A DNA stretch of 64,000 nt. It comes from Cyanobacteriota bacterium. GTDB taxonomy: Bacteria; Cyanobacteriota; Cyanobacteriia; CACIAM-69d. The notes under the pieces were generated by a model. The model ran no database searches. It had not been told where the DNA came from and saw only the letters and a program-made list of their open reading frames with translations. Positions within the stretch are counted from its first letter, which is position 1. Each line of letters starts with the position of its first letter. A program made the translations under genes and the position numbers. The DNA lies in NCBI GenBank assembly GCA_022402445.1, contig JAKRSF010000010.1:1-64000 (forward strand), in the 5' to 3' direction. Positions 1 to 64,000 of this stretch are shown here, piece by piece.

Positions 1-137
1 GTGACGATAGTTGGGGGGTTGCCCCCTGTGAAAATAGCTCGATGCCAGGTTAATAGTGAAGGGAGGGGGTGAGATGCCGGTTTTGGTGTCTTGCTCCCTT
101 TCTGTTGATTAGGTTTGATGAGTTGCGTTGGCTGGCC

Positions 138-1001
138 CTATGGATGATTGGGGGGCCTATGGTTGGGGGCTTGTTGGTGTTCGACGCGGAAGACGTTGGC
201 GTAAAGGTTGGCGGCGATTTGTTTGCCGGTTTGGGTGAGTTCTAGGAGATCTAGGGCTGGTTCGATGTAGCGATAGACGACGTTCCAGTAGAAGCTGGGG
301 TATTTGTCGCGGAGGTCGTTGGGGTTGTTGTAGCCGAGGTTTTGGTTGGTGCCCATTTCTTCAAATTCGTAGTAGAGGGCGGGGATTTTTTGGAGGTACC
401 GGGGGTCGGCGAGTTGGCCGATGAGGTCGGCGGCGCGGACGAGGCCGGGGTAGCCTTCGGTGTCTTTGTGGTCGTCGTCGGCGGGGACGGGGAAGCGGGT
501 GAGTTCGATGTTGGTTTGGATGGCGTCGGTGTCGATGAGTTTGTGGTTGCGGAAGCGATCGCGGACGAATTGTTTGCCACGATCGACGTGGTAGGGGGCG
601 AGGCTGGCGTCGGTGGCGTTGGGGGAGAATTGGACGGTTTCGTCGTTGATGCCGGTGGAGTAGATGCGATCGCGGGGGCGATCCAGGCGACAGACGCCGC
701 GAACGTAGCCGATGTCGTGGCAGAGTAGGGAAATGTGGAAGCGGAGCCAATCTTCGCAGGTGACGCCGCCGTTACGAATGTGTCGCCCTTTGAGGATTTC
801 CTGGCCCACGAGGGTAACGTACATCGTATGCTCTACGTTGTGGTAGAGGGCGTCGCTGTTGGCGATGCTTTCTAGGGCCATTCCCGTCACCCAGGCCAAG
901 ATTTCGCCATAGTCTGGTTTGAGGCCGCCATAGGTTTGACGATATCCGTGGACGAGTTCCCGGATTAGTTCGTCAACAATGGTGCGAGTCGGATTTAGCA
1001 T
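138..1001 (-). CDS. HD-domain metal-dependent phosphohydrolase
   Basis: A 287-residue soluble protein. Metal-binding signatures of the HD superfamily are visible: YHNVEHT (His54, His58), then CHDIGY (His95, Asp96), and a later Asp in RAADLIGQ near residue 192. Spacing resembles cyanobacterial HD/PDEase-like proteins, which hydrolyse nucleotide phosphates or phosphodiesters; the substrate cannot be told from sequence. The proline-rich tail after about residue 275 looks unstructured. The ATG start lies only two bases from the first possible start of the divergent gene at 1004, so the two promoters must overlap the opposite coding region or be shared. The family call is firm and the substrate unknown. 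Confidence 0.8.
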   Translation of the reverse strand: MLNPTRTIVDELIRELVHGYRQTYGGLKPDYGEILAWVTGMALESIANSDALYHNVEHTMYVTLVGQEILKGRHIRNGGVTCEDWLRFHISLLCHDIGYVRGVCRLDRPRDRIYSTGINDETVQFSPNATDASLAPYHVDRGKQFVRDRFRNHKLIDTDAIQTNIELTRFPVPADDDHKDTEGYPGLVRAADLIGQLADPRYLQKIPALYYEFEEMGTNQNLGYNNPNDLRDKYPSFYWNVVYRYIEPALDLLELTQTGKQIAANLYANVFRVEHQQAPNHRPPNHP

Positions 1002-1003
1002 GA

Positions 1004-2698
1004 TTGCTAGGCCTGATCCCGAACGTGGCTGCTGTGTACCATCCTAAGCTGTGCCCTGTGAATAGAGACTGCTTTGCCCGTGAGGCGATCGCGCAAGTGG
1101 CTAAGATTTTGACCCTGGGCGATCGCAATCCCCACAGCCCAACCTATGGATGTTTTGATCGCAATTTTTGGCAGTACAAAATTGTTGATTTTCCCAGTGG
1201 GATGAGTCAGGAATTTGTGTTGCCTTTGGCATTGGCTTGGCAGTTGGAAATTCCGGGTAATCCCTATTATCAACAGACGAATTTGAGGGCCTGGGCGATC
1301 GCGGGGATGCATTACGCGGCGCGGAGTGCCCATGGGGATGGCTCCTGCGATGACTACTTTCCGTTTGAGCGGGCGGGTGGGGCGGCGGCATTTTCCCTGT
1401 TGGCCTGTGTGGATGCCTATGAGATTTTGGGGGTTGAGGATTCGGGGCTGCTGGAGTTTTTTGGGCGGCGGGCGGACTGGCTGGCGGCCCACCACGAGAG
1501 CGGGCGGCTGGCGAACCATCAGGCGTTGATTGCCCTGGTGCTGGAGCGGCTGGGGCGGCTGACGGGGCGCGATCGCTGGCGGGCGGCGAGCCATGAGCGC
1601 TTGGACCTGGTGCTGTCGTGGCAGAGCGAGGAGGGCTGGTTTCAGGAATATGAAGGATGCGACCCGGGCTACCATACCCTAACGATTTCCTGTCTGGCTC
1701 GTCTATATGATCTCCAATGCCAGGATGAGCGGGCGGGGGCGGGGAGGGCGGCGGATGCCCGTCTGCGGCAGGCGCTGGTGAAGGCGGTGGAGTTGGCGGC
1801 CCAGTTTGTCCATCCCGATGGGTCCTATGGGGGGGAGTACACGAGCCGCAATACCTATAATTTCTTTCCCCATGGGTTTGAGCTGGTGGGGCGCTGGCTG
1901 CCGGAGGCTTTGGCGGTCAATGACGGGGTATTGCGGGGGCTGGAGGCGAATTTGGGCGCTTGCTACAGCGATGACCATATTATTGGCCACCACACTTGGA
2001 ATTATTTGTTGGCGTGGCGGGATTTTGTGGTGGAGCGGCCCCGGGCGCGATCGCAACCCCTGGGGCGGGTGTGGCTGCCGGAGGCGCGGCTGCTGGTGGA
2101 TCGGCGCAAGGGGGATGATGGGCGGGTGACGACCCTGTATTTGGCGCTCAATAAGGGGGGGGCCTTTAAGGTGTTTCGGGGCGATCGTCTGGTGGCGTCG
2201 GATACGCAGTTTTCGCTCCAGGTGCGCCAGGGCAAGAAGCTGCGCAATGCGGTGGGGCATCTGGTAGACGCCTATGAGGTGCAGTTGGATGAGAATGCGA
2301 TCGCGGTGGGGGGCAAGCTGGGGTGGGCAAAGCAGACCCAAATGACGCCGCTTAAGCTCCTGATTCTGCGGGTGGGGATGCTGTCCTTCGGGCGCTTTTT
2401 CCCGAACTTGGTGCGGCGGGTGCTCCAGCGGCTGCTGATTGTGGGCAAGCAAGAGACGGACTTTCGATTTCTGCGGCGGCTGTCCTGGACCGGCAGCCAG
2501 TGGTTTGTGACCGATGATCTGCGGGTTCCGGATTGGGACCGGGTGGAGAGTGTGGGCATTGGGCCGGATCAAACCTCGATTTATGTGGTCATGAGCCGAA
2601 CGTTTCAAAGCGGCCAGCTACAGCCGTGGCTGGATTTGACGGAACGGGTGCGGGGGCTGTCGCGGCGCGAGGCGTTGCAGGTGGAGCGGCACCTTTGA
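1004..2698 (+). CDS. conserved protein with an alpha/alpha-toroid look, heparinase/lyase-like
   Basis: About 560 residues, without a membrane segment or clear signal peptide. The first 300 residues repeat helical units rich in Trp, Tyr and Gly (EEGWFQEYEG, DPGYHTLT, NYLLAWRDF), as in polysaccharide lyases and terpenoid-cyclase-like toroids. The second half carries beta-rich segments (TLYLALNKGGAFKVF), as in heparinase II/III-like proteins. The family placement is an inference; no catalytic set could be fixed. Only non-ATG starts exist: TTG at 1004 or GTG at 1025. The next gene on the strand is a flippase-like membrane protein, which fits a role in exopolysaccharide handling. Confidence 0.55.
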   Translation: MLGLIPNVAAVYHPKLCPVNRDCFAREAIAQVAKILTLGDRNPHSPTYGCFDRNFWQYKIVDFPSGMSQEFVLPLALAWQLEIPGNPYYQQTNLRAWAIAGMHYAARSAHGDGSCDDYFPFERAGGAAAFSLLACVDAYEILGVEDSGLLEFFGRRADWLAAHHESGRLANHQALIALVLERLGRLTGRDRWRAASHERLDLVLSWQSEEGWFQEYEGCDPGYHTLTISCLARLYDLQCQDERAGAGRAADARLRQALVKAVELAAQFVHPDGSYGGEYTSRNTYNFFPHGFELVGRWLPEALAVNDGVLRGLEANLGACYSDDHIIGHHTWNYLLAWRDFVVERPRARSQPLGRVWLPEARLLVDRRKGDDGRVTTLYLALNKGGAFKVFRGDRLVASDTQFSLQVRQGKKLRNAVGHLVDAYEVQLDENAIAVGGKLGWAKQTQMTPLKLLILRVGMLSFGRFFPNLVRRVLQRLLIVGKQETDFRFLRRLSWTGSQWFVTDDLRVPDWDRVESVGIGPDQTSIYVVMSRTFQSGQLQPWLDLTERVRGLSRREALQVERHL

Positions 2699-2846
2699 GG
2701 TGTCCCATTTTGCGGGGCAAAGCTGGCGCTTCCCTGGGCATGGGCTAGGCCCTATTGGGGTTGGGGCTCGCTGCGGGAGGCCGCCTGGGGACGATCGCGT
2801 TGGCATTGGGTTGGTTATTTGAGGGGAAGGGTTGAGCAGGCTGCCT

Positions 2847-3803
2847 ATGAAACGGTTAATTTCGATCCTGGTGAGCGGCCTTATTTTGTGGGTGATCTAC
2901 GGGCGCATTGATTTTGCGGGCCTTGGACGGGTGTTTCAGGGGTGCGATCGCGGTTGGATGGCCGTCAGCCTCGGGATGGTGGTGCCCCTGACCGGTTTCA
3001 CCGCCTGGCGACTCCAGCAACTGATGCCCCGCGATCGCCCCGAAGCCCTCGGATTCGGCGAAGCCAACCAGCTCATCCTGGCCGCCAGCGTCCTTAATAT
3101 GGTGCTGCCCTCAAAAATGGGCGACATCGCCAAAGCCTACTTCATGCGCGATCGCGGCCACTTGGACGGCTCCCTGGCCCTCTCCCTCGTGGTCTTTGAA
3201 AAAACCTGCGACCTCCTCTCCCTCCTGCTGTGGTGCGTCTTTGGCCTAGCCCTCTACCCCAAACAGGACTGGCTCTTCGGCACCATGACCGCCGGCGTCG
3301 CCCTCGGCCTGCTCCTGGGCACCGTCCTGCTGGGTTCCCCCCACTTTGCCCGGTGCTTCTTCCTGGGCCTGCGGCGATTTGCCCCCAAACCCTTCAAAGC
3401 AAAACTCAAAAAACTCAACCGGTCCTGGGGAGCCATGCATGACTACTTCTGGAGCGATCGCCGCCAACTGACCCTCATCGCCCTCACCTCCCTCTTCATC
3501 TGGTTCCTCCATCTGCTGCAAATCTGGCTATTCACCCTCGCCCTCAAAACCCCCGTCCCCATCCTCTCCAACCTCGCCCTCGCCCCCCTCGCCATCCTGG
3601 CCGGTTTGCTGCCCCTCACCTTCGCCGGGGTCGGCACCCGCGACGCCGCCCTCATCCTCTTCTATGCCCCCTACATGAACGCCCCCGCCGCCGCCGCCCT
3701 GGGACTGCTGTGTACCTCCCGGTATCTCATGCCCGCGATCGGCGGCCTCCCCTTTTTGGGAAAATATCTAGCAGCGATGCGAACCCTCAGCCCCCCGCGC
3801 TAG
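2847..3803 (+). CDS. flippase-like integral membrane protein (YbhN/AglD2 family)
   Basis: About 318 residues with at least six hydrophobic helices. The family pattern is visible: an N-terminal helix (LISILVSGLILWVIY), a charged loop WRLQQLMPRDR, then the conserved NMVLPSKMGDIAKAYFMR stretch and a C-terminal GLLPLTFAGVGTRDAALI. This matches the lysylphosphatidylglycerol synthase transmembrane/UPF0104 family, whose members move or modify lipids or lipid-linked sugars. The start chosen is ATG 2847, with AGCAGG six bases upstream, rather than TTG 2832. It follows the toroid-like gene by about 150 bases and precedes a mannose-phosphate-type cupin, which suggests glycan export; that role is inferred. 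Confidence 0.75.
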   Translation: MKRLISILVSGLILWVIYGRIDFAGLGRVFQGCDRGWMAVSLGMVVPLTGFTAWRLQQLMPRDRPEALGFGEANQLILAASVLNMVLPSKMGDIAKAYFMRDRGHLDGSLALSLVVFEKTCDLLSLLLWCVFGLALYPKQDWLFGTMTAGVALGLLLGTVLLGSPHFARCFFLGLRRFAPKPFKAKLKKLNRSWGAMHDYFWSDRRQLTLIALTSLFIWFLHLLQIWLFTLALKTPVPILSNLALAPLAILAGLLPLTFAGVGTRDAALILFYAPYMNAPAAAALGLLCTSRYLMPAIGGLPFLGKYLAAMRTLSPPR

Positions 3804-3846
3804 GGTCCCCGCCTCCCCTTTCCCCCTACGACGACGACCCGCCCCC

Positions 3847-4242
3847 ATGGCCAAACCAAAACCCGCCCCCGAACCCCCCCCCGCCCCCCTCCTCAGCGGC
3901 CAAACCGCCGAGCGCCCCTGGGGAAGCGTCACCGTTCTCGAAGAAGGCAAAGGCTATCGCATCAACCGCATCGTCGTCGCGCCGGGCCGCACCATGAGCC
4001 AGCAGATGCACTACCACCGCAGTGAACATTGGATTGTCGTCGCGGGCACGGCCCGGGTGACCTGCAACGACACCAGCCAAATCGTCATCCCAAACCAATC
4101 CACCTATGTCCCCGCCTGCACCCCCCATCGGCTGGAAAACCCCGGCGTGATTCCCCTGGTGATGATTGAGGTGCAAAATGGCGAATTCCTGGGGGACGAG
4201 GACATCATCCGCTTCGATGACCCTTCAGCAACGCGCCCCTAA
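3847..4242 (+). CDS. cupin protein, type II phosphomannose isomerase C-terminal domain
   Basis: 131 residues forming a single cupin. The sequence RPWGSVTVLEEGKGYRINRI, then MHYHRSEHWIVVAGTARV, then PACTPHRLENPG gives the two cupin motifs with metal ligands His-x-His and a later His. This is the mannose-6-phosphate isomerase/GDP-mannose pyrophosphorylase C-terminal domain as a stand-alone protein. The first 18 residues are Pro/Ala-rich and likely disordered. It would interconvert mannose-6-P and fructose-6-P or bind sugar phosphates, in keeping with the two polysaccharide-like genes before it. The lone domain is common in cyanobacteria. Catalysis is inferred. Confidence 0.82.
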   Translation: MAKPKPAPEPPPAPLLSGQTAERPWGSVTVLEEGKGYRINRIVVAPGRTMSQQMHYHRSEHWIVVAGTARVTCNDTSQIVIPNQSTYVPACTPHRLENPGVIPLVMIEVQNGEFLGDEDIIRFDDPSATRP

Positions 4243-4864
4243 ATCAAGCTCCTGCCCTGGCCTTGAAGCCCCCCAATTCAACCCTCGGAAGGGGGACGGA
4301 ACGGGATGCCAGCGCAACACCTCGAAATCTTAATCGAACCTAAAACTTTTCTCAAAAAACCGATGACCAATGAGTGTTTCTACTCATTGAACCGTGAATG
4401 AATCCATCGCCTAACGGGAAGCGCGATCGCCACAACGGCTCCATAGCAACGGCTCGGCGCGTTTTAACAACCTTGAAGTTTTCTTTTGAGCTCCGCAATG
4501 GGTCGCTAAATCCCCTGAGGGAAATTAACAACTTGTAATAAACAAAGCTTCGGAGACATTGTATAAAGAAGAAGTTGAAAGGTGTATAACAAGCAACCGA
4601 TAGCTAAAACCCTGGAGTGCTGGGAGTTTTTCTGATTCTCATAAAACTTTGAGAAGCCTCTCAGAATTTTGACGGGTTTACCCGTCGCGCCAGCAACCGA
4701 AGCGACCCCGGGCTCTGGGATTGCTAAGGCTAGCGAAGTGCTAATGCCCTTTCAAGGCTGCCCTTGTTATAAGCAGCGAATGAGGCAGCGTTTGTGTTGC
4801 CGACTTGTTAATATGCAAGATGGTCAACCCAAACACGACCAACTAATATCAGGAGATTCATTCC
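4243..4864 (+). other. cpc upstream region and long 5' leader
   Basis: 622 bases without a convincing gene, clearly more A+T-rich than the surroundings, as expected for a strong promoter region. It holds one promoter-like element (4539-4567, listed separately) and a small hairpin TGAGA/TCTCA at 4650-4663 with an AGCC loop. Just before it, ATTCTCA at 4635-4641 can alternatively pair with the same TGAGA, giving two mutually exclusive stems. A Shine-Dalgarno AGGAGA sits at 4851-4856, eight bases before cpcB. The open frame at 4669-4872 has no family features and was not called. Confidence 0.6.
4539..4567 (+). promoter_or_regulatory. candidate cpc operon promoter
   Basis: TAAACA (4539-4544), 17 bases, then TATAAA (4562-4567): four of six matches to the -35 consensus and five of six to the -10, in the most A+T-rich part of the gap. 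Transcription from here would give a leader of about 290 bases before cpcB, comparable to the long leaders known for phycocyanin operons. A second A+T element, TATAAC at 4585-4590, lacks a partner. Confidence 0.45.
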
Positions 4865-5383
4865 ATGTTTGACGCATTTGCGAAGGTTGTTTCTCAGGCC
4901 GATGCTCGTGGCGATTTCCTCAGCACCGAGCAATTGGATGCCCTGACCCAACTGGTTGCTGATGGCAACAAGCGTCTGGACGTTGTTAACCGCCTGACGA
5001 GCAACGCTTCCACCATCGTTGCCAACGCTGCACGCGCGCTGTTCGCCGAGCAGCCCCAGCTGATCTCCCCCGGTGGTAATGCTTACACCAGCCGCCGCAT
5101 GGCTGCTTGCCTGCGCGACATGGATATCATCCTGCGCTATGTGACCTACGCGACCCTGGCTGGCGATGCGAGCGTGCTCGATGATCGTTGCCTGAACGGT
5201 CTGCGCGAAACCTACGTGGCCCTGGGCACCCCCGGCGCTTCCGTGGCGGTGGGCGTTCAGAAGATGAAGGATGCGGCGATCGCGATCGCTAACGATTCCG
5301 CTGGCATCACCCCCGGCGATTGCAGCTCCTTGATTGCTGAGCTGGCTGGCTACTTTGATCGCGCTGCCGCTGCGGTTGCTTAG
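4865..5383 (+). CDS. cpcB: C-phycocyanin beta subunit
   Basis: 172 residues, the standard length. Phycocyanobilin attachment cysteines Cys82 (MAACLRD) and Cys153 (PGDCSS) are present, and Asn72 in GGNAY is the residue methylated by CpcM. The protein pairs with CpcA in the (alpha-beta) hexamers of phycobilisome rods on the thylakoid surface and harvests orange-red light. A strong AGGAGA ribosome site lies eight bases upstream. It is the first gene of cpcB-A-C-D-E, 73 bases before cpcA. Codon choice is markedly biased (GCT, CGT, GTT), as for a very highly expressed gene. Confidence 0.98.
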
Positions 5384-5386
5384 TTT

Positions 5387-5400
5387 TTAAGCGCGCTTAA
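5387..5400. repeat. palindrome after cpcB
   Basis: TTAAGCGCGCTTAA is a perfect 14-base palindrome three bases after the cpcB stop codon, within the 73-base cpcB-cpcA spacer. It could be a processing or stability element in the cpcBA message. No T-run follows, so it is not a terminator. Its role is unknown. Confidence 0.5.
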
Positions 5401-5456
5401 CAGCCGAACATTCACGCTTCCCTATTGAACACCTACTTTAGAGATCGAACCTGATT

Positions 5457-5945
5457 ATGAAGACCCCCATCACCGAAGCTATCGCAGCTGCTGATTCCCA
5501 AGGTCGTTACCTGAGCAATGCTGAGCTGCAATCGGCTCGTGGTCGTTTCGAGCGCGCCCAGGCCAGCATGGAAGCTGCCCGCGCCCTGACCTCGAACTCG
5601 GCCAACCTGGTGAACGGTGCCGTGAACGCGGTGTACCAGAAGTTCCCGTACACGACCCAAATGAGCGGTCCGAACTACGCTTCGACCCAAACCGGCAAGG
5701 ACAAGTGCGCCCGTGACGTCGGCTACTACCTCCGCATGGTCACCTACTGCCTGGTGGCTGGTGGCACCGGCCCCATGGATGACTACCTGCTGGCGGGTAT
5801 CGACGAAATCAACCGCACGTTTGAACTGTCCCCGAGCTGGTACGTGGAAGCCCTGAAGTATGTCAAGGCGAACCATGGCCTGAGCGGTCAAGCGGCGAAC
5901 GAAGCTAACACCTACTTCGACTACGCGATCAACGCCCTGATCTAA
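5457..5945 (+). CDS. cpcA: C-phycocyanin alpha subunit
   Basis: 162 residues, full length. The single phycocyanobilin-binding Cys84 lies in [11 protein letters not shown], the site served by the CpcE/CpcF lyase. The N-terminus ([19 protein letters not shown]) and the C-terminus ([13 protein letters not shown]) are typical. It forms the rod hexamer with CpcB. The ATG has only a weak upstream ribosome site, consistent with translation following cpcB. A large structured element with a T-run follows the stop, so cpcBA probably accumulates as a separate abundant transcript. Confidence 0.98.
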
Positions 5946-5958
5946 TTCGGGTGTCGAT

Positions 5959-6046
5959 CCCGGAAGAGCAACTGAGCTAGTTGGCGCTGGTCTTCTTGAT
6001 TAGTTGTCAGCCTTGACTGGTTGGTTTCTCTTCCGGGAATTTTTTT
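5959..6046 (+). terminator. branched terminator/attenuator between cpcA and cpcC
   Basis: An outer 10-base-pair stem, CCCGGAAGAG (5959-5968) with CTCTTCCGGG (6028-6037), closes a 59-base loop and is followed at once by AATTTTTTT (6038-6046). Inside the loop two further hairpins can form: CAACT/AGTTG (5969-5983, loop GAGCT) stacked directly on the outer stem, and GTCA/TGAC (6006-6017). The result is a three-way-junction fold ending in a U-run, 14 bases after the cpcA stop. Partial termination here would explain high cpcBA and lower linker expression. Confidence 0.7.
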
Positions 6047-6189
6047 AAGAATTTTCGGTTTCGATTTCGATAAAACTGCTCTCGGGGTATGTCGTCTCAG
6101 GCTAATTGATTCTTTTGAGGGATTCATTTAGAGGTGACGATTGGCTGGGGGCTTGCTGTGCTTGCTGTGTATTTTGGGAGAAGTCGTTT

Positions 6190-7056
6190 ATGGCCGTTAC
6201 TGTGGCTGCTTCGCGACTTGGAACGTCGGCCTATGCTGATGCGTCGCCGGTGGAACTACGACCGGATACGTCGCGCGATGATGTGAATTTGGTCATCCGT
6301 GCGGTGTACCGTCAGGTGCTGGGAAATGATTATGTGATGAATTTCCAGCGGCTGGTGAGTGCGGAATCGCTGTTGCGCGATCGCTGCATTACGGTGAAGG
6401 AGTTTGTCCGCTGCGTTGCCAAGTCGGAATTGTATAAGGAAAAATTCCTTTACAACAATTTCCAAACCCGGACGATTGAGTTGAATCTGAAGCATCTGTT
6501 GGGTCGTGCGCCCTACGATGAGTCGGAGGTGGTGGATCATTTGGATCGCTACCAGAACCACGGTTTTGATGCGGATATCGATTCCTACATCGATTCCGAT
6601 GAGTATCAAAATGCGTTTGGGGATCACATTGTTCCCTACTATCGTGGCTTTAATACCCAGACGGGCCAGAAGACCGTTGGGTTTAATCGCATGTTCCGGA
6701 TCTATCGGGGCTACGCGAATAGCGATCGCGCCCAACTAGAGGGGACGACGCCGCGTTTCTCGACGGAACTAGGTCGCAATACGGCGACGGCGATCGTGGG
6801 GCCGTCGGGCTCGAATACGGGCTGGGCGTTCCGCAACTCGAAGGATCTGGGGGCGGGCAATCTGACGCCGACGTCCTTTGGCCAAAGCCAGAGCGATCGC
6901 CTGTACCGCATGGAAGTGACGGGGCTGCTGGGTCCTGGCTATCCGGCGGTGCGCCGCAGCAGCCGGGTCTTCACGGTGCCCTATTCTCGTCTGTCTGAGC
7001 AGATGCAGAAGGTGCAGCGGATGGGCGGCAAGATCGCTAGCGTGACGCCGGTTTAG
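6190..7056 (+). CDS. cpcC: phycobilisome rod linker polypeptide
   Basis: 288 residues. The PBS-linker domain (about 20-150) shows [39 protein letters not shown] and [19 protein letters not shown]-terminal CpcD-like domain (about 230-288) shows [24 protein letters not shown] and GGKIAS. It joins phycocyanin hexamers into rods and tunes their absorbance. ATG 6190 is chosen because [12 protein letters not shown] is the usual start; an upstream in-frame ATG at 6106 adds an atypical Cys-rich stretch. Only one such rod linker is present here, where many cyanobacteria have two. Confidence 0.95.
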
Positions 7057-7079
7057 AACCCGTTGGGGGTTTTAAGGTT

Positions 7080-7117
7080 GGGGAACGGGGCGACTTTTAG
7101 GGGTGGCTTCGTTCCCC
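7080..7117. repeat. inverted repeat between cpcC and cpcD
   Basis: GGGGAACG (7080-7087) pairs with CGTTCCCC (7110-7117) across 22 bases, shortly after the cpcC stop. A second stem CGCCTT (7132-7137)/AAGGCG (7150-7155) encloses a run of eight T. The T-run is in the loop rather than after the stem, so these look like message-folding or weak attenuation elements rather than a classic terminator. Confidence 0.5.
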
Positions 7118-7188
7118 TGGTGCCGTTTTAACGCCTTTGGTTTTTTTTGAAGGCGCTACGGATTTAGGATTCGATTTCAGGAGGTTTT

Positions 7189-7446
7189 ATGCTCGGTCAA
7201 GCTCTTGCTGGGAAGTCTTCTAATACGTCCGCTGGGGCGCGTGTTTTTCGCTATGAGGTGACGGGTCTGGCGCAAAATGACCAGACGGATAATCGCGCGT
7301 TTCCGGTGCGTCGCAGTGGCAGTGTGTTTATCAATGTGCCCTACAGCCGCATGAATGAGGAGATGCAGCGCATCACCCGTCTGGGGGGCAAGATTGTGAG
7401 TATTTCGCCGGTGGTGGCGTCGGAGTCGGCGGCGGCTGACGAGTAG
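7189..7446 (+). CDS. cpcD: phycobilisome rod-capping linker
   Basis: 85 residues, the size of the 9-kDa rod cap. The CpcD domain motif is clear (VFRYEVTGL, SVFINVPYSRMNEEMQRITRLGGKIVSI) and mirrors the C-terminus of CpcC. It terminates rods at the distal hexamer and controls rod length. The ribosome site is near-perfect (AGGAGG, 7179-7184, four bases before ATG). The short Ala/Glu-rich tail after residue 77 is not conserved in this family. Confidence 0.95.
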   Translation: MLGQALAGKSSNTSAGARVFRYEVTGLAQNDQTDNRAFPVRRSGSVFINVPYSRMNEEMQRITRLGGKIVSISPVVASESAAADE

Positions 7447-7523
7447 CCCGGTGTATGGGCTTCCCTCGGGGTGTCTCCAGGGATTGGGGGCTTCGGGGGG
7501 GCTGTTGGGTTATCTGTTCAGGG

Positions 7524-7560
7524 GGCGCGATCGCTAGTGGTAGGGATCGCGCCTATTTTT
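7524..7560 (+). terminator. terminator/attenuator between cpcD and cpcE, HIP1-derived
   Basis: GGCGCGATC (7524-7532) pairs perfectly with GATCGCGCC (7545-7553) over a 12-base loop, and TATTTTT (7554-7560) follows directly. This has the form of a Rho-independent terminator. The arms are halves of HIP1 sites. It lies 35 bases before the cpcE start, so cpcE expression probably depends on read-through. Confidence 0.7.
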
Positions 7561-7594
7561 GTGGGTTGAGATGTGGTTTGAGGTGCGGGGGACG

Positions 7595-8407
7595 ATGACT
7601 GAGGGTGAGATTTCGGCGGAGTCGCTGACGCTGGAGGAGGCGATCGCGAATTTACGCAGTGAAGATGCGAGTTTGCGGTATTACGCGGCCTGGTGGGTGG
7701 GGCGGTTCCGGGTGAATTTGCCGGAGGTGGTGGCGGCGCTGATTGAGGGGTTGAGCTATACGGCGGATCGGACGGAGGCGGGGGCGCTGCCGCTCCAGCG
7801 CAATGCGGCGCGGGCGTTAGGGAAGTTGGGCGATCGCGCGGCGGTGCCGGCGTTGATGGAGGGGCTGCGATCACCGGACCATTTTGTGCGGGAGGCGGCG
7901 GCCCAGTCCTTGGGGGCCTTGGGCGATCGCGCGGCGGTGCCGAGGCTGCTGGAGATGCTGGCGGGGGGGGTGGCGGCGGCGGTGCAGTTGCCCGGTAAGC
8001 CCCACCTGAAGGAGCCCTATGATGCGGTCCTGGAGGCGTTGGGGGATTTGGGGGCTACGGAGGCGATCGCGGCGATCGCGCCTTTCCTAGAACATCCGAT
8101 GGCGAAGGTGCAGTACGCGGCGGCCCGCGCCCTCTATCAATTGACGGGGGAGGCGGCCTACGGGGAGCGGCTGGTGACGGCGTTGGCGGGGCCGGATTTG
8201 CAACTGAGGCGCACGGCCATGGCGGATCTGGGGGCCATTGGCTACCTGGCGGCGGCCCCGGCGATCGCGCGGACCCAGGCGGAAAATAGCCTCAAACTCT
8301 ATGCCCTCAAGGATTTGATGGAACATCCCAACGCCCAGGGCGGCGGCGGCGATGCCCCCTCGGACGATATCCGGGCGATCGCGGATCTGATGGACAGTTT
8401 GCTCTAG
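7595..8407 (+). CDS. cpcE: phycocyanobilin lyase subunit for CpcA, HEAT-repeat
   Basis: About 270 residues of HEAT-like repeats: ALGKLGDRAAVPALMEGLRSPDHFVREAAAQSLGALGDRAAVPRLLEML and later copies. The N-terminus (SLTLEEAIANLRSEDASLRYYAAWWVGRF) is diagnostic of CpcE. With CpcF it attaches phycocyanobilin to Cys84 of CpcA. The start is taken at ATG 7595 (MTEGEIS); ATG 7559 or 7571 would lie against or in the terminator. The usual partner cpcF does not follow and was not found elsewhere in the window, so it must be encoded at another locus. Confidence 0.9.
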   Translation: MTEGEISAESLTLEEAIANLRSEDASLRYYAAWWVGRFRVNLPEVVAALIEGLSYTADRTEAGALPLQRNAARALGKLGDRAAVPALMEGLRSPDHFVREAAAQSLGALGDRAAVPRLLEMLAGGVAAAVQLPGKPHLKEPYDAVLEALGDLGATEAIAAIAPFLEHPMAKVQYAAARALYQLTGEAAYGERLVTALAGPDLQLRRTAMADLGAIGYLAAAPAIARTQAENSLKLYALKDLMEHPNAQGGGGDAPSDDIRAIADLMDSLL

Positions 8408-8424
8408 GACCGGCCGCTACCCTC

Positions 8425-8451
8425 AGGGGCGATCATCGCGCGATCGCCCCT
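8425..8451 (+). terminator. HIP1-based hairpin after cpcE
   Basis: AGGGGCGATC (8425-8434) and GATCGCCCCT (8442-8451) form a perfect 10-base-pair stem with a 7-base loop, 17 bases after the cpcE stop. No T-run follows, so it may stop transcription weakly or protect the 3' end of the operon message. Confidence 0.5.
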
Positions 8452-8591
8452 AGCGCCTCCCCCAGGGGCCAGACTGGGTAATTCGGAGTTTTGATTTTGA
8501 CATGGCTTCCCAGCGGGAATTTCATCGCCGGTCAAACCCTTGCCTAGTCAAGCATTGCCAGGGCTTTTGGGGGGAGAGATGGCCCGGTCCA

Positions 8592-8619
8592 TTGCACAAT
8601 TCATATCCGTGTTTATACT
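8592..8619 (+). promoter_or_regulatory. promoter of the CRP/FNR-family regulator
   Basis: TTGCAC (8592-8597), 16 bases, TATACT (8614-8619). Transcription would begin near 8626, leaving about 33 bases before ATG 8659. This supports that start over the in-frame TTG at 8638. Confidence 0.6.
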
Positions 8620-8658
8620 GGACCTAGCGATGCCATTTTGAAAAGTCATACCCCCGCC

Positions 8659-9384
8659 ATGTATCCCCCCACCCTCCTCCCCGAAAATTCGCGACCGTTT
8701 CTGACCTGGCAGCGGGTGTTGGACTGGGCCCAGGAGCATTACCGCTGTCGCACCTTCGCCAAGGATGAACGGATTCCGACCCGCCCCGGTTTGCTCTACC
8801 TGGTGCAGCGGGGGGCCGTGCGGCTGGTGGGGGCTTCGGCGACGCCGGTGGTGGATTTAGGCGGGCTGGCGGATGAGGAGGGGGGCAGCAACCTGGAGCC
8901 GGAGGAGGCGTTTTTGGGGTTCGTGGGGCCGGGGCAACCCTTTGAGATTGTGTCCCAGTCCCCCTTTGTGCTCCAGAGCTATGCCCATGTGGAGCGCACG
9001 AATGTGCTGTGGATGTATTGGAATGACCTGGACAATTGGCCCCATTTCCGGCGGGAGGTGCTCGATGCGTTTCGCTATCAGCATCAGCGGAAGTTGCTGT
9101 GGCTGAGTACGTTGGGGCAGCGGCGGACGATTGATCGGCTGTTGGGCTATTTGACGCTGCTGGTGGAGGAGTACGGGGAGCCCTGTGAGTTGGGCTACTG
9201 TTTGCCCTGGCCGCTGACCCATGCCCAGATTGGCAGTGCGATCGGTTCGACGCGGGTGACGGTGACGCGGCTGATGGGGAAATTGCGTAAGCGCCAGTTG
9301 GTCTGTTCCCATGGGGAGAATTTGATTTGTTTGCCGACGGAGGTGCTGACCAGTGCGGTGCCTCGGGTGACGATGGAGCCCTAG
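8659..9384 (+). CDS. CRP/FNR-family transcriptional regulator
   Basis: About 241 residues. The N-terminal two-thirds is a cyclic-nucleotide-binding-like barrel (LYLVQRGAVRLVG, EEAFLGFVGPGQPFEIV). The C-terminus is a winged helix with a clear helix-turn-helix, LTHAQIGSAIGSTRVTVTRLMGKLRK (about 188-213). The effector site is not canonical for cAMP, so the ligand is unknown. The family resemblance is to cyanobacterial CRP-like proteins rather than NtcA. Its position just after cpcE, with its own promoter, raises the possibility that it senses light or nutrient state for the phycobilisome locus; that link is speculative. Confidence 0.8.
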   Translation: MYPPTLLPENSRPFLTWQRVLDWAQEHYRCRTFAKDERIPTRPGLLYLVQRGAVRLVGASATPVVDLGGLADEEGGSNLEPEEAFLGFVGPGQPFEIVSQSPFVLQSYAHVERTNVLWMYWNDLDNWPHFRREVLDAFRYQHQRKLLWLSTLGQRRTIDRLLGYLTLLVEEYGEPCELGYCLPWPLTHAQIGSAIGSTRVTVTRLMGKLRKRQLVCSHGENLICLPTEVLTSAVPRVTMEP

Positions 9385-9633
9385 GGCGTTTGGGGGGCTG
9401 GGGCGATCAAGGTGGCGGTTAATGGGTCTGCAATCTTTGGCCTGAAGTCCTTGCGCGATCGCGGATGGAGCCGGGGTGAATCTAGGGGCTGAAGTAGCTT
9501 CTCGTTTGGGGGGCTGGGACGATTTGGGTGATTGCCCCCTCCCCTTGCCCCATAAGGCTTCTGGGCAGGTTTGACGATGGCCCTAGGGCGATTGCTATCA
9601 AGGATGGGTATGGATTGATGGTGGCTACGGGCT

Positions 9634-10137
9634 ATGGATACGACCGTGGAGATGATTCCCTGTTCGCTTGAACATCTGCAAAGGCTGATGGAGGGGGCGG
9701 GGGCGTTCCAGGCGGCCTATGGGCTGCGGGTGGCGGATGGGTATTTACCGTTTGAAGGGGCGCTTCAGTACAGTTTTGAGGCGCTGGAATCTGCCCGGAT
9801 TTGGCACCCGTGGCTGCCCTATCTGTTTGTGTTTCGCCCGGATCAGATGCTGGTGGGGTTTGGGGGATTTAAGGGGGTTCCTGATGCGGAGCGGATGGTG
9901 GAGATTGGCTATTCCATTGCTCCGGCGTATCAAGGTCGAGGGTTTGCTACCTGTGCGGCGGGGCAACTGATTGAGATTGCTTGGGCGTCGGGGATGGTTG
10001 ATGGGGTGTGTGCCCATACGTTGGCGGGGGGCGATGGGTCGGTGAGGGTGCTGGAGAAGTGCGGGATGGCGAAGGTGGCGGAGGTGCTGGATCCGGAGGA
10101 TGGGGTGGTGTGGCGGTGGGTGATTGGGGCTCAATGA
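9634..10137 (+). CDS. GNAT-family N-acetyltransferase (RimJ/RimL-like)
   Basis: 167 residues. The acetyl-CoA loop is visible as IAPAYQGRGFATCAAGQLIEIAW (Q-x-x-G-x-G, near residue 97). The preceding strand is VEIGYSI, and the closing motif VRVLEKCGMAKV is typical of the RimJ/RimL-like branch. The acceptor (protein N-terminus, amino acid or small amine) cannot be inferred. It stands alone, with 249 featureless bases upstream and 170 downstream. Confidence 0.82.
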   Translation: MDTTVEMIPCSLEHLQRLMEGAGAFQAAYGLRVADGYLPFEGALQYSFEALESARIWHPWLPYLFVFRPDQMLVGFGGFKGVPDAERMVEIGYSIAPAYQGRGFATCAAGQLIEIAWASGMVDGVCAHTLAGGDGSVRVLEKCGMAKVAEVLDPEDGVVWRWVIGAQ

Positions 10138-10309
10138 TTGGGGCTGGGGTGGTGGAATGGGGGGCGATCGCGGTGGGGCGGATGGGGGGTGTTGGGGTGA
10201 GAATCAGGCAATAATGCTAAGCACGGGCGCGGGGATGGGGCGGGGCGATCGCGAGGGTCTGCCCCAGTTGGTTCCTGTGCTTGGCTAGTCCCTGTGCTTT
10301 GATGTGCTG

Positions 10310-11449
10310 ATGACCAATGCGTCGCTTGTGGACCGGGCCCGCCAAGGGGATAGCGAGGCGATCGCCCTGTTGATGAACCAGTCCCTGGAGGCCCACCGGA
10401 TTCGGGTGCGGGCCTGGTGGCAGGATCAATGTTTTCGGGTGGCGGCGGAAGGGGCGGCGGTGCCGGACCAGGATTTTTTGGTGGAGTTTGTGCGGCGGGG
10501 GATGCTGGGCCTGGGGTGCCGGACCCTGGCGCAGGTGGTGATTGAGGCGTATGGGCCGGGGGCGGCGGTGCCGGCGTGGTCGGTGCTGCTGGATCTGGTG
10601 CCGGTGCCCCTGTCGGAGGGGGGCGGAAGTTTGCGGGATGCGCCGGAGCGGCCGGTGCCGGATGCGCGGTTGCGGGTGCCGGTGGAGACGGGGGCGAGGC
10701 CGGGGCGGCCGGGGGCGCGGGTGGCGACGGCGGTGCGGCGGCCGGGGCCGATGGTGACGCGGTTGCGCCGATCGCCGGGGCGGTGGGGGCTGTTTGCGGT
10801 GGCGCTGGTGAGTGCGATCGCGATCGCGGTCCTGGTGCGGCTGTGTTTGGTGATGCTGGCGGAATCGACGGTGTACCGGGCTCCGTTTGTGGGGGATGTG
10901 CTCCACAGTTTGGAGGTGGCGGAGTTTTTGAATTTGTTGTCCTTTGCGGTGCTGGGGATGGGGATGGGGCTGGTGGCGGCGATCGCGCGATCGCCGTGGG
11001 GTTGGCGGCTGGCGGGGGGGCTGACGATCGCCCTGGTGCCGCTGCTGTTTGCCCTGAGTCCGATGGTGCGCCACCACCTGTGGATCGAGGCGATCGCGGC
11101 GGATCGGGCCATGCCGGTGGTGCAGGTGCAGGGGGTGGCGAATGGGTTTCTGCGCGATCACGTGGGGGACGGGGGCCTGTGGGGGTTTTATCGCTACACG
11201 GCCCAGTCCGCGATCGTGCCGGTGACCGCTGAGGAAATGCAAACGGCGGCAACCCTCGATCAGCAGGTGAATACCCTCCTGGCGGGGCTGTTGCGGCAAG
11301 AGGGCGATCGCGTGGCCCGGTGGATGGAGTGGGGCAGTTGGGGCCTGCGGTTTTTCTACTTCATGGTGGCGGCGGCCTCGGCCCTGTCCCACTTCCGGCG
11401 GGGGATGCGTCTGGGGTGGCGCTGGTTCCAAACCCCGGCGGGCGGCTAA
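10310..11449 (+). CDS. cyanobacterial membrane protein with a conserved N-terminal cytoplasmic domain
   Basis: About 379 residues. The first 100 residues (AIALLMNQSLEAHRIRVRAWW, VPDQDFLVEFVRRGMLGLG, VPAWSVLLDL) resemble a small domain that cyanobacteria attach to unrelated C-terminal parts. A Pro/Arg/Gly linker follows (about 105-155), then about four membrane helices (FAVALVSAIAIAVLVRLC, LLSFAVLGMGMGLVAAI, GLTIALVPLLFAL, FFYFMVAAASAL). ATG 10310 is preferred over GTG 10304. The function is unknown and the domain recognition is from memory. Confidence 0.6.
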   Translation: MTNASLVDRARQGDSEAIALLMNQSLEAHRIRVRAWWQDQCFRVAAEGAAVPDQDFLVEFVRRGMLGLGCRTLAQVVIEAYGPGAAVPAWSVLLDLVPVPLSEGGGSLRDAPERPVPDARLRVPVETGARPGRPGARVATAVRRPGPMVTRLRRSPGRWGLFAVALVSAIAIAVLVRLCLVMLAESTVYRAPFVGDVLHSLEVAEFLNLLSFAVLGMGMGLVAAIARSPWGWRLAGGLTIALVPLLFALSPMVRHHLWIEAIAADRAMPVVQVQGVANGFLRDHVGDGGLWGFYRYTAQSAIVPVTAEEMQTAATLDQQVNTLLAGLLRQEGDRVARWMEWGSWGLRFFYFMVAAASALSHFRRGMRLGWRWFQTPAGG

Positions 11450-11597
11450 GTTTCCCGTTAATCCTTAAAATCATCATCAACTAAACCCCGCCCCCGCTGG
11501 CTGTTGATCCCCTGGCCTTGGCTTGCTCTGGCCTGCCTTGGCGTAACCGTTTCGGCCCGATCGCGAAACCCTAACCCCTAAAGGAGAGTTGAGAAGA

Positions 11598-13514
11598 ATG
11601 GCGGACCTCGTGCTGGATGTGCGTGATTTGACCGTGGTGTTTCAGGGCGATCGCGGCACCGTCACGGCGGTCGATGGCATTTCCTTTCGGCTTGAGCGGG
11701 GGCGCACCCTGGGGCTGGTGGGGGAGTCGGGGTCGGGCAAATCCGTGACGGCCCTGGCGATTATGGGCCTGGTGGCGGATAACGGGACGGTGGCGGGGCG
11801 GCTGCAATTTTTGGATTCGGGGTCTGGGGCGGGGCAAGATTTGCTGACCTTGACGGAGGTGCAGCGGCAGGGCTATCGCGGGCGGCGCATTGCCATGGTG
11901 TTCCAGGAGCCCATGAGTGCCCTCAATCCGGTCTATACCTGCGGGTTTCAGCTACTGGAAGCGTTGCGGCAACACCGGGCGATCGCGGCGGCGGAGGCCC
12001 TGAAGATGGCGGCGGCGCTGTTGCAGGAGGTGCGGCTTTTGCCGTCGGATGAGGAATTGGTGGCGCGATCGCGGCGGGAGTTGGGCCTTGCGTCGGAGGA
12101 GTCGGACACGGAAACTCGCAGCGTGCGTGAGGCGATCGCCCGGCGGGTGAACCAACAGAAGCGGGAATTGCTAGATCGCTACCCCCACCAACTGTCCGGC
12201 GGGCAACTGCAACGGCTGACGATCGCCATGGCCCTGGCGGGGGATCCGGCGATTTTGATTGCGGATGAGCCGACGACGGCGTTGGATGTGACGGTGCAGG
12301 CGTCGATTTTGAAACTGCTGAAGGAATTGCGCGATCGCCGGGGCATGGCGATGCTGTTTGTCACCCACGATCTGGGGGTGGTGGCGGACATTGCCGATGA
12401 GGTGGCGGTGATGAATCGCGGGCGGATCGTGGAGGCGGGGCCGGTGGCGGAGATTTTTAGCCAGCCCCAGGATCCCTATACCCAAGGGCTGCTGGCCTGT
12501 CGTCCCAATCCCCACCGCACGGCGGCACGGCTGCTGACGGTGGCGGATTTTGTGGCCCAGCGCAATGGATCCGGTGGGGCGGATCTGGCGGATCAAAGCT
12601 GTCCTGCTCCCGCATCAGCCCTGGAGCCGATCGCGGATGGGCCTGAACCGGCTGGATCTGAATCGGCAGAAGGGGACGGGCGATCGCCGCTGCTGTCGGT
12701 GCGGCAACTGCGGGTGACCTATCCCGTGCGGGGGGCGTGGGGGCAAACGCGGCGCTATGTGATGGCCGTCAATGGGGTGTCCTTCGACCTCTTTCCGGGG
12801 GAAACCCTGGGGCTGGTGGGGGAGTCGGGCTGTGGGAAAAGCACCCTGTCGCGGGCGATTTTGCGGCTGGTGAATGCGTCGGAGGGGCGGGTGTATTTTG
12901 ATGGGCAAGACGTGTTTGCCCTGCGGGGGGCGGCCCTGCGGCGGCTGCGGCAGGATTTGCAGATTGTGTTTCAGGATCCCTTTGGGTCGCTGGATCCACG
13001 GCTGCGGGTGGGGGCGGCGATCGCGGAACCGTTGACGATCCATCGCCCCGACTGGTCCACAAAACGGCGGCGCGATCGCGTGGCGGAACTCCTAGAGCGC
13101 GTTGGGTTGGAGGCGTCCAGTGGCGATCGTTTCCCCCACGAATTTTCCGGCGGCCAGCGGCAGCGCATCTGCATCGCCCGAGCCTTGGCCCTCAATCCCC
13201 GCTGCATCATTTGCGATGAGTCCGTGTCGGCCCTGGATGTGTCCGTGCAGGCCCAGGTGCTCAATCTGCTGAAGGATTTGCAGGCGGAATTGGGGCTGGC
13301 CTATCTGTTCATTTCCCATGACCTGAGCGTGGTCAAGTTCATGAGCGATCGCATCGCCGTGATGAAGGATGGGCGCATTGAGGAACTGGGGACGGCCCAC
13401 CAGGTCTATTTCCAACCCCAGCAGCCCTACACCCAAACCCTGATCGCGGCGGTGCCGACGGTGGATCTCGATCGCCTGCGCCAGCGTCAGCATCGGGGCG
13501 ATCGCGCCAGCTAG
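11598..13514 (+). CDS. fused double ABC ATPase of a peptide/nickel-type importer (DppD-DppF-like)
   Basis: About 638 residues with two complete nucleotide-binding domains. Domain 1 has Walker A GESGSGKS, signature LSGGQLQR and Walker B ILIADEPTTALD. Domain 2 has GESGCGKS, FSGGQRQR and IICDESVSALD. This is the YejF/GsiA arrangement for oligopeptide-type importers. A charged linker (about 320-355) joins the halves. AAGGAG at 11581-11586 precedes the start. No permease or binding-protein gene lies beside it; another ATPase of the same class is at 14250 on the opposite strand. The transported compound is unknown. Confidence 0.9.
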   Translation: MADLVLDVRDLTVVFQGDRGTVTAVDGISFRLERGRTLGLVGESGSGKSVTALAIMGLVADNGTVAGRLQFLDSGSGAGQDLLTLTEVQRQGYRGRRIAMVFQEPMSALNPVYTCGFQLLEALRQHRAIAAAEALKMAAALLQEVRLLPSDEELVARSRRELGLASEESDTETRSVREAIARRVNQQKRELLDRYPHQLSGGQLQRLTIAMALAGDPAILIADEPTTALDVTVQASILKLLKELRDRRGMAMLFVTHDLGVVADIADEVAVMNRGRIVEAGPVAEIFSQPQDPYTQGLLACRPNPHRTAARLLTVADFVAQRNGSGGADLADQSCPAPASALEPIADGPEPAGSESAEGDGRSPLLSVRQLRVTYPVRGAWGQTRRYVMAVNGVSFDLFPGETLGLVGESGCGKSTLSRAILRLVNASEGRVYFDGQDVFALRGAALRRLRQDLQIVFQDPFGSLDPRLRVGAAIAEPLTIHRPDWSTKRRRDRVAELLERVGLEASSGDRFPHEFSGGQRQRICIARALALNPRCIICDESVSALDVSVQAQVLNLLKDLQAELGLAYLFISHDLSVVKFMSDRIAVMKDGRIEELGTAHQVYFQPQQPYTQTLIAAVPTVDLDRLRQRQHRGDRAS

Positions 13515-13909
13515 GGCCGAGATCAGGACTGAGAACCTAGAAAAGGCACCGCGTCAAGGGATTTAGGAAAATTTGGATCATTGGTCGCAATTTGGATCGA
13601 TTCTGCAAGGGGCGATCGCGAATCGCAGCACATTGCAACCGACGATCGCGGGGGGGCGAGCCGTTGCTCCCGTGGCTGTAAATCCCCCTATCGAGGCCCG
13701 CCCAGCTTTAGAAAAAGTCGCTAACCTAAAGGGTAATCAATGGCTTGATTAAGACGCGGTGAAGCGGACGGAATTTTCAGGGCTTTGGGGTGGGCCGCGC
13801 GATCGCGGTGATCCCCGGCCCCATTGACCCCATTGCTCTGGCAAACCCAGCTCAACCGCTGACGCAATCAGCAACTGAAATCGTTGTTTCATGAGGCAGC
13901 CGACGGGTT
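13515..13909 (+). other. intergenic region with two inverted repeats
   Basis: 395 bases without a gene. The middle is A+T-richer than its surroundings and carries two inverted repeats close together: CTTTAG (13706-13711) with CTAAAG (13726-13731), and TAATCAA (13734-13740) with TTGATTA (13745-13751) around TGGC. They sit about 160-200 bases before the small basic protein gene and could be operator sites or leader structure for it. I see no convincing promoter hexamers. Confidence 0.5.
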
Positions 13910-14113
13910 ATGAAACGCACATCTACGGACGCGATCCAAACTTGGGATGATGCAAACGATTTGGACGTTTTGGTGGTGGATAAGCGATCGGGCAAGCGGG
14001 CCAATGCGGCCAAGGCGCGCCGACGCAATCGCCGCTACGGTAAACGGCTGTTGAATGTGCAATTGCGGGCGAATCAGACGGAAAGTTTTGATGATTGGGA
14101 GGATCTAGCCTAG
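13910..14113 (+). CDS. small basic protein, conserved-looking, unknown function
   Basis: 67 residues. The centre is strongly basic (VDKRSGKRANAAKARRRNRRYGKRLLNVQLRANQ) between acidic ends (TWDDANDLD, DDWEDLA). No family is recognised. The composition suggests RNA or DNA binding, as in small ribosome- or nucleoid-associated proteins. Support for it being real: an ATG start, balanced composition unlike the shadow frames, a clean intergenic setting and A+T-rich inverted repeats upstream. It runs convergent to the ABC ATPase gene at 14250. Confidence 0.6.
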   Translation: MKRTSTDAIQTWDDANDLDVLVVDKRSGKRANAAKARRRNRRYGKRLLNVQLRANQTESFDDWEDLA

Positions 14114-14249
14114 GACTTTTCCAGGTATTTTGATCGCGCTTTATTCAGCGGTTTATGTGGGCGCTCTGGGGGTGGATTGATCCAGTTCATCCAATTCCCG
14201 GAGCGTTTGCCGTTGGGGCCGAAATTGGCCGTCTGTGAACGTTGATGGA

Positions 14250-15269
14250 TCAGGCGGCGCGATCGCGCGGTTCCCCCAGGGTTGGCAGGGCTTCGATCGG
14301 GAGCCAGCAGGCGGCTTGGTGGATGTGGCCGGGGCGATCGCCTTTGGTTTCTAGGGGGGGCCGTTCCTGGTGGCAGCGATCGCGAACCACGGGGCAGCGG
14401 GCCGCAAAGGGGCAGCCCTGCGGGTAATCAATCAAATCCGGCGGAAATCCGGGGATGGCGATGAGGCGATCGCGGGGCCGATCCAAACGCGGCAAACTGT
14501 TGAGCAAACCGATCGTGTAGGGATGGCGGGGGGCGCGGTAGAGCTCATCGCGCTGCGCCACCTCCACCACCTGACCGGCATACATGACCACCACGCGATC
14601 GGCCAGCCCCGCCAGCAGGGCCAGATCGTGGGTGATCCACAGGGTCGCCATGCCCAAGTCCCGCTGCAATTCCTGCACCAGTTCGACGATTTGCGCCTGC
14701 ACGGTCACATCCAACGCCGTCGTCGGTTCATCGGCGATCAATAAATCCGGTTCGCAGGCCAGGGCCATGGCGATCGCGAGGCGCTGGCGCATGCCGCCGG
14801 AAAATTGGTGGGGATATTGGTTCAGCCGCTCCGCCCCCGAGGGAATGCCCACGCGATCAAGCCACGCGATCGCCCGCTGTTGGGCCGCGTCCCGATCGAG
14901 CTTCAGATGTCGCCGCAGGCCCTCCGTCAACTGTCGCCCCACCGTCAGGACCGGATTGAGCGCCGTCATCGGATCCTGAAACACCAACCCAATGCGCCGT
15001 CCCCGAATATCCCGCAGCGATCGCTCCGGCAGTCGCAGCAGATCCACCCCGTCAAAATTCGCCGTGCCCCCGGTCACCCGTCCCGGCGGCGACGCAATCA
15101 GGCCCAGAATCGAGAGCATCGTCACGCTTTTGCCCGACCCCGACTCCCCCACAATCCCCAGGGTTTCCCCCGCCGCCACCTCGAAACTGACGCCATTGAC
15201 CGCCTGGACCGTGCCCTCGGGCGTCGAAAACTGGGTTTTGAGATCGCGGACGCTCAGGAGGGGGGCCAT
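14250..15269 (-). CDS. oligopeptide-type ABC transporter ATPase (OppD/DppD-like)
   Basis: 339 residues. Walker A is GESGSGKS, signature FSGGMRQR, Walker B LLIADEPTTALD and the switch His is in WITHDLA. The C-terminal oligopeptide/dipeptide extension has the cysteine pattern CPFAARCPVVRDRC. ATG 15269 (MAPLLSVRDL) is chosen; longer in-frame versions add a Pro/Gln-rich stretch with no homology look. Like the fused ATPase at 11598, it has no permease neighbour, so it must serve membrane parts encoded elsewhere. It is convergent with the small basic protein gene. Confidence 0.9.
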   Translation of the reverse strand: MAPLLSVRDLKTQFSTPEGTVQAVNGVSFEVAAGETLGIVGESGSGKSVTMLSILGLIASPPGRVTGGTANFDGVDLLRLPERSLRDIRGRRIGLVFQDPMTALNPVLTVGRQLTEGLRRHLKLDRDAAQQRAIAWLDRVGIPSGAERLNQYPHQFSGGMRQRLAIAMALACEPDLLIADEPTTALDVTVQAQIVELVQELQRDLGMATLWITHDLALLAGLADRVVVMYAGQVVEVAQRDELYRAPRHPYTIGLLNSLPRLDRPRDRLIAIPGFPPDLIDYPQGCPFAARCPVVRDRCHQERPPLETKGDRPGHIHQAACWLPIEALPTLGEPRDRAA

Positions 15270-15409
15270 GGGCTGGGGCTGGGGGAGTTTGGGGGAAATT
15301 GGGGAATTTGCCCTAAAGGATAGCGTCTGAACCCGGCGCGATCGCACCCTCAATCCTTGGGGTATGGCCTTTGACGGGGCTTGGCCGCGATCGCTATGAC
15401 TGGATTGAA

Positions 15410-15919
15410 ATGAGCAGAATTTTGATCCGCCCCATGCCTAACGCCCAACGGTTTGCTCAATTGGCCCTTTTGGCCCCCATCGCCCTAGCAATGGCCCTCG
15501 ATCGCCCCGCGATCGCCCATCCCGAACCCGCCCCCGTTCCCCGAGAATGTCGCGCGCAACTGGTCGAAAACCCTGACCCAAACCAGGGCTACGAATTTAT
15601 CGAAGAGAACAACTGCCCCATTCTGACCGGCACCTTCAGCGATGGGGAATGGGACGTGACCTTGGGGCTGTGGGAACCGGGGGCCTATCTGTATCGCCAC
15701 CACAACCGCCGCACGGGGGAGCGGATGGAAATTATTGATTTCCTGATCTTCGGCACCACGGAACGGACCCACTACAGCTTTGCCCATGAGGGGGTTCGCC
15801 ATGTGGTGACCTTCCGGCGGGAAGACCCGGACTGGATTCGCCTAGAAATTTTCCACCCGGAGACCCATCGCCGCCTCCTCAACCGGTTGCTACGGCGATC
15901 GCGTAACCCTCTATCATGA
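15410..15919 (+). CDS. exported protein of unknown function
   Basis: About 169 residues. The N-terminal hydrophobic stretch (FAQLALLAPIALAMAL) followed by a probable cut near AIA-HPEP looks like a Sec signal peptide. The mature part has two cysteines (PRECRAQL, ENNCPILTG) that could form a disulfide, then beta-rich sequence. No family is recognised. The start could be ATG 15410 or ATG 15434; the latter gives a tighter signal peptide. It precedes pyrE by 49 bases on the same strand. Confidence 0.65.
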   Translation: MSRILIRPMPNAQRFAQLALLAPIALAMALDRPAIAHPEPAPVPRECRAQLVENPDPNQGYEFIEENNCPILTGTFSDGEWDVTLGLWEPGAYLYRHHNRRTGERMEIIDFLIFGTTERTHYSFAHEGVRHVVTFRREDPDWIRLEIFHPETHRRLLNRLLRRSRNPLS

Positions 15920-15968
15920 GTCACCGAGACAAAACCCTGCTGGACCGGATCGATACGGACCTTTTTAC

Positions 15969-16580
15969 ATGAGCCTTTCCATGACGAACTGGGCCGCGAT
16001 CGCGGACCTGCCCACCCTGCGCGATCGCCTGCTGACCCTGCTGTGTGAGCGGGCCTATCGGGAGGGGGATTTTACGCTCTCGTCGGGGCAGCCCAGCCGC
16101 TACTACATCAATTGCAAACCGGTGACGCTGCACCCTGAGGGGGCCTTGGCGATCGGGCGGCTGCTGCGCGATCGCCTGCCTAGCGACACCGATGCGGTGG
16201 CGGGCCTGACCCTGGGGGCGGATCCGATCGTGTCGGCGGTGAGCGTCGTCTCTGCCCTGGCGGATGCGCCGATTAATGCCCTGATCGTCCGCAAGGAGGC
16301 CAAGGGCCACGGCACGATGGACTACATCGAAGGGCCAACCCTCAAGGCCGGGGCGACGGTGGTGGTGCTGGAAGATGTGGTGACCACGGGGAATTCGGCC
16401 CTGAAGGCGGTCGATCGCCTGGTGGCGGCGGGGTATCGGGTCGATCGCGTCCTGGCGATTGTGGATCGGCAGCAGGGGGGCGCGGAACTCTACCGCGATC
16501 GCGGCCTTGCCTTTGAGGCCCTGTTCCGGCGCGAGGAATTGAGCGATCGCTGGGCCACGCTCCAGGCATCCCAAAGCTAA
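15969..16580 (+). CDS. pyrE: orotate phosphoribosyltransferase
   Basis: 203 residues. FTLSSGQPSRYYINCKPVTLHPEGA, then the flexible-loop lysines in VRKEAKGHGT, and the PRPP-binding motif VVVLEDVVTTGNSAL near residues 133-147 define PyrE. The enzyme converts orotate and PRPP to OMP in pyrimidine synthesis. Two ATGs (15969 and 15981) are possible. fabG follows 73 bases later on the same strand. Confidence 0.95.
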   Translation: MSLSMTNWAAIADLPTLRDRLLTLLCERAYREGDFTLSSGQPSRYYINCKPVTLHPEGALAIGRLLRDRLPSDTDAVAGLTLGADPIVSAVSVVSALADAPINALIVRKEAKGHGTMDYIEGPTLKAGATVVVLEDVVTTGNSALKAVDRLVAAGYRVDRVLAIVDRQQGGAELYRDRGLAFEALFRREELSDRWATLQASQS

Positions 16581-16653
16581 GGTTCGTTTCCGCTATTCCT
16601 GAAATTTTTCCAACCTTTTTCCAACCCTCGTTTTGCAATTGGAGTCAATCCCC

Positions 16654-17406
16654 GTGACCACGCAACTGTTGACCGATCAAGTGGCCGTGATTACCGGCGC
16701 ATCCCGAGGCATTGGCCGCGCCACCGCGATCGCCCTGGCAACCGAAGGGGCCAAGGTGGTGATCAATTACGCCGCCTCTAGCGCCGCCGCTGAATCCCTC
16801 GTGGCGGAAATTAGCGAACTGGGGGGCCACGCGATCGCCGTGAAGGCCGATGTGTCGAAATCGGACGAGGTGGACGCCCTGGTGAAAGCCACCCAGGACG
16901 TCTTTGGGGGCCGCATTGACGTGTGGGTGAACAACGCCGGCATCACCCGCGATACCCTGCTCCTGCGGATGAAGCTGGAGGACTGGCAGGCGGTGATGGA
17001 CCTCAACCTCACGGGGGTGTTCCTCTGCACCAAGGCCGTCAGCAAAATCATGCTCAAGCAGCGATCGGGCCGCATCATCAACATCGCCTCCGTGGCGGGG
17101 CAAATGGGCAACCCCGGTCAGGCGAACTACAGCGCCACCAAGGCCGGTGTGATTGGCTTCACGAAAACCGTGGCGAAGGAGTTGGCGAATCGCGGCATCA
17201 CCGTCAATGCCGTCGCTCCGGGTTTTATTACGACGGACATGACCGAGGGCCTCGCGGCGGAGGAAATCCTAAAATTCATTCCCCTCAACCGCTACGGTAA
17301 ACCCGAAGAGGTGGCGGGGGCGATTCGCTTCCTGGCGGCGGATCCGGCGGCGGCCTACATCACCGGCCAAACCCTCAATGTGGATGGCGGTATGGTGATG
17401 GCCTAG
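16654..17406 (+). CDS. fabG: 3-oxoacyl-[acyl-carrier-protein] reductase
   Basis: 250 residues of classical short-chain dehydrogenase. The cofactor loop is [10 protein letters not shown], then NNAGIT, catalytic Ser in [10 protein letters not shown], Tyr-Lys in YSATKAG, and the C-terminus ends in [11 protein letters not shown] as in FabG. It reduces 3-ketoacyl-ACP with NADPH in fatty-acid elongation. GTG 16654 is preferred, with TTGGAG at 16639-16644 as ribosome site; TTG 16633 adds seven residues. It is convergent with the oxoprolinase gene 65 bases away. Confidence 0.95.
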
Positions 17407-17442
17407 GCGGCAGGGGCTGGGCCGGTGGGGGCTGGGTGGGGG

Positions 17443-17458
17443 AACCCCGCCCCTACGG
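17443..17458. repeat. 16-base interspersed repeat, copy 1
   Basis: AACCCCGCCCCTACGG lies in the short convergent gap between fabG and the oxoprolinase gene. An identical copy is at 54104-54119 after the sigma-factor gene. Both are preceded by G-rich sequence able to pair with the CCCC tracts, so each copy may be the right arm of a hairpin. Confidence 0.6.
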
Positions 17459-17471
17459 TGTTGCCAGGGTT

Positions 17472-20400
17472 TCAAGGGGTCCCGTAGCCGCCACCGCCCG
17501 GAGTTTCGATGACGATCGCGGCTCCGGCTTCCACATCCCGACTGGCGGTGCCCGGTAGGATTTCGCGATCGCCATTGGCCCGTTCTAGGATGTTGCGGCC
17601 CGGTTGGCCCGGTTGACCCCCTGCGAGACCCTCGGGGGCGATCGCGCGGCGATTGGACAAAATGCCCACGGCCATGGCTTCCCGGAAGCGGATTTTGCGG
17701 ATGACGCCGTGGCCGCCGTGGTAGCGTCCGGGGCCGCCGCTGCCCGGACGGATCGAAAATTCCTCCAGCAGCACCGGAAAACGCCATTCCAACACCTCCG
17801 GATCCGTCAGACGCGAATTGGTCATGTGGGTCTGGACCGCGTCGGTGCCGTGGAAGCCGTTGCCCGCGCCGGAGCCGCCGCAGATGGTTTCGTAATATTG
17901 GTGGCGCTCATTCCCAAAGGTGAGATTGTTCATGGTCCCTTGGCTGTGGGCCAGGATGCCCAGGGCGCTGTAGAGGGCATCGACGATCGCCTGGGAGGTT
18001 TCCACATTGCCCGCCACGACGGCGGCGGGGGCGCTGGGGGCCAGGAGGCTACCCTCGGGGATGTGGATGGTCAGGGGGGCGAGGCACCCGGCATTGAGGG
18101 GGATGGCGTCGTCCACGAGGGTGCGAAACACGTACAGGACGGCGGCCTTAGTGATGGCGGCGGGGGCGTTGAAATTATTGGGCTGCTGGGGGGAGGTGCC
18201 GCTGAAGTCAATGCGGGCCAGGTGGGAAGATCCCAGGCGATCGCGCTCTACGGTAATGCTCACTTGGATTTGGGCACCGCTGTCGAGCTGGACGGTGGCG
18301 CTGCCATCGGTGAGGGCCGCGATCGCGCGGCGGACACAGGCTTCGGCGTTGGTCTGCACATGGTGGGTGTAGGCCCGCACCGTATCGAGGCCGTGGGTGG
18401 TGATCGCCCGCTCCAGTTCCCGGATGCCCCGCTCGTTGGCGGCGATTTGCGCTTGCAGATCCGCGAGGTTTTGCTCCGGGTTGCGGGCAGGGTGGGGGCC
18501 GCTTGTGAGATATTCCCGTAACGTGGCCTCCTGGAATGCGCCATTCTCGACGATCAGGACGTTATCGAGCAGGACGCCTTCCTCCGCGATCGCGGTGCTG
18601 TGGGGGGGCATGGAACCGGGGGTGATGCCGCCGATGTCCGCATGGTGGCCGCGCGAGGCGACGAAAAAGTCCGGGCGATCACCGGAATCGACGAAAACCG
18701 GCGTAATCACCGTGATATCGGGCAGATGGGTGCCGCCGTTGTAGGGATTATTGGAGGCGTAGACCTGGCCGGGAACGAGGGTCGCGCCGCGATCGCGCAG
18801 GAGGGCCACCACGCTCTCGCCCATGGAGCCCAGGTGGACGGGGATATGGGGGGCATTGGCGACCAGTTGCCCCGCCCCATCGAACAGGGCGCAGGAAAAG
18901 TCTAATCGTTCCTTGATATTGACGGAATGGCTGGTATTTTGCAGCGTCACGCCCATCTGTTCCGCGATCGCGCTGAAGAGATTATTGAAAATTTCCAGCT
19001 TCACCGGATCGACCCGCTGAGGATCAATGCTTTGGGCTTTAGTTTGGGTGTCGGTGGCCGTGGGCGCGATCGCGGCGGCTTGGCGAGTAAAAATTAGGCC
19101 GCCCGTGTCGTTCATCGTCGCCGCCCAGCCCGGTTCGAGGATATTGGTGCCCGTGGTTTCCAGGATCGACGCGGGTCCGACCAACTGATCTCCCGGCTGC
19201 AACTGCTCCCGCCGAAAAATGGGCGCATCCCACCAGTGATCGCCCGTAAACATGGGCCGCACGGCGATGGGGACGGGGGGATGCGATCGTGTTTTGGCTA
19301 ATGTCTGCTCCGGCGGGGCCACGCTCCCTTCAATAAATTCCAGGGCGATCGCCTCCACCACCAGGGGTTTATCGGCCATGACAAAACCGTAGTGCCGCCG
19401 GTGCAGATCCTCAAAACTGACCCGCAGTAGATCCGGCGGCCCGTAGGGGACCACCAGGGGCGAGTCGGTGCCGCCATAGCGCAGGCGCACGGTGGCGATC
19501 CGCTGGGCGGGCTGGCCGATGACGGTTTCCAGTTCCCTGGCGATCGCGGCAAAAGCCTCCTCCAGCACCGGCGCGATCGCGTCATCGAGGGGTTGTTCAA
19601 TGGCCCGCTCACGGATTTCCCGCACCGCCGCCAAGCCCATGCCATAGGCCGACAGCACCCCCGCGTAGGGATGGATAAAAATCCGCGTCATGCCCAGGGC
19701 GTCCGCGATCGCGCAGGCATGTTGGCCCCCCGCCCCGCCGAAGCAGCACAGGACCGATCGCGTCACATCCACCCCCCGCTGGATCGAAATTTTTTTAATC
19801 GCATTCGCCATGTTCTCCACCGCGATCGCCAAAAATCCCGCCGCCACCGCCTCCGGCGCGCGATCGTCCCCCGTCGCCGCCAGAATCCGCGCCGCCAACG
19901 CCGCAAAGCGATCGCGCACCACCGCCCCATCCAGCGGTTGATCCCCCGTCCGCCCAAACACCGGCGGGAAAAATTCCGGTTGCAGCTTCCCGACGCGCAC
20001 ATTGCAATCGGTCACCGTCAGCGGCCCGCCCCGCCCATAGGCCGCCGGTCCCGGATTCGCCCCCGCCGACGCCGGACCCACCCGATAGCGCAGGCCATCG
20101 AACTGCAAAATCGAGCCGCCCCCCGCCGCCACCGTATGGATCGCCATCATCGGCGTCCGCAGCCGCACCCCCGCCACCTCCGTCTCGAACTGGCGCTCAT
20201 ACTCGCCGCCGTAGCGGGCCACATCCGTTGAGGTGCCCCCCATATCGAACGTGATCAAATCATCAAAGCCCGCCGCCAAGCAGGTTTGCACCGCCCCGAC
20301 AATGCCCCCCGCTGGCCCCGACAGCACACTGTCTTTCCCCTGGAACCGGGCCGCTGGGGTGAGGCCGCCGTTGGATTGCATGAAGAAGAGGGGCAAGGAA

Positions 20401-21167
20401 TCGGCCAAATCCCCCGATTGAGGGTCCTGATGGTCCCCGGCCCCCAGTTCCGCCACCACGCGATCGACGTAGCGCCGCAGGATGGGGGACAGGTAGGCAT
20501 CCACCGCCGTGGTGTCCCCCCGGCTGACGAATTTGATTAACGGGCTGACCTGGTGGGAGACGGAGATTTGGGTGAAGCCGATCGCCCGGGCGATCGCGGC
20601 AATTTGGGTTTCATGGTCCGGGTAGCGGTAGCCATGCATCAAGGCGATCGCGCAACTGTGGATCCCTGCCCGAAAGGCTTCCCGAAGCTGGGCCGCGATC
20701 GCCGCGCGGGCATCGGCATCGAGGGGGCGCACCACCTGACCGTGGGCATCGATCCGCTCCGCCACCTCCACCACCCGCTCATAGACCAGATCCGGCCGCT
20801 GGATTTCCAGGGCAAAAATATCGGGCCGATGCTGGGGACCAATGCGCAACGCATCCCGAAACCCTTCGGTCACCACGAGAACGACGCGATCGCCCTTCCG
20901 TTCCAGCAGGGCATTGGTGGCGACGGTGGTGCCGGTTTTGATCGCCGCGATCGCCTCGATGGGGACGCGATCGCCCGGTTGCAGCCCCATCAAATCGCGA
21001 ATCCCCTGGACCGGCGCATCGCCGTAGCGCTCCGGATTTTCCGACAGCAGCTTGTGGGTGACCACCGCCCCATCCGGCCGCAGGGCCACCAAATCCGTGA
21101 ACGTGCCGCCGCGATCGATCCAAAAATGCCAGCGGCCCGTGGGGTTAGAAGCAGGGGGAATCGTCAT
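17472..21167 (-). CDS. 5-oxoprolinase / hydantoinase A-B fusion
   Basis: 1231 residues. The N-terminal half is HyuA-like with the ATP-site start [14 protein letters not shown], later [15 protein letters not shown] and [19 protein letters not shown]. The C-terminal half, from about residue 720, is HyuB-like ([40 protein letters not shown], then [24 protein letters not shown]). The full-length fusion is typical of ATP-dependent 5-oxoprolinase, which opens 5-oxoproline to glutamate in glutathione turnover. ATG 21167 is chosen. It is divergent from ldpA with about 180 bases between. Confidence 0.92.
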
Positions 21168-21347
21168 GGCAAAGGCGTTTTGAAAAGGCAACGGCGGTGG
21201 GGGGCTCCCTAGTTCAGGATACCGAAGCGTCCATGGCCCCCGAAACTGGGCCGAAAAGGGGGGTGGGCGTCCGGAGCGATCGCGGGTGGGGATCAAAAAT
21301 TTGGCCGAATCTTCCCCTTTTTCGGAGAGGAGTTCTAGCATAAGAAC

Positions 21348-22436
21348 GTGGCCGATCCCTCTTCCCCCCTGATGGCATTGCGTGAAGGGCGGTGGTTCAA
21401 GCTGATCTGCGGCGCGAGCTTCCAGCACCTTCCCGCCATTCGCAGCCTCGCCCTAGCCTATGGTCTCGCCGGGGCGCATTGTATTGATGTGGCTGCCGAT
21501 CCGGCGGTGGTGGCGGCGGTGCGGTCTGCCTGGGCGATCGCCCCAACCCTAGGATTCACCCCGCCCGATTGGACGCCGCCGTGGTTGATGGTGAGCCTCA
21601 ATGACGGGGAGGATCCCCACTTCCGTAAGGCTTTTTTTGACCCGGCCACCTGCCCGCCGGACTGCCAACGCCCCTGCGAACAGGTGTGCCCCACCCAGGC
21701 GATTGCCGCGTGGCCCAATAGCGAAGGAATTACCCCCGGCATCCTAGAACCGCTGTGCTATGGCTGTGGCCGCTGTTTGCCCGTGTGTCCCCATGGGCGG
21801 ATCATTGCCCACTATCGGGGCCTGTCGCCGGTGCGGGTGGGGCCGCTGCTGCTGGAAATGGCCCCGGATGCCCTGGAAATCCATACGCAAATTGGCCGCG
21901 ATCGCGCCTTCGAGCGGCTGTGGCGGGTGATTGCGCCGGATTTGTTGGGGCAGATCAAACTGGTGGCCGTCAGTTGTCCGGGCGGACCGGGCCATGGGGA
22001 CTACCTCAAAACCCTGTACGACATCATGGCTCCGGATTTGGCGATCGCGGACTGCACCCTGCTCTGGCAAACGGACGGACGCCCCATGAGCGGCGACATC
22101 GGCGGCGGCACCACCCACGCGGCGATCGCCCTGGCCCAGGAAACCCTTGCCCTCAACCTCCCCGGCTTTGTGCAGTTGGCAGGCGGCACGAACGACCACA
22201 CCTGGCCCAGACTGCAAGCCCTGGGGCTCCTCGACGCGATCGCGGGGGTGGCCTACGGGGGCTATGGGCGATCGCAACTGCAACCGATCTTTGACGAACT
22301 CGACGCGATCGCCCACGATCGCGGCCAAGCCCTCAACCTAGAGGACATCCCCCCCCTACTGCACCGGGCCGTGGACCGCGCCCGCGCGATCGTTGGCCTC
22401 CATCACCCCGCCCCCGCCACCCCCATGCCCCCCTAA
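21348..22436 (+). CDS. ldpA: light-dependent period modulator, iron-sulfur protein
   Basis: About 362 residues. Two 4Fe-4S cysteine sets are visible, [17 protein letters not shown] and [14 protein letters not shown]. The N-terminus [44 protein letters not shown] matches cyanobacterial LdpA. LdpA senses cellular redox state and feeds it to the KaiABC clock. The start is GTG 21348 or ATG 21372; a GGAGAGGAG tract lies at 21324-21332. No kai gene is in the window. It is followed 69 bases later by the R3H ATPase on the same strand. Confidence 0.88.
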
Positions 22437-22505
22437 ATCCCCCGGCTCCCCTGGATCCACCCCTTCATATCCCCCTTTTAATTGCCCCCTTACCGTCCCC
22501 TTTGC

Positions 22506-24308
22506 ATGGCTAGCCCCGACTCCCAAGCCCCCCGCACCCCCAGCCACGGCCCCGAGGCGATCGACCTGGGCCGCACCCAACGCACCGACGACCTCGGACA
22601 ACTCCTGGCCATCCTGCCCGAGGCCATCCGCCAAGCGGTCCTGGCCCATCCCCAGCACCGGGATCTCATCGAAGTGGTCATGGACCTCGGGCGGCTCCCC
22701 GAAGCCCGCTTTCTGCACGGGGCCGAATACCTGAGCGATCGCCCCATCACCCGCGACGACATCGACCACAGCATCAACCGCGTGGGCCACTTCGGCGGCG
22801 ACAACCGCGCGGGCCTCGAACAAACCCTCCACCGCATCAGCGCCATCCGCAACCGCCAGGGCCACATCATCGGCCTCACCTGCCGCGTGGGCCGCGCCGT
22901 CTTTGGCACCATCGCCATGATCCGCGACCTGGTGGAAACGGGCCGCTCCATTCTCATGCTCGGTCGTCCCGGCGTCGGCAAAACCACCGCCCTGCGCGAA
23001 ATTGCCCGCGTCCTGGCCGATGACCTCGATAAGCGCGTCGTGATCATCGACACCTCCAACGAAATTGCTGGCGATGGCGATGTGCCCCACCCCGCGATCG
23101 GCCGCGCCCGCCGGATGCAAGTCGCCACCCCCGAACTCCAGCACCAGGTGATGATCGAAGCGGTGGAAAACCACATGCCCGAAGTGATCGTCATTGACGA
23201 AATCAGCACGGAACTGGAGGCCCTGGCCGCCCGCACGATCGCGGAGCGGGGCGTTCAACTGGTCGGCACCGCCCACGGCAACCAGCTCGCCAACTTGATC
23301 AAAAACCCAACCCTCTCCGACCTCGTCGGCGGCATCCAGTCCGTCACCCTCGGGGACGAAGAGGCGCGGCGGCGCGGCTCCCAGAAAACCGTCCTGGAAC
23401 GGAAAGCCCCGCCCACCTTTGAAATCGCCGTGGAAATGCAGGAACGGCAGCGCTGGGTGGTCCATGAGGATGTGGCCACCACGATTGATACCCTCCTGCG
23501 GGGCCGCGCCCCCGAAACCCAAACCCGCACCGTCAGCGACGAGGGCAAGGTCACCGTGACCCGGGAGCTACCGGGCGGCGGCGGCGGAGCCCTGCGTCCC
23601 AATGCCCCGCGCGAAATGGCAACTCCGGGCGGTTGGCGCACCTCGGGCCGCATGGTGCCCCTGCCCGCTGGCCCGACCCTGGTGACAACGCCGACGGTGG
23701 CGGTGCCCCTCACGCCGGCCCAGGAATTTCAGCAGTTGCTCGATCGCTCGGAGCGCCTCGGTTTGGCCCCGACGGAGGATGACGGGCGCATTGAGGGATT
23801 TACCTACATTTACCCCTACGCCATCAGCCGCCATCAGCTTGAGCAGGCCATCAGTTTGCTGGATTTGCCCGTGCTGCTGACCAAGGAATTGGATACGGCG
23901 GATGCGGTCATTGCCCTGCGATCGCACCTGAAGAACCACACCAAATTGCGCCATCTGGCCAAGGCGCGCCAACTGCCGATCTATATCGTCAAGAGCAACA
24001 GCACGGTGCAGATTGGCAAGACCCTCAAGCGCATCCTCAAGCTGGAGGACGAGGTGGACGAAAGCCCGTCGGAAACCCTGGATCTGCGGCTGCTCAGCAA
24101 CCACGGCAGTGATGATGAAATGGAGGCCCTGGAGGAGGCGCGCCTCGCGGTGGAGCAGATTGTTCTGCCGAAGGGTCAGCCGGTGGAGCTGCTGCCGCGA
24201 TCGGCCAAGGTGCGGAAGATGCAGCATGAGCTGGTGGAGCATTATCAACTCACGTCCAATAGTTTTGGCGATGAGCCCAATCGCCGCCTGCGGATCTATC
24301 CGGCCTAG
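22506..24308 (+). CDS. AAA ATPase with C-terminal R3H domain (Ycf45/SpoIIIAA-like)
   Basis: About 600 residues. Walker A is GRPGVGKT (about 153-160), Walker B VIVIDEIS, and the region around IIDTSNEIAGDGD is typical of the Ycf45/SpoIIIAA-like group. The end carries an R3H single-strand nucleic-acid-binding domain (KVRKMQHELVEHYQLTSNSFG, RRLRIYP). Present in nearly all cyanobacteria and some plastids; precise function unknown. ATG 22506 follows a T/C-rich leader. A long in-frame antisense reading exists but is a shadow. Confidence 0.85.
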   Translation: MASPDSQAPRTPSHGPEAIDLGRTQRTDDLGQLLAILPEAIRQAVLAHPQHRDLIEVVMDLGRLPEARFLHGAEYLSDRPITRDDIDHSINRVGHFGGDNRAGLEQTLHRISAIRNRQGHIIGLTCRVGRAVFGTIAMIRDLVETGRSILMLGRPGVGKTTALREIARVLADDLDKRVVIIDTSNEIAGDGDVPHPAIGRARRMQVATPELQHQVMIEAVENHMPEVIVIDEISTELEALAARTIAERGVQLVGTAHGNQLANLIKNPTLSDLVGGIQSVTLGDEEARRRGSQKTVLERKAPPTFEIAVEMQERQRWVVHEDVATTIDTLLRGRAPETQTRTVSDEGKVTVTRELPGGGGGALRPNAPREMATPGGWRTSGRMVPLPAGPTLVTTPTVAVPLTPAQEFQQLLDRSERLGLAPTEDDGRIEGFTYIYPYAISRHQLEQAISLLDLPVLLTKELDTADAVIALRSHLKNHTKLRHLAKARQLPIYIVKSNSTVQIGKTLKRILKLEDEVDESPSETLDLRLLSNHGSDDEMEALEEARLAVEQIVLPKGQPVELLPRSAKVRKMQHELVEHYQLTSNSFGDEPNRRLRIYPA

Positions 24309-24313
24309 GGGCT

Positions 24314-24356
24314 GGGGCGATCGCGGGGGGAGAGGATCCAAGGCCGCGATCGCCCC
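24314..24356 (+). terminator. 13-base-pair HIP1 hairpin after the R3H gene
   Basis: GGGGCGATCGCGG (24314-24326) and CCGCGATCGCCCC (24344-24356) are perfect inverted repeats separated by 17 bases, five bases after the stop codon. Each arm contains a complete HIP1 octamer. Only TAGCTTT follows, so termination strength is uncertain. Confidence 0.6.
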
Positions 24357-24600
24357 TAGCTTTCGCAAATTTGAATGGGTTTTGTGATTGTGGTTCGGCG
24401 CGATCGCGGCACCGGCCCCAAAAGGACAAAAACCAGCTAAAAATGCACAAAAAAAACTTCTCAACCCAGGGGAGGGAGAGAAGCCAATCCTTCATTAATT
24501 ATGGGGGAAATGCGCTTTGTAGCGAGCGGGGGCAAATGACTACTGGTTTGGGGAACCTTTAAGTCAGGGGGAATTGCCTTCCCGATCTGGCGCATGAATC

Positions 24601-24606
24601 TATAAT
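24601..24606 (+). promoter_or_regulatory. orphan TATAAT -10 element
   Basis: A perfect TATAAT inside CTATAATGGGCG. The identical 12-mer forms the putative hetR -10 region at 49810-49821. No good -35 is at 16-18 bases; TTGCCT at 24574-24579 is 21 bases away. No plus-strand gene follows. Confidence 0.35.
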
Positions 24607-24654
24607 GGGCGGCGCTTGTTTGCGTTGCTGTTTAAATTTCTCGCGGGGATGTCC

Positions 24655-24670
24655 AAGTTATGTATAACTT
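24655..24670. repeat. 16-base palindrome AAGTTAT-GT-ATAACTT
   Basis: Perfect inverted repeat of 7-base arms around GT, about 45 bases downstream of the orphan TATAAT box and 45 bases beyond the 3' end of the site-2 protease gene. Its A+T-rich arms stand out in G+C-rich surroundings. It could be an operator or an RNA hairpin. Confidence 0.55.
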
Positions 24671-24715
24671 CGGCCCGCGCCGCGATCGCGCCCCCGGAAG
24701 CCCAGGGAAACCTAG

Positions 24716-26221
24716 CTAGCCCCCAATGCCCAGACGACCGGCGAGGCTCGGGGTCAGGGGCAGCAGGGTGGCCACCATCAGGAAGAGCACCAGTAACCCC
24801 AGGGCGGCGCGGGCATCGTCCGGTTCGCTGAGTTCCTCGAGGGCGGGCCGCTCCAGATCCCGTTGCAGGAAGACGATCGCGATCGCCCAGTAGAGGGCCA
24901 GGGGCGTGGTCAAGGACGCCAGGGCTAGCAGGACCAGGGTGCCGATGGTGGTGCGGCGGGCGACGGTGCGGCCATAGATGGCCTGGACGATGCGGCCCCC
25001 GTCCAGTTGCCCCGCCGGTAGGAGGTTGATGGCATTGATCACCAGGCCCAGCCAGCCCACCACCACCAGGGGATCGATGTCCACGGTGGTATTGGTCAGT
25101 TCCGCCCCGAGGACGAGTTTAGCCAGGGTACCCACGAGGATTGAGCCCTGGAAAAATTCAGCCGGGATTTGGAAGGGGCTGCCAGGATGGGACAGCTCAA
25201 GGCCCACCAGCAGGAACAGCAGGGAGAGGATGCCCCCCGCGATCGGCCCCGCGAGGGCGATGTCGCACAGGGTTTGACGGTTGGGCAACAGCGACAGAAA
25301 CCGGTTGAAGGAGCCAAAGGAGCCGATCTGGAGCACCGGCAGGAAGAAGGGCAGACTGAGCTTGACGTTCTCCCGGCGGGCAACGATTTGGTGGGCCAGT
25401 TCGTGGGTGCCTAAAACCGCCAGTAACCCGAGGCCGATGGGTAGGGTTTCGGCGAAGCGATCGGGGCTCTGGAACAGGTCAAATCCCAAAAGCAGGCCGC
25501 TGGCGGCAAAGCAGGTGGCTCCGGTGGCGATCGCGAGGAACCCAACTAAAATCGTTTGGCCGATGGAGAGGGGTTTGGGGTCATTGCTGCTGGGCAGGAC
25601 GACGACGGTGGGCCGCTTTTCGGCGTTTTCGATCATGAACAGGCGGTAGCGATCGCCCAGGCGCTCCGTCAGTTTTTGGCTGAGGGTGGTGTGGACCGCC
25701 ACGGGATCGGCCCCCCGTAAATTGCCCTTGAAGATGGCCCCGTCCTGGAAGGGGGTCGTTTCCGTCACGAAATAGGTATCAATGCCGAAAATGCCCTGGA
25801 TCGCCTTGAGGTCATCGGCGGGCATGGGGTGCAGGTCAGGGAAATTCGGCTGGCCCTGGGGCATGGGGGGCAGGGGCGATCGCGCCGGATCTTCGGTGCC
25901 ATCTGTCGGGGCGGGATCCGCGATCGCGGGGGGCGGCGGCGGCGGCAGTTCCTTCGCCAGGGTCCGCAGGCGGTTGCCCAGGGCGATATAGAGACCCGTG
26001 GACAGGGCCAGCACCAGCAGCACCCCCGCCAAACTCAGGTAAATGCCAAAGGCAAACAGCAGGAAAAACACCAGCCAAGGCAGCATCAGCACCACCGACT
26101 GCAACCAGGCCAGCACCCCAAGCTTGCCGTAGGGACGGGCGCGATAGAACCCCCACCCAAGGATCACCGCCGCTGATGTGGCGATCGCGACGGTGGCGAA
26201 ATTTTCAAATGCGAACGGCAT
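24716..26221 (-). CDS. site-2 intramembrane metalloprotease (EGY1-like)
   Basis: 501 residues. The zinc-binding motif HELAHQ lies in LGTHELAHQIVARRENVKLSLPFFLP, and the second signature is NLLPAGQLDGGRI. At least eight hydrophobic helices are spread over the protein, with a Pro-rich cytoplasmic linker (about 90-125) and a soluble domain before the catalytic helix. Such S2P-family proteases cleave membrane-held regulators; the cyanobacterial/plastid EGY-type group is linked to thylakoid development. ATG 26221 (MPFAFENF) is chosen over a longer version. Confidence 0.9.
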   Translation of the reverse strand: MPFAFENFATVAIATSAAVILGWGFYRARPYGKLGVLAWLQSVVLMLPWLVFFLLFAFGIYLSLAGVLLVLALSTGLYIALGNRLRTLAKELPPPPPPAIADPAPTDGTEDPARSPLPPMPQGQPNFPDLHPMPADDLKAIQGIFGIDTYFVTETTPFQDGAIFKGNLRGADPVAVHTTLSQKLTERLGDRYRLFMIENAEKRPTVVVLPSSNDPKPLSIGQTILVGFLAIATGATCFAASGLLLGFDLFQSPDRFAETLPIGLGLLAVLGTHELAHQIVARRENVKLSLPFFLPVLQIGSFGSFNRFLSLLPNRQTLCDIALAGPIAGGILSLLFLLVGLELSHPGSPFQIPAEFFQGSILVGTLAKLVLGAELTNTTVDIDPLVVVGWLGLVINAINLLPAGQLDGGRIVQAIYGRTVARRTTIGTLVLLALASLTTPLALYWAIAIVFLQRDLERPALEELSEPDDARAALGLLVLFLMVATLLPLTPSLAGRLGIGG

Positions 26222-26403
26222 GGCCGGTGGTCTTCCTCTCTGCTGCAATGGGCTAGGCAACGCTGAAGCGACGACCCTACGGCTGCCGAAAGGGGGCCAA
26301 ATGCCCGCTGGGTCGGCTCCTGATCATCCTATCGCACGGCCTAGGATCGCCGATCGCGCGGGGGGAGCGGAATGCCGAACCATGGCCGAGGGGTTTGGAA
26401 GGG

Positions 26404-27381
26404 CTAGGGGCTGGCATCGGTGGGGGCGATCGCCGCGATCGCGGGGCGCACCTGACCCCCATGGTCCGCCAGCAGCCGTTCCGCCGCCGCCAAATCCAGG
26501 CCGGTCCAGTGCATCACCAGGGCAAGCTTGACCCGATTCCCGGCGCGATCGAGCAGGGCCGTCGCCTCCGATCGCCCGCACCCGGTCAAATCCCGCACAA
26601 TCCGCACGGCGCGATCGCGCAATTTCGTATTGGTCACCGCCACATCCACCATGCGATTGCCGTAGACCTTGCCCAGGTGGACCATCGCCCCGGTGGAGAT
26701 GATATTCAAGGCCATTTTTGTGGCGGTGCCCGCCTTCAGGCGCGTGGAACCCGCGAGGATTTCCGGCCCGGTCAGCAGGCGAATGTCCGCATCCACCCCA
26801 TCACCGGGCGGCGGCACTTGATCCACCGGCACGCAGGCCATAAACACGGTTTTCGCGCCAGCGCTGCGGGCCGCATGGATGGCCCCGTGGACATAGGGGG
26901 TCGTGCCGCCAGCGGTGATGCCCACCACCGTATCGAGGGGGCCGATTTGGCGCTGGGCGATCGCGGCGGCCCCATCCTCTGCCCGATCTTCGAGGGCTTC
27001 AGAACTGCGCACCAGGGCCGCATCCCCCCCCGCAAGAATCCCCTGCACCATTTCGGGATCCGAGCAGAAGGTGGGGGGACATTCCGCCGCATCCAGCACC
27101 CCGAGCCGCCCGCTGGTGCCCGCCCCCACGTAGAACAGCCGCCCGCCCGATCGCAACGACGCCGCCGCCAAATCAATCGCCCGCGCCAAGGGCTCCCGCG
27201 CCCCCGCGATCGCCGCGACGGTTTTGAGATCCTCCTGGTTGAACAAATCCACCAGCTCCAGCGACGATCGCCGGTCGAGATCCTGGCTGGCGGGATTGGC
27301 CTGCTCCGTCAGCAGATGGCCGCGATCGTCACCACTGGCGATCGCGGGGGATACGGGGGCGTCTACAGACTCATTCGGCAT
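26404..27381 (-). CDS. murQ: N-acetylmuramic acid 6-phosphate etherase
   Basis: 325 residues. The SIS-domain sugar-phosphate site is clear (GGRLFYVGAGTSGRLGVLDAAECPPTF), followed by GGDAALVRSSE, GITAGGTTPYV and the C-terminal TNTKLRDRAVRIVRDLTG. MurQ splits the lactyl ether of MurNAc-6-P to recycle cell-wall sugar to GlcNAc-6-P. ATG 27381 (MPNESVDAP) is preferred over GTG 27435. The RlpA-like protein gene ends 57 bases upstream on the same strand, making a peptidoglycan-related pair. Confidence 0.93.
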   Translation of the reverse strand: MPNESVDAPVSPAIASGDDRGHLLTEQANPASQDLDRRSSLELVDLFNQEDLKTVAAIAGAREPLARAIDLAAASLRSGGRLFYVGAGTSGRLGVLDAAECPPTFCSDPEMVQGILAGGDAALVRSSEALEDRAEDGAAAIAQRQIGPLDTVVGITAGGTTPYVHGAIHAARSAGAKTVFMACVPVDQVPPPGDGVDADIRLLTGPEILAGSTRLKAGTATKMALNIISTGAMVHLGKVYGNRMVDVAVTNTKLRDRAVRIVRDLTGCGRSEATALLDRAGNRVKLALVMHWTGLDLAAAERLLADHGGQVRPAIAAIAPTDASP

Positions 27382-27437
27382 GGTTAGGCGATCGGTGACG
27401 GGTGATCGGTCATGGGAAATGGGACGATGGCCCACCC

Positions 27438-28781
27438 CTAGGATCCTACTTGCAGCAGGGTCGCCCGCACCGGCACCACCCCATCCTCAAAACTGTTGAG
27501 GCACAGGGCCGCCTTCTGGGACAGGTCCAACACCCGCTCACCGATATAGGGACCGCGATCGTTGACCCGCACAATGGCGCGATCGCCGCTCTCCTGATTT
27601 TCCACCAGCAAAAAAGTCCCAAAGGGCAACGTTTTATGGGCCGCCGTCATGGCGTATTGGCTAAAGGTTTCCCCATTGGCCGACAGCCGCCCGTGGAAGT
27701 AGGGGCCATACCACGAGGCCAACCCCGCGATCGCCTGCCCCGTCTCCCGCAGGCCGTACATGATCATCTGCCCATCCACCAGGGAAAAGGGCTGCGCCCC
27801 ATAGGCTTCGCGGATGTGGTTGGCCCACTCCACCGCCACCAGGTCCGGATCCCGCCGCAGCCGTTCCGTCACCGCCGCCGTAATCGTAAACAACAGCCGA
27901 TTGCCCACATACAGGGCCGGACGATCGCCCCGACGCCCCGGACGCACCGCCGCCGGATCAAAATCATCCCGGACCACGGCGGCCCGCAACTGGCCCGCAA
28001 ACTGTTCCGCCTGCTGCCCGCTGAAAAAGGTCGCGATCGCCACCCCGCGCGCCGTCACCTGGAACGGAGCCACATCCCCAAAGGCTGCCACATTGGCCCG
28101 GTAACTCACCGCCACCTCCTGATCCGTGGCCGCGCCCGCGCCGGGATTGCCCAGCAGCCAGCTCAAGCCCATGAGCCACCCCTGGGGTTCGATCTCCCCT
28201 GGGGCCGCCGTCGGGGTAGCCGCCGAGCCGGTGTCCCAGGTGGCAGATTTGGCAGAACTCCCCGGATCCGCCCCCGCCCCGCCCGTAGAGGTGCTGGAGA
28301 CCAGGGACGCTTCGGTGGCCCCTTCGATCTGTGACCTCAGGGCTTCCTCAATGGGTAGGTTCGGCCGACATAAGTCAAATCCGTTGCGGGCATCCAGGGC
28401 GCTAGAGGCGACGGTGGGACCGAGCCACTGGGCCTGCAACTGGCGCAGGCGACTGGTGGTTTCTCGGGCCATGGCCACAACCCCCGCTTGCCAATGGGGA
28501 GCGGTGGCGATCGCCCGGACCGCCTGGGAGGGTTGCCCCTGGGGAGCCGGTTTCGCCGAGGATGACACCGCCGCGTGCGCCTCCGACGACTGTTCGGCGA
28601 TCGCCACCGCCCCAGAGGTCATCGGCCGATTGCCCGTGCCGCCCATTGACGCACGCCCGGACAATCCGGCGACGAGGGGGGACAGGCTCCCGAGCCAGCC
28701 CTGGGTCAGACAGGCGATCGCCCAAACAATTCCAAGTAATGGCATAACGTTGCAGACTCTCAATCCCTGGCTATGGTGCAT
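27438..28781 (-). CDS. RlpA-like double-psi beta-barrel protein (septal ring lytic transglycosylase family)
   Basis: 447 residues. An N-terminal hydrophobic segment (MPLLGIVWAIACLTQGWLGSLSPLVA) acts as signal or anchor; if translation begins at ATG 28745 it is a normal signal peptide. Residues about 70-340 are a long, poorly conserved Ala-rich region. The C-terminal 95 residues are the RlpA barrel: GLASWYGPYFHGRLSANGETF, MTAAHKTLPFGTFLLV, VRVNDRGPYIGERVLDLS. Such proteins act on denuded glycan at division septa. Its place upstream of murQ supports a wall role. Confidence 0.85.
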   Translation of the reverse strand: MHHSQGLRVCNVMPLLGIVWAIACLTQGWLGSLSPLVAGLSGRASMGGTGNRPMTSGAVAIAEQSSEAHAAVSSSAKPAPQGQPSQAVRAIATAPHWQAGVVAMARETTSRLRQLQAQWLGPTVASSALDARNGFDLCRPNLPIEEALRSQIEGATEASLVSSTSTGGAGADPGSSAKSATWDTGSAATPTAAPGEIEPQGWLMGLSWLLGNPGAGAATDQEVAVSYRANVAAFGDVAPFQVTARGVAIATFFSGQQAEQFAGQLRAAVVRDDFDPAAVRPGRRGDRPALYVGNRLLFTITAAVTERLRRDPDLVAVEWANHIREAYGAQPFSLVDGQMIMYGLRETGQAIAGLASWYGPYFHGRLSANGETFSQYAMTAAHKTLPFGTFLLVENQESGDRAIVRVNDRGPYIGERVLDLSQKAALCLNSFEDGVVPVRATLLQVGS

Positions 28782-29083
28782 CGCATCAAATCGCGCCGCC
28801 GCCGCCCCCCTGGAACCCTAGACAATCCTACGGATCCTCAGGGGGGGTGCCCATGGCCGACGGGGGCGGTTAAACGCGATCGCCCCCACGGTGCTCAATT
28901 TGGCTGAGGCCATCGTGAAGGCAGGTAACTTTTCTTGTTTTAGCCTAAAGATTACCGGACTTAGGGATGCTTTGGTATCTTTAAATACAAAACTCCATTG
29001 AATTGCACTCCCGTGACGGCCCAGGGGCCACGGGATTCGGGGCAACGGGGGATCGGGCGATCGCGTGAAATATATCCCCACAG
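28782..29083. other. intergenic region upstream of the RlpA-like gene
   Basis: 302 bases with an A+T-rich core around 28935-29000 that probably holds the RlpA-like gene promoter on the minus strand. CCCGTG (29008-29013) and CACGGG (29030-29035) with inner complementary GGCC could form a hairpin that ends the mlaE message. The minus-strand open frame across it has no family features and was rejected. Confidence 0.4.
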
Positions 29084-29866
29084 CTAGGCCGTAATGCCCC
29101 CCTGGAACATCAGCCAGGACAGGAAAAAATTCGCAATCAAAATCGCCAAAAGGGACGTGACCACCGCCGTGGTGGTGGATTCCCCGACGCCCTTGGCCCC
29201 GCCGCTGGTGGTCAGCCCCCAGCTACAGCCGATGACGGCAATCAACACCCCAAAGCACAGCCCCTTCACCAGGGCGGCCAAGAGATCCCAGGCGTCCAGA
29301 AACATCCGAACGGAGTTGAGGAATGCGTAGCTAGAAATGCCAAACCCCGCCGCCGCCACCAGCAGCCCCGCCCCCGTTCCGGCAATGAACCCCAACAGCG
29401 TCAGCAGGGGCAGCATCAGGGCACAGGCGATCGCCCGGGGCACCACCAAATAATCCACCGGGTCCGTCTTGAGCATGTAGAGGGCATCGATCTGCTCCGT
29501 CACCCGCATGGTGCCGATTTCCGCCGCAAAGGCCGACCCCACCCGCCCCGCCAAAATCACGGCGGCAAAAACGGGGGCCAGCTCCCGGGCCATGGCCACC
29601 GCCAGAATGCCCCCGATCGCGGAACTGGCCCCGTACTTAATAAATTCCCGCGCCACCTGGATCGTAAACACCGACCCGATCGAGATGCCCGCTAGGACGA
29701 TGATGCCCAGGGAATCGGGGCCAACAATGCGCATCTGTTCGAGGGTATTGCGGCGGTGGATTTTTCCCAGGACCATATGGACCAGCACCTGACCCCCCAG
29801 AAAGGCGGCGGCCCGAGCCCGACTGCTCCAGAGCCTGAGTTTGCCAAAGGGGGCGGCGGCGGTCAT
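29084..29866 (-). CDS. mlaE: MlaE/TGD1-type ABC transporter permease for lipid transport
   Basis: 260 residues. The MlaE signature is strong: GPDSLGIIVLAGISIGSVFTIQVAREF, then AMARELAPVFAAVILAGRVGSAFAAEIGTMRVTEQIDAL and VVPRAIACALMLPLLT. About five hydrophobic helices are present. It is the inner-membrane permease of the Mla/TGD phospholipid trafficking ABC transporter; the ATPase and substrate-binding MCE partner are not adjacent. It lies 44 bases after ndhN on the same strand, likely co-transcribed. Confidence 0.92.
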   Translation of the reverse strand: MTAAAPFGKLRLWSSRARAAAFLGGQVLVHMVLGKIHRRNTLEQMRIVGPDSLGIIVLAGISIGSVFTIQVAREFIKYGASSAIGGILAVAMARELAPVFAAVILAGRVGSAFAAEIGTMRVTEQIDALYMLKTDPVDYLVVPRAIACALMLPLLTLLGFIAGTGAGLLVAAAGFGISSYAFLNSVRMFLDAWDLLAALVKGLCFGVLIAVIGCSWGLTTSGGAKGVGESTTTAVVTSLLAILIANFFLSWLMFQGGITA

Positions 29867-29910
29867 GGGGAAATCTCCGGGGGCGGATGGGGGGTGGGGC
29901 TAGACCAATC

Positions 29911-30393
29911 CTAGGCCGCCGCTGCGAGGGCTGACTTGAGGGACTGCCAGCGGAGGGCGCGATCGCCCCCGAGTTCCACCACCACCTTGACCCGAGGTTC
30001 GAGCTTGGGTAGGGCGGCCAAAAATTCCAGTTCCTGCCGCGACAGCATGAACCCTTCCACCACCCACAGGACCACGCCTTTGCTGGTGGCGGGCAGGCTA
30101 TCGAGGTGGGGCTTGAGGATGGGGGGCACGTAGTAGCGGCGGATGTCCTGTTTGCCCAGGTGGGCGGGGCGCACCCCGTGGACGGCGGTGAGGTAGGCGT
30201 CGGGGTCACCGAGGCCCCGGGCGGTGATGCGCAAGGCCCGGTAGCCCGCTGCCCGGATGCGGCGGATATAGCGGCCCTCGTAGCCCCCTTCGAGGGGGGT
30301 GTAAAACGCGATCGCGCCTGAATTTTCCAGTTCCCGCACCAGGGGTTTGCCGTTGGCCAGCAGCGAAAATACCGTGTCTTTGAGTCCTGCCAT
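29911..30393 (-). CDS. ndhN: NAD(P)H-quinone oxidoreductase subunit N
   Basis: 160 residues. YTPLEGGYEGRYIRRIRAAGYRALRITARGLGDPDAYLTAVHGVRPAHLGK is the hallmark of NdhN, followed by YYVPP and the C-terminal VVVELGGDRALRWQSLK. NdhN is a peripheral-arm subunit specific to the photosynthetic NDH-1 complex, needed for respiration and cyclic electron flow at the thylakoid. ATG 30393. It forms a probable operon with mlaE. Confidence 0.92.
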   Translation of the reverse strand: MAGLKDTVFSLLANGKPLVRELENSGAIAFYTPLEGGYEGRYIRRIRAAGYRALRITARGLGDPDAYLTAVHGVRPAHLGKQDIRRYYVPPILKPHLDSLPATSKGVVLWVVEGFMLSRQELEFLAALPKLEPRVKVVVELGGDRALRWQSLKSALAAAA

Positions 30394-30493
30394 GGGGATT
30401 CTCCGCGTAGGGAAACGGGGGGAAATGGGGTGAATGGTTGGGTGTGTTTGGGGTCTAGTCTACTATGGCGTTCGGTGCCGGGTGGAGGGGGAT

Positions 30494-32290
30494 TCAGGCC
30501 AGATGCTCGACCCGCAGCCAGCGACCGGCCCGGTTGATCGCTCCCCAGACGGCGATGGGGCCTGCGGGGCGCTGCTGGAGTTGCTGGGCGATCGCGGGGT
30601 CGAGGGTCACCAGGCTGAAGGTTTGGCCCATGAGGTCATGGGGGCCGCTGATCTGGAAGCGGTAGGTGTCGGGGTCGGGGCGCTTCAGGGTGCCGCGCAG
30701 GGGGCGATCGTGGGGGATGGGCCGAATATTCTGGAGGGTTTGGGGCGCTATGGGAGTGTTGCCGGAGGCGGGGTAGGCGTCGGGATAGGTGGTGTAGTAG
30801 CGCTGCCACCGCTGCCAGTCGGGGCGATCGCGGGTCAGGTCATAGCAGGGGGCGATCGCGGCGGGGGCGATTGGATCGTTGAGTAAAGCGTCCTGGAGCA
30901 GTGCCACGGGCAGGTCCCGAGGTTGGCAGCGCCGCTCGATGCACAGGGCCGCCGCCATGCCCGCCGCCTGCCCCAGGTTGCAGACCGTTGGCTGGAGCCG
31001 GGTGACGCCGTTGGCCATGTGGGAGACGGAGATATTTTTTTCGCACACCAGCAGGCCGTCGATCGCCTCGGGCACCAGGCAGCCGTAGGGCAGGCCAAAG
31101 GGTGTGCCGGTCCAGCGGCCTCCCCAGCGGCGGGATTTGGGGGCGAGGGGCAGATCCCAGCCCGGATAGTGGTGGTCGTTGGCGTAGTTGCCGATGGCGA
31201 TCGCGCTGGAGCGGCCGGTGGTGCGATCGCGGGGCAGGGGGGCGGCGAACCCACCGGCCACGGGCAGCAAATCCGTCTCTAGGACCGTTTCGATCCCCCG
31301 CAAACGGCGGCTTTCGCGGTAGTAGGGATGCAGGGCAAATGCGCCCCCCGGACTGGGGGCACCGGGCACGGCGGGGAACAGATCCACCGCGAGGCCATAG
31401 CGGCGGCCCAACTGGCTTTGGATGAAGTGGGCAAAGCCTTGGCTGTGGGCGAGGGCTTCGCGATCGCAGGCGGCGCGATCGCCGGGGGACTGCACTAAAC
31501 GATTGAGATCCGTGGCGTAATCATTGCCGCGCCGGGGCCAGTTGAGCATGAAGCGATCGCCCGCGATGCGCCCATAGGTCAAAAAATCCTCGGGGCCGTA
31601 CCCGTCCCAGGCCCCCTCAAATACGCTGGGGTCGTAATTGTCCGGTGGCTCGATGATCGGCGCGATCGCCCCCGGCCCAAAATCCTGCAAATACACCACC
31701 CACGTCGGAGCCTGGACGGGGTAGCGATCGGTCAGGTCACTGGGGGCCGTCGGGGCGCTGGGTTCCTGCCAAGCTGGCTCCCAGTCCCAGCCCCAGCGGT
31801 GGGGAATTTCCCCCAGGGCCAGCACCTCCCCCAGTTCCGTCCCGTCCAGGACGATCGCCGCCTCCACCTCGATGCCCCGGCCGTCAGCTTGAACCAACTG
31901 CGCACCGATGACGCGATCGCCAGTTCGCAGCACCGCCCCACAGGCGCAATTCGGCCACCACTGCAAACGCGGTTCCGCCGCCACCCAATCGGCAAAAATC
32001 GCCGCCCCCACCGCCGGTTCATAGGCAAAAAAGCTCACCCAGCCGTGGTCGAGCCCCCCCGGTTGCCGCCGCTCCAGCGCCCGCAAAAATTCCCCCCAGA
32101 TCCCCGTCTGGAACGCCAATAGCTCATTGCCATCCGGCGCACAAACCCCCGCCGAAGTCAGCATTCCCCCCAGCCACGGCCCCTCGCTCGCCAGGATCAC
32201 CGACGCCCCCCGCCTTGCCGCCGTCAGGGCCGCCGCTGTTGCCCCCGTGCCGCCCCCCACCACCAGCACATCCGTCCGAACCCGTTCCAT
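30494..32290 (-). CDS. FAD-dependent oxidoreductase
   Basis: 598 residues. The N-terminal Rossmann motif TDVLVVGGGTGATAAALTAARRGASVILAS binds FAD, and WLGGMLTSAGV follows as in the pfam12831 FAD-oxidoreductase group. A second FAD contact region lies near CEKNISVSHMANGVTRLQPTVCNLGQAAGMAAALC (about 452-486). The substrate is unknown; the group includes enzymes of unassigned chemistry. It is followed upstream on the strand by a small ferredoxin gene (92-base gap), which could supply or take electrons; that coupling is inferred. Confidence 0.85.
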   Translation of the reverse strand: MERVRTDVLVVGGGTGATAAALTAARRGASVILASEGPWLGGMLTSAGVCAPDGNELLAFQTGIWGEFLRALERRQPGGLDHGWVSFFAYEPAVGAAIFADWVAAEPRLQWWPNCACGAVLRTGDRVIGAQLVQADGRGIEVEAAIVLDGTELGEVLALGEIPHRWGWDWEPAWQEPSAPTAPSDLTDRYPVQAPTWVVYLQDFGPGAIAPIIEPPDNYDPSVFEGAWDGYGPEDFLTYGRIAGDRFMLNWPRRGNDYATDLNRLVQSPGDRAACDREALAHSQGFAHFIQSQLGRRYGLAVDLFPAVPGAPSPGGAFALHPYYRESRRLRGIETVLETDLLPVAGGFAAPLPRDRTTGRSSAIAIGNYANDHHYPGWDLPLAPKSRRWGGRWTGTPFGLPYGCLVPEAIDGLLVCEKNISVSHMANGVTRLQPTVCNLGQAAGMAAALCIERRCQPRDLPVALLQDALLNDPIAPAAIAPCYDLTRDRPDWQRWQRYYTTYPDAYPASGNTPIAPQTLQNIRPIPHDRPLRGTLKRPDPDTYRFQISGPHDLMGQTFSLVTLDPAIAQQLQQRPAGPIAVWGAINRAGRWLRVEHLA

Positions 32291-32382
32291 GCGATCGCCT
32301 ATCCCCTACGGACCATCATCAACCCTTCCGCAGATTATCAGCGCGATCGCCCCCCCTAGGGCCAAACCAACGCCCACCAAAA

Positions 32383-32643
32383 TCACCAACTCGGATCAAA
32401 CGCCAAATCAATGGTCAAGGCCGCGCGATCGCCCGGAATCGCACTAATGCAAGCGCAAACCGTCGTCGGCTCCCCCCCTTCTGGATCCCCAAGCTCCACC
32501 TCGCAGGCATGGCACGACCCCATCAAACAGCCCGTGGGAATCTCCACCCCCGCCCGTTTGGCCACCGTCAGCATCGCCTCCCCCGCCGTCGCCATCACCG
32601 TCACGTTGTCCGGCAAAAACGTCACCCGAACCCCTGAAGCCAT
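32383..32643 (-). CDS. small [2Fe-2S] ferredoxin
   Basis: 86 residues. The cluster ligands are Cys39, Cys44 and Cys47 in GCLMGSCHACEVE, and Cys63 or Cys65 in TTVCACI. The spacing C-x4-C-x2-C-x15/17-C is shorter than in photosynthetic PetF (C-x4-C-x2-C-x29-C), so this is one of the compact cyanobacterial ferredoxin-like proteins. TAGGAT on the minus strand at 32679-32684 is a plausible -10 box 36 bases upstream. It lies between the FAD oxidoreductase and the CobQ-like gene. Confidence 0.88.
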   Translation of the reverse strand: MASGVRVTFLPDNVTVMATAGEAMLTVAKRAGVEIPTGCLMGSCHACEVELGDPEGGEPTTVCACISAIPGDRAALTIDLAFDPSW

Positions 32644-32712
32644 CCGCGATCGCCTCCCCTAGTCCGCCATTGATGCCTATCCTAAAACCCCAGATTCGTA
32701 ACCCATCCATTC

Positions 32713-34179
32713 CTAAATCAACGCCACCAACCCCTCCCAATCCACATGGGTAGCCAAAGCTGTCACCAGCCCATCGATCAACGTCTCCCGATGCTCCTGA
32801 TAGTCCGGGATGCCCGTGGGCAGTGAACCCAGCCCCCGCTGGTGCCGCAGCCGATTGAGCCAGGAGCGCCGCCAGGGGCCGCTATCGAACACCCCCGGCA
32901 GGTAGGAGCCCCACACCAGATGGTTCGTGGACACCACCCCCAATTTTGGATCGCTAAAGAGGGCTTCCACCCCATCGTTATCGAGCACCTGCGTATAGCC
33001 ACAGCGCACCTCCTGGGTGGTCAGGGGCAGGCCAGCGGTGGGGTAATTGGAGGTGACCGTCCGCGATCGATTCACCTGTTCCGCCGTGATGATCGTGGCG
33101 ACGGGCAGCAGGCCAATGCCCATCAGCTCCGTCGAGTCGGAATCAATGCCCCGGAAGTGGACGACGGATTTGCCCAGCATTTGCAGCCCTTCCCCGATGC
33201 CGAGGATGGTGCCTCCTGCCGCGCCGTAGTTGGTGAGGGTTTCGGCCATGCCGCTGCTGTGGAGGGCCTGGAGGTCGGCGGTGAGGTCGCGGGTGCGGGG
33301 CAAGATGGCGGCGTCGGGATAGCCCAGGTCGCCATCGAGGTCGATGTAGCGCAGGTCAACGGTGGGCTCGACGGCGAGGGGGTCGAGGTCGCTGAAGTGG
33401 GTCATGTGGGGCAGCCGTACGGCCACGACGGTGGTTTCCCGGTCGGAGCTACGGCGGCGGCGGGCGAATAGGTCGATGGAGGCGGGGGAGGGGAAGAAGT
33501 CGCCAATCCAGGGGATGGCCCCGAGGCAGGGGAGGCCGGTGCGTTCCCGCAGCCAGTCGATGCCCGGTTGGATCTGGGGGCGGGGGCCGCGATATTTGTT
33601 GACGATGAAGGCTCCAATGCGATCGCGGTCCGCCGGTTCCAGCAGGGCAAGCAAACCGGTGACATGGCCGAGCCAGCCGCCGCGATCGGCATCGACGACG
33701 AGGACGACGCGGGCATCGAGCCGGCGGGCCAGGTCAAAGTTATTGAGGTCATACCCCCTCAAGGGGCGATCGGCGGGGCTGGCGTCGCCGTCACTGACGA
33801 GGGTGGTGTAGTGCTGCTGGGTGAGGGTGTTGAGGGCTTCGGCGATCGCGGCTTCGGCGGCGGCAAGGTAGGCGTCGCGATCGCCGTGGTCGGGATTGAG
33901 ATCAAGCCGTTGACCCGCCACGAGGGGGCGATCGCCCATGGCCCCCCGCAGGACTGGATTGAATGCCTGATGCGGTTCCGCCGTCGCCGCCCATGCCTGC
34001 AAGGCTTGGAAATAGTTAATCTCTACCCCCGTTTCCGTCATGTAGGGCAAAGTGGCCGTGCCCTCCGGCTTGAAGGGGGCCACCCGTCGCCCCCGCTGGC
34101 GCAGCAGCCGACAGAGGGCCGTAGCCAGCATGGTTTTACCGGCGGCATGGCCGGTGCCCACAAATACGATCGCGTCCAT
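32713..34179 (-). CDS. CobQ-like protein with eroded active sites
   Basis: 488 residues, full-length CobQ (cobyric acid synthase) architecture: N-terminal P-loop domain and C-terminal class-I glutamine amidotransferase-like domain. Retained: P-loop-like GTGHAAGKT (8-16), DADRGG (163-168), KYRG (195-198). Lost: usual PFKxQNM is PFKPEG; GAGSPAE is SDGDASPAD; PGSK is PRTR; catalytic Cys of GICGG is Gly329 (GIGEG); GYEIH is GYTQV; YLHG is YLPG. The reading frame is otherwise uninterrupted, so it seems to be under selection for another function. A normal CobQ is presumably encoded elsewhere. Co-directional with the ferredoxin 69 bases downstream. Confidence 0.8.
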   Translation of the reverse strand: MDAIVFVGTGHAAGKTMLATALCRLLRQRGRRVAPFKPEGTATLPYMTETGVEINYFQALQAWAATAEPHQAFNPVLRGAMGDRPLVAGQRLDLNPDHGDRDAYLAAAEAAIAEALNTLTQQHYTTLVSDGDASPADRPLRGYDLNNFDLARRLDARVVLVVDADRGGWLGHVTGLLALLEPADRDRIGAFIVNKYRGPRPQIQPGIDWLRERTGLPCLGAIPWIGDFFPSPASIDLFARRRRSSDRETTVVAVRLPHMTHFSDLDPLAVEPTVDLRYIDLDGDLGYPDAAILPRTRDLTADLQALHSSGMAETLTNYGAAGGTILGIGEGLQMLGKSVVHFRGIDSDSTELMGIGLLPVATIITAEQVNRSRTVTSNYPTAGLPLTTQEVRCGYTQVLDNDGVEALFSDPKLGVVSTNHLVWGSYLPGVFDSGPWRRSWLNRLRHQRGLGSLPTGIPDYQEHRETLIDGLVTALATHVDWEGLVALI

Positions 34180-34273
34180 AACCCGTTGCGTCAGTCTCCC
34201 TCGCGGTTCGGTTTAACTTCCACCCTGATGGACCCTTAATCCGGTGTTTGAACCGGGGTCTGATCGGGCCTCC

Positions 34274-34684
34274 CTAGAGGGGGAGCCGCCCCCAGCGCTG
34301 GATGAAGTTACCCCAGCGATCGCCCGGTCGTAGGCGAATCCAGGGGTTGCCCGCCCGTTCCCAAAGGGCCACCAGATCGGACCCGAGGGGCGTGAGGCGG
34401 AAACTGTCGGTGATGCCCTGGCCGTCCACCTCCCGCCGCAGAACCCCCACCTGGATCAGCCACAGGAGGGCACTGTCGGCGGCCAATTCCCCCAGGGGCC
34501 GTTGGCTAAAGCCGCGATCGCACCCCACCGCCCCCACCACCTCCGCCAGGGGCACCCCGCGATCGCGCAGGGCCAGGAAAAAGGGCAGCCGAAACGGACA
34601 GCACCGCAGGGCACGGGCCGCGCGATCGCGCGTGCGGGGACCATAAACAATAGCGGAACCGGAAGGCGTTGGAGAAACGGTCAT
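34274..34684 (-). CDS. conserved cyanobacterial protein, possibly Npun_F0494 family
   Basis: About 136 residues from ATG 34684. ARALRCCPFRLPFFLALRDRGVPLAEVVG and ALLWLIQVGVLRREVDGQGITDSFRLTPLGSDLVALW give a winged-helix-like arrangement ending in a basic tail. The resemblance to the cyanobacterial Npun_F0494 family is from memory and not checked. No function is assigned. It is the first gene of the minus-strand run and is divergent from prxQ. Confidence 0.65.
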   Translation of the reverse strand: MTVSPTPSGSAIVYGPRTRDRAARALRCCPFRLPFFLALRDRGVPLAEVVGAVGCDRGFSQRPLGELAADSALLWLIQVGVLRREVDGQGITDSFRLTPLGSDLVALWERAGNPWIRLRPGDRWGNFIQRWGRLPL

Positions 34685-34832
34685 GGGTCTGTGGGGAGCG
34701 CAACTGCACGGGGGCCATGGGGGACTGTCAAGCCAAGACCCCATCCCTCCATTGTTTCGCGAATTCCGAACAAATAGGCAGCCCCGCCGCCACACCCACC
34801 GCCAACCCCAATGCCCCCGGACCCCAAGATGC

Positions 34833-34838
34833 TAGGAT
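34833..34838 (+). promoter_or_regulatory. candidate -10 box (TAGGAT) for prxQ
   Basis: GCTAGGAT lies about 105 bases before the prxQ start. Similar TAGGAT boxes lie upstream of lipA (51393), asparaginase (45646), and on the minus strand of the S2P gene (26326-26331) and ferredoxin (32679-32684). None has a strong -35. Confidence 0.35.
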
Positions 34839-34942
34839 GGGCCGAAGAAACCCTAAAGTTTTGTAACGCCGTTGACCTCCGATCATTAGGGCCAAGGTCA
34901 GCGGCGATCGCCCCCGCAAGTCAGCATAGACGAGGATTTACG

Positions 34943-35374
34943 ATGGCACTTTCCGTAGGCGCGACCGCCCCGGCTTTCACCGCTAAGGACACCAACGGCA
35001 ACACCGTGTCCCTCAGCGACCTGGCGGGCAAAACCGTGGTTCTGTACTTCTACCCGAAGGATGACACCCCCGGTTGCACCAAGCAGGCGTGCAGCTTCCG
35101 CGACAACTATGGCGCTTTCGAGGAGCGCGGTGCGGTGGTGCTGGGGGTGAGCTATGACGATGAAGCATCCCACCAAGCCTTCACCGAAAAGTTCAATCTG
35201 CCCTTCCCCCTGCTGGCGGACACCAACGGCGCGATCGCCAAAGCCTACGACGTCGAGGGCGGCGGCTACGCCAAGCGGGTGACCTATGTCATCGGCGGCG
35301 ACGGCACCATCACCCACGTGGACGCGGCGGTGAATACGGCCCAGCACGCGACGGATATCCTCGCCGTCATCTAA
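34943..35374 (+). CDS. peroxiredoxin Q (BCP-type)
   Basis: 143 residues. The peroxidatic Cys is in FYPKDDTPGCTKQACSF, with the resolving Cys five residues later, the PrxQ/BCP atypical 2-Cys pattern. It reduces H2O2 and organic peroxides with thioredoxin, in cytosol or near thylakoids. ATG 34943 (MALSVGATAPAF) has GAGG nine bases upstream. The reading frame continues upstream, but the extension lacks family similarity. Biased codons suggest good expression. A strong two-way terminator follows. Confidence 0.93.
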   Translation: MALSVGATAPAFTAKDTNGNTVSLSDLAGKTVVLYFYPKDDTPGCTKQACSFRDNYGAFEERGAVVLGVSYDDEASHQAFTEKFNLPFPLLADTNGAIAKAYDVEGGGYAKRVTYVIGGDGTITHVDAAVNTAQHATDILAVI

Positions 35375-35426
35375 ACGCCCTGCCATGGGAACGAACCAAC
35401 GCGGTTTCAATCCCACAGGGCATCTG

Positions 35427-35468
35427 AAAAAGCACCGGACTGTCATCAATACAGGGCCGGTGCTTTTT
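35427..35468. terminator. bidirectional terminator between prxQ and rpsN
   Basis: AAAAAGCACCGG (35427-35438) and CCGGTGCTTTTT (35457-35468) are perfect 12-base inverted repeats around an 18-base loop. The A- and T-runs form U-tails on either transcript, so it can end both prxQ (plus) and rpsN (minus). Confidence 0.88.
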
Positions 35469-35514
35469 GGATTTGAACAGGGCAGAAGAGATCGTAGAAC
35501 CCAGCGGCAGAACG

Positions 35515-35817
35515 CTACCAGCTCGACTTCACAACGCCCGGTAGCAGCCCCTGGTGGGCCATTTCCCGCAGGGCGTTCCGGCACAGGCCAAAGTCGCGGT
35601 AGTAGGCGCGGGGGCGGCCCGTCAGCCAGCAGCGGTTACGGTGGCGGGTTTTGGAGCTACTGCGGGGCAGGCGCTGGATTTGGCGGTGCAGGTCCAGCTT
35701 CTCCATGGGGTTGGTGGCCGCTTCGTACTGAAGTTTCAGTTCGGCGCGCTTTGCTGCGTATTTTGCGATGAGGCGGTCGCGCTTTTTCTCGCGCTCGACC
35801 ATGCTCTTCTTAGCCAT
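35515..35817 (-). CDS. rpsN: 30S ribosomal protein S14
   Basis: 100 residues. [28 protein letters not shown], then [58 protein letters not shown], the long zinc-free S14 of cyanobacteria and plastids. It binds 16S rRNA in the small-subunit head. It stands alone, outside a ribosomal protein operon, as is common in cyanobacteria. Confidence 0.97.
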
Positions 35818-35953
35818 TGTTGTCTTGTGTGGTTGTGCGTGCTTGCTACGGACTTGTGGCCGAGGGGTGCGGCTGCGAGCGTTGCCCCGGCGCGACCTTG
35901 AAGAAACGGGCCGGTGGCTGGGCAGCCTCGGGCAATCTTGCAAGTGTTCTATT

Positions 35954-38722
35954 CTACCGGAGTTTTGGGGTGTTTGCGATCGCGGTTGTAGATTCTTGCG
36001 ATCGCGGCGGGGGCAGGTGGGTCAAGGTGGCGATCGCGGTGAACAGGTGGCCCCGGAGCAGGGCGGCGGCGGCCTTGAGGTAATGGAATTCGATGACGGT
36101 TGGGTCGAGGGCGATCGCGCGATCGATGGCTTCGGCGGCTTCGGCGGCCCGGAAGTCGTAGAGGTTCACGAAGGCGAGGTAGGCCCAGAGGTTGGGGTTT
36201 TGGCCGTCGCGATCGCACAGGGCCTCAAAACTGGCGATCGCGCCGGGGGCGTCCCGTTGCAGCACCTGGGCTAGGGCGAGGCCGTAGCGGTAGCTGGGGC
36301 GATCGTCTCCCAGTTCGATGCGGGCGGTGAGGCTATCTTCGGCGGCGACGAGGTACTGCTGGGTGGGGGCGTATTGGTTGAGGCGGCCCACTTCGGCAAA
36401 GATGCGATCAAGGGCGGGCAGGCCGCGCGGCAACTCCAAAGCCAGCAGCCGCAGTTGGGTCACCCAGTCGAGTTCGTAGGGATTTTTCTGCAAAGGCGGG
36501 GCGTCGGGGGTGATCGCGAGGCGCACGGGGGCTGCGATCGCTAGGGGTTTTAGGTCGTCGCCGTCGCCATCGAGATAAACCCCCTCCAGTTGATAGACAC
36601 CGGGAACGAGGTTGGGGGGCGGCAGGGTGGCGCTGCGCTCTTGCACCGTGAGGATTTGCGGGCCGGGAATGTCCGGGCGATCGCGGACCCAGTGGCGGGC
36701 GATCGCGCGATCATCAATCCAGTCCGTGCGCTGGCCCTGGGGAAGGGTGGCGGGATTGGGGCCGATCCGCCGCCAAGTTAGCAACACCGTTCCCTGGGCG
36801 AGGGCTTCACTGGGGCCGGTCCAGCGGTAGGTGACGGGGATTGGCTGGCCGGGGCGGGCGCGATTGGGCAGGTCCGCGATCGCAAGACTCGGCAACGGTG
36901 ACGGGGTTTCTAGATTGTTTAGGTCCTTCTGAAGGGTGGCGCTCAGGAGGGGCGATCGCCGCCGATGCAGCCGCAATTCCGTCCCGTCCGGCAGGGGCCA
37001 GGTGCGATACACCTCAAAATCTGGCCCCGTTTCAATCAACGCCGTGATCGCCCCGTTGGCCGTCCGCCGCCGCTGGGTCCGCAGGGAGCCGCGATCGCCG
37101 GTTTTCGTAATGAACCAGTCGAAGGAGCGGGCATCCTGTTGGACAAACTCCGGCTCAGTGCCCACCTGACGGCTGTAGATCGTGGGCGTGCGCTGGCGAA
37201 AATGCTTCAATTCGCCGAAATAGTTGAGGTTGTGCTGATTAATTTCCGGCGTGGACGGCAAAACGCCCACATTGGTTTGCAGGTGCGGGCTTGCGGCGGC
37301 GATCGCGTCAATCACCTCCCCGTGGGGCCAAACGGTGCCGTTGACGTGTTTCGGGTTGCCGGGGGCCAGGGCGCTCGCAAGGGTGCCGATCGGCGGCGGC
37401 GCAATGAGGTGGGTATTGAGCAGAAACAGCAGACCCGCGATCGCGGCGGCCCCCCACCGAAAGCGAGTGCCAAACGGGCTCGTTCCCCAGGCCATCAATC
37501 CTCGGGCCAGGGCGATCGCCACGGCGGGCACATAGGGCAAAATGTAGCGCCAATCCTTATTCACCAGGACCGAACAGCAGAAATAGCTCCCCAAAATCAG
37601 CAGGCCCAGCCACCGCCACGGGGCCGGGTTGCGGATGAGTTTGGGCTGTTCGGAACTGCCCTGGGCGATTTTGCCCAGATGGCGCAGGTAACCGTAGAGG
37701 CCCCCCGCGATCGGCCCGATCAGCAGCGGCCAGGACAGGTGTTCCGGCAACAGGCGGGCGTAATAGATCCACGCATCGGGTGACAGTAGTGAGGGATCCC
37801 CCTCCAGGGCCGCCGACTGGAGCGTCGCCCGACTGCCGCCACTGAGGACAAACAGCCAGTTGGTGCCATACCACGGCCCCGCCACCGCCAGACCCAGGGC
37901 GATCGCGCCCACCCATTGCCCCAAGGCCATCCAACGCCGCTGGGCCACACATTGCCAGCCCGCCACGGCGATCGGCACCGCCAGGAAAAAAAGGCTCGTT
38001 TGCTTCGTCAGCAGCCCCGCCCCCAAGCCCAGCCCCCAGCCCGCCGCCAAGGCCCAATCAACACCCGTGGTCCGGTGGCGATCGCGCCGAAAATCCCCAC
38101 CCGATCCCTGGGGCACCGCCGCGATCGCAGCTTCGGATCGATGCCACCGCCAAAACCCGCGCACCCGTCCCCACCAGGCCGTCAGGGCCAGCAGGGCGAT
38201 CGTCACCACCGCCACCAGCGGAAAATCCGTCAAATAGTCCAGCCGCAGCCGCCATAGCCCCGGTGCCAGCGCCGCGATCGCCGCCCCCCAGCGCCCCGTC
38301 GGCCGATCAAACAGCCCCCGCCCCAGGCCATAGGTCGCCAGCATCAGCAGCCCATGCCACAGCAGATTCGACGCGATCGCCCCATCGATCCCCGCCCCCA
38401 GCAGCGCCAGCACCGGAGCCGTCACGATCTGCGTCAGGGGAGGCACCTTCGGCGACGCCTGCCACAGGGCTTGCCACCAGGCCCCATCGCCCCAGTTCGC
38501 CCCGTGCAGCAGCAGCTCCCCATAGGTCAACGACGCCGTTAGATATTCCGCCGCATCCCAGGACGGCACCGCGCGATCGCGCCACAGCCACAGCCCATCC
38601 GCGATCGCCACCAACCCCGTCAGCCCCAGCAGCCAACCGCGATCGTCCCCCAGCCCCCGGATCGGGCGGTCAACGGCCCGCCGGAGGCCGCCCAGCACTG
38701 CGGAAACCCAAGGAAACACCAT
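35954..38722 (-). CDS. GT39-type membrane glycosyltransferase with C-terminal TPR region
   Basis: 922 residues. The first 480 contain about eleven hydrophobic helices. The acidic motif after the first helix, [11 protein letters not shown] (Asp56), matches the catalytic loop of GT39/ArnT-like lipid-linked sugar transferases. A beta-rich periplasmic region follows (about 480-760), then helical repeats of TPR type ([39 protein letters not shown]). It probably transfers sugar from a polyprenyl donor to protein or glycan. It is divergent from the fucosyltransferase-like gene 38974. Confidence 0.85.
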
Positions 38723-38973
38723 GAACGTTTAGGGAAATTTAGAAAACTTCAACAACAGCCAAGGGCCAAGCCGGGATCAAGTCAGGGCCAGGGATAGCCG
38801 GTTGACCTCGGTCGATCTTCGCGGATCCCATCACCCCCACCCATCACGCCAGACCAAGGGCATCTTACCGTGCGGCCCCAAGCCCCCTGACATCTCCCAA
38901 TCGAGTTCATACAATTGGATCGCGTCGAATTACAGTTTTTTGTCAGCTCTATTGTGTACCCCCTATTTTCACC

Positions 38974-40059
38974 ATGTCTCCCACCGTCGCCCCTGCCCTT
39001 CAGACTGTGCTGTCGGCCCCCCGGAGCGTCTCCGAGCATGGAGCCGCCCCCCGGCAAATCATTGTTTGTAAAGGTTCTTCCGGCCTAGGCAACCGCATTC
39101 TAGTCGCCTGCACCGCCCTGCTCTATGGTCGCCTCATCCACGCCACCGTCTGGATTGATTGGACCGAAGGGGACTATGCGGAACCGGGTGTCAATGCCTT
39201 TTCTCGCTTATTCCACTGCGCCAATCCCTATTACTCATTGAGCCCGCCACCGGCCTTGAGTGATCGAAATCCTCCCGCCATTGCGCCTCCGGTCTGGCGC
39301 GATCGCCTGGGCCAATCCTTCGGGAGCCTGCGGGCGGAGCTGGGGGCCAAGGGCTATGAGGATCTGTCGGTGGATGTGTCCCGAGGGGATTACCGGGAAT
39401 CGATCCTGATGCTCTGCGCCTACACCCACAAAATTCGGCGGATGGAATCCCTGTTCACTGGAGAGTTTGCTTCCCTCGCCCGCTGGCCCTATGGCGATAT
39501 TCTTCGGGCCATCCTGGCGACGGAATTGCGGCTCAAGCCGGAGATTCAGCGGCGGGTGGATGATTTCAAACGAGGGCATTTTGGCCCGTTCACCCTCGGG
39601 GTGCATATCCGCTATACGGATATGAAAAGTCCGGTGGATCGCATCCTAGAAACGGTGCAGCGGCTGCGCGATCGCCACCCGAAACCCCCGGTGATTTTCC
39701 TGGCGACGGATTCCCAGGAGATCCGCGATCGCTTCGTAGCCACCTTTGATCGGGTTTGCACAACGGATAAATGGTTTCCGGAGGAGGGGGGACGGCTGCA
39801 CCTGCGATCGGGCCAGGATCCGCTGGAAAATGCCACGGAAGCGTTGACGGATCTATACCTCCTGGCGGCCTGCGATGGGTTGGTGTTTTCGTCGCGCTCT
39901 TCCTTTGGCTATGTGGCGTCGCTCCTGAGCCAAGCCCCCGCCCGCCAGTGCCATGATGTGGAGCAGCCAACCCGTCTAGAACGGCTCCAGGGCAAGATCG
40001 AGGCGAAGCTAAAGGCCGTGCGGGACCGGCTGGGGATTCAGGGCGATCGCGGTGACTAA
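38974..40059 (+). CDS. fucosyltransferase-like protein (NodZ/GT23-like)
   Basis: 361 residues. IIVCKGSSGLGNRILVACTALLYGRL resembles the GxGNR donor loop of O- and alpha-1,6-fucosyltransferases. TLGVHIRYTDMK is the HxRxTD-like second motif, and SRSSFGYVASLL the third. It likely transfers fucose from GDP-fucose to a cell-surface glycan or lipid. The N-terminal 30 residues are unstructured. The gene lies divergent from the GT39 protein, so the two may work on the same glycan; that is inference. Confidence 0.78.
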   Translation: MSPTVAPALQTVLSAPRSVSEHGAAPRQIIVCKGSSGLGNRILVACTALLYGRLIHATVWIDWTEGDYAEPGVNAFSRLFHCANPYYSLSPPPALSDRNPPAIAPPVWRDRLGQSFGSLRAELGAKGYEDLSVDVSRGDYRESILMLCAYTHKIRRMESLFTGEFASLARWPYGDILRAILATELRLKPEIQRRVDDFKRGHFGPFTLGVHIRYTDMKSPVDRILETVQRLRDRHPKPPVIFLATDSQEIRDRFVATFDRVCTTDKWFPEEGGRLHLRSGQDPLENATEALTDLYLLAACDGLVFSSRSSFGYVASLLSQAPARQCHDVEQPTRLERLQGKIEAKLKAVRDRLGIQGDRGD

Positions 40060-40166
40060 ACCAAAATCCCTAGGGCGAGACGGCGATCGCGAGTGCATCC
40101 ACTGCTATAGCTTAGGGATAGGCATCGGCCATTCATGGGGTAGAACTCGATCGGGGCAGTGTTTCG

Positions 40167-40865
40167 ATGGACCTTTACGGCGGTCAAGATCCGCGCCACT
40201 TACCTTGCTACAGCGCAGCGGATGCGGCCCGCCATTTGCGGATTCCAGCCGCCACCGTTCACGCCTGGACCAAGGGTCGGACCTATAAAACCGTTGACGG
40301 CGATCGCCGCTCTGCTCCGGTGATTACGGCTAGCCAATCAAAGCCGTTGCTGCTCTCGTTCATTAACTTGATCGAACTGCATGTGTTGCGCGCCATCCGC
40401 AGTCGCCACAGGATTGATCTTTTGAAGATCCGCACTGCCTTGGACTATCTTGAAACCCAGATCAAGATTTCTCATCCATTAGCCCATCAGGAATTTCGGA
40501 CCGATGGGGTTGATTTATTCATTGATTATTATGAGGACTTAATCAACGTATCCCGGTCAGGGCAGGCGGCTTTGAAGGGCGTGATCGCGCAACATCTTGA
40601 ACGCATTGAACCCGATGATCAGGGTATGGCCATTCGTTTGTATCCCTTCACCCGCGATCGCGAAAGCAACAGCCCCCGTATCCTTGCCTTTGACCCGCGC
40701 ATTGCCTTTGGCCGCCTTGCCATTGTGGATCGCGGCATTCCAGTGGAGATTATCATCAGTCGTCACCGGGCTGGGGATAGCGTGGCGACCATGGCGCGGG
40801 ATTATGAATGCCCCCTGGAATCCATTGAAGAAGCATTGCGTAGCGCCCTCCCGATTCCCGCATGA
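40167..40865 (+). CDS. VapB45-like antitoxin (DUF433, MerR-like HTH)
   Basis: 232 residues. A helix-turn-helix opens the protein (YSAADAARHLRIPAATVHAWTKGRTYKT). The C-terminal DUF433 region is DPRIAFGRLAIVDRGIPVEIIISRHRAGDSVATMARDYECPLESIEEALR. The size and layout match the large VapB45 antitoxins (about 230 residues) rather than small VapB proteins. It overlaps the toxin gene by ATGA (40862-40865), indicating translational coupling. It should bind and neutralise the PIN-like partner and repress the operon. Confidence 0.82.
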   Translation: MDLYGGQDPRHLPCYSAADAARHLRIPAATVHAWTKGRTYKTVDGDRRSAPVITASQSKPLLLSFINLIELHVLRAIRSRHRIDLLKIRTALDYLETQIKISHPLAHQEFRTDGVDLFIDYYEDLINVSRSGQAALKGVIAQHLERIEPDDQGMAIRLYPFTRDRESNSPRILAFDPRIAFGRLAIVDRGIPVEIIISRHRAGDSVATMARDYECPLESIEEALRSALPIPA

Positions 40866-41296
40866 GCCTTGAGGTGTCCTCGCAACCACTCGTATTTTTT
40901 GTGGATCGTTGCCTGGGGCGCAGTGTTTTTCAAGCCTTGAACCAAACGGGAATCATGGTCAAATTCCATGACGATGAATTCCCCCAAAGCACTCTGGATA
41001 CCGAATGGTTGCCCATTGTGGGTCAGCGGGACTGGGTTGTTCTGACTAAAGATGCGGCCATTGGGCGTAATGCCCTTGAGCGCCGTGCGGTTGCCAGGGC
41101 AAACCTGCGACTGTTTACCCTCACTCGCCAGGATTTGACCGGTGCGGAAATGGCGGCGGTTTTAGTGCAGGCCCTTGGGGCGATGCAGCGGTTCGTTCAT
41201 CGCTATCCGGCCCCCTTCATTGCCAAGGTGGATCGGGCCGGAAAAATCAGAATTTGGCGCGATCGCGCGGCCCTCTTGGGGGAATTGGGGCGCTAG
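40862..41296 (+). CDS. VapC45-like PIN-like toxin
   Basis: 144 residues. FFVDRCLGR (Asp15), KFHDDEF (Asp37, Asp38, Glu39), [11 protein letters not shown] (Asp57, Asp64) give the acidic set of PIN-like nucleases of the VapC45 type. It would be an RNA endonuclease toxin held by its partner; the target RNA is unknown. The stop codon overlaps the 3' end of trmFO, which is read from the other strand (four shared bases, 41293-41296). Confidence 0.82.
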
Positions 41297-42669
41297 ACGA
41301 TCGCGGCGGGCACTGTCTCTTTAAGGACTTGATCACGCCACTGGTCCAGGTCCGCGAGGGCGCGATCGCGGTAGCGGCCATAGCGTTCCGCCTTATTGCG
41401 AATTTTCTCGGGCAGGGGAGGCAAAATGCCAAAATTCGGCGGCATGGGCTGAAAATGCTTCGGCTCCGCGCCGCTGATAAATTCAAACAGCGCCCCGGCC
41501 ATGGTGGTGGGTGGCAGGGCGATCGGATCGCGGCCCAGGGCGATGCGCGCCGCATTGGTACCCGCCAGCCAGCCCCCCGCCGTCGCCGCCGTGTAGCCCT
41601 CGGTGCCCACCAACTGCCCCGCCGCCAGCAAATCCCGCCGCGCCTTGAATTGCAGGGTCGGTTGCAGCAGCTCCGGCGCATTCAAAAACGTATTGCGGTG
41701 CATCACCCCCATCCGCACAAATTCCGCCTGCTCTAGGCCGGGAATGGTGCGGAAAATCCGCTGCTGTTCCCCCCAGCGCAAATTGGTTTGAAAGCCCACC
41801 AAATTCCAAAGCTGCCCCGCCTTGTCCTCCTGGCGCAGTTGCACGACGGCGTAGGGGCGCTTGTCACGGTTGGCGGGATCCTTAAAGTCGCCGAGGCGCG
41901 CGTCGAACAATCCCACGGGCTTGAGGGGGCCGTAGCGCATGGTGTCTTCCCCCCGGCGGGCCAGTTCTTCGATGGGGAGGCACCCTTCAAAAAATTTGGC
42001 GGTTTCCCGCTCGAAGTCTTTTAGTTCTGCCTGTTCGGCGCTGCACAGGGCGTCGCGGAAGGCCAGGTACTGCGCCCGATCCATGGGGCAGTTGAGGTAG
42101 GCGGCTTCACCGCGATCGTAGCGGGAGGCCATGAAGGCGATCGCGCGATCAATAGTCTCCCCCACGACGATGGGGCTAGCGGCGTCGAAAAAGCTCATGT
42201 AGCTCTGGCCCGCGAACCGCTGGAGATCGTCGGCGAGATCCGGGGCGGTCAGGGGGCCGGAACAGAGGACCGCGATCGCGTCCCTGGGGATTTCACGCAC
42301 CTCCCCCCGCCGCAGTTCAATCAACGGATGGCTCGCCAGGGTTTCGGTCAAATCTCGGCCAAATTCCCCGCGATCGACCGCCAAAGCGCCCCCCGCTGGC
42401 ACCGCGTGGTGATCGGCCTTGTGGATGACGATCGCCCCGAGCCGCCGCAGTTCCTCATGGAGCAGGCCCGCCGCGCGATCGGTCGCCATGGCCCCAAAGG
42501 AGTTGCTGCACACCAGTTCCGCCAACTGACCCGTATGGTGGGCGGGGCTCTGGCGCAGGGGACGCATCTCGTGCAGCACCGCTGGCACCCCGGCCTGGGC
42601 AATCTGCCAAGCCGCCTCCGTGCCCGCGAGGCCACCGCCGATGACATGGATGGGATTGGGGGTGCTCAT
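41293..42669 (-). CDS. trmFO: tRNA m5U54 methyltransferase, folate/FAD-dependent
   Basis: 458 residues. The FAD motif [18 protein letters not shown] begins the protein, followed by [22 protein letters not shown], and later [60 protein letters not shown]. TrmFO methylates U54 in the tRNA T-loop with methylenetetrahydrofolate. ATG 42669 (MSTPNPIHV) is chosen; yajQ starts upstream on the same strand, 50 bases away. Confidence 0.96.
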
Positions 42670-42719
42670 GGGGATGTCTTGGGCCGTGATGGGGGGCTGG
42701 ACGCGCGATCGCGCCGGAA

Positions 42720-43211
42720 CTAGCGGTAATTCGTGAACTGGAGCGCCACGGGCCACTCTTCCTGCTTCAGGGCCGCGATCGCCTGTTGCAGATCATCCTT
42801 GGATTTACTCGACACCCGCACCGCATCCCCTTGGATGGACGCCTGGGCCTTCTTCACCTGGTCGCGGATGAATTTAGAAATCTGCTTCGCCACTTCCTTA
42901 TCAATGCCCTTGACGAGCTTAATTTCCTGGCGCACCCGGTTGCCGCTGGCGGACTCCACCTCGCCGTAGTCAAAGATCTTGAGGTCCAGATTCCGTTTCG
43001 CCGCCTTCTGGCACATCACCTCAATCACCGCCGTGAGGGTCATGTCACTGGCGCTTTCGATGGTGATACTGGTTTCCCCCAGATCAATTTGGGTTTTAGT
43101 GTCCTTCAGGTCGTAGCGACTCGCCACATCTCGGCGGGTTTGGTCGATCGCATTGACCAATTCCTGACGATCAAAATCACTGACGATATCAAATGAATAG
43201 GACGAAGCCAT
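42720..43211 (-). CDS. YajQ family nucleotide-binding protein
   Basis: 163 residues. [38 protein letters not shown] and the C-terminal [32 protein letters not shown] identify the YajQ/UPF0234 family. Some homologues bind cyclic-di-GMP; others bind nucleotides or RNA. ATG 43211 (MASSYSF) is standard. The gene lies between trmFO and the MAPEG-type protein on the same strand (52 bases from the latter). Confidence 0.94.
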
Positions 43212-43263
43212 CGGTTCTCTAGGGAATGCAACTCGACAAGAAAAAGGGTAGCGGTCTAGCCCC

Positions 43264-43686
43264 TTAGGACTGGAGCGATTGGGTGATGCTGCTAACGAAA
43301 AGGGTAATGGTCGAAGCGGTGCCAATGCCGAACATGAGCGATCGCAGGGGCGGCACATTGGCAATATAGGCCACCGAAAACAGGAACCGAGCCACGACAA
43401 AGGCGATCGCCGCCCAGCCCGCCGTGGTCGAATCCACCCCCGTCACATAGGCCGCCAACGCCGCCGCCGCGTAGGGTGCAAAGGTTTCAAAACTGTTTTG
43501 GTGCGCCCAGCTCGCCCGCTTTCCGTAGGGGGGCAACGTATCAAAGGTGGCGCGCGGTGCCCCCAGATCAAACCCCACCTGGAACCGCGCTGCGGCCACC
43601 AACAGATAGGGGAAATAAACCAGGAAAAAGGCGATCGCGATCGACAGCAACAGAATCGAAGGAACCGGCCAGCCAAACATGAGCAT
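43264..43686 (-). CDS. MAPEG-family integral membrane protein
   Basis: 140 residues with four hydrophobic helices. [21 protein letters not shown] and [21 protein letters not shown] match the MAPEG signature (membrane-associated proteins in eicosanoid and glutathione metabolism). Bacterial members may be glutathione transferases; the substrate is unknown here. Start ATG 43686 or 43680. Confidence 0.85.
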
Positions 43687-43831
43687 AGGTCTCTAACGAA
43701 GGGTAATCGGGCAAAGATCCGGCAACTCCCCGCAGACCGCAGCGGGGGCGCTCCCCATCCACGGGGGAACCCCTAGGGCTCCATAACCCCCACGCCTTGG
43801 ACGATCCGCAGCCTAATCAACCCCAGTCAAA

Positions 43832-44335
43832 TTAGTCAAAGTAGAACAGCGTCACCACCTTCCGTAGCTCCTCCGCCTCATGGCAGGTGTCCAGCAGGGT
43901 CACACTGTCATGGAAAGCAAAGCAGATCAATTGCTGGCAGCGGGACACAATCTCCTGGTTACACCGGGCGCTGGCCTCCGCGAGGGCCATTTGATCATGC
44001 TCGGGATGTTCGACGAGGTGCATCACCGATTCGAGCTGCGATCGCGACTCCCTCGGCTGGCGGTCGAGGCTCTGGGGCAAGATCACCGTCAGCAGGTTTG
44101 GATCCGCGCGCATGGCCCCGCGAATCGCCGCCGCATTGGTGCCCGTCGCACCGGAGGTGATCAGGTGGTTGCCCGCTAGGACCAGCGCATAGCTGAGGGT
44201 TTCGATCAACTGCTGGTGGGTGATGGGCACATGGCGAGATCCCAAAATAGAGATCCGCTTCGACCCAGTTTGCTGGATCGCCATCAACTCCTGGAGGAAG
44301 TCGTCAACCTTTGGAATATCGAGGGATTGACTCAA
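43832..44335 (-). CDS. DprA-like Rossmann protein (DNA recombination-mediator protein A)
   Basis: 167 residues. ISILGSRHVPITHQQLIETLSYALVLAGNHLITSGATGTNAAAIRGAMRADPNLLTVILPQSLDRQP resembles the SMF/DprA core that loads RecA on incoming single-stranded DNA. The protein is about half the length of a full DprA and lacks the flanking domains. Cyanobacteria often carry this short form beside or instead of full DprA. Its role in transformation is inferred. Confidence 0.8.
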   Translation of the reverse strand: MSQSLDIPKVDDFLQELMAIQQTGSKRISILGSRHVPITHQQLIETLSYALVLAGNHLITSGATGTNAAAIRGAMRADPNLLTVILPQSLDRQPRESRSQLESVMHLVEHPEHDQMALAEASARCNQEIVSRCQQLICFAFHDSVTLLDTCHEAEELRKVVTLFYFD

Positions 44336-44476
44336 GGGCGCTAGCGGGCTTGTCCGGTCAAAACGTCGGAGTCATTCTATCAGACAGGCTTGCGGATTGT
44401 TTGCTAGCATTTCCCTATTGCCGCGTATTGCCGCATCCGAGTGCGACCCCCTGTCCCTTCCTGCCCCAGAGGTTGA

Positions 44477-44935
44477 ATGATCAATCGTTCCCACCCCGTG
44501 CCTAGCGATGTTGTCCCCCGTGAGCTTGATGGGGTGTCCCCAGGGGGTGAGTCCTCCGTGGCGGCTTCTAGTGAGGCTGCGTCCGCCGAGGCGATCGCGT
44601 GGGAAATGGCGCGGGCGGCGGACAACCGCAAGGGATCCAATATTGTGCTGCTGGAGGTGGGGGAGGTGTCCTACCTGGCGGACTATTTCGCGATCGCGAC
44701 GGGGTTTTCTCGGGCCCAGGTGCGCGCCATCTCCGATGAAATCCTAGAGCGCATTGAGCAGGAATTTGGCCGACTGCCCCGCAACATTTCGGGCCAGGGG
44801 GACGCAAGCTGGGTGCTGTTGGACTATGGCGATGTGGTGGCCCACGTGATGCTGCCGGAGGAGCGGGAATTTTACGATCTCGAAGCCTTCTGGGGCCACG
44901 CCAGCCGCATCGATTATGTGCCGGAACTGGCCTAG
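44477..44935 (+). CDS. rsfS: ribosomal silencing factor RsfS
   Basis: 152 residues. The Iojap core is ADNRKGSNIVLLEVGEVSYLADYFAIATGFSRAQVRAISDEI and WVLLDYGDVVAHVMLPEEREFYDLEAFW. RsfS binds L14 and blocks subunit joining when nutrients are low. The first 35 residues are a Ser/Ala-rich extension. The order rsfS-CGLD27-asparaginase, as here, recurs in cyanobacteria (recalled, not checked). Confidence 0.95.
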   Translation: MINRSHPVPSDVVPRELDGVSPGGESSVAASSEAASAEAIAWEMARAADNRKGSNIVLLEVGEVSYLADYFAIATGFSRAQVRAISDEILERIEQEFGRLPRNISGQGDASWVLLDYGDVVAHVMLPEEREFYDLEAFWGHASRIDYVPELA

Positions 44936-45008
44936 CTTTGGCCCTGGCAAGGTCGGCAACGCTCGATCGCCCATTCCAATCCAACTCAACCAACCATCCA
45001 TTTGCTAG

Positions 45009-45035
45009 TTAGGGACTGAACCGTTTAGGGACTGA
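45009..45035 (+). repeat. 11-base direct repeat just before CGLD27
   Basis: TTAGGGACTGA occurs at 45009-45019 and again at 45025-45035, period 16, ending two bases before the ATG at 45038. Both copies contain AGGGA, so the duplication gives two ribosome-site-like elements, the second too close to the start to be ideal. It may be a recent slippage duplication or a binding site. Confidence 0.6.
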
Positions 45036-45037
45036 CC

Positions 45038-45538
45038 ATGGCACGCCCATCCACCTCCATTTGTCCGGTGCCGATCGAGCAGCAGCCGCTCAATGAATAT
45101 AAGGAGATGAGCGAAGCGTGGCTGTTTCGGTGGGTGAAGCTTGGCTGGGGGCCGTATTCCCTGCGGCTGGCGGTGGTGTGGGGGCTGGCGTGGCTGGTGA
45201 TTGGGCCGGTGGCGGCGGGCACGGTGGCCCCGTCTAAGGATCTGAGCCATTTTTTGCTGGGGACCGGCGGCGGCTGTGCGGTGGTGGTGATGCTGCTGCT
45301 GCTGCGGCTCTATTCGGGCTGGAGCTATGTGCGCGATCGCCTGACCTGTGAAACCGTCGAGTACGAAGAATCGGGCTGGTATGACGGCCAGCGCTGGGAA
45401 AAGCCGCCCCAGGTGCTCAGCCAAGATCGGCTGGTGGCGAGCTATCAGGTGGATCCGGCCCTCGATCGCCTGCGCCGGACGTTCCTCGCGATCGCGGCCT
45501 GCGGTCTCGTGGGGGCCATCCTCTGGCAACTGGTTTAG
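45038..45538 (+). CDS. CGLD27 family protein (DUF1230)
   Basis: 166 residues. CPVPIEQQPLNEYKEMSEAWLFRW is the signature N-terminus of the CGLD27 family, conserved in green algae, plants, diatoms and cyanobacteria. Two hydrophobic helices (AVVWGLAWLVIGPVAAGTV, GGGCAVVVMLLLLRLY) and a C-terminal one (FLAIAACGLVGAILWQLV) follow. GWSYVRDRLTCETVEYEESGWYDGQ is also typical. Its exact function is unknown, but thylakoid-related membranes are expected. Confidence 0.9.
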   Translation: MARPSTSICPVPIEQQPLNEYKEMSEAWLFRWVKLGWGPYSLRLAVVWGLAWLVIGPVAAGTVAPSKDLSHFLLGTGGGCAVVVMLLLLRLYSGWSYVRDRLTCETVEYEESGWYDGQRWEKPPQVLSQDRLVASYQVDPALDRLRRTFLAIAACGLVGAILWQLV

Positions 45539-45703
45539 ATCCCAAAATCCCTCATCCAGGCTGGGACCGGGGTGGGGAGGCGCGATCGCCCTTGTCATGA
45601 ACCGATGAATTTCTGAAGGGACCGGCAATGCCCAAATCAGCGGGGTAGGATGAAAGGGGTGGACGAGCGCCTGCCCACCAGATTCCCATCGCCAGCACGC
45701 CCC

Positions 45704-46657
45704 ATGACCCGAGCTAAACAACTCCGAACCACCGAAATTGACGTCAAGCTGCTGCGCGAAGGCATTGCCGAATCCCAGCACCGGGCCGAAGCCGCCGTCT
45801 GTGACACGCGCGGTCGGCTGCTGATGGGGGCTGGGGATCCGTCCCTGTCGGCCTTTGTGCGGTCCGCCCTCAAGCCTTTTCAAGCCCTGGCGGCCATCTC
45901 GACGGGCATGGTGGAGCGCTTTGGCCTGTCGAACCGCGATTTGGCGGTGATGTGCGCCTCCCACCAGGGCTCCATCGAGCAGGCGCGGCAGGTGTTTAAT
46001 ATTCTTTGGCGCTGCGACATTGACCCATCCGCGCTCCAGTGCCCGGTGCCGGAGGGCAAGGAAAGCCGCCTCCAGCACAACTGTTCGGGGAAACATGCGG
46101 GGATGCTGGCGGCCTGTCTGCACCAGGGCTGGCCCTTGGCGGACTACATGGAGCGCAACCACCCGATCCAGCAGGCGATCGCGGCGAAGCTGGGGGAATT
46201 GATGGGAATGCCGCCCCAGGAAATCATTGCCGTGCGCGACGACTGCGGCGTGCCGACCTATTTGATGCAGCTTGAGCAGATGGCGACCCTGTATGCCCAT
46301 CTGGGATCGGGCCAGAGTTTGGAGATGGAGCGCATTGTGCGGGCCATGACCAGCCATCCGGAATTGGTGGCGGGGGAAGGGGGCTTTGATACGGACCTGA
46401 TGCGGGTGACGGCGGGCCAGTTGGTGAGCAAGTCCGGCGCGGAGGGAATCCAATGTGTGGGCCGGGTCGGCGAGGGGCTGGGTCTGGCGGTGAAGGTGCT
46501 CGATGGGGCGAAGCGGGCGAAATATGCCACGACGATCCATTTGCTGGTGCAGTTGGGCTGGCTGTCGCCGGAGGCGGCGGAGTCCCTGGCGAGCCGCTAT
46601 ATCAACCTGAGTCCGTTCAAGCGCCTGGACATTATTGGCGAACTAAAGATGCTGTAG
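45704..46657 (+). CDS. asparaginase (type II-like, PF06089)
   Basis: About 317 residues from ATG 45704. AVCDTRGRLLMGAGDP, FVRSALKPFQALAAISTGM, CASHQGS, and LQHNCSGKHAGMLAACLHQGWPLADYMERNHPIQQ define this asparaginase family (not the L-asparaginase I/II of E. coli). It converts asparagine to aspartate and ammonia. A longer start at ATG 45650 overlaps a TAGGAT box (45646-45651) that could be the -10 of its promoter; that favours the later start. Confidence 0.9.
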   Translation: MTRAKQLRTTEIDVKLLREGIAESQHRAEAAVCDTRGRLLMGAGDPSLSAFVRSALKPFQALAAISTGMVERFGLSNRDLAVMCASHQGSIEQARQVFNILWRCDIDPSALQCPVPEGKESRLQHNCSGKHAGMLAACLHQGWPLADYMERNHPIQQAIAAKLGELMGMPPQEIIAVRDDCGVPTYLMQLEQMATLYAHLGSGQSLEMERIVRAMTSHPELVAGEGGFDTDLMRVTAGQLVSKSGAEGIQCVGRVGEGLGLAVKVLDGAKRAKYATTIHLLVQLGWLSPEAAESLASRYINLSPFKRLDIIGELKML

Positions 46658-46700
46658 GGGTTTCATAGATCCTGGCGTCGGGCGGGGGGAGGCGATCGCG

Positions 46701-47378
46701 GTGCGGCTATTGCAGTTCAGCACATCCCACTATTGCCGGAAGGTGCGGCTGGCCCTGGGGTTGAAGGGGTTGGCCTATGGGGTGGAAAATCTGACGCCGG
46801 GGCTGCACCGTTTCCGCCTGGGGCCGTTGACCGGGGGCCTGACGACGGTGCCGGTGCTGCTGCCGGAAGTGGAAGGGGAGCCGATCGCGATCGCGGACTC
46901 GAGCCGCATTGTGGCCTATCTTGATCGCCTTCAGCCGGAGCCGCGTTTGGTGCCCCTGGGGGAGACGCGATCGCGTGACGCCCTACAGATAGAAGACTGG
47001 CTGGACGAAAGCATCGGCACGGCGGTGCGGTTTGTCTACTACGATTACCGGGCCGGGGCGGGGCGGGCTTTGGATCCGTCCCTCACGTCCCAGGTGGTGA
47101 TCCAGATTGTGCGGCGTCAATATGGCATACGCGGCGCGGCGGTGGAGCTGGCCCGCGATCGCCTCGATCGCGCCCTAGCCTGGTTGAAGCCCCGCTGGGA
47201 AAACGCTTCCCAATGGCTAACGGACGGGCCGGACCCCGCGATCGCGGATCTGACGGCGGCGGCATTATTAAGTCCCCTGGCGCGCCTGCCCGAATACCGC
47301 GACGCCCACCCCTGGCTGTTTGAGCGCATCATCGAGATCCATCAGCGCTGCCAGGAGCCCCTACCGCCGGGACTTTGA
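46701..47378 (+). CDS. glutathione S-transferase family protein
   Basis: 225 residues. N-terminal thioredoxin-like domain: LLQFSTSHYCRKVRLALGLKGLAYGVENLTPG, with TTVPVLLPEVEGEPIAIADSSRIVAYLD (the cis-Pro and Glu/Asp-Ser glutathione contacts). The C-terminal helical domain carries PDPAIADLTAAALLSPLARLPEY. It begins with GTG 46701, preceded by a G-rich GGGGGAGG. It probably conjugates or reduces electrophiles with glutathione. The gene follows asparaginase by 43 bases. Confidence 0.88.
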   Translation: MRLLQFSTSHYCRKVRLALGLKGLAYGVENLTPGLHRFRLGPLTGGLTTVPVLLPEVEGEPIAIADSSRIVAYLDRLQPEPRLVPLGETRSRDALQIEDWLDESIGTAVRFVYYDYRAGAGRALDPSLTSQVVIQIVRRQYGIRGAAVELARDRLDRALAWLKPRWENASQWLTDGPDPAIADLTAAALLSPLARLPEYRDAHPWLFERIIEIHQRCQEPLPPGL

Positions 47379-47426
47379 TGGATTTTTGCTGAATGCTTGA
47401 TTCTTGAGTTTCATGGTTGACGGGCA

Positions 47427-47657
47427 TCAGCGGGGTTTACACTTGCCCGCCCGAATCAGCCCCACCCGTTTGGCGATCGCCTCCGACCGGCTGCCATAAG
47501 GCCCCCAGCGATCGCGACCTTGCCCCGTGGCTTGCTCCTCCAGTGGCGGACAGGCGGCAGCCTCCACCACCTCACAGTAGCCCTCTGGATCCCGGAGAAT
47601 GCACCAGCCCGCCGCGATCTCGTCCGGCCCCTGGGATTCCTCGAAACCTGGCCCCAT
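47427..47657 (-). CDS. small conserved protein coupled to the processing protease
   Basis: 76 residues. GWCILRDPEGYCEVVEAAACPP and GPYGSRSEAIAKRVGLIRAGKCKP resemble short uncharacterised cyanobacterial proteins. No signal peptide. Five cysteines could bind a metal or form disulfides. Its ATG overlaps the protease stop by one base (TAATG), so translation is probably coupled. The function is unknown. Confidence 0.7.
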   Translation of the reverse strand: MGPGFEESQGPDEIAAGWCILRDPEGYCEVVEAAACPPLEEQATGQGRDRWGPYGSRSEAIAKRVGLIRAGKCKPR

Positions 47658-48964
47658 TAGCGAGAACTGGCCGACGCCGGCGATCGCCCCGCCTCCGCCA
47701 CCCGCTCCCGCAAAATCTCCAGGGCCTTCGCGTACTGCGGATCCTCCTCCGTACCGATGCGATCGCGATTCTCCGCCAAAAACTCCCGCTGCTGCTCCGT
47801 CAAATCGATCACCACATCCGGCGCAATCCCCTGCTTATTGATATCGCGCCCCGACGGCGTAAGGTACTTCGCCACCGTCACCGCCACCCCCGAACCATCC
47901 GGCAGGTGCCGCACCGACTGCACCAACCCCTTCCCAAAGGTCTTGACCCCCACCAGCGTCGCGCGATCGTTATCCTGGAGCGCCCCCGACAAAATCTCAC
48001 TAGCACTGGCGGAGCCCCCATCCACCAGCACCACCAGGGGCTTATCCGTCAGGGCCGTCCCATTGGCCCGCTGGCGATCCACCTCACCACTGCGGTTCAC
48101 CGTCGAAACAATCGTGCCGCTGGGCAGCCACATCCGCGCAATCTGCACACTCGACAGCAGCAGACCGCCGGGATTCGAGCGCAGATCGAGCACATAGCCC
48201 ACAACCCCCTTCTCCTCCAGGGATTCGATCGCCTCGCGCATCTCCAACGACGCATTGCCATTGAACTGGGTCAGGCGAATGTAGCCAACGGTGCCCTCGG
48301 GGCTAGGGCGTTCGCTGTAGCGCACCGGATGCAGCTCAATGCGCTCGCGCACAATCTCGAAATCCAGGGCCGTCGTCTTGCCGTTATCCCCCTCCCGCGC
48401 CACCGTCAGGGTCACGGAGGTGCCAATGGGGCCACGGATCAGCTTGACCGCATCGTTAATATCCATGCCCTCGGTGCTCTGGCCATCGATTTTGAGGATG
48501 GTGTCCTTAGCGCGGACCCCGGCCTTGAAGGCGGGCGAATCTTCGATGGGCGACACCACTAGAAGGGCTTCCGTGTCCTTATCTTGGCCCAGTTGAATCC
48601 CCACCCCGGTCAGTTCGCCGGAGGTGTCGATGCGCATATTGTCAAACTCGTCGGGGGTCATGAAGCGGGTGTAGGGATCCCCGAGTTTGTCGAGCATGTC
48701 GCGGATGGCGCTGTAGGCGGCGTCGCGATCGCTATACTCCCGCCCGAGGAAATCCTGGCGAATGGCCTGCCAGTCCGCTTGGTTGAAGGTGCCGTCAACG
48801 TAGTTGTAGTTGACGATTTGCCACACCTCATCAATGAGATCCCTCGGGTCCGCGCGGAAAAAGGCATAGCTGTGGGATAGGTGAATGCCAGCGCTCGTGA
48901 GGGTGACGGCGGCAACAACCGCTGCGGTTGCCCCGAGGACGAGTTTGCTTTTGACCACGATCAT
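47657..48964 (-). CDS. carboxyl-terminal processing protease (S41, CtpA/B/C-like)
   Basis: 435 residues. A signal/anchor segment (LVLGATAAVVAAVTLTSAGIHL) leads to a PDZ domain (GVGIQLGQDKDTEALLVVSPIEDSPAFKAGVRAKDTILKIDGQSTEGM) and the S41 catalytic part with Ser in GGSASASEIL and Lys in GVKTFGKGLVQS. Cyanobacteria have several Ctp proteases, one of which matures the D1 protein; which one this is cannot be fixed here. ATG 48964 (MIVVKSKL) follows a 405-base divergent gap to the patX-like gene. Confidence 0.92.
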   Translation of the reverse strand: MIVVKSKLVLGATAAVVAAVTLTSAGIHLSHSYAFFRADPRDLIDEVWQIVNYNYVDGTFNQADWQAIRQDFLGREYSDRDAAYSAIRDMLDKLGDPYTRFMTPDEFDNMRIDTSGELTGVGIQLGQDKDTEALLVVSPIEDSPAFKAGVRAKDTILKIDGQSTEGMDINDAVKLIRGPIGTSVTLTVAREGDNGKTTALDFEIVRERIELHPVRYSERPSPEGTVGYIRLTQFNGNASLEMREAIESLEEKGVVGYVLDLRSNPGGLLLSSVQIARMWLPSGTIVSTVNRSGEVDRQRANGTALTDKPLVVLVDGGSASASEILSGALQDNDRATLVGVKTFGKGLVQSVRHLPDGSGVAVTVAKYLTPSGRDINKQGIAPDVVIDLTEQQREFLAENRDRIGTEEDPQYAKALEILRERVAEAGRSPASASSR

Positions 48965-49369
48965 AGGGCTCGGGTGTGGAGGGGCGGTGGCTGGGGATGG
49001 TGCGCAACGGCCCCCAGTCTCCATCCATGATACCTCGATATTTTTGAGTCCTCCGGTTTGGGGAAGGGGGGCGGCGGGGGACGGGCGGACCGGCGGGCGG
49101 GGGGAAGGGGAGCGAAGGACTCTGCCCCTCAGGTCAGTGAAGCCCCGCAAGGGGTTTGGCCCATTTTGGGGGGCACGGCTCGCCCCCTGCGGCTGGCGCT
49201 GGCCGTCTCCGTACGGGGGAAAGGGGGGTGTTTTTTTGACTAGGCCCTACGGAATTCCCTCGGGTTCTGGGGGACCACTTCCGCAAGTGTCCCGTACCAA
49301 AAATAGTTTTCCTGATTCGCTCGGGGTCTTCAGAAGGAAGAGGCAGAACAGTTGATTTAACAGCCTCCC
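48965..49369. other. divergent control region between ctp and patX-like
   Basis: 405 bases containing promoters for both genes. The left two-thirds is G-rich with short inverted repeats (CCCC-GCAA-GGGG near 49145). Near patX the base composition falls and an interrupted palindrome sits at 49271-49293. I could not place -10/-35 hexamers with confidence. Confidence 0.5.
49271..49293. promoter_or_regulatory. interrupted palindrome upstream of patX-like
   Basis: GGGACCACTT (49271-49280) and AAGTGTCCC (49285-49293) pair as an inverted repeat with one unpaired C, around CCGC. It sits 77-99 bases before the patX-like ATG, where an operator could lie. The known Anabaena HetR site is also a GGG...CCC inverted repeat, but the inner sequence differs, so the match is not persuasive. 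Confidence 0.45.
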
Positions 49370-49606
49370 ATGCGTCACTACACCTCGACCCTGCTGACCT
49401 CCCTGGCCCTGACCGCCGCGATCGCCTCCACCGGAGCATTCACCAGCGCCAGCGCCAGCGCCGCCGAAGTTCACCTGACCGCCGACTCTAGCCCCACTGC
49501 GATCGCCACGGAAACCTACAACACCCGCCAAAAGCGTCCCAGCTATCGGGGCAGCGGCCGCCGCGAAATCATGCGCTTCCTGGCGACGGATACCTACGGA
49601 GTCTAG
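49370..49606 (+). CDS. patX: PatX-like secreted RGSGR peptide precursor
   Basis: 78 residues. A signal peptide covers about residues 1-31 (TSTLLTSLALTAAIASTG, cut near ASASA-AE). The short mature part ends in YRGSGRREIMRFLATDTYGV. Residues 60-64 are exactly RGSGR, the PatS pentapeptide that binds HetR. PatX proteins are the RGSGR-bearing exported peptides found with HetR in filamentous cyanobacteria. hetR begins about 465 bases downstream on the same strand, so the pair is a signal and its receptor. The name rests on motif, size, signal and neighbour. Confidence 0.85.
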   Translation: MRHYTSTLLTSLALTAAIASTGAFTSASASAAEVHLTADSSPTAIATETYNTRQKRPSYRGSGRREIMRFLATDTYGV

Positions 49607-49746
49607 GGGAATTCGGGCAGTCGGCCCCCAACCCATGGCCAACCGTAGGGCCAGTTCCACCGCTCCCATCGGCCCGCCCAGATCCGGACAAAAACGGGCG
49701 ATCGCCGCGAAGTCCATCAACAAAAATTGATAAGCCGACCGGGGGG

Positions 49747-49765
49747 ACAGACTCATGCAGTCTGT
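49747..49765. promoter_or_regulatory. palindromic candidate operator upstream of hetR
   Basis: ACAGACT (49747-49753) and AGTCTGT (49759-49765) are perfect 7-base arms around CATGC. The element ends 45 bases before the TATAAT box, a typical activator position. It does not resemble the NtcA consensus (GTA-N8-TAC). Confidence 0.55.
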
Positions 49766-49810
49766 AACCCTATTTCCGTAAAAATTCGCTGGAAACCGAA
49801 GGGGCGTGGC

Positions 49811-49816
49811 TATAAT
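49811..49816 (+). promoter_or_regulatory. candidate hetR promoter -10 element
   Basis: A perfect TATAAT (within GGCTATAATGGGCG) in G+C-rich sequence, about 250 bases before GTG 50071. No recognisable -35 at 16-18 bases, which fits an activator-dependent promoter using the palindrome upstream. Confidence 0.5.
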
Positions 49817-49917
49817 GGGCGTGACCGCGCGCGAGCTTGCGAAAAATAGAGCAACGGTGACCATGGATAACCATTTGCCCCGCCTTCACCGGGCCGCCGT
49901 TGGTTGATGAAATCTAG

Positions 49918-50976
<1,059 letters not shown>

Positions 50977-51176
50977 CTTGGCGCTGGGCCTTCCTCAGGT
51001 CGCCGTGGACGGATTGGATTGTTGGGGCGATCGCCCTGCCCTGTGTCCCCTTGATTCGGTGTGGGGTGGAGCGCGATCGCACATCGTATCCGCAGGCCAA
51101 AATGCACCCCATGCAAGTCTTTGCGGAGGTGAAACCTCGTTTAGTTCCCTGATGGGTTGATTTGGGTTTTAAAGAA

Positions 51177-51250
51177 TCGGGATGACAGGATTTGAACCTG
51201 CGACCCCCTCGTCCCGAACGAGGTGCGCTACCAAGCTGCGCTACATCCCG
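51177..51250 (-). tRNA. tRNA-Pro (CGG)
   Basis: Read on the minus strand the sequence folds as a tRNA: acceptor CGGGATG/CATCCCG, D-arm with AGCTTGGTAGCGC, anticodon stem CCTCG/CGAGG with loop TTCGGGA (anticodon CGG), T-arm CAGGTTCAAATCCTG, discriminator A, CCA not encoded. 74 bases. Confidence 0.96.
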
Positions 51251-51392
51251 GTGAAATAGTGCTTAACCAGCATACACGATCGCGCCAAAAATGCACGGCC
51301 ATTTTCTAGATTTATTTTTTAGAACATCGGGGGGAGACCGCCGCGAAATTTTGGCTGATCGCGCCCCAGGCCAGTCCAGGGTGCAATCCTGC

Positions 51393-51398
51393 TAGGAT
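51393..51398 (+). promoter_or_regulatory. candidate -10 box (TAGGAT) for lipA
   Basis: GCTAGGATAGAG lies 61 bases before the lipA start. It is the same form as upstream of prxQ and asparaginase. No convincing -35. Confidence 0.4.
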
Positions 51399-51458
51399 AG
51401 AGTCCGCCGCCCTCACCTACCCATCGAGTCTCAGGCCCACGGGAGTCAGCTAAGCGCC

Positions 51459-52427
51459 ATGATCGTCAAACCAGAATGGCTTCGGGTCAAAGCCCCCCAA
51501 TGGGAGCGGGTGGGCAGCGTCAAGGACATCCTGCGGGATTTGGGCCTCAATACCGTCTGCGAGGAGGCATCGTGCCCCAACATCGGCGAATGCTTCAGCC
51601 AGGGCACGGCGACCTTTTTGATCATGGGGCCGGCCTGCACCCGCGCTTGCCCCTACTGCGATATTGATTTCGAGAAAAAGCCCCAGCCCCTTGATCCCCT
51701 AGAGCCCATTAACCTCGCGATCGCGGTGGCGCGCCTGGGCCTCAACCATGTGGTGATCACCTCCGTCAACCGGGACGATCTCGCCAACGGCGGCGCGGAA
51801 CAGTTCGCCCGCTGCATCGCCGAAATTCGCCAGCGATCGCCCCACACCACCATCGAAGTCCTGATCCCCGACTTTTGCGGCAATTGGGATGCCCTCGCGA
51901 TCGTCCTAGCCGCCCAGCCGGACGTGCTCAACCACAACACCGAAACCATCCCGCGCCTGTATCGCCGCGTTCGGCCCCAGGGGGATTACGGGCGATCGCT
52001 CGAACTGATGCGCCGCACCCGGGAGCAGGCCCCCTGGATCTACTCCAAATCCGGGATCATGGTGGGCCTCGGCGAAACCGACGACGAAGTGCGGGCCGTC
52101 ATGGCCGACCTGCGGGCCGTGGACTGCGACATTTTGACCATCGGCCAATACCTCCAGCCCACCGCCAAACACCTCGGCGTCCAGAGTTTTGTAACGCCCG
52201 AGCAGTTTGAAGCGTGGCGCGAAGCCGGTGAAGCCATGGGCTTTTTACAAGTCGTCTCCTCCCCCCTCACCCGCAGTTCCTACCACGCCGAACAGGTGCG
52301 CCAACTGATGGAACGCTACCCGCGATCGCGCCCCAGCCTAACCAACCTCCCCCGCCTAGGCCCCCCGTCGGATCCTTCAACATCCCCTCAGATCCGCGCG
52401 AGTGATCGAGATCACTCGACCGCGTGA
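51459..52427 (+). CDS. lipA: lipoyl synthase
   Basis: 322 residues. LipA has two 4Fe-4S clusters: the auxiliary set [12 protein letters not shown] and the radical-SAM set CTRACPYCD, both visible, followed by [36 protein letters not shown] and the C-terminal RSSYHAEQ. It inserts two sulfurs into octanoyl groups on lipoyl domains. The last 30 residues are a low-conservation tail whose DNA contains a perfect palindrome (52399-52418). Confidence 0.97.
52399..52418. promoter_or_regulatory. CRP-type palindrome overlapping the lipA 3' end, upstream of sigC
   Basis: A perfect inverted repeat with arms CGAGTGATC and GATCACTCG around GA. Its core reads AGTGA-N6-TCACT (52401-52416), close to the CRP/SyCrp1 consensus TGTGA-N6-TCACA. 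It lies in the last codons of lipA, about 320 bases before the sigma-factor ATG. Occupancy is not known. Confidence 0.55.
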
Positions 52428-52735
52428 CGGGAATAGCCCCTCAGAAGCGATCCGGCGCGAGGTCCCCCCGTGATGAAGATTATTTGAGAACCGGGCACGG
52501 GTCACCAGCCGACCTTCGTGCGCTCTCTATGATAGAAAGCGTCAGAGGCGCTGGTAGCAATTTCAAAGCCAAGGTCTTCCAAGGCCAAAAGCACGAGCCT
52601 CGCCAGACCCGAGCTCGTTCCGACGACTGCATTTGTGGTTTCGATTTCCTCCGTTCTGCGCGGGTGGATCGTCAGGGGTTGCTTGAAGCCCTCAGTCCTG
52701 CGCGCATTCCTCCGGACTCTACGAGATCTAGCGCT
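52428..52735 (+). other. sigC upstream region
   Basis: 308 bases between lipA and the sigma-factor start. The sequence remains open in the sigma-factor frame from 52424, but this part encodes no conserved sequence, so it is treated as leader. TATGAT at 52529-52534 could be a -10 box, about 200 bases before the ATG. No strong -35 is seen. Confidence 0.4.
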
Positions 52736-54046
52736 ATGCCTGTTAAATTTCAGCCTTCAGAGACGAATTTCGCCGATGAATCCGCCGACGCCGAGGGGGG
52801 CCACGGGGGCCGTCACCTACGGGGACGACCAGCCGACGCCGATGCCACCGCCGTACTGTCCTCTGTTTTGATAGGTGAGGGGGCCGACGAGGAGCTAGAC
52901 CCCACCGTCGATGAGGAGGGTGAGGATGCCGCCACCGTCACCGCTGGCCGACGGGAACGGCGACGCACGACGGATTTGGTGCGGCTTTATCTCCAGGAAA
53001 TTGGCCGGGTACGACTCCTCGGGCGCGATGAGGAGGTGACGGAGGCCCAAAAGATCCAGCGCTACATTCAATTGCAGCAACTGCGCGAAGCGAGCGCAAG
53101 CCCCCAAGAGCCTTTGATGCAGCGGCTGTCTGATCTGATTGCGGTGCGCGATCGCCTCGCTTCGACCCTGGGCCATCGTCCGACCCTTGATCGCTGGGCG
53201 CGGGAGGCGGCCACTTCGACGGCGGATCTGAAGGCGGATATCACGGCGGGTAAGCAGCGCTGGGCGGAACTGGCGAACCTGAGTTTTGATGCCCTTGAGG
53301 AGATCCGCAGCCAGGGCAATCGCGCCAAGGAGCGGATGATCAAGGCGAATTTGCGCCTAGTGGTATCCGTGGCGAAGAAGTATCAAAACCGGGGCCTGGA
53401 ACTGCTGGATCTGATCCAGGAGGGTACCCTGGGGCTGGAGCGGGCGGTGGAGAAGTTTGACCCCACGAAGGGCTATCGCTTCAGTACCTATGCCTATTGG
53501 TGGATCCGCCAGGGCATTACCCGCGCGATCGCCACCCAGAGCCGCACGATCCGTCTGCCGGTCCACATCACCGAAAAGCTCAACAAAATCAAAAAGGCCC
53601 AGCGCAAAATCTCCCAGGCCAAGGGCCGCACCGCCACCCTGGAGGACATCGCGATCGAGCTAGAGATGACCCCCGCCCAGGTGCGCGAAGTGCTCATGCG
53701 CGTCCCCCGAGCCGTCTCCCTCGAAACCAAGGTGGGCAAGGACAAGGACACGGAGCTGGGGGATTTATTGGAGGCGGATGACGCTTCGCCGGAAGATAAC
53801 CTCATGCGCGAGGCTCTCCAGCGGGATTTACATAATCTCCTGGCGCAACTCACTAGCCGCGAGCGGGACGTGATCCAAATGCGCTTTGGCCTGGGCCACG
53901 GCACCCCCTATTCCCTGGCGGAGATCGGTCGGGCGCTGGATTTATCCCGCGAACGGGTCCGGCAAATCGAGGCGAAGGCGCTGCAAAAACTGCGGCAACC
54001 TCGCCACCGCAATCAGGTGCGGGATTATTTAGAGGCCCTGTCCTAG
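52736..54046 (+). CDS. sigC: group 2 sigma-70 factor, SigC-like
   Basis: 436 residues. An acidic disordered N-terminus (about 1-75) precedes region 1.2 (TTDLVRLYLQEIGRVRLLGRDEEV), region 2 (RMIKANLRLVVSVAKKYQNRGLELLDLIQEGTLGLERAVEKFDPTKGYRFSTYAYWWIRQGITRAI), region 3, and region 4 (LAEIGRALDLSRERVRQIEAKALQKLR). The LYLQEIGRVRLLGRDEEV form and N-terminus suit SigC of cyanobacteria, but groups B-E are close, so the letter is less sure than the family. ATG 52736 (MPVKFQPSE) is chosen. Confidence 0.88.
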   Translation: MPVKFQPSETNFADESADAEGGHGGRHLRGRPADADATAVLSSVLIGEGADEELDPTVDEEGEDAATVTAGRRERRRTTDLVRLYLQEIGRVRLLGRDEEVTEAQKIQRYIQLQQLREASASPQEPLMQRLSDLIAVRDRLASTLGHRPTLDRWAREAATSTADLKADITAGKQRWAELANLSFDALEEIRSQGNRAKERMIKANLRLVVSVAKKYQNRGLELLDLIQEGTLGLERAVEKFDPTKGYRFSTYAYWWIRQGITRAIATQSRTIRLPVHITEKLNKIKKAQRKISQAKGRTATLEDIAIELEMTPAQVREVLMRVPRAVSLETKVGKDKDTELGDLLEADDASPEDNLMREALQRDLHNLLAQLTSRERDVIQMRFGLGHGTPYSLAEIGRALDLSRERVRQIEAKALQKLRQPRHRNQVRDYLEALS

Positions 54047-54103
54047 GGAAATAGATCAGGCTCTGGGTCCCCCGAAGCAATGCGGGGCGGGGTCGGGCGG
54101 GAA

Positions 54104-54119
54104 AACCCCGCCCCTACGG
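54104..54119. repeat. 16-base interspersed repeat, copy 2
   Basis: AACCCCGCCCCTACGG identical to 17443-17458, again just past the 3' end of a gene. Upstream GGGGCGGGG (54084-54092) can pair with it, giving a terminator-like stem. Confidence 0.6.
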
Positions 54120-54133
54120 ATGATCGAGATCAT
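54120..54133. repeat. palindrome sharing its core with the site before sigC
   Basis: ATGATC-GA-GATCAT is a perfect 14-base palindrome. Its 12-base core TGATCGAGATCA is identical to the centre of the CRP-type site at 52399-52418, so the sigma-factor gene is flanked by two copies of the same core, about 1.7 kb apart. Confidence 0.55.
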
Positions 54134-54162
54134 GACCCACCGGGCCTAACCGGTGGACGGTG

Positions 54163-54189
54163 GGGGGAGTTTTTAGGCTCCCCCTTTTT
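54163..54189 (+). terminator. Rho-independent terminator after sigC
   Basis: GGGGGAG (54163-54169) and CTCCCCC (54178-54184) form a 7-base-pair stem and TTTTT (54185-54189) follows. A second stem CCACCGG/CCGGTGG (54137-54156) lies just before it. Confidence 0.8.
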
Positions 54190-54222
54190 GCTGCGGGCTT
54201 TCTGGGGTTGCGCTGAGGGGCT

Positions 54223-55458
54223 CTAGCCCTTGAAGTTGGCGACGATGCGGGCCATGGCTTCATTCACGTTGTCGCGGCTGTTGAAGGCGGAGATGCGGAA
54301 ATAGCCTTCGCCAGCGGCCCCGAAGCCGGAGCCGGGGGTGCCGACCACGTTGCAGGTGTGCAGGAGCTTGTCGAAGAAGTCCCAACTGCTGAGGCCGTTC
54401 GGGGTTTTGACCCAGACGTAGGGGGCGTTGATGCCGCCGTAGACTTCGAGGTTGGCGGCGGTGAGCTGCTCGCGGATGATTTGGGCGTTTTCGAGGTAGA
54501 ACTTCACGAGGGCTTGGGTTTGGGCTTGGCCCGCCGGGGAGTAGACCGCTTCGGCCCCGCGCTGGACGATGTAGGAGACGCCGTTGAATTTGGTGGATTG
54601 GCGGCGGTTCCAGAGTTTCCAGAGGTCTACGGTGGTGCCGTCGGAGGCTTGGACCGTGAGGGCTTTGGGGACGACGGTGAAGGCGCAGCGGGTGCCGGTG
54701 AAGCCTGCGTTTTTGGAGAAGGAGCGGAATTCGATCGCGCAGCGCTCGGCCCCAGGTATTTCGTAGATGGAGTGGGGCAGGTCGGGGTCGGTGATGAAGG
54801 CTTCGTAGGCGGCGTCGAAGAGGATGATCGAGCCGTGGTGGAGGGCGTAGTCAACCCAGGCTTGGAGGTGTGCGCGGCTGGCGACGGCTCCGGTGGGGTT
54901 GTTGGGGAAGCACAGGTAGATCAGGTCTACTTTTTCGTTGGGGATTTGGGCGGTGAAGTTGTTTTCGGCGCTGATGGGGAGATAGACGAGGCCGCCGTAT
55001 TCGCCGCGATCGCTGGCCGGTCCCGTGTGGCCTGCCATGACGTTGGTATCGACATAGACGGGGTAGACGGGATCGGTGACGGCGATGGTGTTGTCGCTGC
55101 CGAAGATGTCGAGGATGTTACCGGTGTCGCACTTGGAGCCGTCGGAGATGAAGATTTCGGAGGGGTCGATCGCGCAGCCCCGGTTCTGGAAGTCGTGGGT
55201 GGCGATCGCCTCGCGCAGCCAGCCGTAGCCCTGTTCGGGACCGTAGCCCTTGAAGGTGGCGCGATCGCCGAGATCTTGAACCGCCTGGACCATGGCATCG
55301 CGGCAGGCTTGGGGCAGCGGTTCGGTCACATCGCCAATGCCCAGTTTGATGATGGGGGCGTTGGGGTTGGCCTCGGCGAAGGCGGCGACGCGGCGGGCGA
55401 TTTCGGGGAAGAGGTAACCCGCCTTGAGCTTGAGGTAATTTTCGTTGATTTGAACCAT
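54223..55458 (-). CDS. dapL: LL-diaminopimelate aminotransferase
   Basis: 411 residues. [27 protein letters not shown] and [12 protein letters not shown] are the DapL start; the pyridoxal-phosphate lysine lies in [25 protein letters not shown] binds the cofactor. DapL makes LL-diaminopimelate from tetrahydrodipicolinate in one step, the lysine/peptidoglycan route used by cyanobacteria and plants. ATG 55458. The gene is convergent with sigC. Confidence 0.97.
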
Positions 55459-55533
55459 GGTGCTGGGATGGGTGATGACGATGAACGGCAATAGAAAAGG
55501 GTCTCGGGCGCGGCGATCGCTCCGTTAGCTCCG

Positions 55534-57837
55534 TTAGTTTGCCACTAAATTCGATCCCTCCACGGAGGGCGAGGCGGGCTCAGGGGGCGCGAGGGGCAAG
55601 GTGAAATGGAAGGCGGCGCTGCGCCCCGGTTCCGATTCGATCCAGATGCGACCGCCTAGGGATTCTACGATTTTTTTGCAGATGGCTAGGCCCATGCCGG
55701 TGCAGGCGCGATCGCGGGGGGCCGCCGCCGATGGAACGGTACCCCTGGGGGCCTCTGGGGGCGAAGGCAGCCGCTGGAACAGGCGAAAGGCGCGGTCATG
55801 ATCCTGGGGGGCGATGCCCCGGCCATTGTCCACGATCGCCAGGTGGCAGTGGTGGGTGGGGCCGTCCTCTAGGGGGGGCAGATGCCGCACCCGCAGATGG
55901 GGCTGTTCCTCGCGGCGATAGCGCAGGGCATTGTCGAGCAAATTCCGAAACAGCCGTTCGAGATACTCCACCGGGGCAAACACCTGGGGCAGGGGATCCA
56001 CCTCTAGGCGGGCGGCGGCGGCGCGATCGCCCAACCCCTCCAGCACCGTCGCCACCAGTCCATCTAGGGGGGCCGGGGCCGCGATCGTGGTGGGATTAGG
56101 GGGGCCAATGCGGCTATAGGTGAGCAAATCGGCAATGGTGTCCTGGATGCGGCCCAGGCCATCGGTAATCGAATGGACATAGCGATCAGTGCCCTCATCC
56201 CCCTGGGGTCGATGCCGCTGGGCCATCAAGGCCGTGAAGGACTGCACCGTCGCCAGCACCGTTTGTAGATCCGCCGACACCACCTGGGTAAATTGCTCTA
56301 GCTCACTATTCGACCGCGCTAGGGCCGCACTGAGGTGATTGAGCTGATCCTGGGACCGGCGCAGTTCCGTCACTTCCACCACGATCGCGCCGACGTGTTG
56401 GGGCTCCCCCCGGCGATCGCACACGGGAAAGTAGGACGCAATCCAATCGCGCGATCGGTCCCCCTCGGCTGCCCCGTCCCGGCCAAGGCTCCGCAGGGCG
56501 ATGCCACTGACCGACGCCTGCTCCGTCACCACCTGCTCAAAGATCGCCGCCAGGGGATCCGCCAAATCGGGCCGCACCTCCCGCAGCGATCGCCCCACCA
56601 GGGCCGACGGCCCGCAGCCATGGACCTCCGCCATGGTGCAATTCAGGTTTAAAAAATGCCCCTCCCGGTCATGGATCGCCATGCCAATGCCCGCCTGGGT
56701 GGCCGCCGTAAAAAAGTCCTGGAGCAACTGCTCCCGCGCCGCCACCCCCGCCTGGGCAAAGTCCCGCTGTTCGATCTCCTGCTGGAGCTGCTGGTTGGCC
56801 GCCTGGAGCTTCTGGGTCCGCTCCCACACCTGCTGTTCGAGGCGATGGTTGGCCGCCGTGAGGCGATCGTACAGTTCCGCCTGCTGGATGGCGATCGCCA
56901 ACTGGATCGACAACTGCCGCAGCAAATTGCACTCAAAGGCTGCCCACTGGCGCGGCCCCCGGCAGGCGTGGATGCCCAACAGCCCCCACAGGAGCGTATT
57001 GAGGGGTTTGTCCATGTCCTCCCAGGTGGCGCGATCGGGCGGCTGGATGGGGGCGTCGAGCAAGATCGGAATCACCAGATTGGCCCGCACCCCGAACCCC
57101 TGGAGCATATTCCGGTGGCAGGGGGTCAAGTCGGCGGCGTAGATGTCGTCAATGGCCACAATGCGCCCGCTGAGGTAGGCTTCTGGGCCGTTGTCGCGGA
57201 AGCAGGTGTCATCAATGCGCTGGTGCAGGGCCGACGGCCAGGGGCCATCGAGGGCTTCCGCCACCACCTGCCCCCCCATGTCCGCGTCGAAGCGGTAGAT
57301 GAACACGCGATCGATGGCGATGACCTGGCACACCGCATGGACCGCCTCCCGCAGGATGTCGCTGAGGACGAGGCTGTTGCGGATATTGAGGGCCGTGTCG
57401 GCGATCAGTTGCTGGAGCTGCTGCTGCTGCTGGAATTTGTACTGGAGTCGCTGGCTGGCGATCGCGCGATCAAGCACATGCGCCAGTCGCTCAGCGGTGA
57501 CATTGCCCTTGACCAAATAATCCTGGGCCCCGGCCTTGATGGCGGCCACGGCGATCGCCTCACTCCCCTGGCCCGTCATCACGATCGTTGCGGGCGGCGG
57601 CACCAGGGTCAGTTTCTGCAAATCGTGCAGGAAATCGAGGCCACTGCCATCGGGCAGTTGGTAGTCCAGCACAATGGCATCGAGTTGCTGACTGCTGCAC
57701 AGGTCCAGGGCGCTCGCGATGTCCTCACAGTCAAAGATCTGATAGGTTCGGTTGTCCTGGCGGGTGAGCCAGCGTCGATAGGTCACGCGATCGGTTTCGG
57801 AGTCCTCAACGATACAAATACGGCAGGTTTCATCCAT
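55534..57837 (-). CDS. receiver-cyanobacteriochrome GAF-PAS-kinase hybrid with degenerate H-box
   Basis: 767 residues. (1) Receiver domain, about 1-125, with Asp58 acceptor and Lys110. (2) GAF domain, about 150-320, with D210-T-C212-F and the C240-H241 pair (LTPCHRNMLQGFGVRANLVIPIL), the two cysteines of DXCF-type cyanobacteriochromes. (3) Coiled coil about 325-365. (4) PAS about 370-490. (5) HisKA-like region, SELEQFTQVVSADLQTVL: the usual His is Ala522. (6) HATPase with NLLDNALRY, VDNGRGIAP and GMGLAICKKIVESLGG, intact. It is likely a photoreceptor whose own kinase cannot autophosphorylate. It stands alone, upstream of dapL on the strand. Confidence 0.85.
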   Translation of the reverse strand: MDETCRICIVEDSETDRVTYRRWLTRQDNRTYQIFDCEDIASALDLCSSQQLDAIVLDYQLPDGSGLDFLHDLQKLTLVPPPATIVMTGQGSEAIAVAAIKAGAQDYLVKGNVTAERLAHVLDRAIASQRLQYKFQQQQQLQQLIADTALNIRNSLVLSDILREAVHAVCQVIAIDRVFIYRFDADMGGQVVAEALDGPWPSALHQRIDDTCFRDNGPEAYLSGRIVAIDDIYAADLTPCHRNMLQGFGVRANLVIPILLDAPIQPPDRATWEDMDKPLNTLLWGLLGIHACRGPRQWAAFECNLLRQLSIQLAIAIQQAELYDRLTAANHRLEQQVWERTQKLQAANQQLQQEIEQRDFAQAGVAAREQLLQDFFTAATQAGIGMAIHDREGHFLNLNCTMAEVHGCGPSALVGRSLREVRPDLADPLAAIFEQVVTEQASVSGIALRSLGRDGAAEGDRSRDWIASYFPVCDRRGEPQHVGAIVVEVTELRRSQDQLNHLSAALARSNSELEQFTQVVSADLQTVLATVQSFTALMAQRHRPQGDEGTDRYVHSITDGLGRIQDTIADLLTYSRIGPPNPTTIAAPAPLDGLVATVLEGLGDRAAAARLEVDPLPQVFAPVEYLERLFRNLLDNALRYRREEQPHLRVRHLPPLEDGPTHHCHLAIVDNGRGIAPQDHDRAFRLFQRLPSPPEAPRGTVPSAAAPRDRACTGMGLAICKKIVESLGGRIWIESEPGRSAAFHFTLPLAPPEPASPSVEGSNLVAN

Positions 57838-58162
57838 GGGGCTGGGTGAGAGGGGAAAGGGGTCGGGGCGGTTTAGGATCTGCCCGTGCGGGAGCGGGGG
57901 ATCGGGAAGGATTCGAGGGGGCGCGATCGCGGGCGGGTCATTGGCTCCCACCAAATGGGGCATGGGCCAGGGGCGGGACGAGCATCGGGGCTGACGGTAG
58001 ATGGGGCGCGATCGCGGGGGCCAGCGGAGCCCAAACGGCGATCTAGCACGGGCACCCCACGGAGGACCCACCCTCAACGGGGCAGGGGCGGCAACCGGGG
58101 GGCACCATAGGGGGAGCCTTGGCCGGGACGGGGACAGGGCCGCCGGTACCGTAGACGCCCCC
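57838..58162. other. intergenic region, no gene seen
   Basis: 325 G+C-rich bases between the photoreceptor start and the glycosyltransferase end. The photoreceptor reading frame stays open through it from 58206 but the extra 123 residues are Pro/Arg-rich and without domain features, so I read it as upstream region. No clear promoter or terminator seen. Confidence 0.4.
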
Positions 58163-58978
58163 TCACCCCAGTTCCAGGTGGGGCAGAGCCGCCATTTCCA
58201 TACCACACCCGGCGAAGTGCAAGAAGTAGTTGGTCCGATAGGCCGCCGTCAGGTGTTCGAGGAACAGGGACCGGTGCTCCCCCCGCCGATAGGCCAGCAG
58301 GGCGGGGGCATGGAGGGCTTTGTACATCATCCACAGGGCATTGAAGCGGGGATCGACCCAGGCGACGCGATCGCGCTCCAGCAGTTCATAGGACAAAAAG
58401 CGCATTTCGTAGTTCCAGAGGGGGCTCCCCGCATCCTCATATTTGTAATAAACCAACTCCAATAGATCCCGATGGTGCCGGGGCGATAGGACTAACATGC
58501 CCGTCTGCACCACCTGACTAAACTGCGGCGGCAGGCCCACCTGCTGGTAGTAGGCCGGGGCCGTCACCACCTCGGGAATGGTTGCATCCTGCTGTTGCCA
58601 CACCCGATGGCACTGCTCTAGGGCTTGGCGATAGTGGGCGGGGGTCGGTGCGCTGAATTCATCGACGGCCCCCACCCGATCCATCGGCACCGAGGCGGCC
58701 ACATCCGGGGCGTTGGGGTGGATGGCGATGTCGCTGTCGATCCACACCACCCGCTCAAAGTCCCGCAGGGCGGGCTGCCCGAGAATTAAACACTTCTGCC
58801 ACGCGGGCGATCGCGATCGCGCCCGGTCGGAGCCATCCAGTGGCTGGGTGAAGCAGATCAATTCATAGCCATGGCGCTGGGCGTAGGCTTGCCAGAGGGG
58901 GGCACACCACCGCACCCACCGATCCCGATAGGTTTCCCCGATCGCCAAGGTTGCGATCGCCCGTTTGCCCTTGCCCAT
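58163..58978 (-). CDS. GT-A-fold glycosyltransferase (GMA12/MNN10-like)
   Basis: 271 residues. KRAIATLAIGETYRDRWVRWCAPLWQAYAQRHGYELI, then FERVVWIDSDIAIHPNAPDVAASV, with the DxD metal/nucleotide-sugar motif D81-S-D83. FSQVVQTGMLVLSPRHHRDLLELVYYKYED resembles galactosyl/mannosyl transferases. Donor and acceptor are unknown. No membrane segment. The sequence around 148-153 is typical of proteins that decorate surface glycans. Confidence 0.75.
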   Translation of the reverse strand: MGKGKRAIATLAIGETYRDRWVRWCAPLWQAYAQRHGYELICFTQPLDGSDRARSRSPAWQKCLILGQPALRDFERVVWIDSDIAIHPNAPDVAASVPMDRVGAVDEFSAPTPAHYRQALEQCHRVWQQQDATIPEVVTAPAYYQQVGLPPQFSQVVQTGMLVLSPRHHRDLLELVYYKYEDAGSPLWNYEMRFLSYELLERDRVAWVDPRFNALWMMYKALHAPALLAYRRGEHRSLFLEHLTAAYRTNYFLHFAGCGMEMAALPHLELG

Positions 58979-59059
58979 GACCCCACTGCTCCCGCCCCTC
59001 GAACGGTCCCGCTACGCCCCTGATCTCCCCTAACGGTGCCCCCCGCGATCGTGATCGGC

Positions 59060-60241
59060 CTAGGCCGCCGCAAACCGAATCTTGAGATAGTCATCCTCCA
59101 TCTTGGCCCCCACCGGCTGCATCGTCGCCAACGCCTGGGGCAGCACCAGGTTGCGGCGGTGGTTGCCAATGCGCACATTCAGCTCATCCCCCGACTTACT
59201 CAGATCAATCTGATCCTTCGGGATACCGGGCAAATACAGCTCCAGGCTGTAGGCCCCCGCCTCCTGTTGCAGCACCCGCAGGGTCGTCTCCTTGTAGTAC
59301 ACCTGGGACGGATCCTCATCCCCAAACAGGGTTTCCTTCAGGCGATCGAGGGCCGCCAAACCGCACATTTCCTCCGAATAGAGGGGCACTTCTTTGATGG
59401 GCAGCGGGCGGAAATTGTCGTGAATTTCCTGGCGATAGCCCTGCTGCTGCTCCTTCCACCGCAGGAAGAATGGATCCGTCACCGAGTCCGGGATGATGCG
59501 ATTTGCCACCACCATATCCGTCGAGACATTGTACAGACTCAGGTAGGCGTGGGCGCGCAACGATTCCTTGATGACCATCTTTTCCGGGTTCATCACCAGC
59601 CGCACGGAGGTTTGGCCGTTGTCCGTCAGCACCTTTTCGAGCGCTTCGATTTGCTCATAGAACTCGTAGGGGGCGTCCATCACTTCGCGATCGGGTAGGG
59701 AGAACCCCGCGATCGGCCGGAAGATGGGCTCCACCAGGGGCCGCAGGGCCACGGACATGTTCTGGAACGGGCGATAGAAGCGGCGCATGTACCAGCCCCC
59801 CACCTCCGGCAGGCTCAGCAGGCGCAGGGCGGTGCCCGTGGGGGCGGAGTCGATGATCAGGACATCAAATTCCTGCTCGTCGTAGTGGCGCTTCATGCGC
59901 ACGAGGGCAAAGATTTCGTCCATCCCCGGCAGGATGGCCAATTCTTCCGCCTGCACCCCATCGAGGCCCCGCGCCTGGAGCACCTGGGTGATGTAGCGTT
60001 TGACGGCTCCCCAGTTGCCTTCCAGTTCCCGCAGGGCGTCGAGTTCTGCGCCCCAGAGGTTTTCGCGGATGGGTTTGGGGTCGTGGCCGAGCTCTAGGTC
60101 AAAGCTGTCGGCGAGGGAGTGGGCGGGGTCGGTGCTGAGGACGAGGGTTTTGTAGCCCAGTTCGGCGCAGCGTAGGCCGGTGGCGGCGGCGACGGAGGTT
60201 TTACCTACTCCTCCTTTTCCGGTCATCAAGATTACGCGCAT
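59060..60241 (-). CDS. Get3/ArsA family ATPase with C-terminal Hsp20-like domain
   Basis: 393 residues. The deviant P-loop is [11 protein letters not shown] (7-17) followed by switch [12 protein letters not shown] and [16 protein letters not shown]. The C-terminal 90 residues ([55 protein letters not shown]) are the ArsA_HSP20-like extension seen in cyanobacterial and plastid homologues. Such proteins target tail-anchored membrane proteins or energise arsenite efflux; the former is favoured because no ars gene is near. Confidence 0.9.
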
Positions 60242-60481
60242 GGAACTGGCTCCGCAGGTTGGCTCGGTGGGCTGGGGCTGCCGCGATCGCGCCGAGGTGG
60301 CGAAGGCGAGGCGGCGGCTGGGGTTGAGTTCGGTCTTTAGTTTTATTATGTCGACCTGGGGCTGTTTATAAATATTTGTAAACGTCTTTATCAGAATTTT
60401 GTCGAAGGTTGAGCGGATTCCGGGGCCGGTCCTGGGGTGGGGCGATGGGGCTGGGGGCGCGGTCCCGTGTGCCGCCGTTGG

Positions 60482-61102
60482 TTACGCATCGGGGTCGGGG
60501 GCTTCGGGGAGGGTGGCGAAATAATCCTTAGCCTTTTCCGGGTCGGGATTGAGGGTGGCGTCGCCCGGTTGCCAGCCGGCGGGGCAGACTTCGTTGGGGT
60601 GGCTTTGGACGTGCTGGAGGGCCTGGAGCACCCGCAGGGTTTCGTCTACGCTGCGCCCAAAGGACAGGTTATTGACGGTGATGTGCTGGATGATGCCGTC
60701 CGGGTCGATGAGGAACAGCCCCCGCAGGGCGACGCCCGCATCCGGGTCGAGGACGTTGTAGGCGGTGCTGATTTCCTTCCTCAGATCCGAGATGAGGGGA
60801 TAGTTGAGGGGGCCGATGCCGCCCTGTTGGCGGGGGGTTTGGATCCAGGTGAGGTGGGAGAATTCGCTATCGACGGAGATGCCTAGGATTTCGGTGTCGA
60901 TCGCTTTGAATTCGCCGTGGCGATCGCTGAAGGCAACGATTTCCGTGGGGCAAACGAAGGTGAAGTTGAGGGGATAGAAGAACAGGACGACGTATTTACC
61001 CCGGTAGTCGGAGAGTTTGATGTCCCGGAAGGTTTGGTCAATGACGGCGGTGGCAACGAAGTCGGGGGCGGTCTGACCCACCCGTAGGCAACCTTCGATC
61101 AT
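60482..61102 (-). CDS. 2-Cys peroxiredoxin
   Basis: 206 residues. The peroxidatic Cys is in [15 protein letters not shown] and the resolving Cys in [12 protein letters not shown], the classic typical 2-Cys pair. It removes H2O2 with thioredoxin or [19 protein letters not shown] is an unusual N-terminus with an extra Cys5. Standing alone; upstream 240 bases to the Get3 gene show no terminator that I can identify. Confidence 0.95.
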
Positions 61103-61227
61103 GGGTTGGGCCTCTGGTCTGGTAGGGGGCTGTCAAGGGGCGATCGGGGGATGGTTCGGTGGCGATCGCCAGGGCGGGGGCTCTAGGGGAGCGGTTCGGC
61201 GGTTGGGGGCATGGGGGGGTGGGGCTG

Positions 61228-61668
61228 CTAGGGGGTGGAGTCGCCTCGATCGCAGCCTTCGGTGAGGCTCGTGCGGAGGGCTTGGCACCAGCGCAGGGCC
61301 AGATCGAGCTCCGTGAAGGGGACACGGGCGGCGGGGCTCGCGTCCGCGAAGGTGAATTCCAGGGCAATGCGGCGATAGCGGCGGGGCAAATGCTCCGGGT
61401 CAATGGGCTGCTCGTCCGCCAGCACTTGGATGCTTTGCACCTGATCAAGGCAGAAGGTTTGCAGATCGATGGGGCCGTTGCGGGAGGGTTTGCCCCAGAC
61501 GATGGTGCGATCGCGCTGGCCGAGGATGGCGTAGATGTCAAATTTTGAGCGCAGGAAATCCTTAGCCCAGAGTTTGTAGGCTTCGAGACGTTGGTACTCG
61601 TTCCAGCCAGCGTAGGCCAAACCGGTGAAGACTCCGAGTAAGGGCAGCCACAGTAGTCCGCGCTCCAT
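61228..61668 (-). CDS. conserved membrane-anchored protein of unknown function
   Basis: 146 residues. One N-terminal hydrophobic helix (LLWLPLLGVFTGLAYAGW) then NEYQRLEAYKLWAKDFLRSKFDIYAILGQRDRTIVWGKPSRNGPIDLQTFCLDQVQSI, a pattern seen in an unnamed cyanobacterial family (recalled). The soluble C-terminal part looks alpha/beta. No function known. It may be attached to the thylakoid or plasma membrane. Confidence 0.7.
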   Translation of the reverse strand: MERGLLWLPLLGVFTGLAYAGWNEYQRLEAYKLWAKDFLRSKFDIYAILGQRDRTIVWGKPSRNGPIDLQTFCLDQVQSIQVLADEQPIDPEHLPRRYRRIALEFTFADASPAARVPFTELDLALRWCQALRTSLTEGCDRGDSTP

Positions 61669-61958
61669 GGGTTAGGTTCCCCCTGATGTTGGGCCTAGGA
61701 TTTGGGCCTTTGGGATGGGGCCTGCACTGGAGCCGAAGATGGGTCCAGTGGATGGCGATGGCGATCGCCCGACGGCGCGGTGGCCATGGGGCTCCCTTCG
61801 TTAGGGTACCGCTGGGGGGCCAAAGGGGGAATCAATGCCGATTGATTTGATCTCGATGGAGATCTAGCCCCATGGGGAGCGTGGGCTTTCTCGCATCGGT
61901 GCATGGGGAAAGCGCTGTTTTTATTATGGCGATGGGGGAGATAACTGGCGGTGGGGGG

Positions 61959-62801
61959 CTAGGGTTCCCGCAGGCGATCGCCCACGACCAGGGTGCGATC
62001 GCCCCTGCGATCGGCCTCTAGGGGGGCGATGCGGGTGTTGAGGGCTAGGCGGTAGAACGGCTCAAAGCGCGATCGCGGCACCGTCGGCGGCAAGGTGGCT
62101 TGGCGTTGGCGACTGATGATCGCGGCGAACCGGGGCAGGGGGTCCCCGCGATCGGGGTGGCGGGTGGGCACCACGCAGCGCAGACAGGGGTTACAGCCCA
62201 GCAGTTCAATCGCGCCGATCCGGAACGGCACCGGCTCCGATTCGGGGGTTGGCCCATAGAGGTGATCCTCCCAGAAGGGCGGTACCCCATCAATTTCAAG
62301 GTTGGTGCGCAGGCGGCGGCGCAGCTCATCCACCCCGAGGCCCGGAAACCAACTGGCGACGGTGGTGAGGGTGGCGGTGGAGATCAGCGTTGGCCCCCAG
62401 AAGTGGACATCATCGGGAAAGCCGCGATCGCCATCCTCCTCCACCGTCACGGTTTTCCCCAGGGCATCGCTGCACCATTGGGCGATCGCTGCAAAGCCCG
62501 CCGCCGCGAGGGAAAACTGGTCCGGGGCTGGGGCATCGGTGCGATCGCCATCCCCCCAGGTCAGCGTCACCGAAGCCAGGGTGTCATCAAAGGTCGCCCG
62601 AATGTGGTGGATCGCCGCGCAGCCCTTGGCATTCACCGTCTTGCCCTGGCCATCCACCAGCCGCCACCGGCGATCGCCCCAGAGCGCCCCCGCCGCCGTC
62701 ACCCGCGATCGCGCCACCGACTGCCCATCGAGGGACTTGATCGGAAAACGGTCAATCCGCACCAGCCGCGCCGCGATCGGCACCTCAGCCCCCAGGGCCA
62801 T
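61959..62801 (-). CDS. MOSC-domain protein
   Basis: About 280 residues. N-terminal MOSC_N beta-barrel (RIDRFPIKSLDGQSVARSRVTAAGALWGDRRWRLVDGQGK) and C-terminal MOSC part with the conserved Cys in LLGCNPCLRCVVPTRHPD. Such proteins (YiiM/YcbX-like) carry or use molybdenum cofactor or move sulfur. ATG 62801 lies 31 bases from the preceding gene on the same strand, a possible two-gene operon. Confidence 0.85.
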   Translation of the reverse strand: MALGAEVPIAARLVRIDRFPIKSLDGQSVARSRVTAAGALWGDRRWRLVDGQGKTVNAKGCAAIHHIRATFDDTLASVTLTWGDGDRTDAPAPDQFSLAAAGFAAIAQWCSDALGKTVTVEEDGDRGFPDDVHFWGPTLISTATLTTVASWFPGLGVDELRRRLRTNLEIDGVPPFWEDHLYGPTPESEPVPFRIGAIELLGCNPCLRCVVPTRHPDRGDPLPRFAAIISRQRQATLPPTVPRSRFEPFYRLALNTRIAPLEADRRGDRTLVVGDRLREP

Positions 62802-62831
62802 CACCGCACCGCCCTCGCCAGCGGGCCACCC

Positions 62832-63458
62832 CTAGCGCACCTGGGCATCGCCCCCCACCGCCGGGGTGGGAGCCCCCTCATCTTCCAAAAAGCCCAGCTC
62901 CACCAACTGCTGCACCGCCTTCGAGCCTAGATCCCGCGTCGGCCCCTGGCTGCGGATAATTTGCACCAGCAGGGGCACCGCCAAATCCGGCTGATTTTGG
63001 GCCCGATGCACCAGGGCCAGTTGGTAGGTGGATTGGTCACGCAGTTGCGCCGCCGCCAGGGCATTGTTCCGCAGACTCTGCGATCGCGGGCTATTCAACC
63101 CCGAAAACACCGACGACAAATCCTGATAGGAATTGGACAACAGATTAAAAATCCGCCGCGCCTGCTGGAGCCGTTCCGCCGCCAGGTCATAGTTTTGGCG
63201 GCCGATCGCCTGGCTCGCCTCCTCCAGCAACCGCTGCCCCCCCGACAGGCTGAACACCCCAATGGGCTGGCGGACCGGGACCGGCGCGGTGGGCTCGGGG
63301 GCAAACTCCCCACCGGGCTCCACTTCGGTGAGGTCAGTCGGAAGGACGAACTCCTGGGCCTGCACGGGCGAGATGGCAGCCGCCAACGCGATCGCCATCG
63401 CCGGGATCACGGCAGAACCGAGGGGTTTGAGGAACCGGGAAAGGGGTAACGCTTGCAT
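62832..63458 (-). CDS. exported helical protein of unknown function
   Basis: 208 residues. The N-terminus (FLKPLGSAVIPAMAIALAAAISPVQA) is a Sec signal peptide cut near VQA-QEF. The rest is helical, with TPR-like features (LLEEASQAIGRQNYDLAAERLQQARRIFNLLS, STYQLALVHRAQNQPDLAVPLLVQII). No family is recognised. ATG 63458 is chosen; an in-frame upstream extension is not conserved-looking. Probably periplasmic or lumenal. Confidence 0.7.
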   Translation of the reverse strand: MQALPLSRFLKPLGSAVIPAMAIALAAAISPVQAQEFVLPTDLTEVEPGGEFAPEPTAPVPVRQPIGVFSLSGGQRLLEEASQAIGRQNYDLAAERLQQARRIFNLLSNSYQDLSSVFSGLNSPRSQSLRNNALAAAQLRDQSTYQLALVHRAQNQPDLAVPLLVQIIRSQGPTRDLGSKAVQQLVELGFLEDEGAPTPAVGGDAQVR

Positions 63459-64000
63459 GGGGGATGGGGAGGTGAAGCGGGCAAAAACCCGGTGAGGAAT
63501 AGGGCGCAGGTCTAACTCGAAGCGGAATCGCCAACTCGCGGAACGGGAGTGGACGCGGGGGCGCATCTGGGGCCGGAACTCAGCCGCGATCGGGCCATGG
63601 AACCGACCGACGGAACGCCAGCCCAGGGGCCAACGATTCTGATCAATGGCCAACACTTTGCAGATTCTACACAGTGGTAGATTTCCACGGACGGATTCCC
63701 ATGGACAGAATCGGAAGCGGGGGATCCCCACCTGTGGTGAAGTCCATTCAAGCATTAAAACATTTGCTAGTCTCAACCCCCTGCCCCTAACCCGGAAGGC
63801 CCATGGCCCAGGTCGAAGGGGGGGCCAAAAACCTTGCCCGGTCGGTCCTGGTTCCCTGGGGGGGCGGGGGAGGAGCCTATTTCCCCATCCCCGTCGTCCG
63901 CTACCATCGGTCCTAGCGGCTGGGGCATTTTGAACCCCTCCCGGAGCCTTGTCCCTTCGCCGAGTGCCTTGGTGCCATGACGACGCAATTCCCTGCTGAT
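63459..64000. other. window end: upstream region, possible start of a further gene
   Basis: 540 bases without a complete gene. ATG at 63977-63979 opens a plus-strand frame that is still open at the window edge (eight codons, MTTQFPAD), so a gene may begin here, but eight codons cannot support a call. A lower-G+C stretch at 63640-63670 may hold a promoter for the exported protein on the minus strand. Confidence 0.25.

Follow-up and report, generated by a model that had tools for sequence, protein, structure and literature searches.

What keeps a gene open once most of the catalytic residues of its product are gone? The question is raised by a window of 64,000 nucleotides (the whole stretch of DNA analyzed here, contig JAKRSF010000010.1 of a cyanobacterial genome), whose minus strand carries, at positions 32713-34179, a gene resembling that for cobyric acid synthase, CobQ. 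A preliminary description, made from the letters alone, had regarded its product as a repurposed protein that had lost its amidotransferase and synthase signatures, rather than as a product of decay.

Identity of the window gene

The frame is uninterrupted over 488 codons, as had been described, and encodes a protein of 488 amino acids in which a profile search recognizes a CbiA-like ATPase domain (about residues 1-225) followed by a GATase_3 domain (about residues 250-435). Its scores lie above the curated cut-offs of TIGR00313 (344.4 bits; cut-off, 309.9) and NF001989 (348.3 bits; cut-off, 273), so that automatic annotation would name it cobyric acid synthase. It fails the models for CobB/CbiA cobyrinic acid a,c-diamide synthase (22.1 bits against a cut-off of 254 for NF002204, and 17.5 against 261.4 for TIGR00379).

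Directly upstream, at 34274-34795 on the same strand, lies a gene for an Npun_F0494 family protein (NF045586, E=2.6e-40), and downstream, at 32383-32643 on the same strand, one for a small 2Fe-2S ferredoxin (PF00111). Of 80 retrieved cobQ loci, 73 have Npun_F0494 upstream and 47 have the ferredoxin downstream. Because this order is common to intact cyanobacterial cobQ genes, the window gene is an orthologue of them (CobQ1), and a tree places family f1 inside CobQ1. The open frame is the native cobQ of a Limnothrix-type genome at its ancestral site, and a foreign paralogue is excluded. Since the ferredoxin adjoins intact cobQ too, its presence is a matter of ancestral synteny and no sign of repurposing. 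The FAD-dependent oxidoreductase also named in the preliminary description is real (30494-32290, minus strand; PF12831, E=4e-88); it adjoins cobQ1 in the relative G001 as well and is otherwise outside the conserved block. As a lone query against the genome contigs, the window protein found no relatives; an alignment query retrieved them. No cobalamin riboswitch was detected at the gathering threshold near CobQ1 or CobQ2 (the second CobQ described below) in the window or at loci L033, L037, L044 and L053.

With the CobQ/CbiP cobyric acid synthases, the protein shares synteny, domain order, length, HMM score, the P-loop and NKxRG; it differs from them in lacking the GATase Cys and His, PFKxQNM, LLKP...SQV and EGAGSPxE, and in having a canonical CobQ beside it in the genome. 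By profile and fold, the closest solved GATase domains are those of GatD, of the peptidoglycan amidotransferase MurT/GatD (6fqb and 5n9m). GatD, however, is a separate and catalytically competent subunit, whereas in the window protein the GATase domain forms one chain with a CobQ ATPase domain and has neither Cys nor His. The two entries bear the PDB name cobyric acid synthase and were rejected as CobQ structures, both being GatD; profile and fold comparison found no solved structure of CobQ itself. The N-terminal fold is that of the SIMIBI class of P-loop ATPases, of the dethiobiotin synthetase/CobB/ParA type (1dbs, 1dts; PF01656), although the NF002204 score, below its cut-off, gives no sequence-level membership in CobB. 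The structure model of the window protein has a mean pLDDT of 84.7 and a pTM of 0.60.

Residues lost and residues kept

When the residues are read from an alignment with intact cyanobacterial CobQ, the position of the GATase nucleophile is occupied by Gly329 in place of Cys (GIGEG; 33193-33195, minus strand), PFKxQNM has become PFKPEG (QNM to EGT), YLHG has become YLPG, and PGSK has become PRTR, while the P-loop GTGHAAGKT (residues 8-16; 34132-34158, minus strand) and DRGG are kept. The preliminary description had all of these right. It had taken GYTQV for the lost His motif, which is the canonical GRTQV at a neighboring position; the true His of GYEIHxG aligns to Arg392 (GYEIHQG to TQEVRCG; 33004-33006, minus strand). 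EGAGSPxE is further changed to DGDASPAD, and the LLKP...SQV region shows deletion or replacement. All 13 core residues are present in 110 of 116 other, intact-type CobQ1 proteins, one exception among the 116 being L110 of Geitlerinema sp. BBD 1991-9, which is eroded like family f22. In 16 eroded proteins, one to eight core residues are changed, and the P-loop GK[ST] is present in every eroded CobQ1 examined. As judged from these substitutions, the window CobQ1 is probably catalytically dead.

Erosion had been thought even, sparing only the P-loop-like sequence and the DRGG region. It is in fact uneven: NKxRG is kept, and above all a cyanobacteria-specific motif near the C-terminus, GPWRRSWLNRLRHQRGLGSLPTG (residues 434-456; 32812-32880, minus strand), is fully conserved. 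Its consensus is GPWRRxWLNRLRxxRGLxSLPTG, with a core form of WRRxWLNxLRxxRGLxSLPTG. The 16 eroded proteins compared first show no change at any of the 13 scored motif positions, against mean differences of 12.4 in CobQ2 and 10.3 in non-cyanobacterial CobQ, and intact cyanobacterial CobQ1 already carries the motif. Two of the copies, G163 and G237 of family f37, differ outside the scored positions, with WCR for WRR; two further species of f37 have SLATG in place of SLPTG. Some canonical CobQ1 proteins, of families f2, f5, f17, f23 and f26, carry a partly degraded form of the motif.

In all five strongly eroded (late) lineages, 8 of 8 C-terminal CobQ1-specific sites are kept, against 14 of 50 universal sites in the ATPase domain, a split that was chosen post hoc, after inspection of the data. 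Over the whole protein, cyanobacteria-specific sites are not significantly better kept than universal ones (Mann-Whitney p 0.15); that broader claim was dropped, and the contrast holds in the C-terminal part only. In the model, a helix spans residues 434-447 and is followed by a low-confidence loop to residue 460. Conserved sequence in a predicted flexible stretch is what would be expected of a binding element. The C-terminal helix may be needed for structure alone, but CobQ2 and non-cyanobacterial CobQ manage without the motif sequence.

A second CobQ in the same genome

The preliminary description had suggested a search for a second, canonical CobQ, and one was found. This protein, CobQ2 (C9:175436-176866; 400 bits), is about 29% identical to CobQ1, and every canonical motif is intact in the alignment. 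CobQ2 is present in 44 of 388 cyanobacterial genomes. In five of them, from four families (G007, G008, G054, G161 and G316), it is adjoined by cbiB, the pathway gene that comes next; the genome that contains the window shows no such adjacency. These sequences suggest that CobQ2 took over the synthase job in the window's lineage. CobQ2 matches interrupted by one in-frame stop (TGA, TAA or TAG) were seen in G003 (C604:5246-6721), G054, G184 and G218.

The window CobQ1 might still be a cobyric acid synthase, perhaps an ammonia-dependent one with unusual residues. Its scores above both family cut-offs and its preserved P-loop and DRGG would fit, and GATase-less, ammonia-using variants are known in the CobQ superfamily. 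Such an enzyme is nonetheless very unlikely, since the nearly invariant QNM, LLKP...SQV and EGAGSPxE are lost as well, a complete CobQ2 is encoded in the same genome, and the copies in Picosynechococcus (below) persist without CbiB.

Selection on eroded copies

The CobQ1 orthologues of four Limnothrix-type relatives (G001, G002, G004 and G005) are open and 51-54% identical to the window protein. All four are eroded and share most of the losses; in G001, the Cys is still there (GLCDG) and DRGG is gone. Pairwise dN/dS (NG86) among eroded CobQ1 proteins of families f1, f3, f22 and f37 is 0.03-0.16, compared with 0.04-0.15 for CobQ2 and 0.02-0.12 for canonical CobQ1. Eroded CobQ1 is under purifying selection.

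Pseudogene decay was rejected on these ratios together with the open frames; the preliminary description had named as its sign a lack of similarly substituted homologues combined with a high ratio of non-synonymous change, neither of which is the case, and its proposal to look for the divergent form in relatives turned up the four orthologues. That a slowly decaying gene, already on its way out, is still open by chance is hardly credible. Most of the catalytic residues are gone, copies in genus g3 have deletions of about 25 amino acids, and relatives in family f23 show that complete loss of CobQ1 is possible. Yet there are no stops, synonymous divergence is saturated between several Picosynechococcus species, and the C-terminal motif is strictly conserved, in addition to the low dN/dS. 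Of the earlier reading, repurposing rather than decay is supported by the shared losses, the canonical CobQ2 and the low dN/dS; its picture of a single, newly repurposed protein falls short, as the loss recurs in further families, almost always together with CobQ2.

Recurrence across cyanobacteria

Every one of the 14 CobQ1 sequences retrieved from CobQ2-bearing genomes has core changes. From CobQ2-free genomes, 5 of 39 have one or two each and 34 have none. Families in which CobQ2 coexists with an eroded CobQ1 are f1, f3, f4 (G008), f22 and f13 (G161, G349 and G316). An early stage is seen in G316, where QNM has changed to QNQ and the protein reads QNQVLN and SDRGG; in G133, a congener of G316 without CobQ2, CobQ1 is intact.

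One clade of all eroded sequences is rejected (p-AU 2.8e-5), and without f13 it is not rejected (p 0.45). The tree needs three to five changes for erosion. An independent-pairs test provided only three well-supported pairs; each agreed with expectation, but the number falls short of significance (sign test, 0.25). At least three independent erosions of CobQ1 would be the defensible statement from these sequences.

The association with CobQ2 raises the idea that eroded CobQ1 is a pseudoenzyme partner, which would serve the CobQ2 synthase as a regulatory or structural subunit without catalysis of its own. Paralogues commonly end up as pseudoenzyme subunits, and erosion does track the presence of CobQ2. 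We consider this distinctly unlikely, because Picosynechococcus keeps an eroded CobQ1 without CobQ2 or CbiB, and because CobQ2 works alone in those genera of family f23 (g25, g98 and g108) in which CobQ1 was not found.

Long branches, lineage-specific replacement residues and a P-loop GK[ST] kept throughout could indicate that each lineage has independently adapted CobQ1 to a new substrate, as some other ATP-dependent ligase or amidase. This too is unlikely, as the catalytic residues lost differ by lineage (f3 and f4 keep the GATase Cys, and f1 and f22 are without it), the losses left no new shared active-site signature, and what the eroded proteins have in common is a motif that intact CobQ1 also possesses.

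Several other loci depart from the usual pattern. In L069 and L070 (G087 and G097, f23), with CobQ1 and no CobQ2, VNIDLGG replaces VDIDRGG and the C-terminal motif is degraded. The cobQ of G012 (C2:32412-33876) is apparently split by a frameshift into two overlapping pieces, which could be an assembly error, and G155 has two high-scoring CobQ1-type genes (C31:13157-14602 and C52:42098-43552; 647 and 593 bits). Neither CobQ nor CbiB was found in G050 and G083 (f14) or in G093 and G103 (f33); the small 2Fe-2S ferredoxin is present in all four despite this.

Eroded CobQ1 in Picosynechococcus

Family f37 comprises Picosynechococcus, represented among others by sp. PCC 7117 (G163) and PCC 7003 (G237), each recognized by identical plasmids. 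Each of six species has one CobQ, an eroded CobQ1 below the family cut-off. In G163 and G237, CobQ2 was not found, and CbiB, the pathway gene checked besides CobQ, is absent. An eroded CobQ1 therefore survives where CbiB is missing and no CobQ reaches the family cut-off. The eroded copies have no stop codons; even where synonymous divergence between species is saturated, CobQ1 is still there, with the P-loop GK[ST] kept. Between species, the C-terminal motif is 78-100% identical, as against 39-86% for the GATase part, and Npun_F0494 adjoins the gene at four of six loci.

A comparable case is on record. Synechococcus sp. PCC 11901, a cobalamin auxotroph closely related to PCC 7002, has in its chromosome an unexplained CobQ (QCS50783.1), for which horizontal transfer or loss of the remaining pathway was proposed (PMC7205611). 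The likeness is one of annotation, not of compared sequence, and neither residue erosion nor a second function is reported in that paper.

A proposed second function of CobQ1

The best overall explanation, which we hold to be reasonably probable, is a CobQ1 with two jobs, one of which was taken over by CobQ2 and the other of which preserves the eroded protein. CobQ1 would ancestrally have been a cobyric acid synthase with a second, cobalamin-independent role, and this role would need a folded protein, the cyanobacteria-specific C-terminal helix with its flexible loop and possibly the P-loop. Once the synthase job passes to CobQ2, or a lineage gives up the pathway, catalytic and corrinoid-amidation residues would be free to drift, and purifying selection for the second role would preserve frame, fold and C-terminal motif. 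This role would probably be an interaction, of a binding or regulatory kind, that is gated by nucleotide. That the persisting motif is already in intact CobQ1, together with the recurrence of loss, favors an old second function that was kept over a new one that was gained, and we infer that such an ancestral function exists. The lineages without CobQ1 (the f23 genera that have CobQ2, and those members of f14 and f33 in which no CobQ was found) indicate that the second role would be dispensable or replaceable.

By virtue of its physical linkage to cobQ1, Npun_F0494 is the best candidate for a partner and the first to consider. Its family, which is cyanobacterial and undescribed, matches no Pfam entry and has an invariant LRREVDGQG core. 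Its model is winged-helix-like, with weak matches to regulators of the MarR/ArsR type (E 1.5e-3 or worse); a regulatory role through it would be a guess from that model. In the literature library searched, no paper on a second CobQ function or on Npun_F0494 was found. The ferredoxin is a weaker candidate. Among canonical genomes, those without the ferredoxin have the more degraded motifs (p 1.5e-5), an association that rests on the only three families lacking it (f2, f5 and f23) and is confounded by ancestry; the ferredoxin was not adopted as an obligate partner.

These results bear on how cobalamin synthesis is read from genomes. With both proteins named cobyric acid synthase in databases, B12 reconstructions credit the window genome with two CobQs where the sequence supports one, and a non-producer of B12 can seem to own a piece of the pathway through an eroded CobQ1. 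More broadly, it seems fairly likely that cyanobacterial CobQ is bifunctional, and that an undescribed, B12-independent function carried on the C-terminal motif has repeatedly outlived the enzyme activity. The search for this hidden function is narrowed to a stretch of 23 residues. PCC 7002, a member of Picosynechococcus, is a genetically tractable B12-auxotroph, and this genus offers a background in which it might be possible to examine the second function separately from cobalamin synthesis. The repeated survival of a catalytically stripped CobQ1 is genetic evidence, supplied by nature, that a core protein of cyanobacteria has a hidden function.

Follow-up and report, generated by a model that had tools for sequence, protein, structure and literature searches.

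A putative cyanobacteriochrome photoreceptor whose histidine kinase-type transmitter lacks the phospho-acceptor histidine

Introduction

The function of the leftover kinase domain of plant phytochromes, which is devoid of the acceptor histidine, is still debated. Canonical plant phytochromes are bilin photoreceptors with a PAS-GAF-PHY sensor and a kinase-related domain without the conserved histidine, and the accessible part of PMC4525182 dates this loss to the streptophyte ancestor. DrBphP, also a bilin photoreceptor with a HisKA-type output, acts as a light-activated phosphatase for which the accessible part of PMC8292422 describes no detectable kinase activity; it keeps the acceptor histidine, lacks an acidic residue at H+1 and carries Glu at H+4 and Arg at H+7. 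In DivL of Caulobacter, a PAS-linked bacterial protein with a kinase fold, a tyrosine replaces the acceptor histidine and, as far as the excerpted text of PMC4211667 goes, there is no light sensor.

On the sensor side, the closest described systems are PPHK and TePixJ. PPHK of Leptolyngbya sp. JSC-1 (PDB 6oap, 6oaq, 6ob8), a dual-sensor histidine kinase, carries a receiver at its N-terminus and next to it a cyanobacteriochrome GAF domain with a D-Q-Y-F motif. The absorption maximum of its green-absorbing state lies at 562 nm (part of PMC11480761); the solved chain excludes the kinase half. TePixJ (PDB 3vv4, 4fof) carries the two cysteine motifs D-P-C-F and C-H, but is listed as a methyl-accepting chemotaxis protein and thus has a different output.

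Here, we describe a gene from a window of 64,000 nucleotides, i.e. the whole stretch of cyanobacterial DNA that was analysed, whose product shares the receiver-GAF order of PPHK and both cysteine motifs of TePixJ. It differs from PPHK by having D-T-C-F instead of D-Q-Y-F (PDB alignment) and a kinase half without the acceptor histidine. In contrast to DrBphP, the histidine is absent and an aspartate is present at H+1, and in contrast to the plant phytochromes, a single cyanobacterial gene is concerned. A search of the open-licence literature with a limited set of phrases retrieved no report of a histidine-less cyanobacteriochrome kinase, which leaves its absence unproven. The preliminary description of this DNA proposed a light-regulated pseudokinase whose sensor is a DXCF cyanobacteriochrome. 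The sequence supports this proposal well and points to a genuine light-sensing pseudokinase that combines such a sensor with a transmitter lacking its acceptor. The transmitter very probably has no kinase activity. For the protein as a whole, we tentatively favour, with somewhat less than even confidence, a light sensor with a kinase-dead transmitter that acts as a light-gated phosphatase-only output.

Gene and Domain Organization

The gene (55534..57837, minus strand, like all of its features given below) is a single open frame of 767 amino acids with the domain order REC-GAF-PAS-HisKA-HATPase, at the coordinates first assigned to it. A missed frame or start was ruled out, with one open frame running from the Met at 57837; a longer GTG start at 58206 is unneeded because the receiver match already begins at residue 7. 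All five Pfam matches exceed the curated cut-offs: Response_reg for the receiver (aa 7-118; 57484..57819; 65.1 bits), GAF (aa 158-317; 56887..57366; 60.1 bits), PAS_4 (aa 385-494; 56356..56685; 52.2 bits), HisKA for the DHp domain (aa 513-578; 56104..56301), which passes only narrowly with 28.3 bits against a cut-off of 26.9, and HATPase_c for the CA domain (aa 625-750; 55588..55965; 80.4 bits).

The Receiver and the Photosensory GAF Domain

In a phmmer search against the PDB, the best match is PPHK (6oap), which covers aa 2-331 with an E-value of 6.5e-65. The same search aligns the D-P-C-F motif of TePixJ (3vv4, 4fof) with D-T-C-F (aa 210-213; 57199..57210), which contains the candidate second-linkage cysteine Cys212, and the C-H motif of TePixJ with the canonical Cys240-His241 (57115..57120). 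Sequence conservation was followed in 36 REC-GAF relatives from loci L002-L030 and L061-L085, defined as BLAST hits (E <= 1e-20) with a start no later than aa 20 and an extension to at least aa 310. Cys212 is kept in all 36 and Cys240 in 33 of them, and the two motifs named in the preliminary description are thereby confirmed. We take them to mark the bilin cysteines of this GAF domain, as the TePixJ alignment supports. The same genome encodes PcyA, which scores above the NCBI equivalog cut-off, and two heme oxygenases; phycocyanobilin should therefore be available in the cell. With the Cys-His pair, the second cysteine in D-X-C-F and the predicted bilin supply all present, the protein fits the DXCF class of cyanobacteriochromes, and its GAF domain probably binds bilin and may undergo a reversible photocycle.

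A proline-rich insert of about 20 residues follows LVIPILLDA in the GAF domain (aa ~260-281; window positions 56973-57060, minus strand). It is absent from TePixJ and PPHK, and some relatives from cyanobacteria (L002, L005) carry inserts at this position.

The receiver with Asp58 had been recognized before, and Glu11, Asp12, Thr88 and Lys110 are also present. The column of Asp58 is Asp in only 30 of the 36 REC-GAF relatives, so receivers of a degenerate kind occur repeatedly among these photoreceptors. That all five receiver residues are intact here would suit a model in which the receiver is the working end of the protein, a sink or relay for phosphate from another system that is tuned by light, and the transmitter serves as a mere dimerisation scaffold. 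Such a scaffold would need none of the CA motifs that are kept, however, and the title of the paper on PPHK, the nearest solved relative, speaks of a dual sensor, which assigns the receiver to the input side. We therefore regard this model as hardly credible.

Loss of the Phospho-Acceptor Histidine

The H-box reads EQFTQVVSADLQTVL and contains Ala522 (codon GCG; 56272..56274) at the phospho-acceptor position, which agrees with the preliminary description in both residue and codon. For the homologue alignment at this residue that it had proposed, we used 121 kinase relatives, i.e. BLAST hits (E <= 1e-10) extending to the domain end, with identical sequences dropped. Among the 120 that have a residue at column 522, 119 have His; the sole Asn belongs to L093, which was fetched because it lacks the histidine, and the remaining relative has a gap. 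The replacement of His by Ala is beyond chance. As a danger to its own reading, the preliminary description had named homologues with His combined with a sequencing error. Homologues do carry the histidine, but the error is contradicted on two grounds. Neither CAT nor CAC shares a base with GCG at any codon position, so that three substitutions are needed and one sequencing error is no explanation for Ala522; moreover, two further hallmark residues are lost in the kinase half. Residues 501-600 contain just two further histidines, His542 and His555, which stand 20 and 33 residues beyond the acceptor site, and no evidence was found that either serves as an alternative acceptor. It follows from the sequence that phosphorylation of this H-box should be impossible.

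While the loss of the acceptor had been seen correctly, two other features of the H-box had been missed. Val527 (56257..56259) replaces the H-box proline at H+5, which is Pro in all 120 relatives that have a residue there (one gap), and the residue at H+4 is Thr526 (56260..56262), in a column with 72 Glu and 33 Thr among the 121 relatives. At H+7, where 56 relatives have Arg and 44 have Asn, the protein has Ala529. Asp523 at H+1 and Thr526 at H+4 together form the D-x-x-T phosphatase signature of HisKA proteins, which is thus kept. In Myxococcus CrdS, Thr or Asn at H+4 alone is reported to be required exclusively for phosphatase activity, and the acceptor histidine to be nearly dispensable for it: the half-life of the phosphorylated regulator was 0.7 min with the wild type, 2.6 min with the H371A variant and 53.5 min without the kinase (excerpted text of PMC3510030).

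These data suggest the following mechanism for a light-gated phosphatase. The receiver, the two-cysteine DXCF GAF domain and the PAS domain would sense light and are joined to a kinase-fold transmitter that should be unable to autophosphorylate at its H-box. In one light state, the DHp helices would dock a response regulator that has been charged by other kinases, and Thr526, the putative phosphatase residue at H+4, would assist in dephosphorylating the docked regulator. The protein's own receiver may let another kinase tune this activity. The mechanism is consistent with the TePixJ-like bilin cysteines, which are kept in relatives, with the encoded PcyA and heme oxygenases, with the loss of the histidine from an otherwise recognisable kinase and with the Asp523/Thr526 pair, and DrBphP provides a precedent for a light-activated phosphatase. 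On the other hand, the H-box proline is lost, and the matching P376A exchange in CrdS strongly lowers phosphatase activity (accessible part of PMC3510030). In addition, H+7 is Ala529, while DrBphP uses Arg (accessible part of PMC8292422), as do many of the relatives. The Glu found at H+4 in most relatives may serve as well, and Thr526 is therefore not a clear gain. Even so, the kept signature provides the leading and more specific mechanism when compared with the options of the preliminary description, namely phosphorylation in trans or action by the receiver or by binding.

The ATPase Domain and the Predicted Fold

The N and G1 boxes of the CA domain are intact, as described before, with Asn636, Asp670, Gly672 and Gly674 kept. 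This does not hold for the G2 box, which had also been called intact: in its G-T-G-x-G-L motif, Cys712 (55702..55704) takes the place of the initial Gly, in a column with 120 Gly and one Ser among the 121 relatives. Furthermore, the ATP lid between Arg689 and residue 712 (aa 690-711; 55705..55770) comprises 22 residues, in comparison to 8-9 residues in all 69 non-redundant close relatives. Asn636, Gly672, Phe684, Gly714, Gly716 and Leu717 are invariant in the relatives and kept in this protein.

An AlphaFold2 model of aa 485-760, calculated with 30 relatives, has a mean pLDDT of 87 and a pTM of 0.81. It shows a CA domain and a pair of long DHp helices; the pLDDT of the lid is about 56-65. Its best PDB matches are histidine kinases, including HK853, the RpBphP2 kinase domain and a full bacteriophytochrome. 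The DHp-CA histidine kinase fold is thus predicted to be retained, which also favours the phosphatase mechanism.

According to the alignment columns and the model, the protein has a kinase fold without the acceptor histidine and in this resembles DivL. The accessible text of PMC4211667 describes DivL as having neither kinase nor phosphatase activity, as binding ATP weakly and as binding DivK~P. A comparable docking pseudokinase would bind a phosphorylated receiver or a kinase and exert an allosteric effect without catalysis, with light altering the docking. The altered lid and G2 box, in addition to the lost acceptor, and the lost proline at 527 would agree with such a role, but the N and G1 boxes, the rest of G2 and the D-x-x-T pair are kept. 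It ranks second, as the main rival of the phosphatase mechanism, and is rather unlikely in our view.

Distribution of the Changes along the Protein

Columns that are at least 95% conserved were defined as highly conserved. In the kinase half, the protein breaks five of 21 such columns (522, 527, 639, 712 and 740) when it is compared with 120 relatives, L093 being left out. Of these relatives, 95 break no conserved column and the worst three break four. With the 69 close relatives, 42 columns are conserved, of which the protein breaks 11; 48 of the 69 leave every column unbroken, and the largest number of breaks in any one of them is nine. Because this set was chosen by a motif that contains the histidine and the proline, two of the 11 breaks are built in, and the main argument is placed on the set of 120, whose choice did not involve this motif. 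The REC-GAF half breaks only one of 26 conserved columns (Leu173 to Ile). The contrast between 5/21 and 1/26 columns is indicative of a change confined to the transmitter, and no more than indicative because each half was measured against its own set of relatives. We count this contrast in favour of the light-gated phosphatase as well.

Relatives, Paralogues and Gene Neighbourhood

Among 388 genomes of the class, no full-length homologue with more than 34% identity was found besides the gene itself, and the contigs of a wider set of genomes contained no close relative. The full-length REC-GAF relatives that were examined carry the acceptor histidine. The family is represented by six genomes. 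Synteny revealed no orthologue: four relatives have a complete dapL gene (82-85% identical), and none of them has a comparable photoreceptor gene beside it. The gene is lineage-specific in this sample. Selection on its present form cannot be shown in the absence of an orthologue, which counts against the phosphatase mechanism, as does the failure to find a partner regulator.

These negative homologue searches and the loss of three hallmark residues in one half could also mean that the gene is in decay, i.e. that the kinase half drifted after loss of function and the protein is disappearing. Yet all 767 codons are open, and the third-position GC of the kinase half (0.72-0.77) is coding-like, with values of 0.73-0.88 for receiver and GAF and 0.70-0.85 for two neighbouring genes. 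Conservation of the sensor half matches that seen in its relatives, and Asn636, Gly672, Gly714 and Gly716 of the CA domain are kept. Decay, which we rank third, is unlikely.

The histidine-less H-box was also searched for at the DNA level, with a degenerate pattern that allows any codon not starting with C at the acceptor position. All pattern counts given here are lower bounds, because several neighbouring residues were fixed and codons starting with C were missed. Across 376 genomes of the class, the non-His pattern has two matches. One is this gene; the other, L087 in G036, was rejected because it is not a kinase, and by eye it resembles a DNA methyltransferase. The His version occurs at 15 places in 14 of 59 genomes. 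A stricter non-His pattern, applied to the wider genome contigs, hits nine stretches: L093, three kinases of Bacteroidota and five that are not kinase-like.

The three Bacteroidota kinases (L089:7140-7175, minus strand; L090:5010-5045, plus strand; L095:3280-3315, minus strand) read LEQFAVVASRDLQEPLRMV. They share the H-box type and the replaced acceptor, but have Arg rather than Ala and keep the proline and the N, G1 and G2 boxes. They are 67-94% identical over the domain, so this type of H-box has survived elsewhere without the histidine, and this conserved group deserves a separate study. L093 (1450-1485, minus strand), a kinase from a gammaproteobacterial MAG, has Asn at the acceptor position (SNDLQEPL) and is otherwise ordinary.

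In its own genome, the gene stands apart from all 49 other kinases found, which keep the acceptor histidine. The kinase search gave 49 matches including the gene itself, and the stretches covering the others hold 51 frames that match the profile; 45 have His by pattern, and in four more it was recognized by eye, in unusual contexts. The remaining two are cut fragments that belong to frames included in this count. The paralogue L047 (G000:C11:358888-359469, plus strand) reads AIHTMNN, with the histidine kept and no acidic residue at H+1, which should impair its kinase activity by the rule given in part of PMC3510030. An apparent Ala at the acceptor of paralogue L055 was an alignment slip; the actual sequence is SHELRTPL.

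With at least 49 other kinases in the genome, the protein might act as a subunit of a heterodimer, in which its CA domain phosphorylates the histidine of a paralogous partner or the light input is passed on to that partner. A precedent is the pseudokinase ChrS, which pairs with HrrS and changes signalling; its damage lies in the CA domain, however, and not at the acceptor (excerpted text of PMC9491836). Of five neighbouring genes compared with NCBIfam, four could be typed, as LL-diaminopimelate aminotransferase, a SigC-type sigma factor, a Get3/ArsA-type ATPase and a peroxiredoxin. The fifth, upstream neighbour (58166-58978, minus strand; 271 aa) matched no NCBIfam family at E 1e-10 and by eye resembles a glycosyltransferase. 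None of the five was recognized as a kinase or regulator gene. This, together with the alterations in the G2 box and the lengthened lid, speaks against a heterodimer, which appears quite improbable, and also weakens the earlier suggestion that the protein phosphorylates in trans.

Conclusions

The evidence from the H-box, the ATP site and the sensor half would be compatible with the conversion of the transmitter into a dedicated light-gated response-regulator phosphatase under a fully functional two-cysteine photosensor, an outcome that we consider possible but doubtful. In such a conversion, the acceptor histidine, the H-box proline and part of the ATP site would have been given up, while the catalytic residue at H+4 was kept. 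The protein may then find use as a light-gated phosphatase tool. A bacterial photoreceptor that combines the loss of the histidine with an intact sensor would also be a small in vitro system for studying a histidine-less transmitter under light. If the conversion is real, it would constitute a cyanobacterial counterpart of the histidine loss in plant phytochromes.
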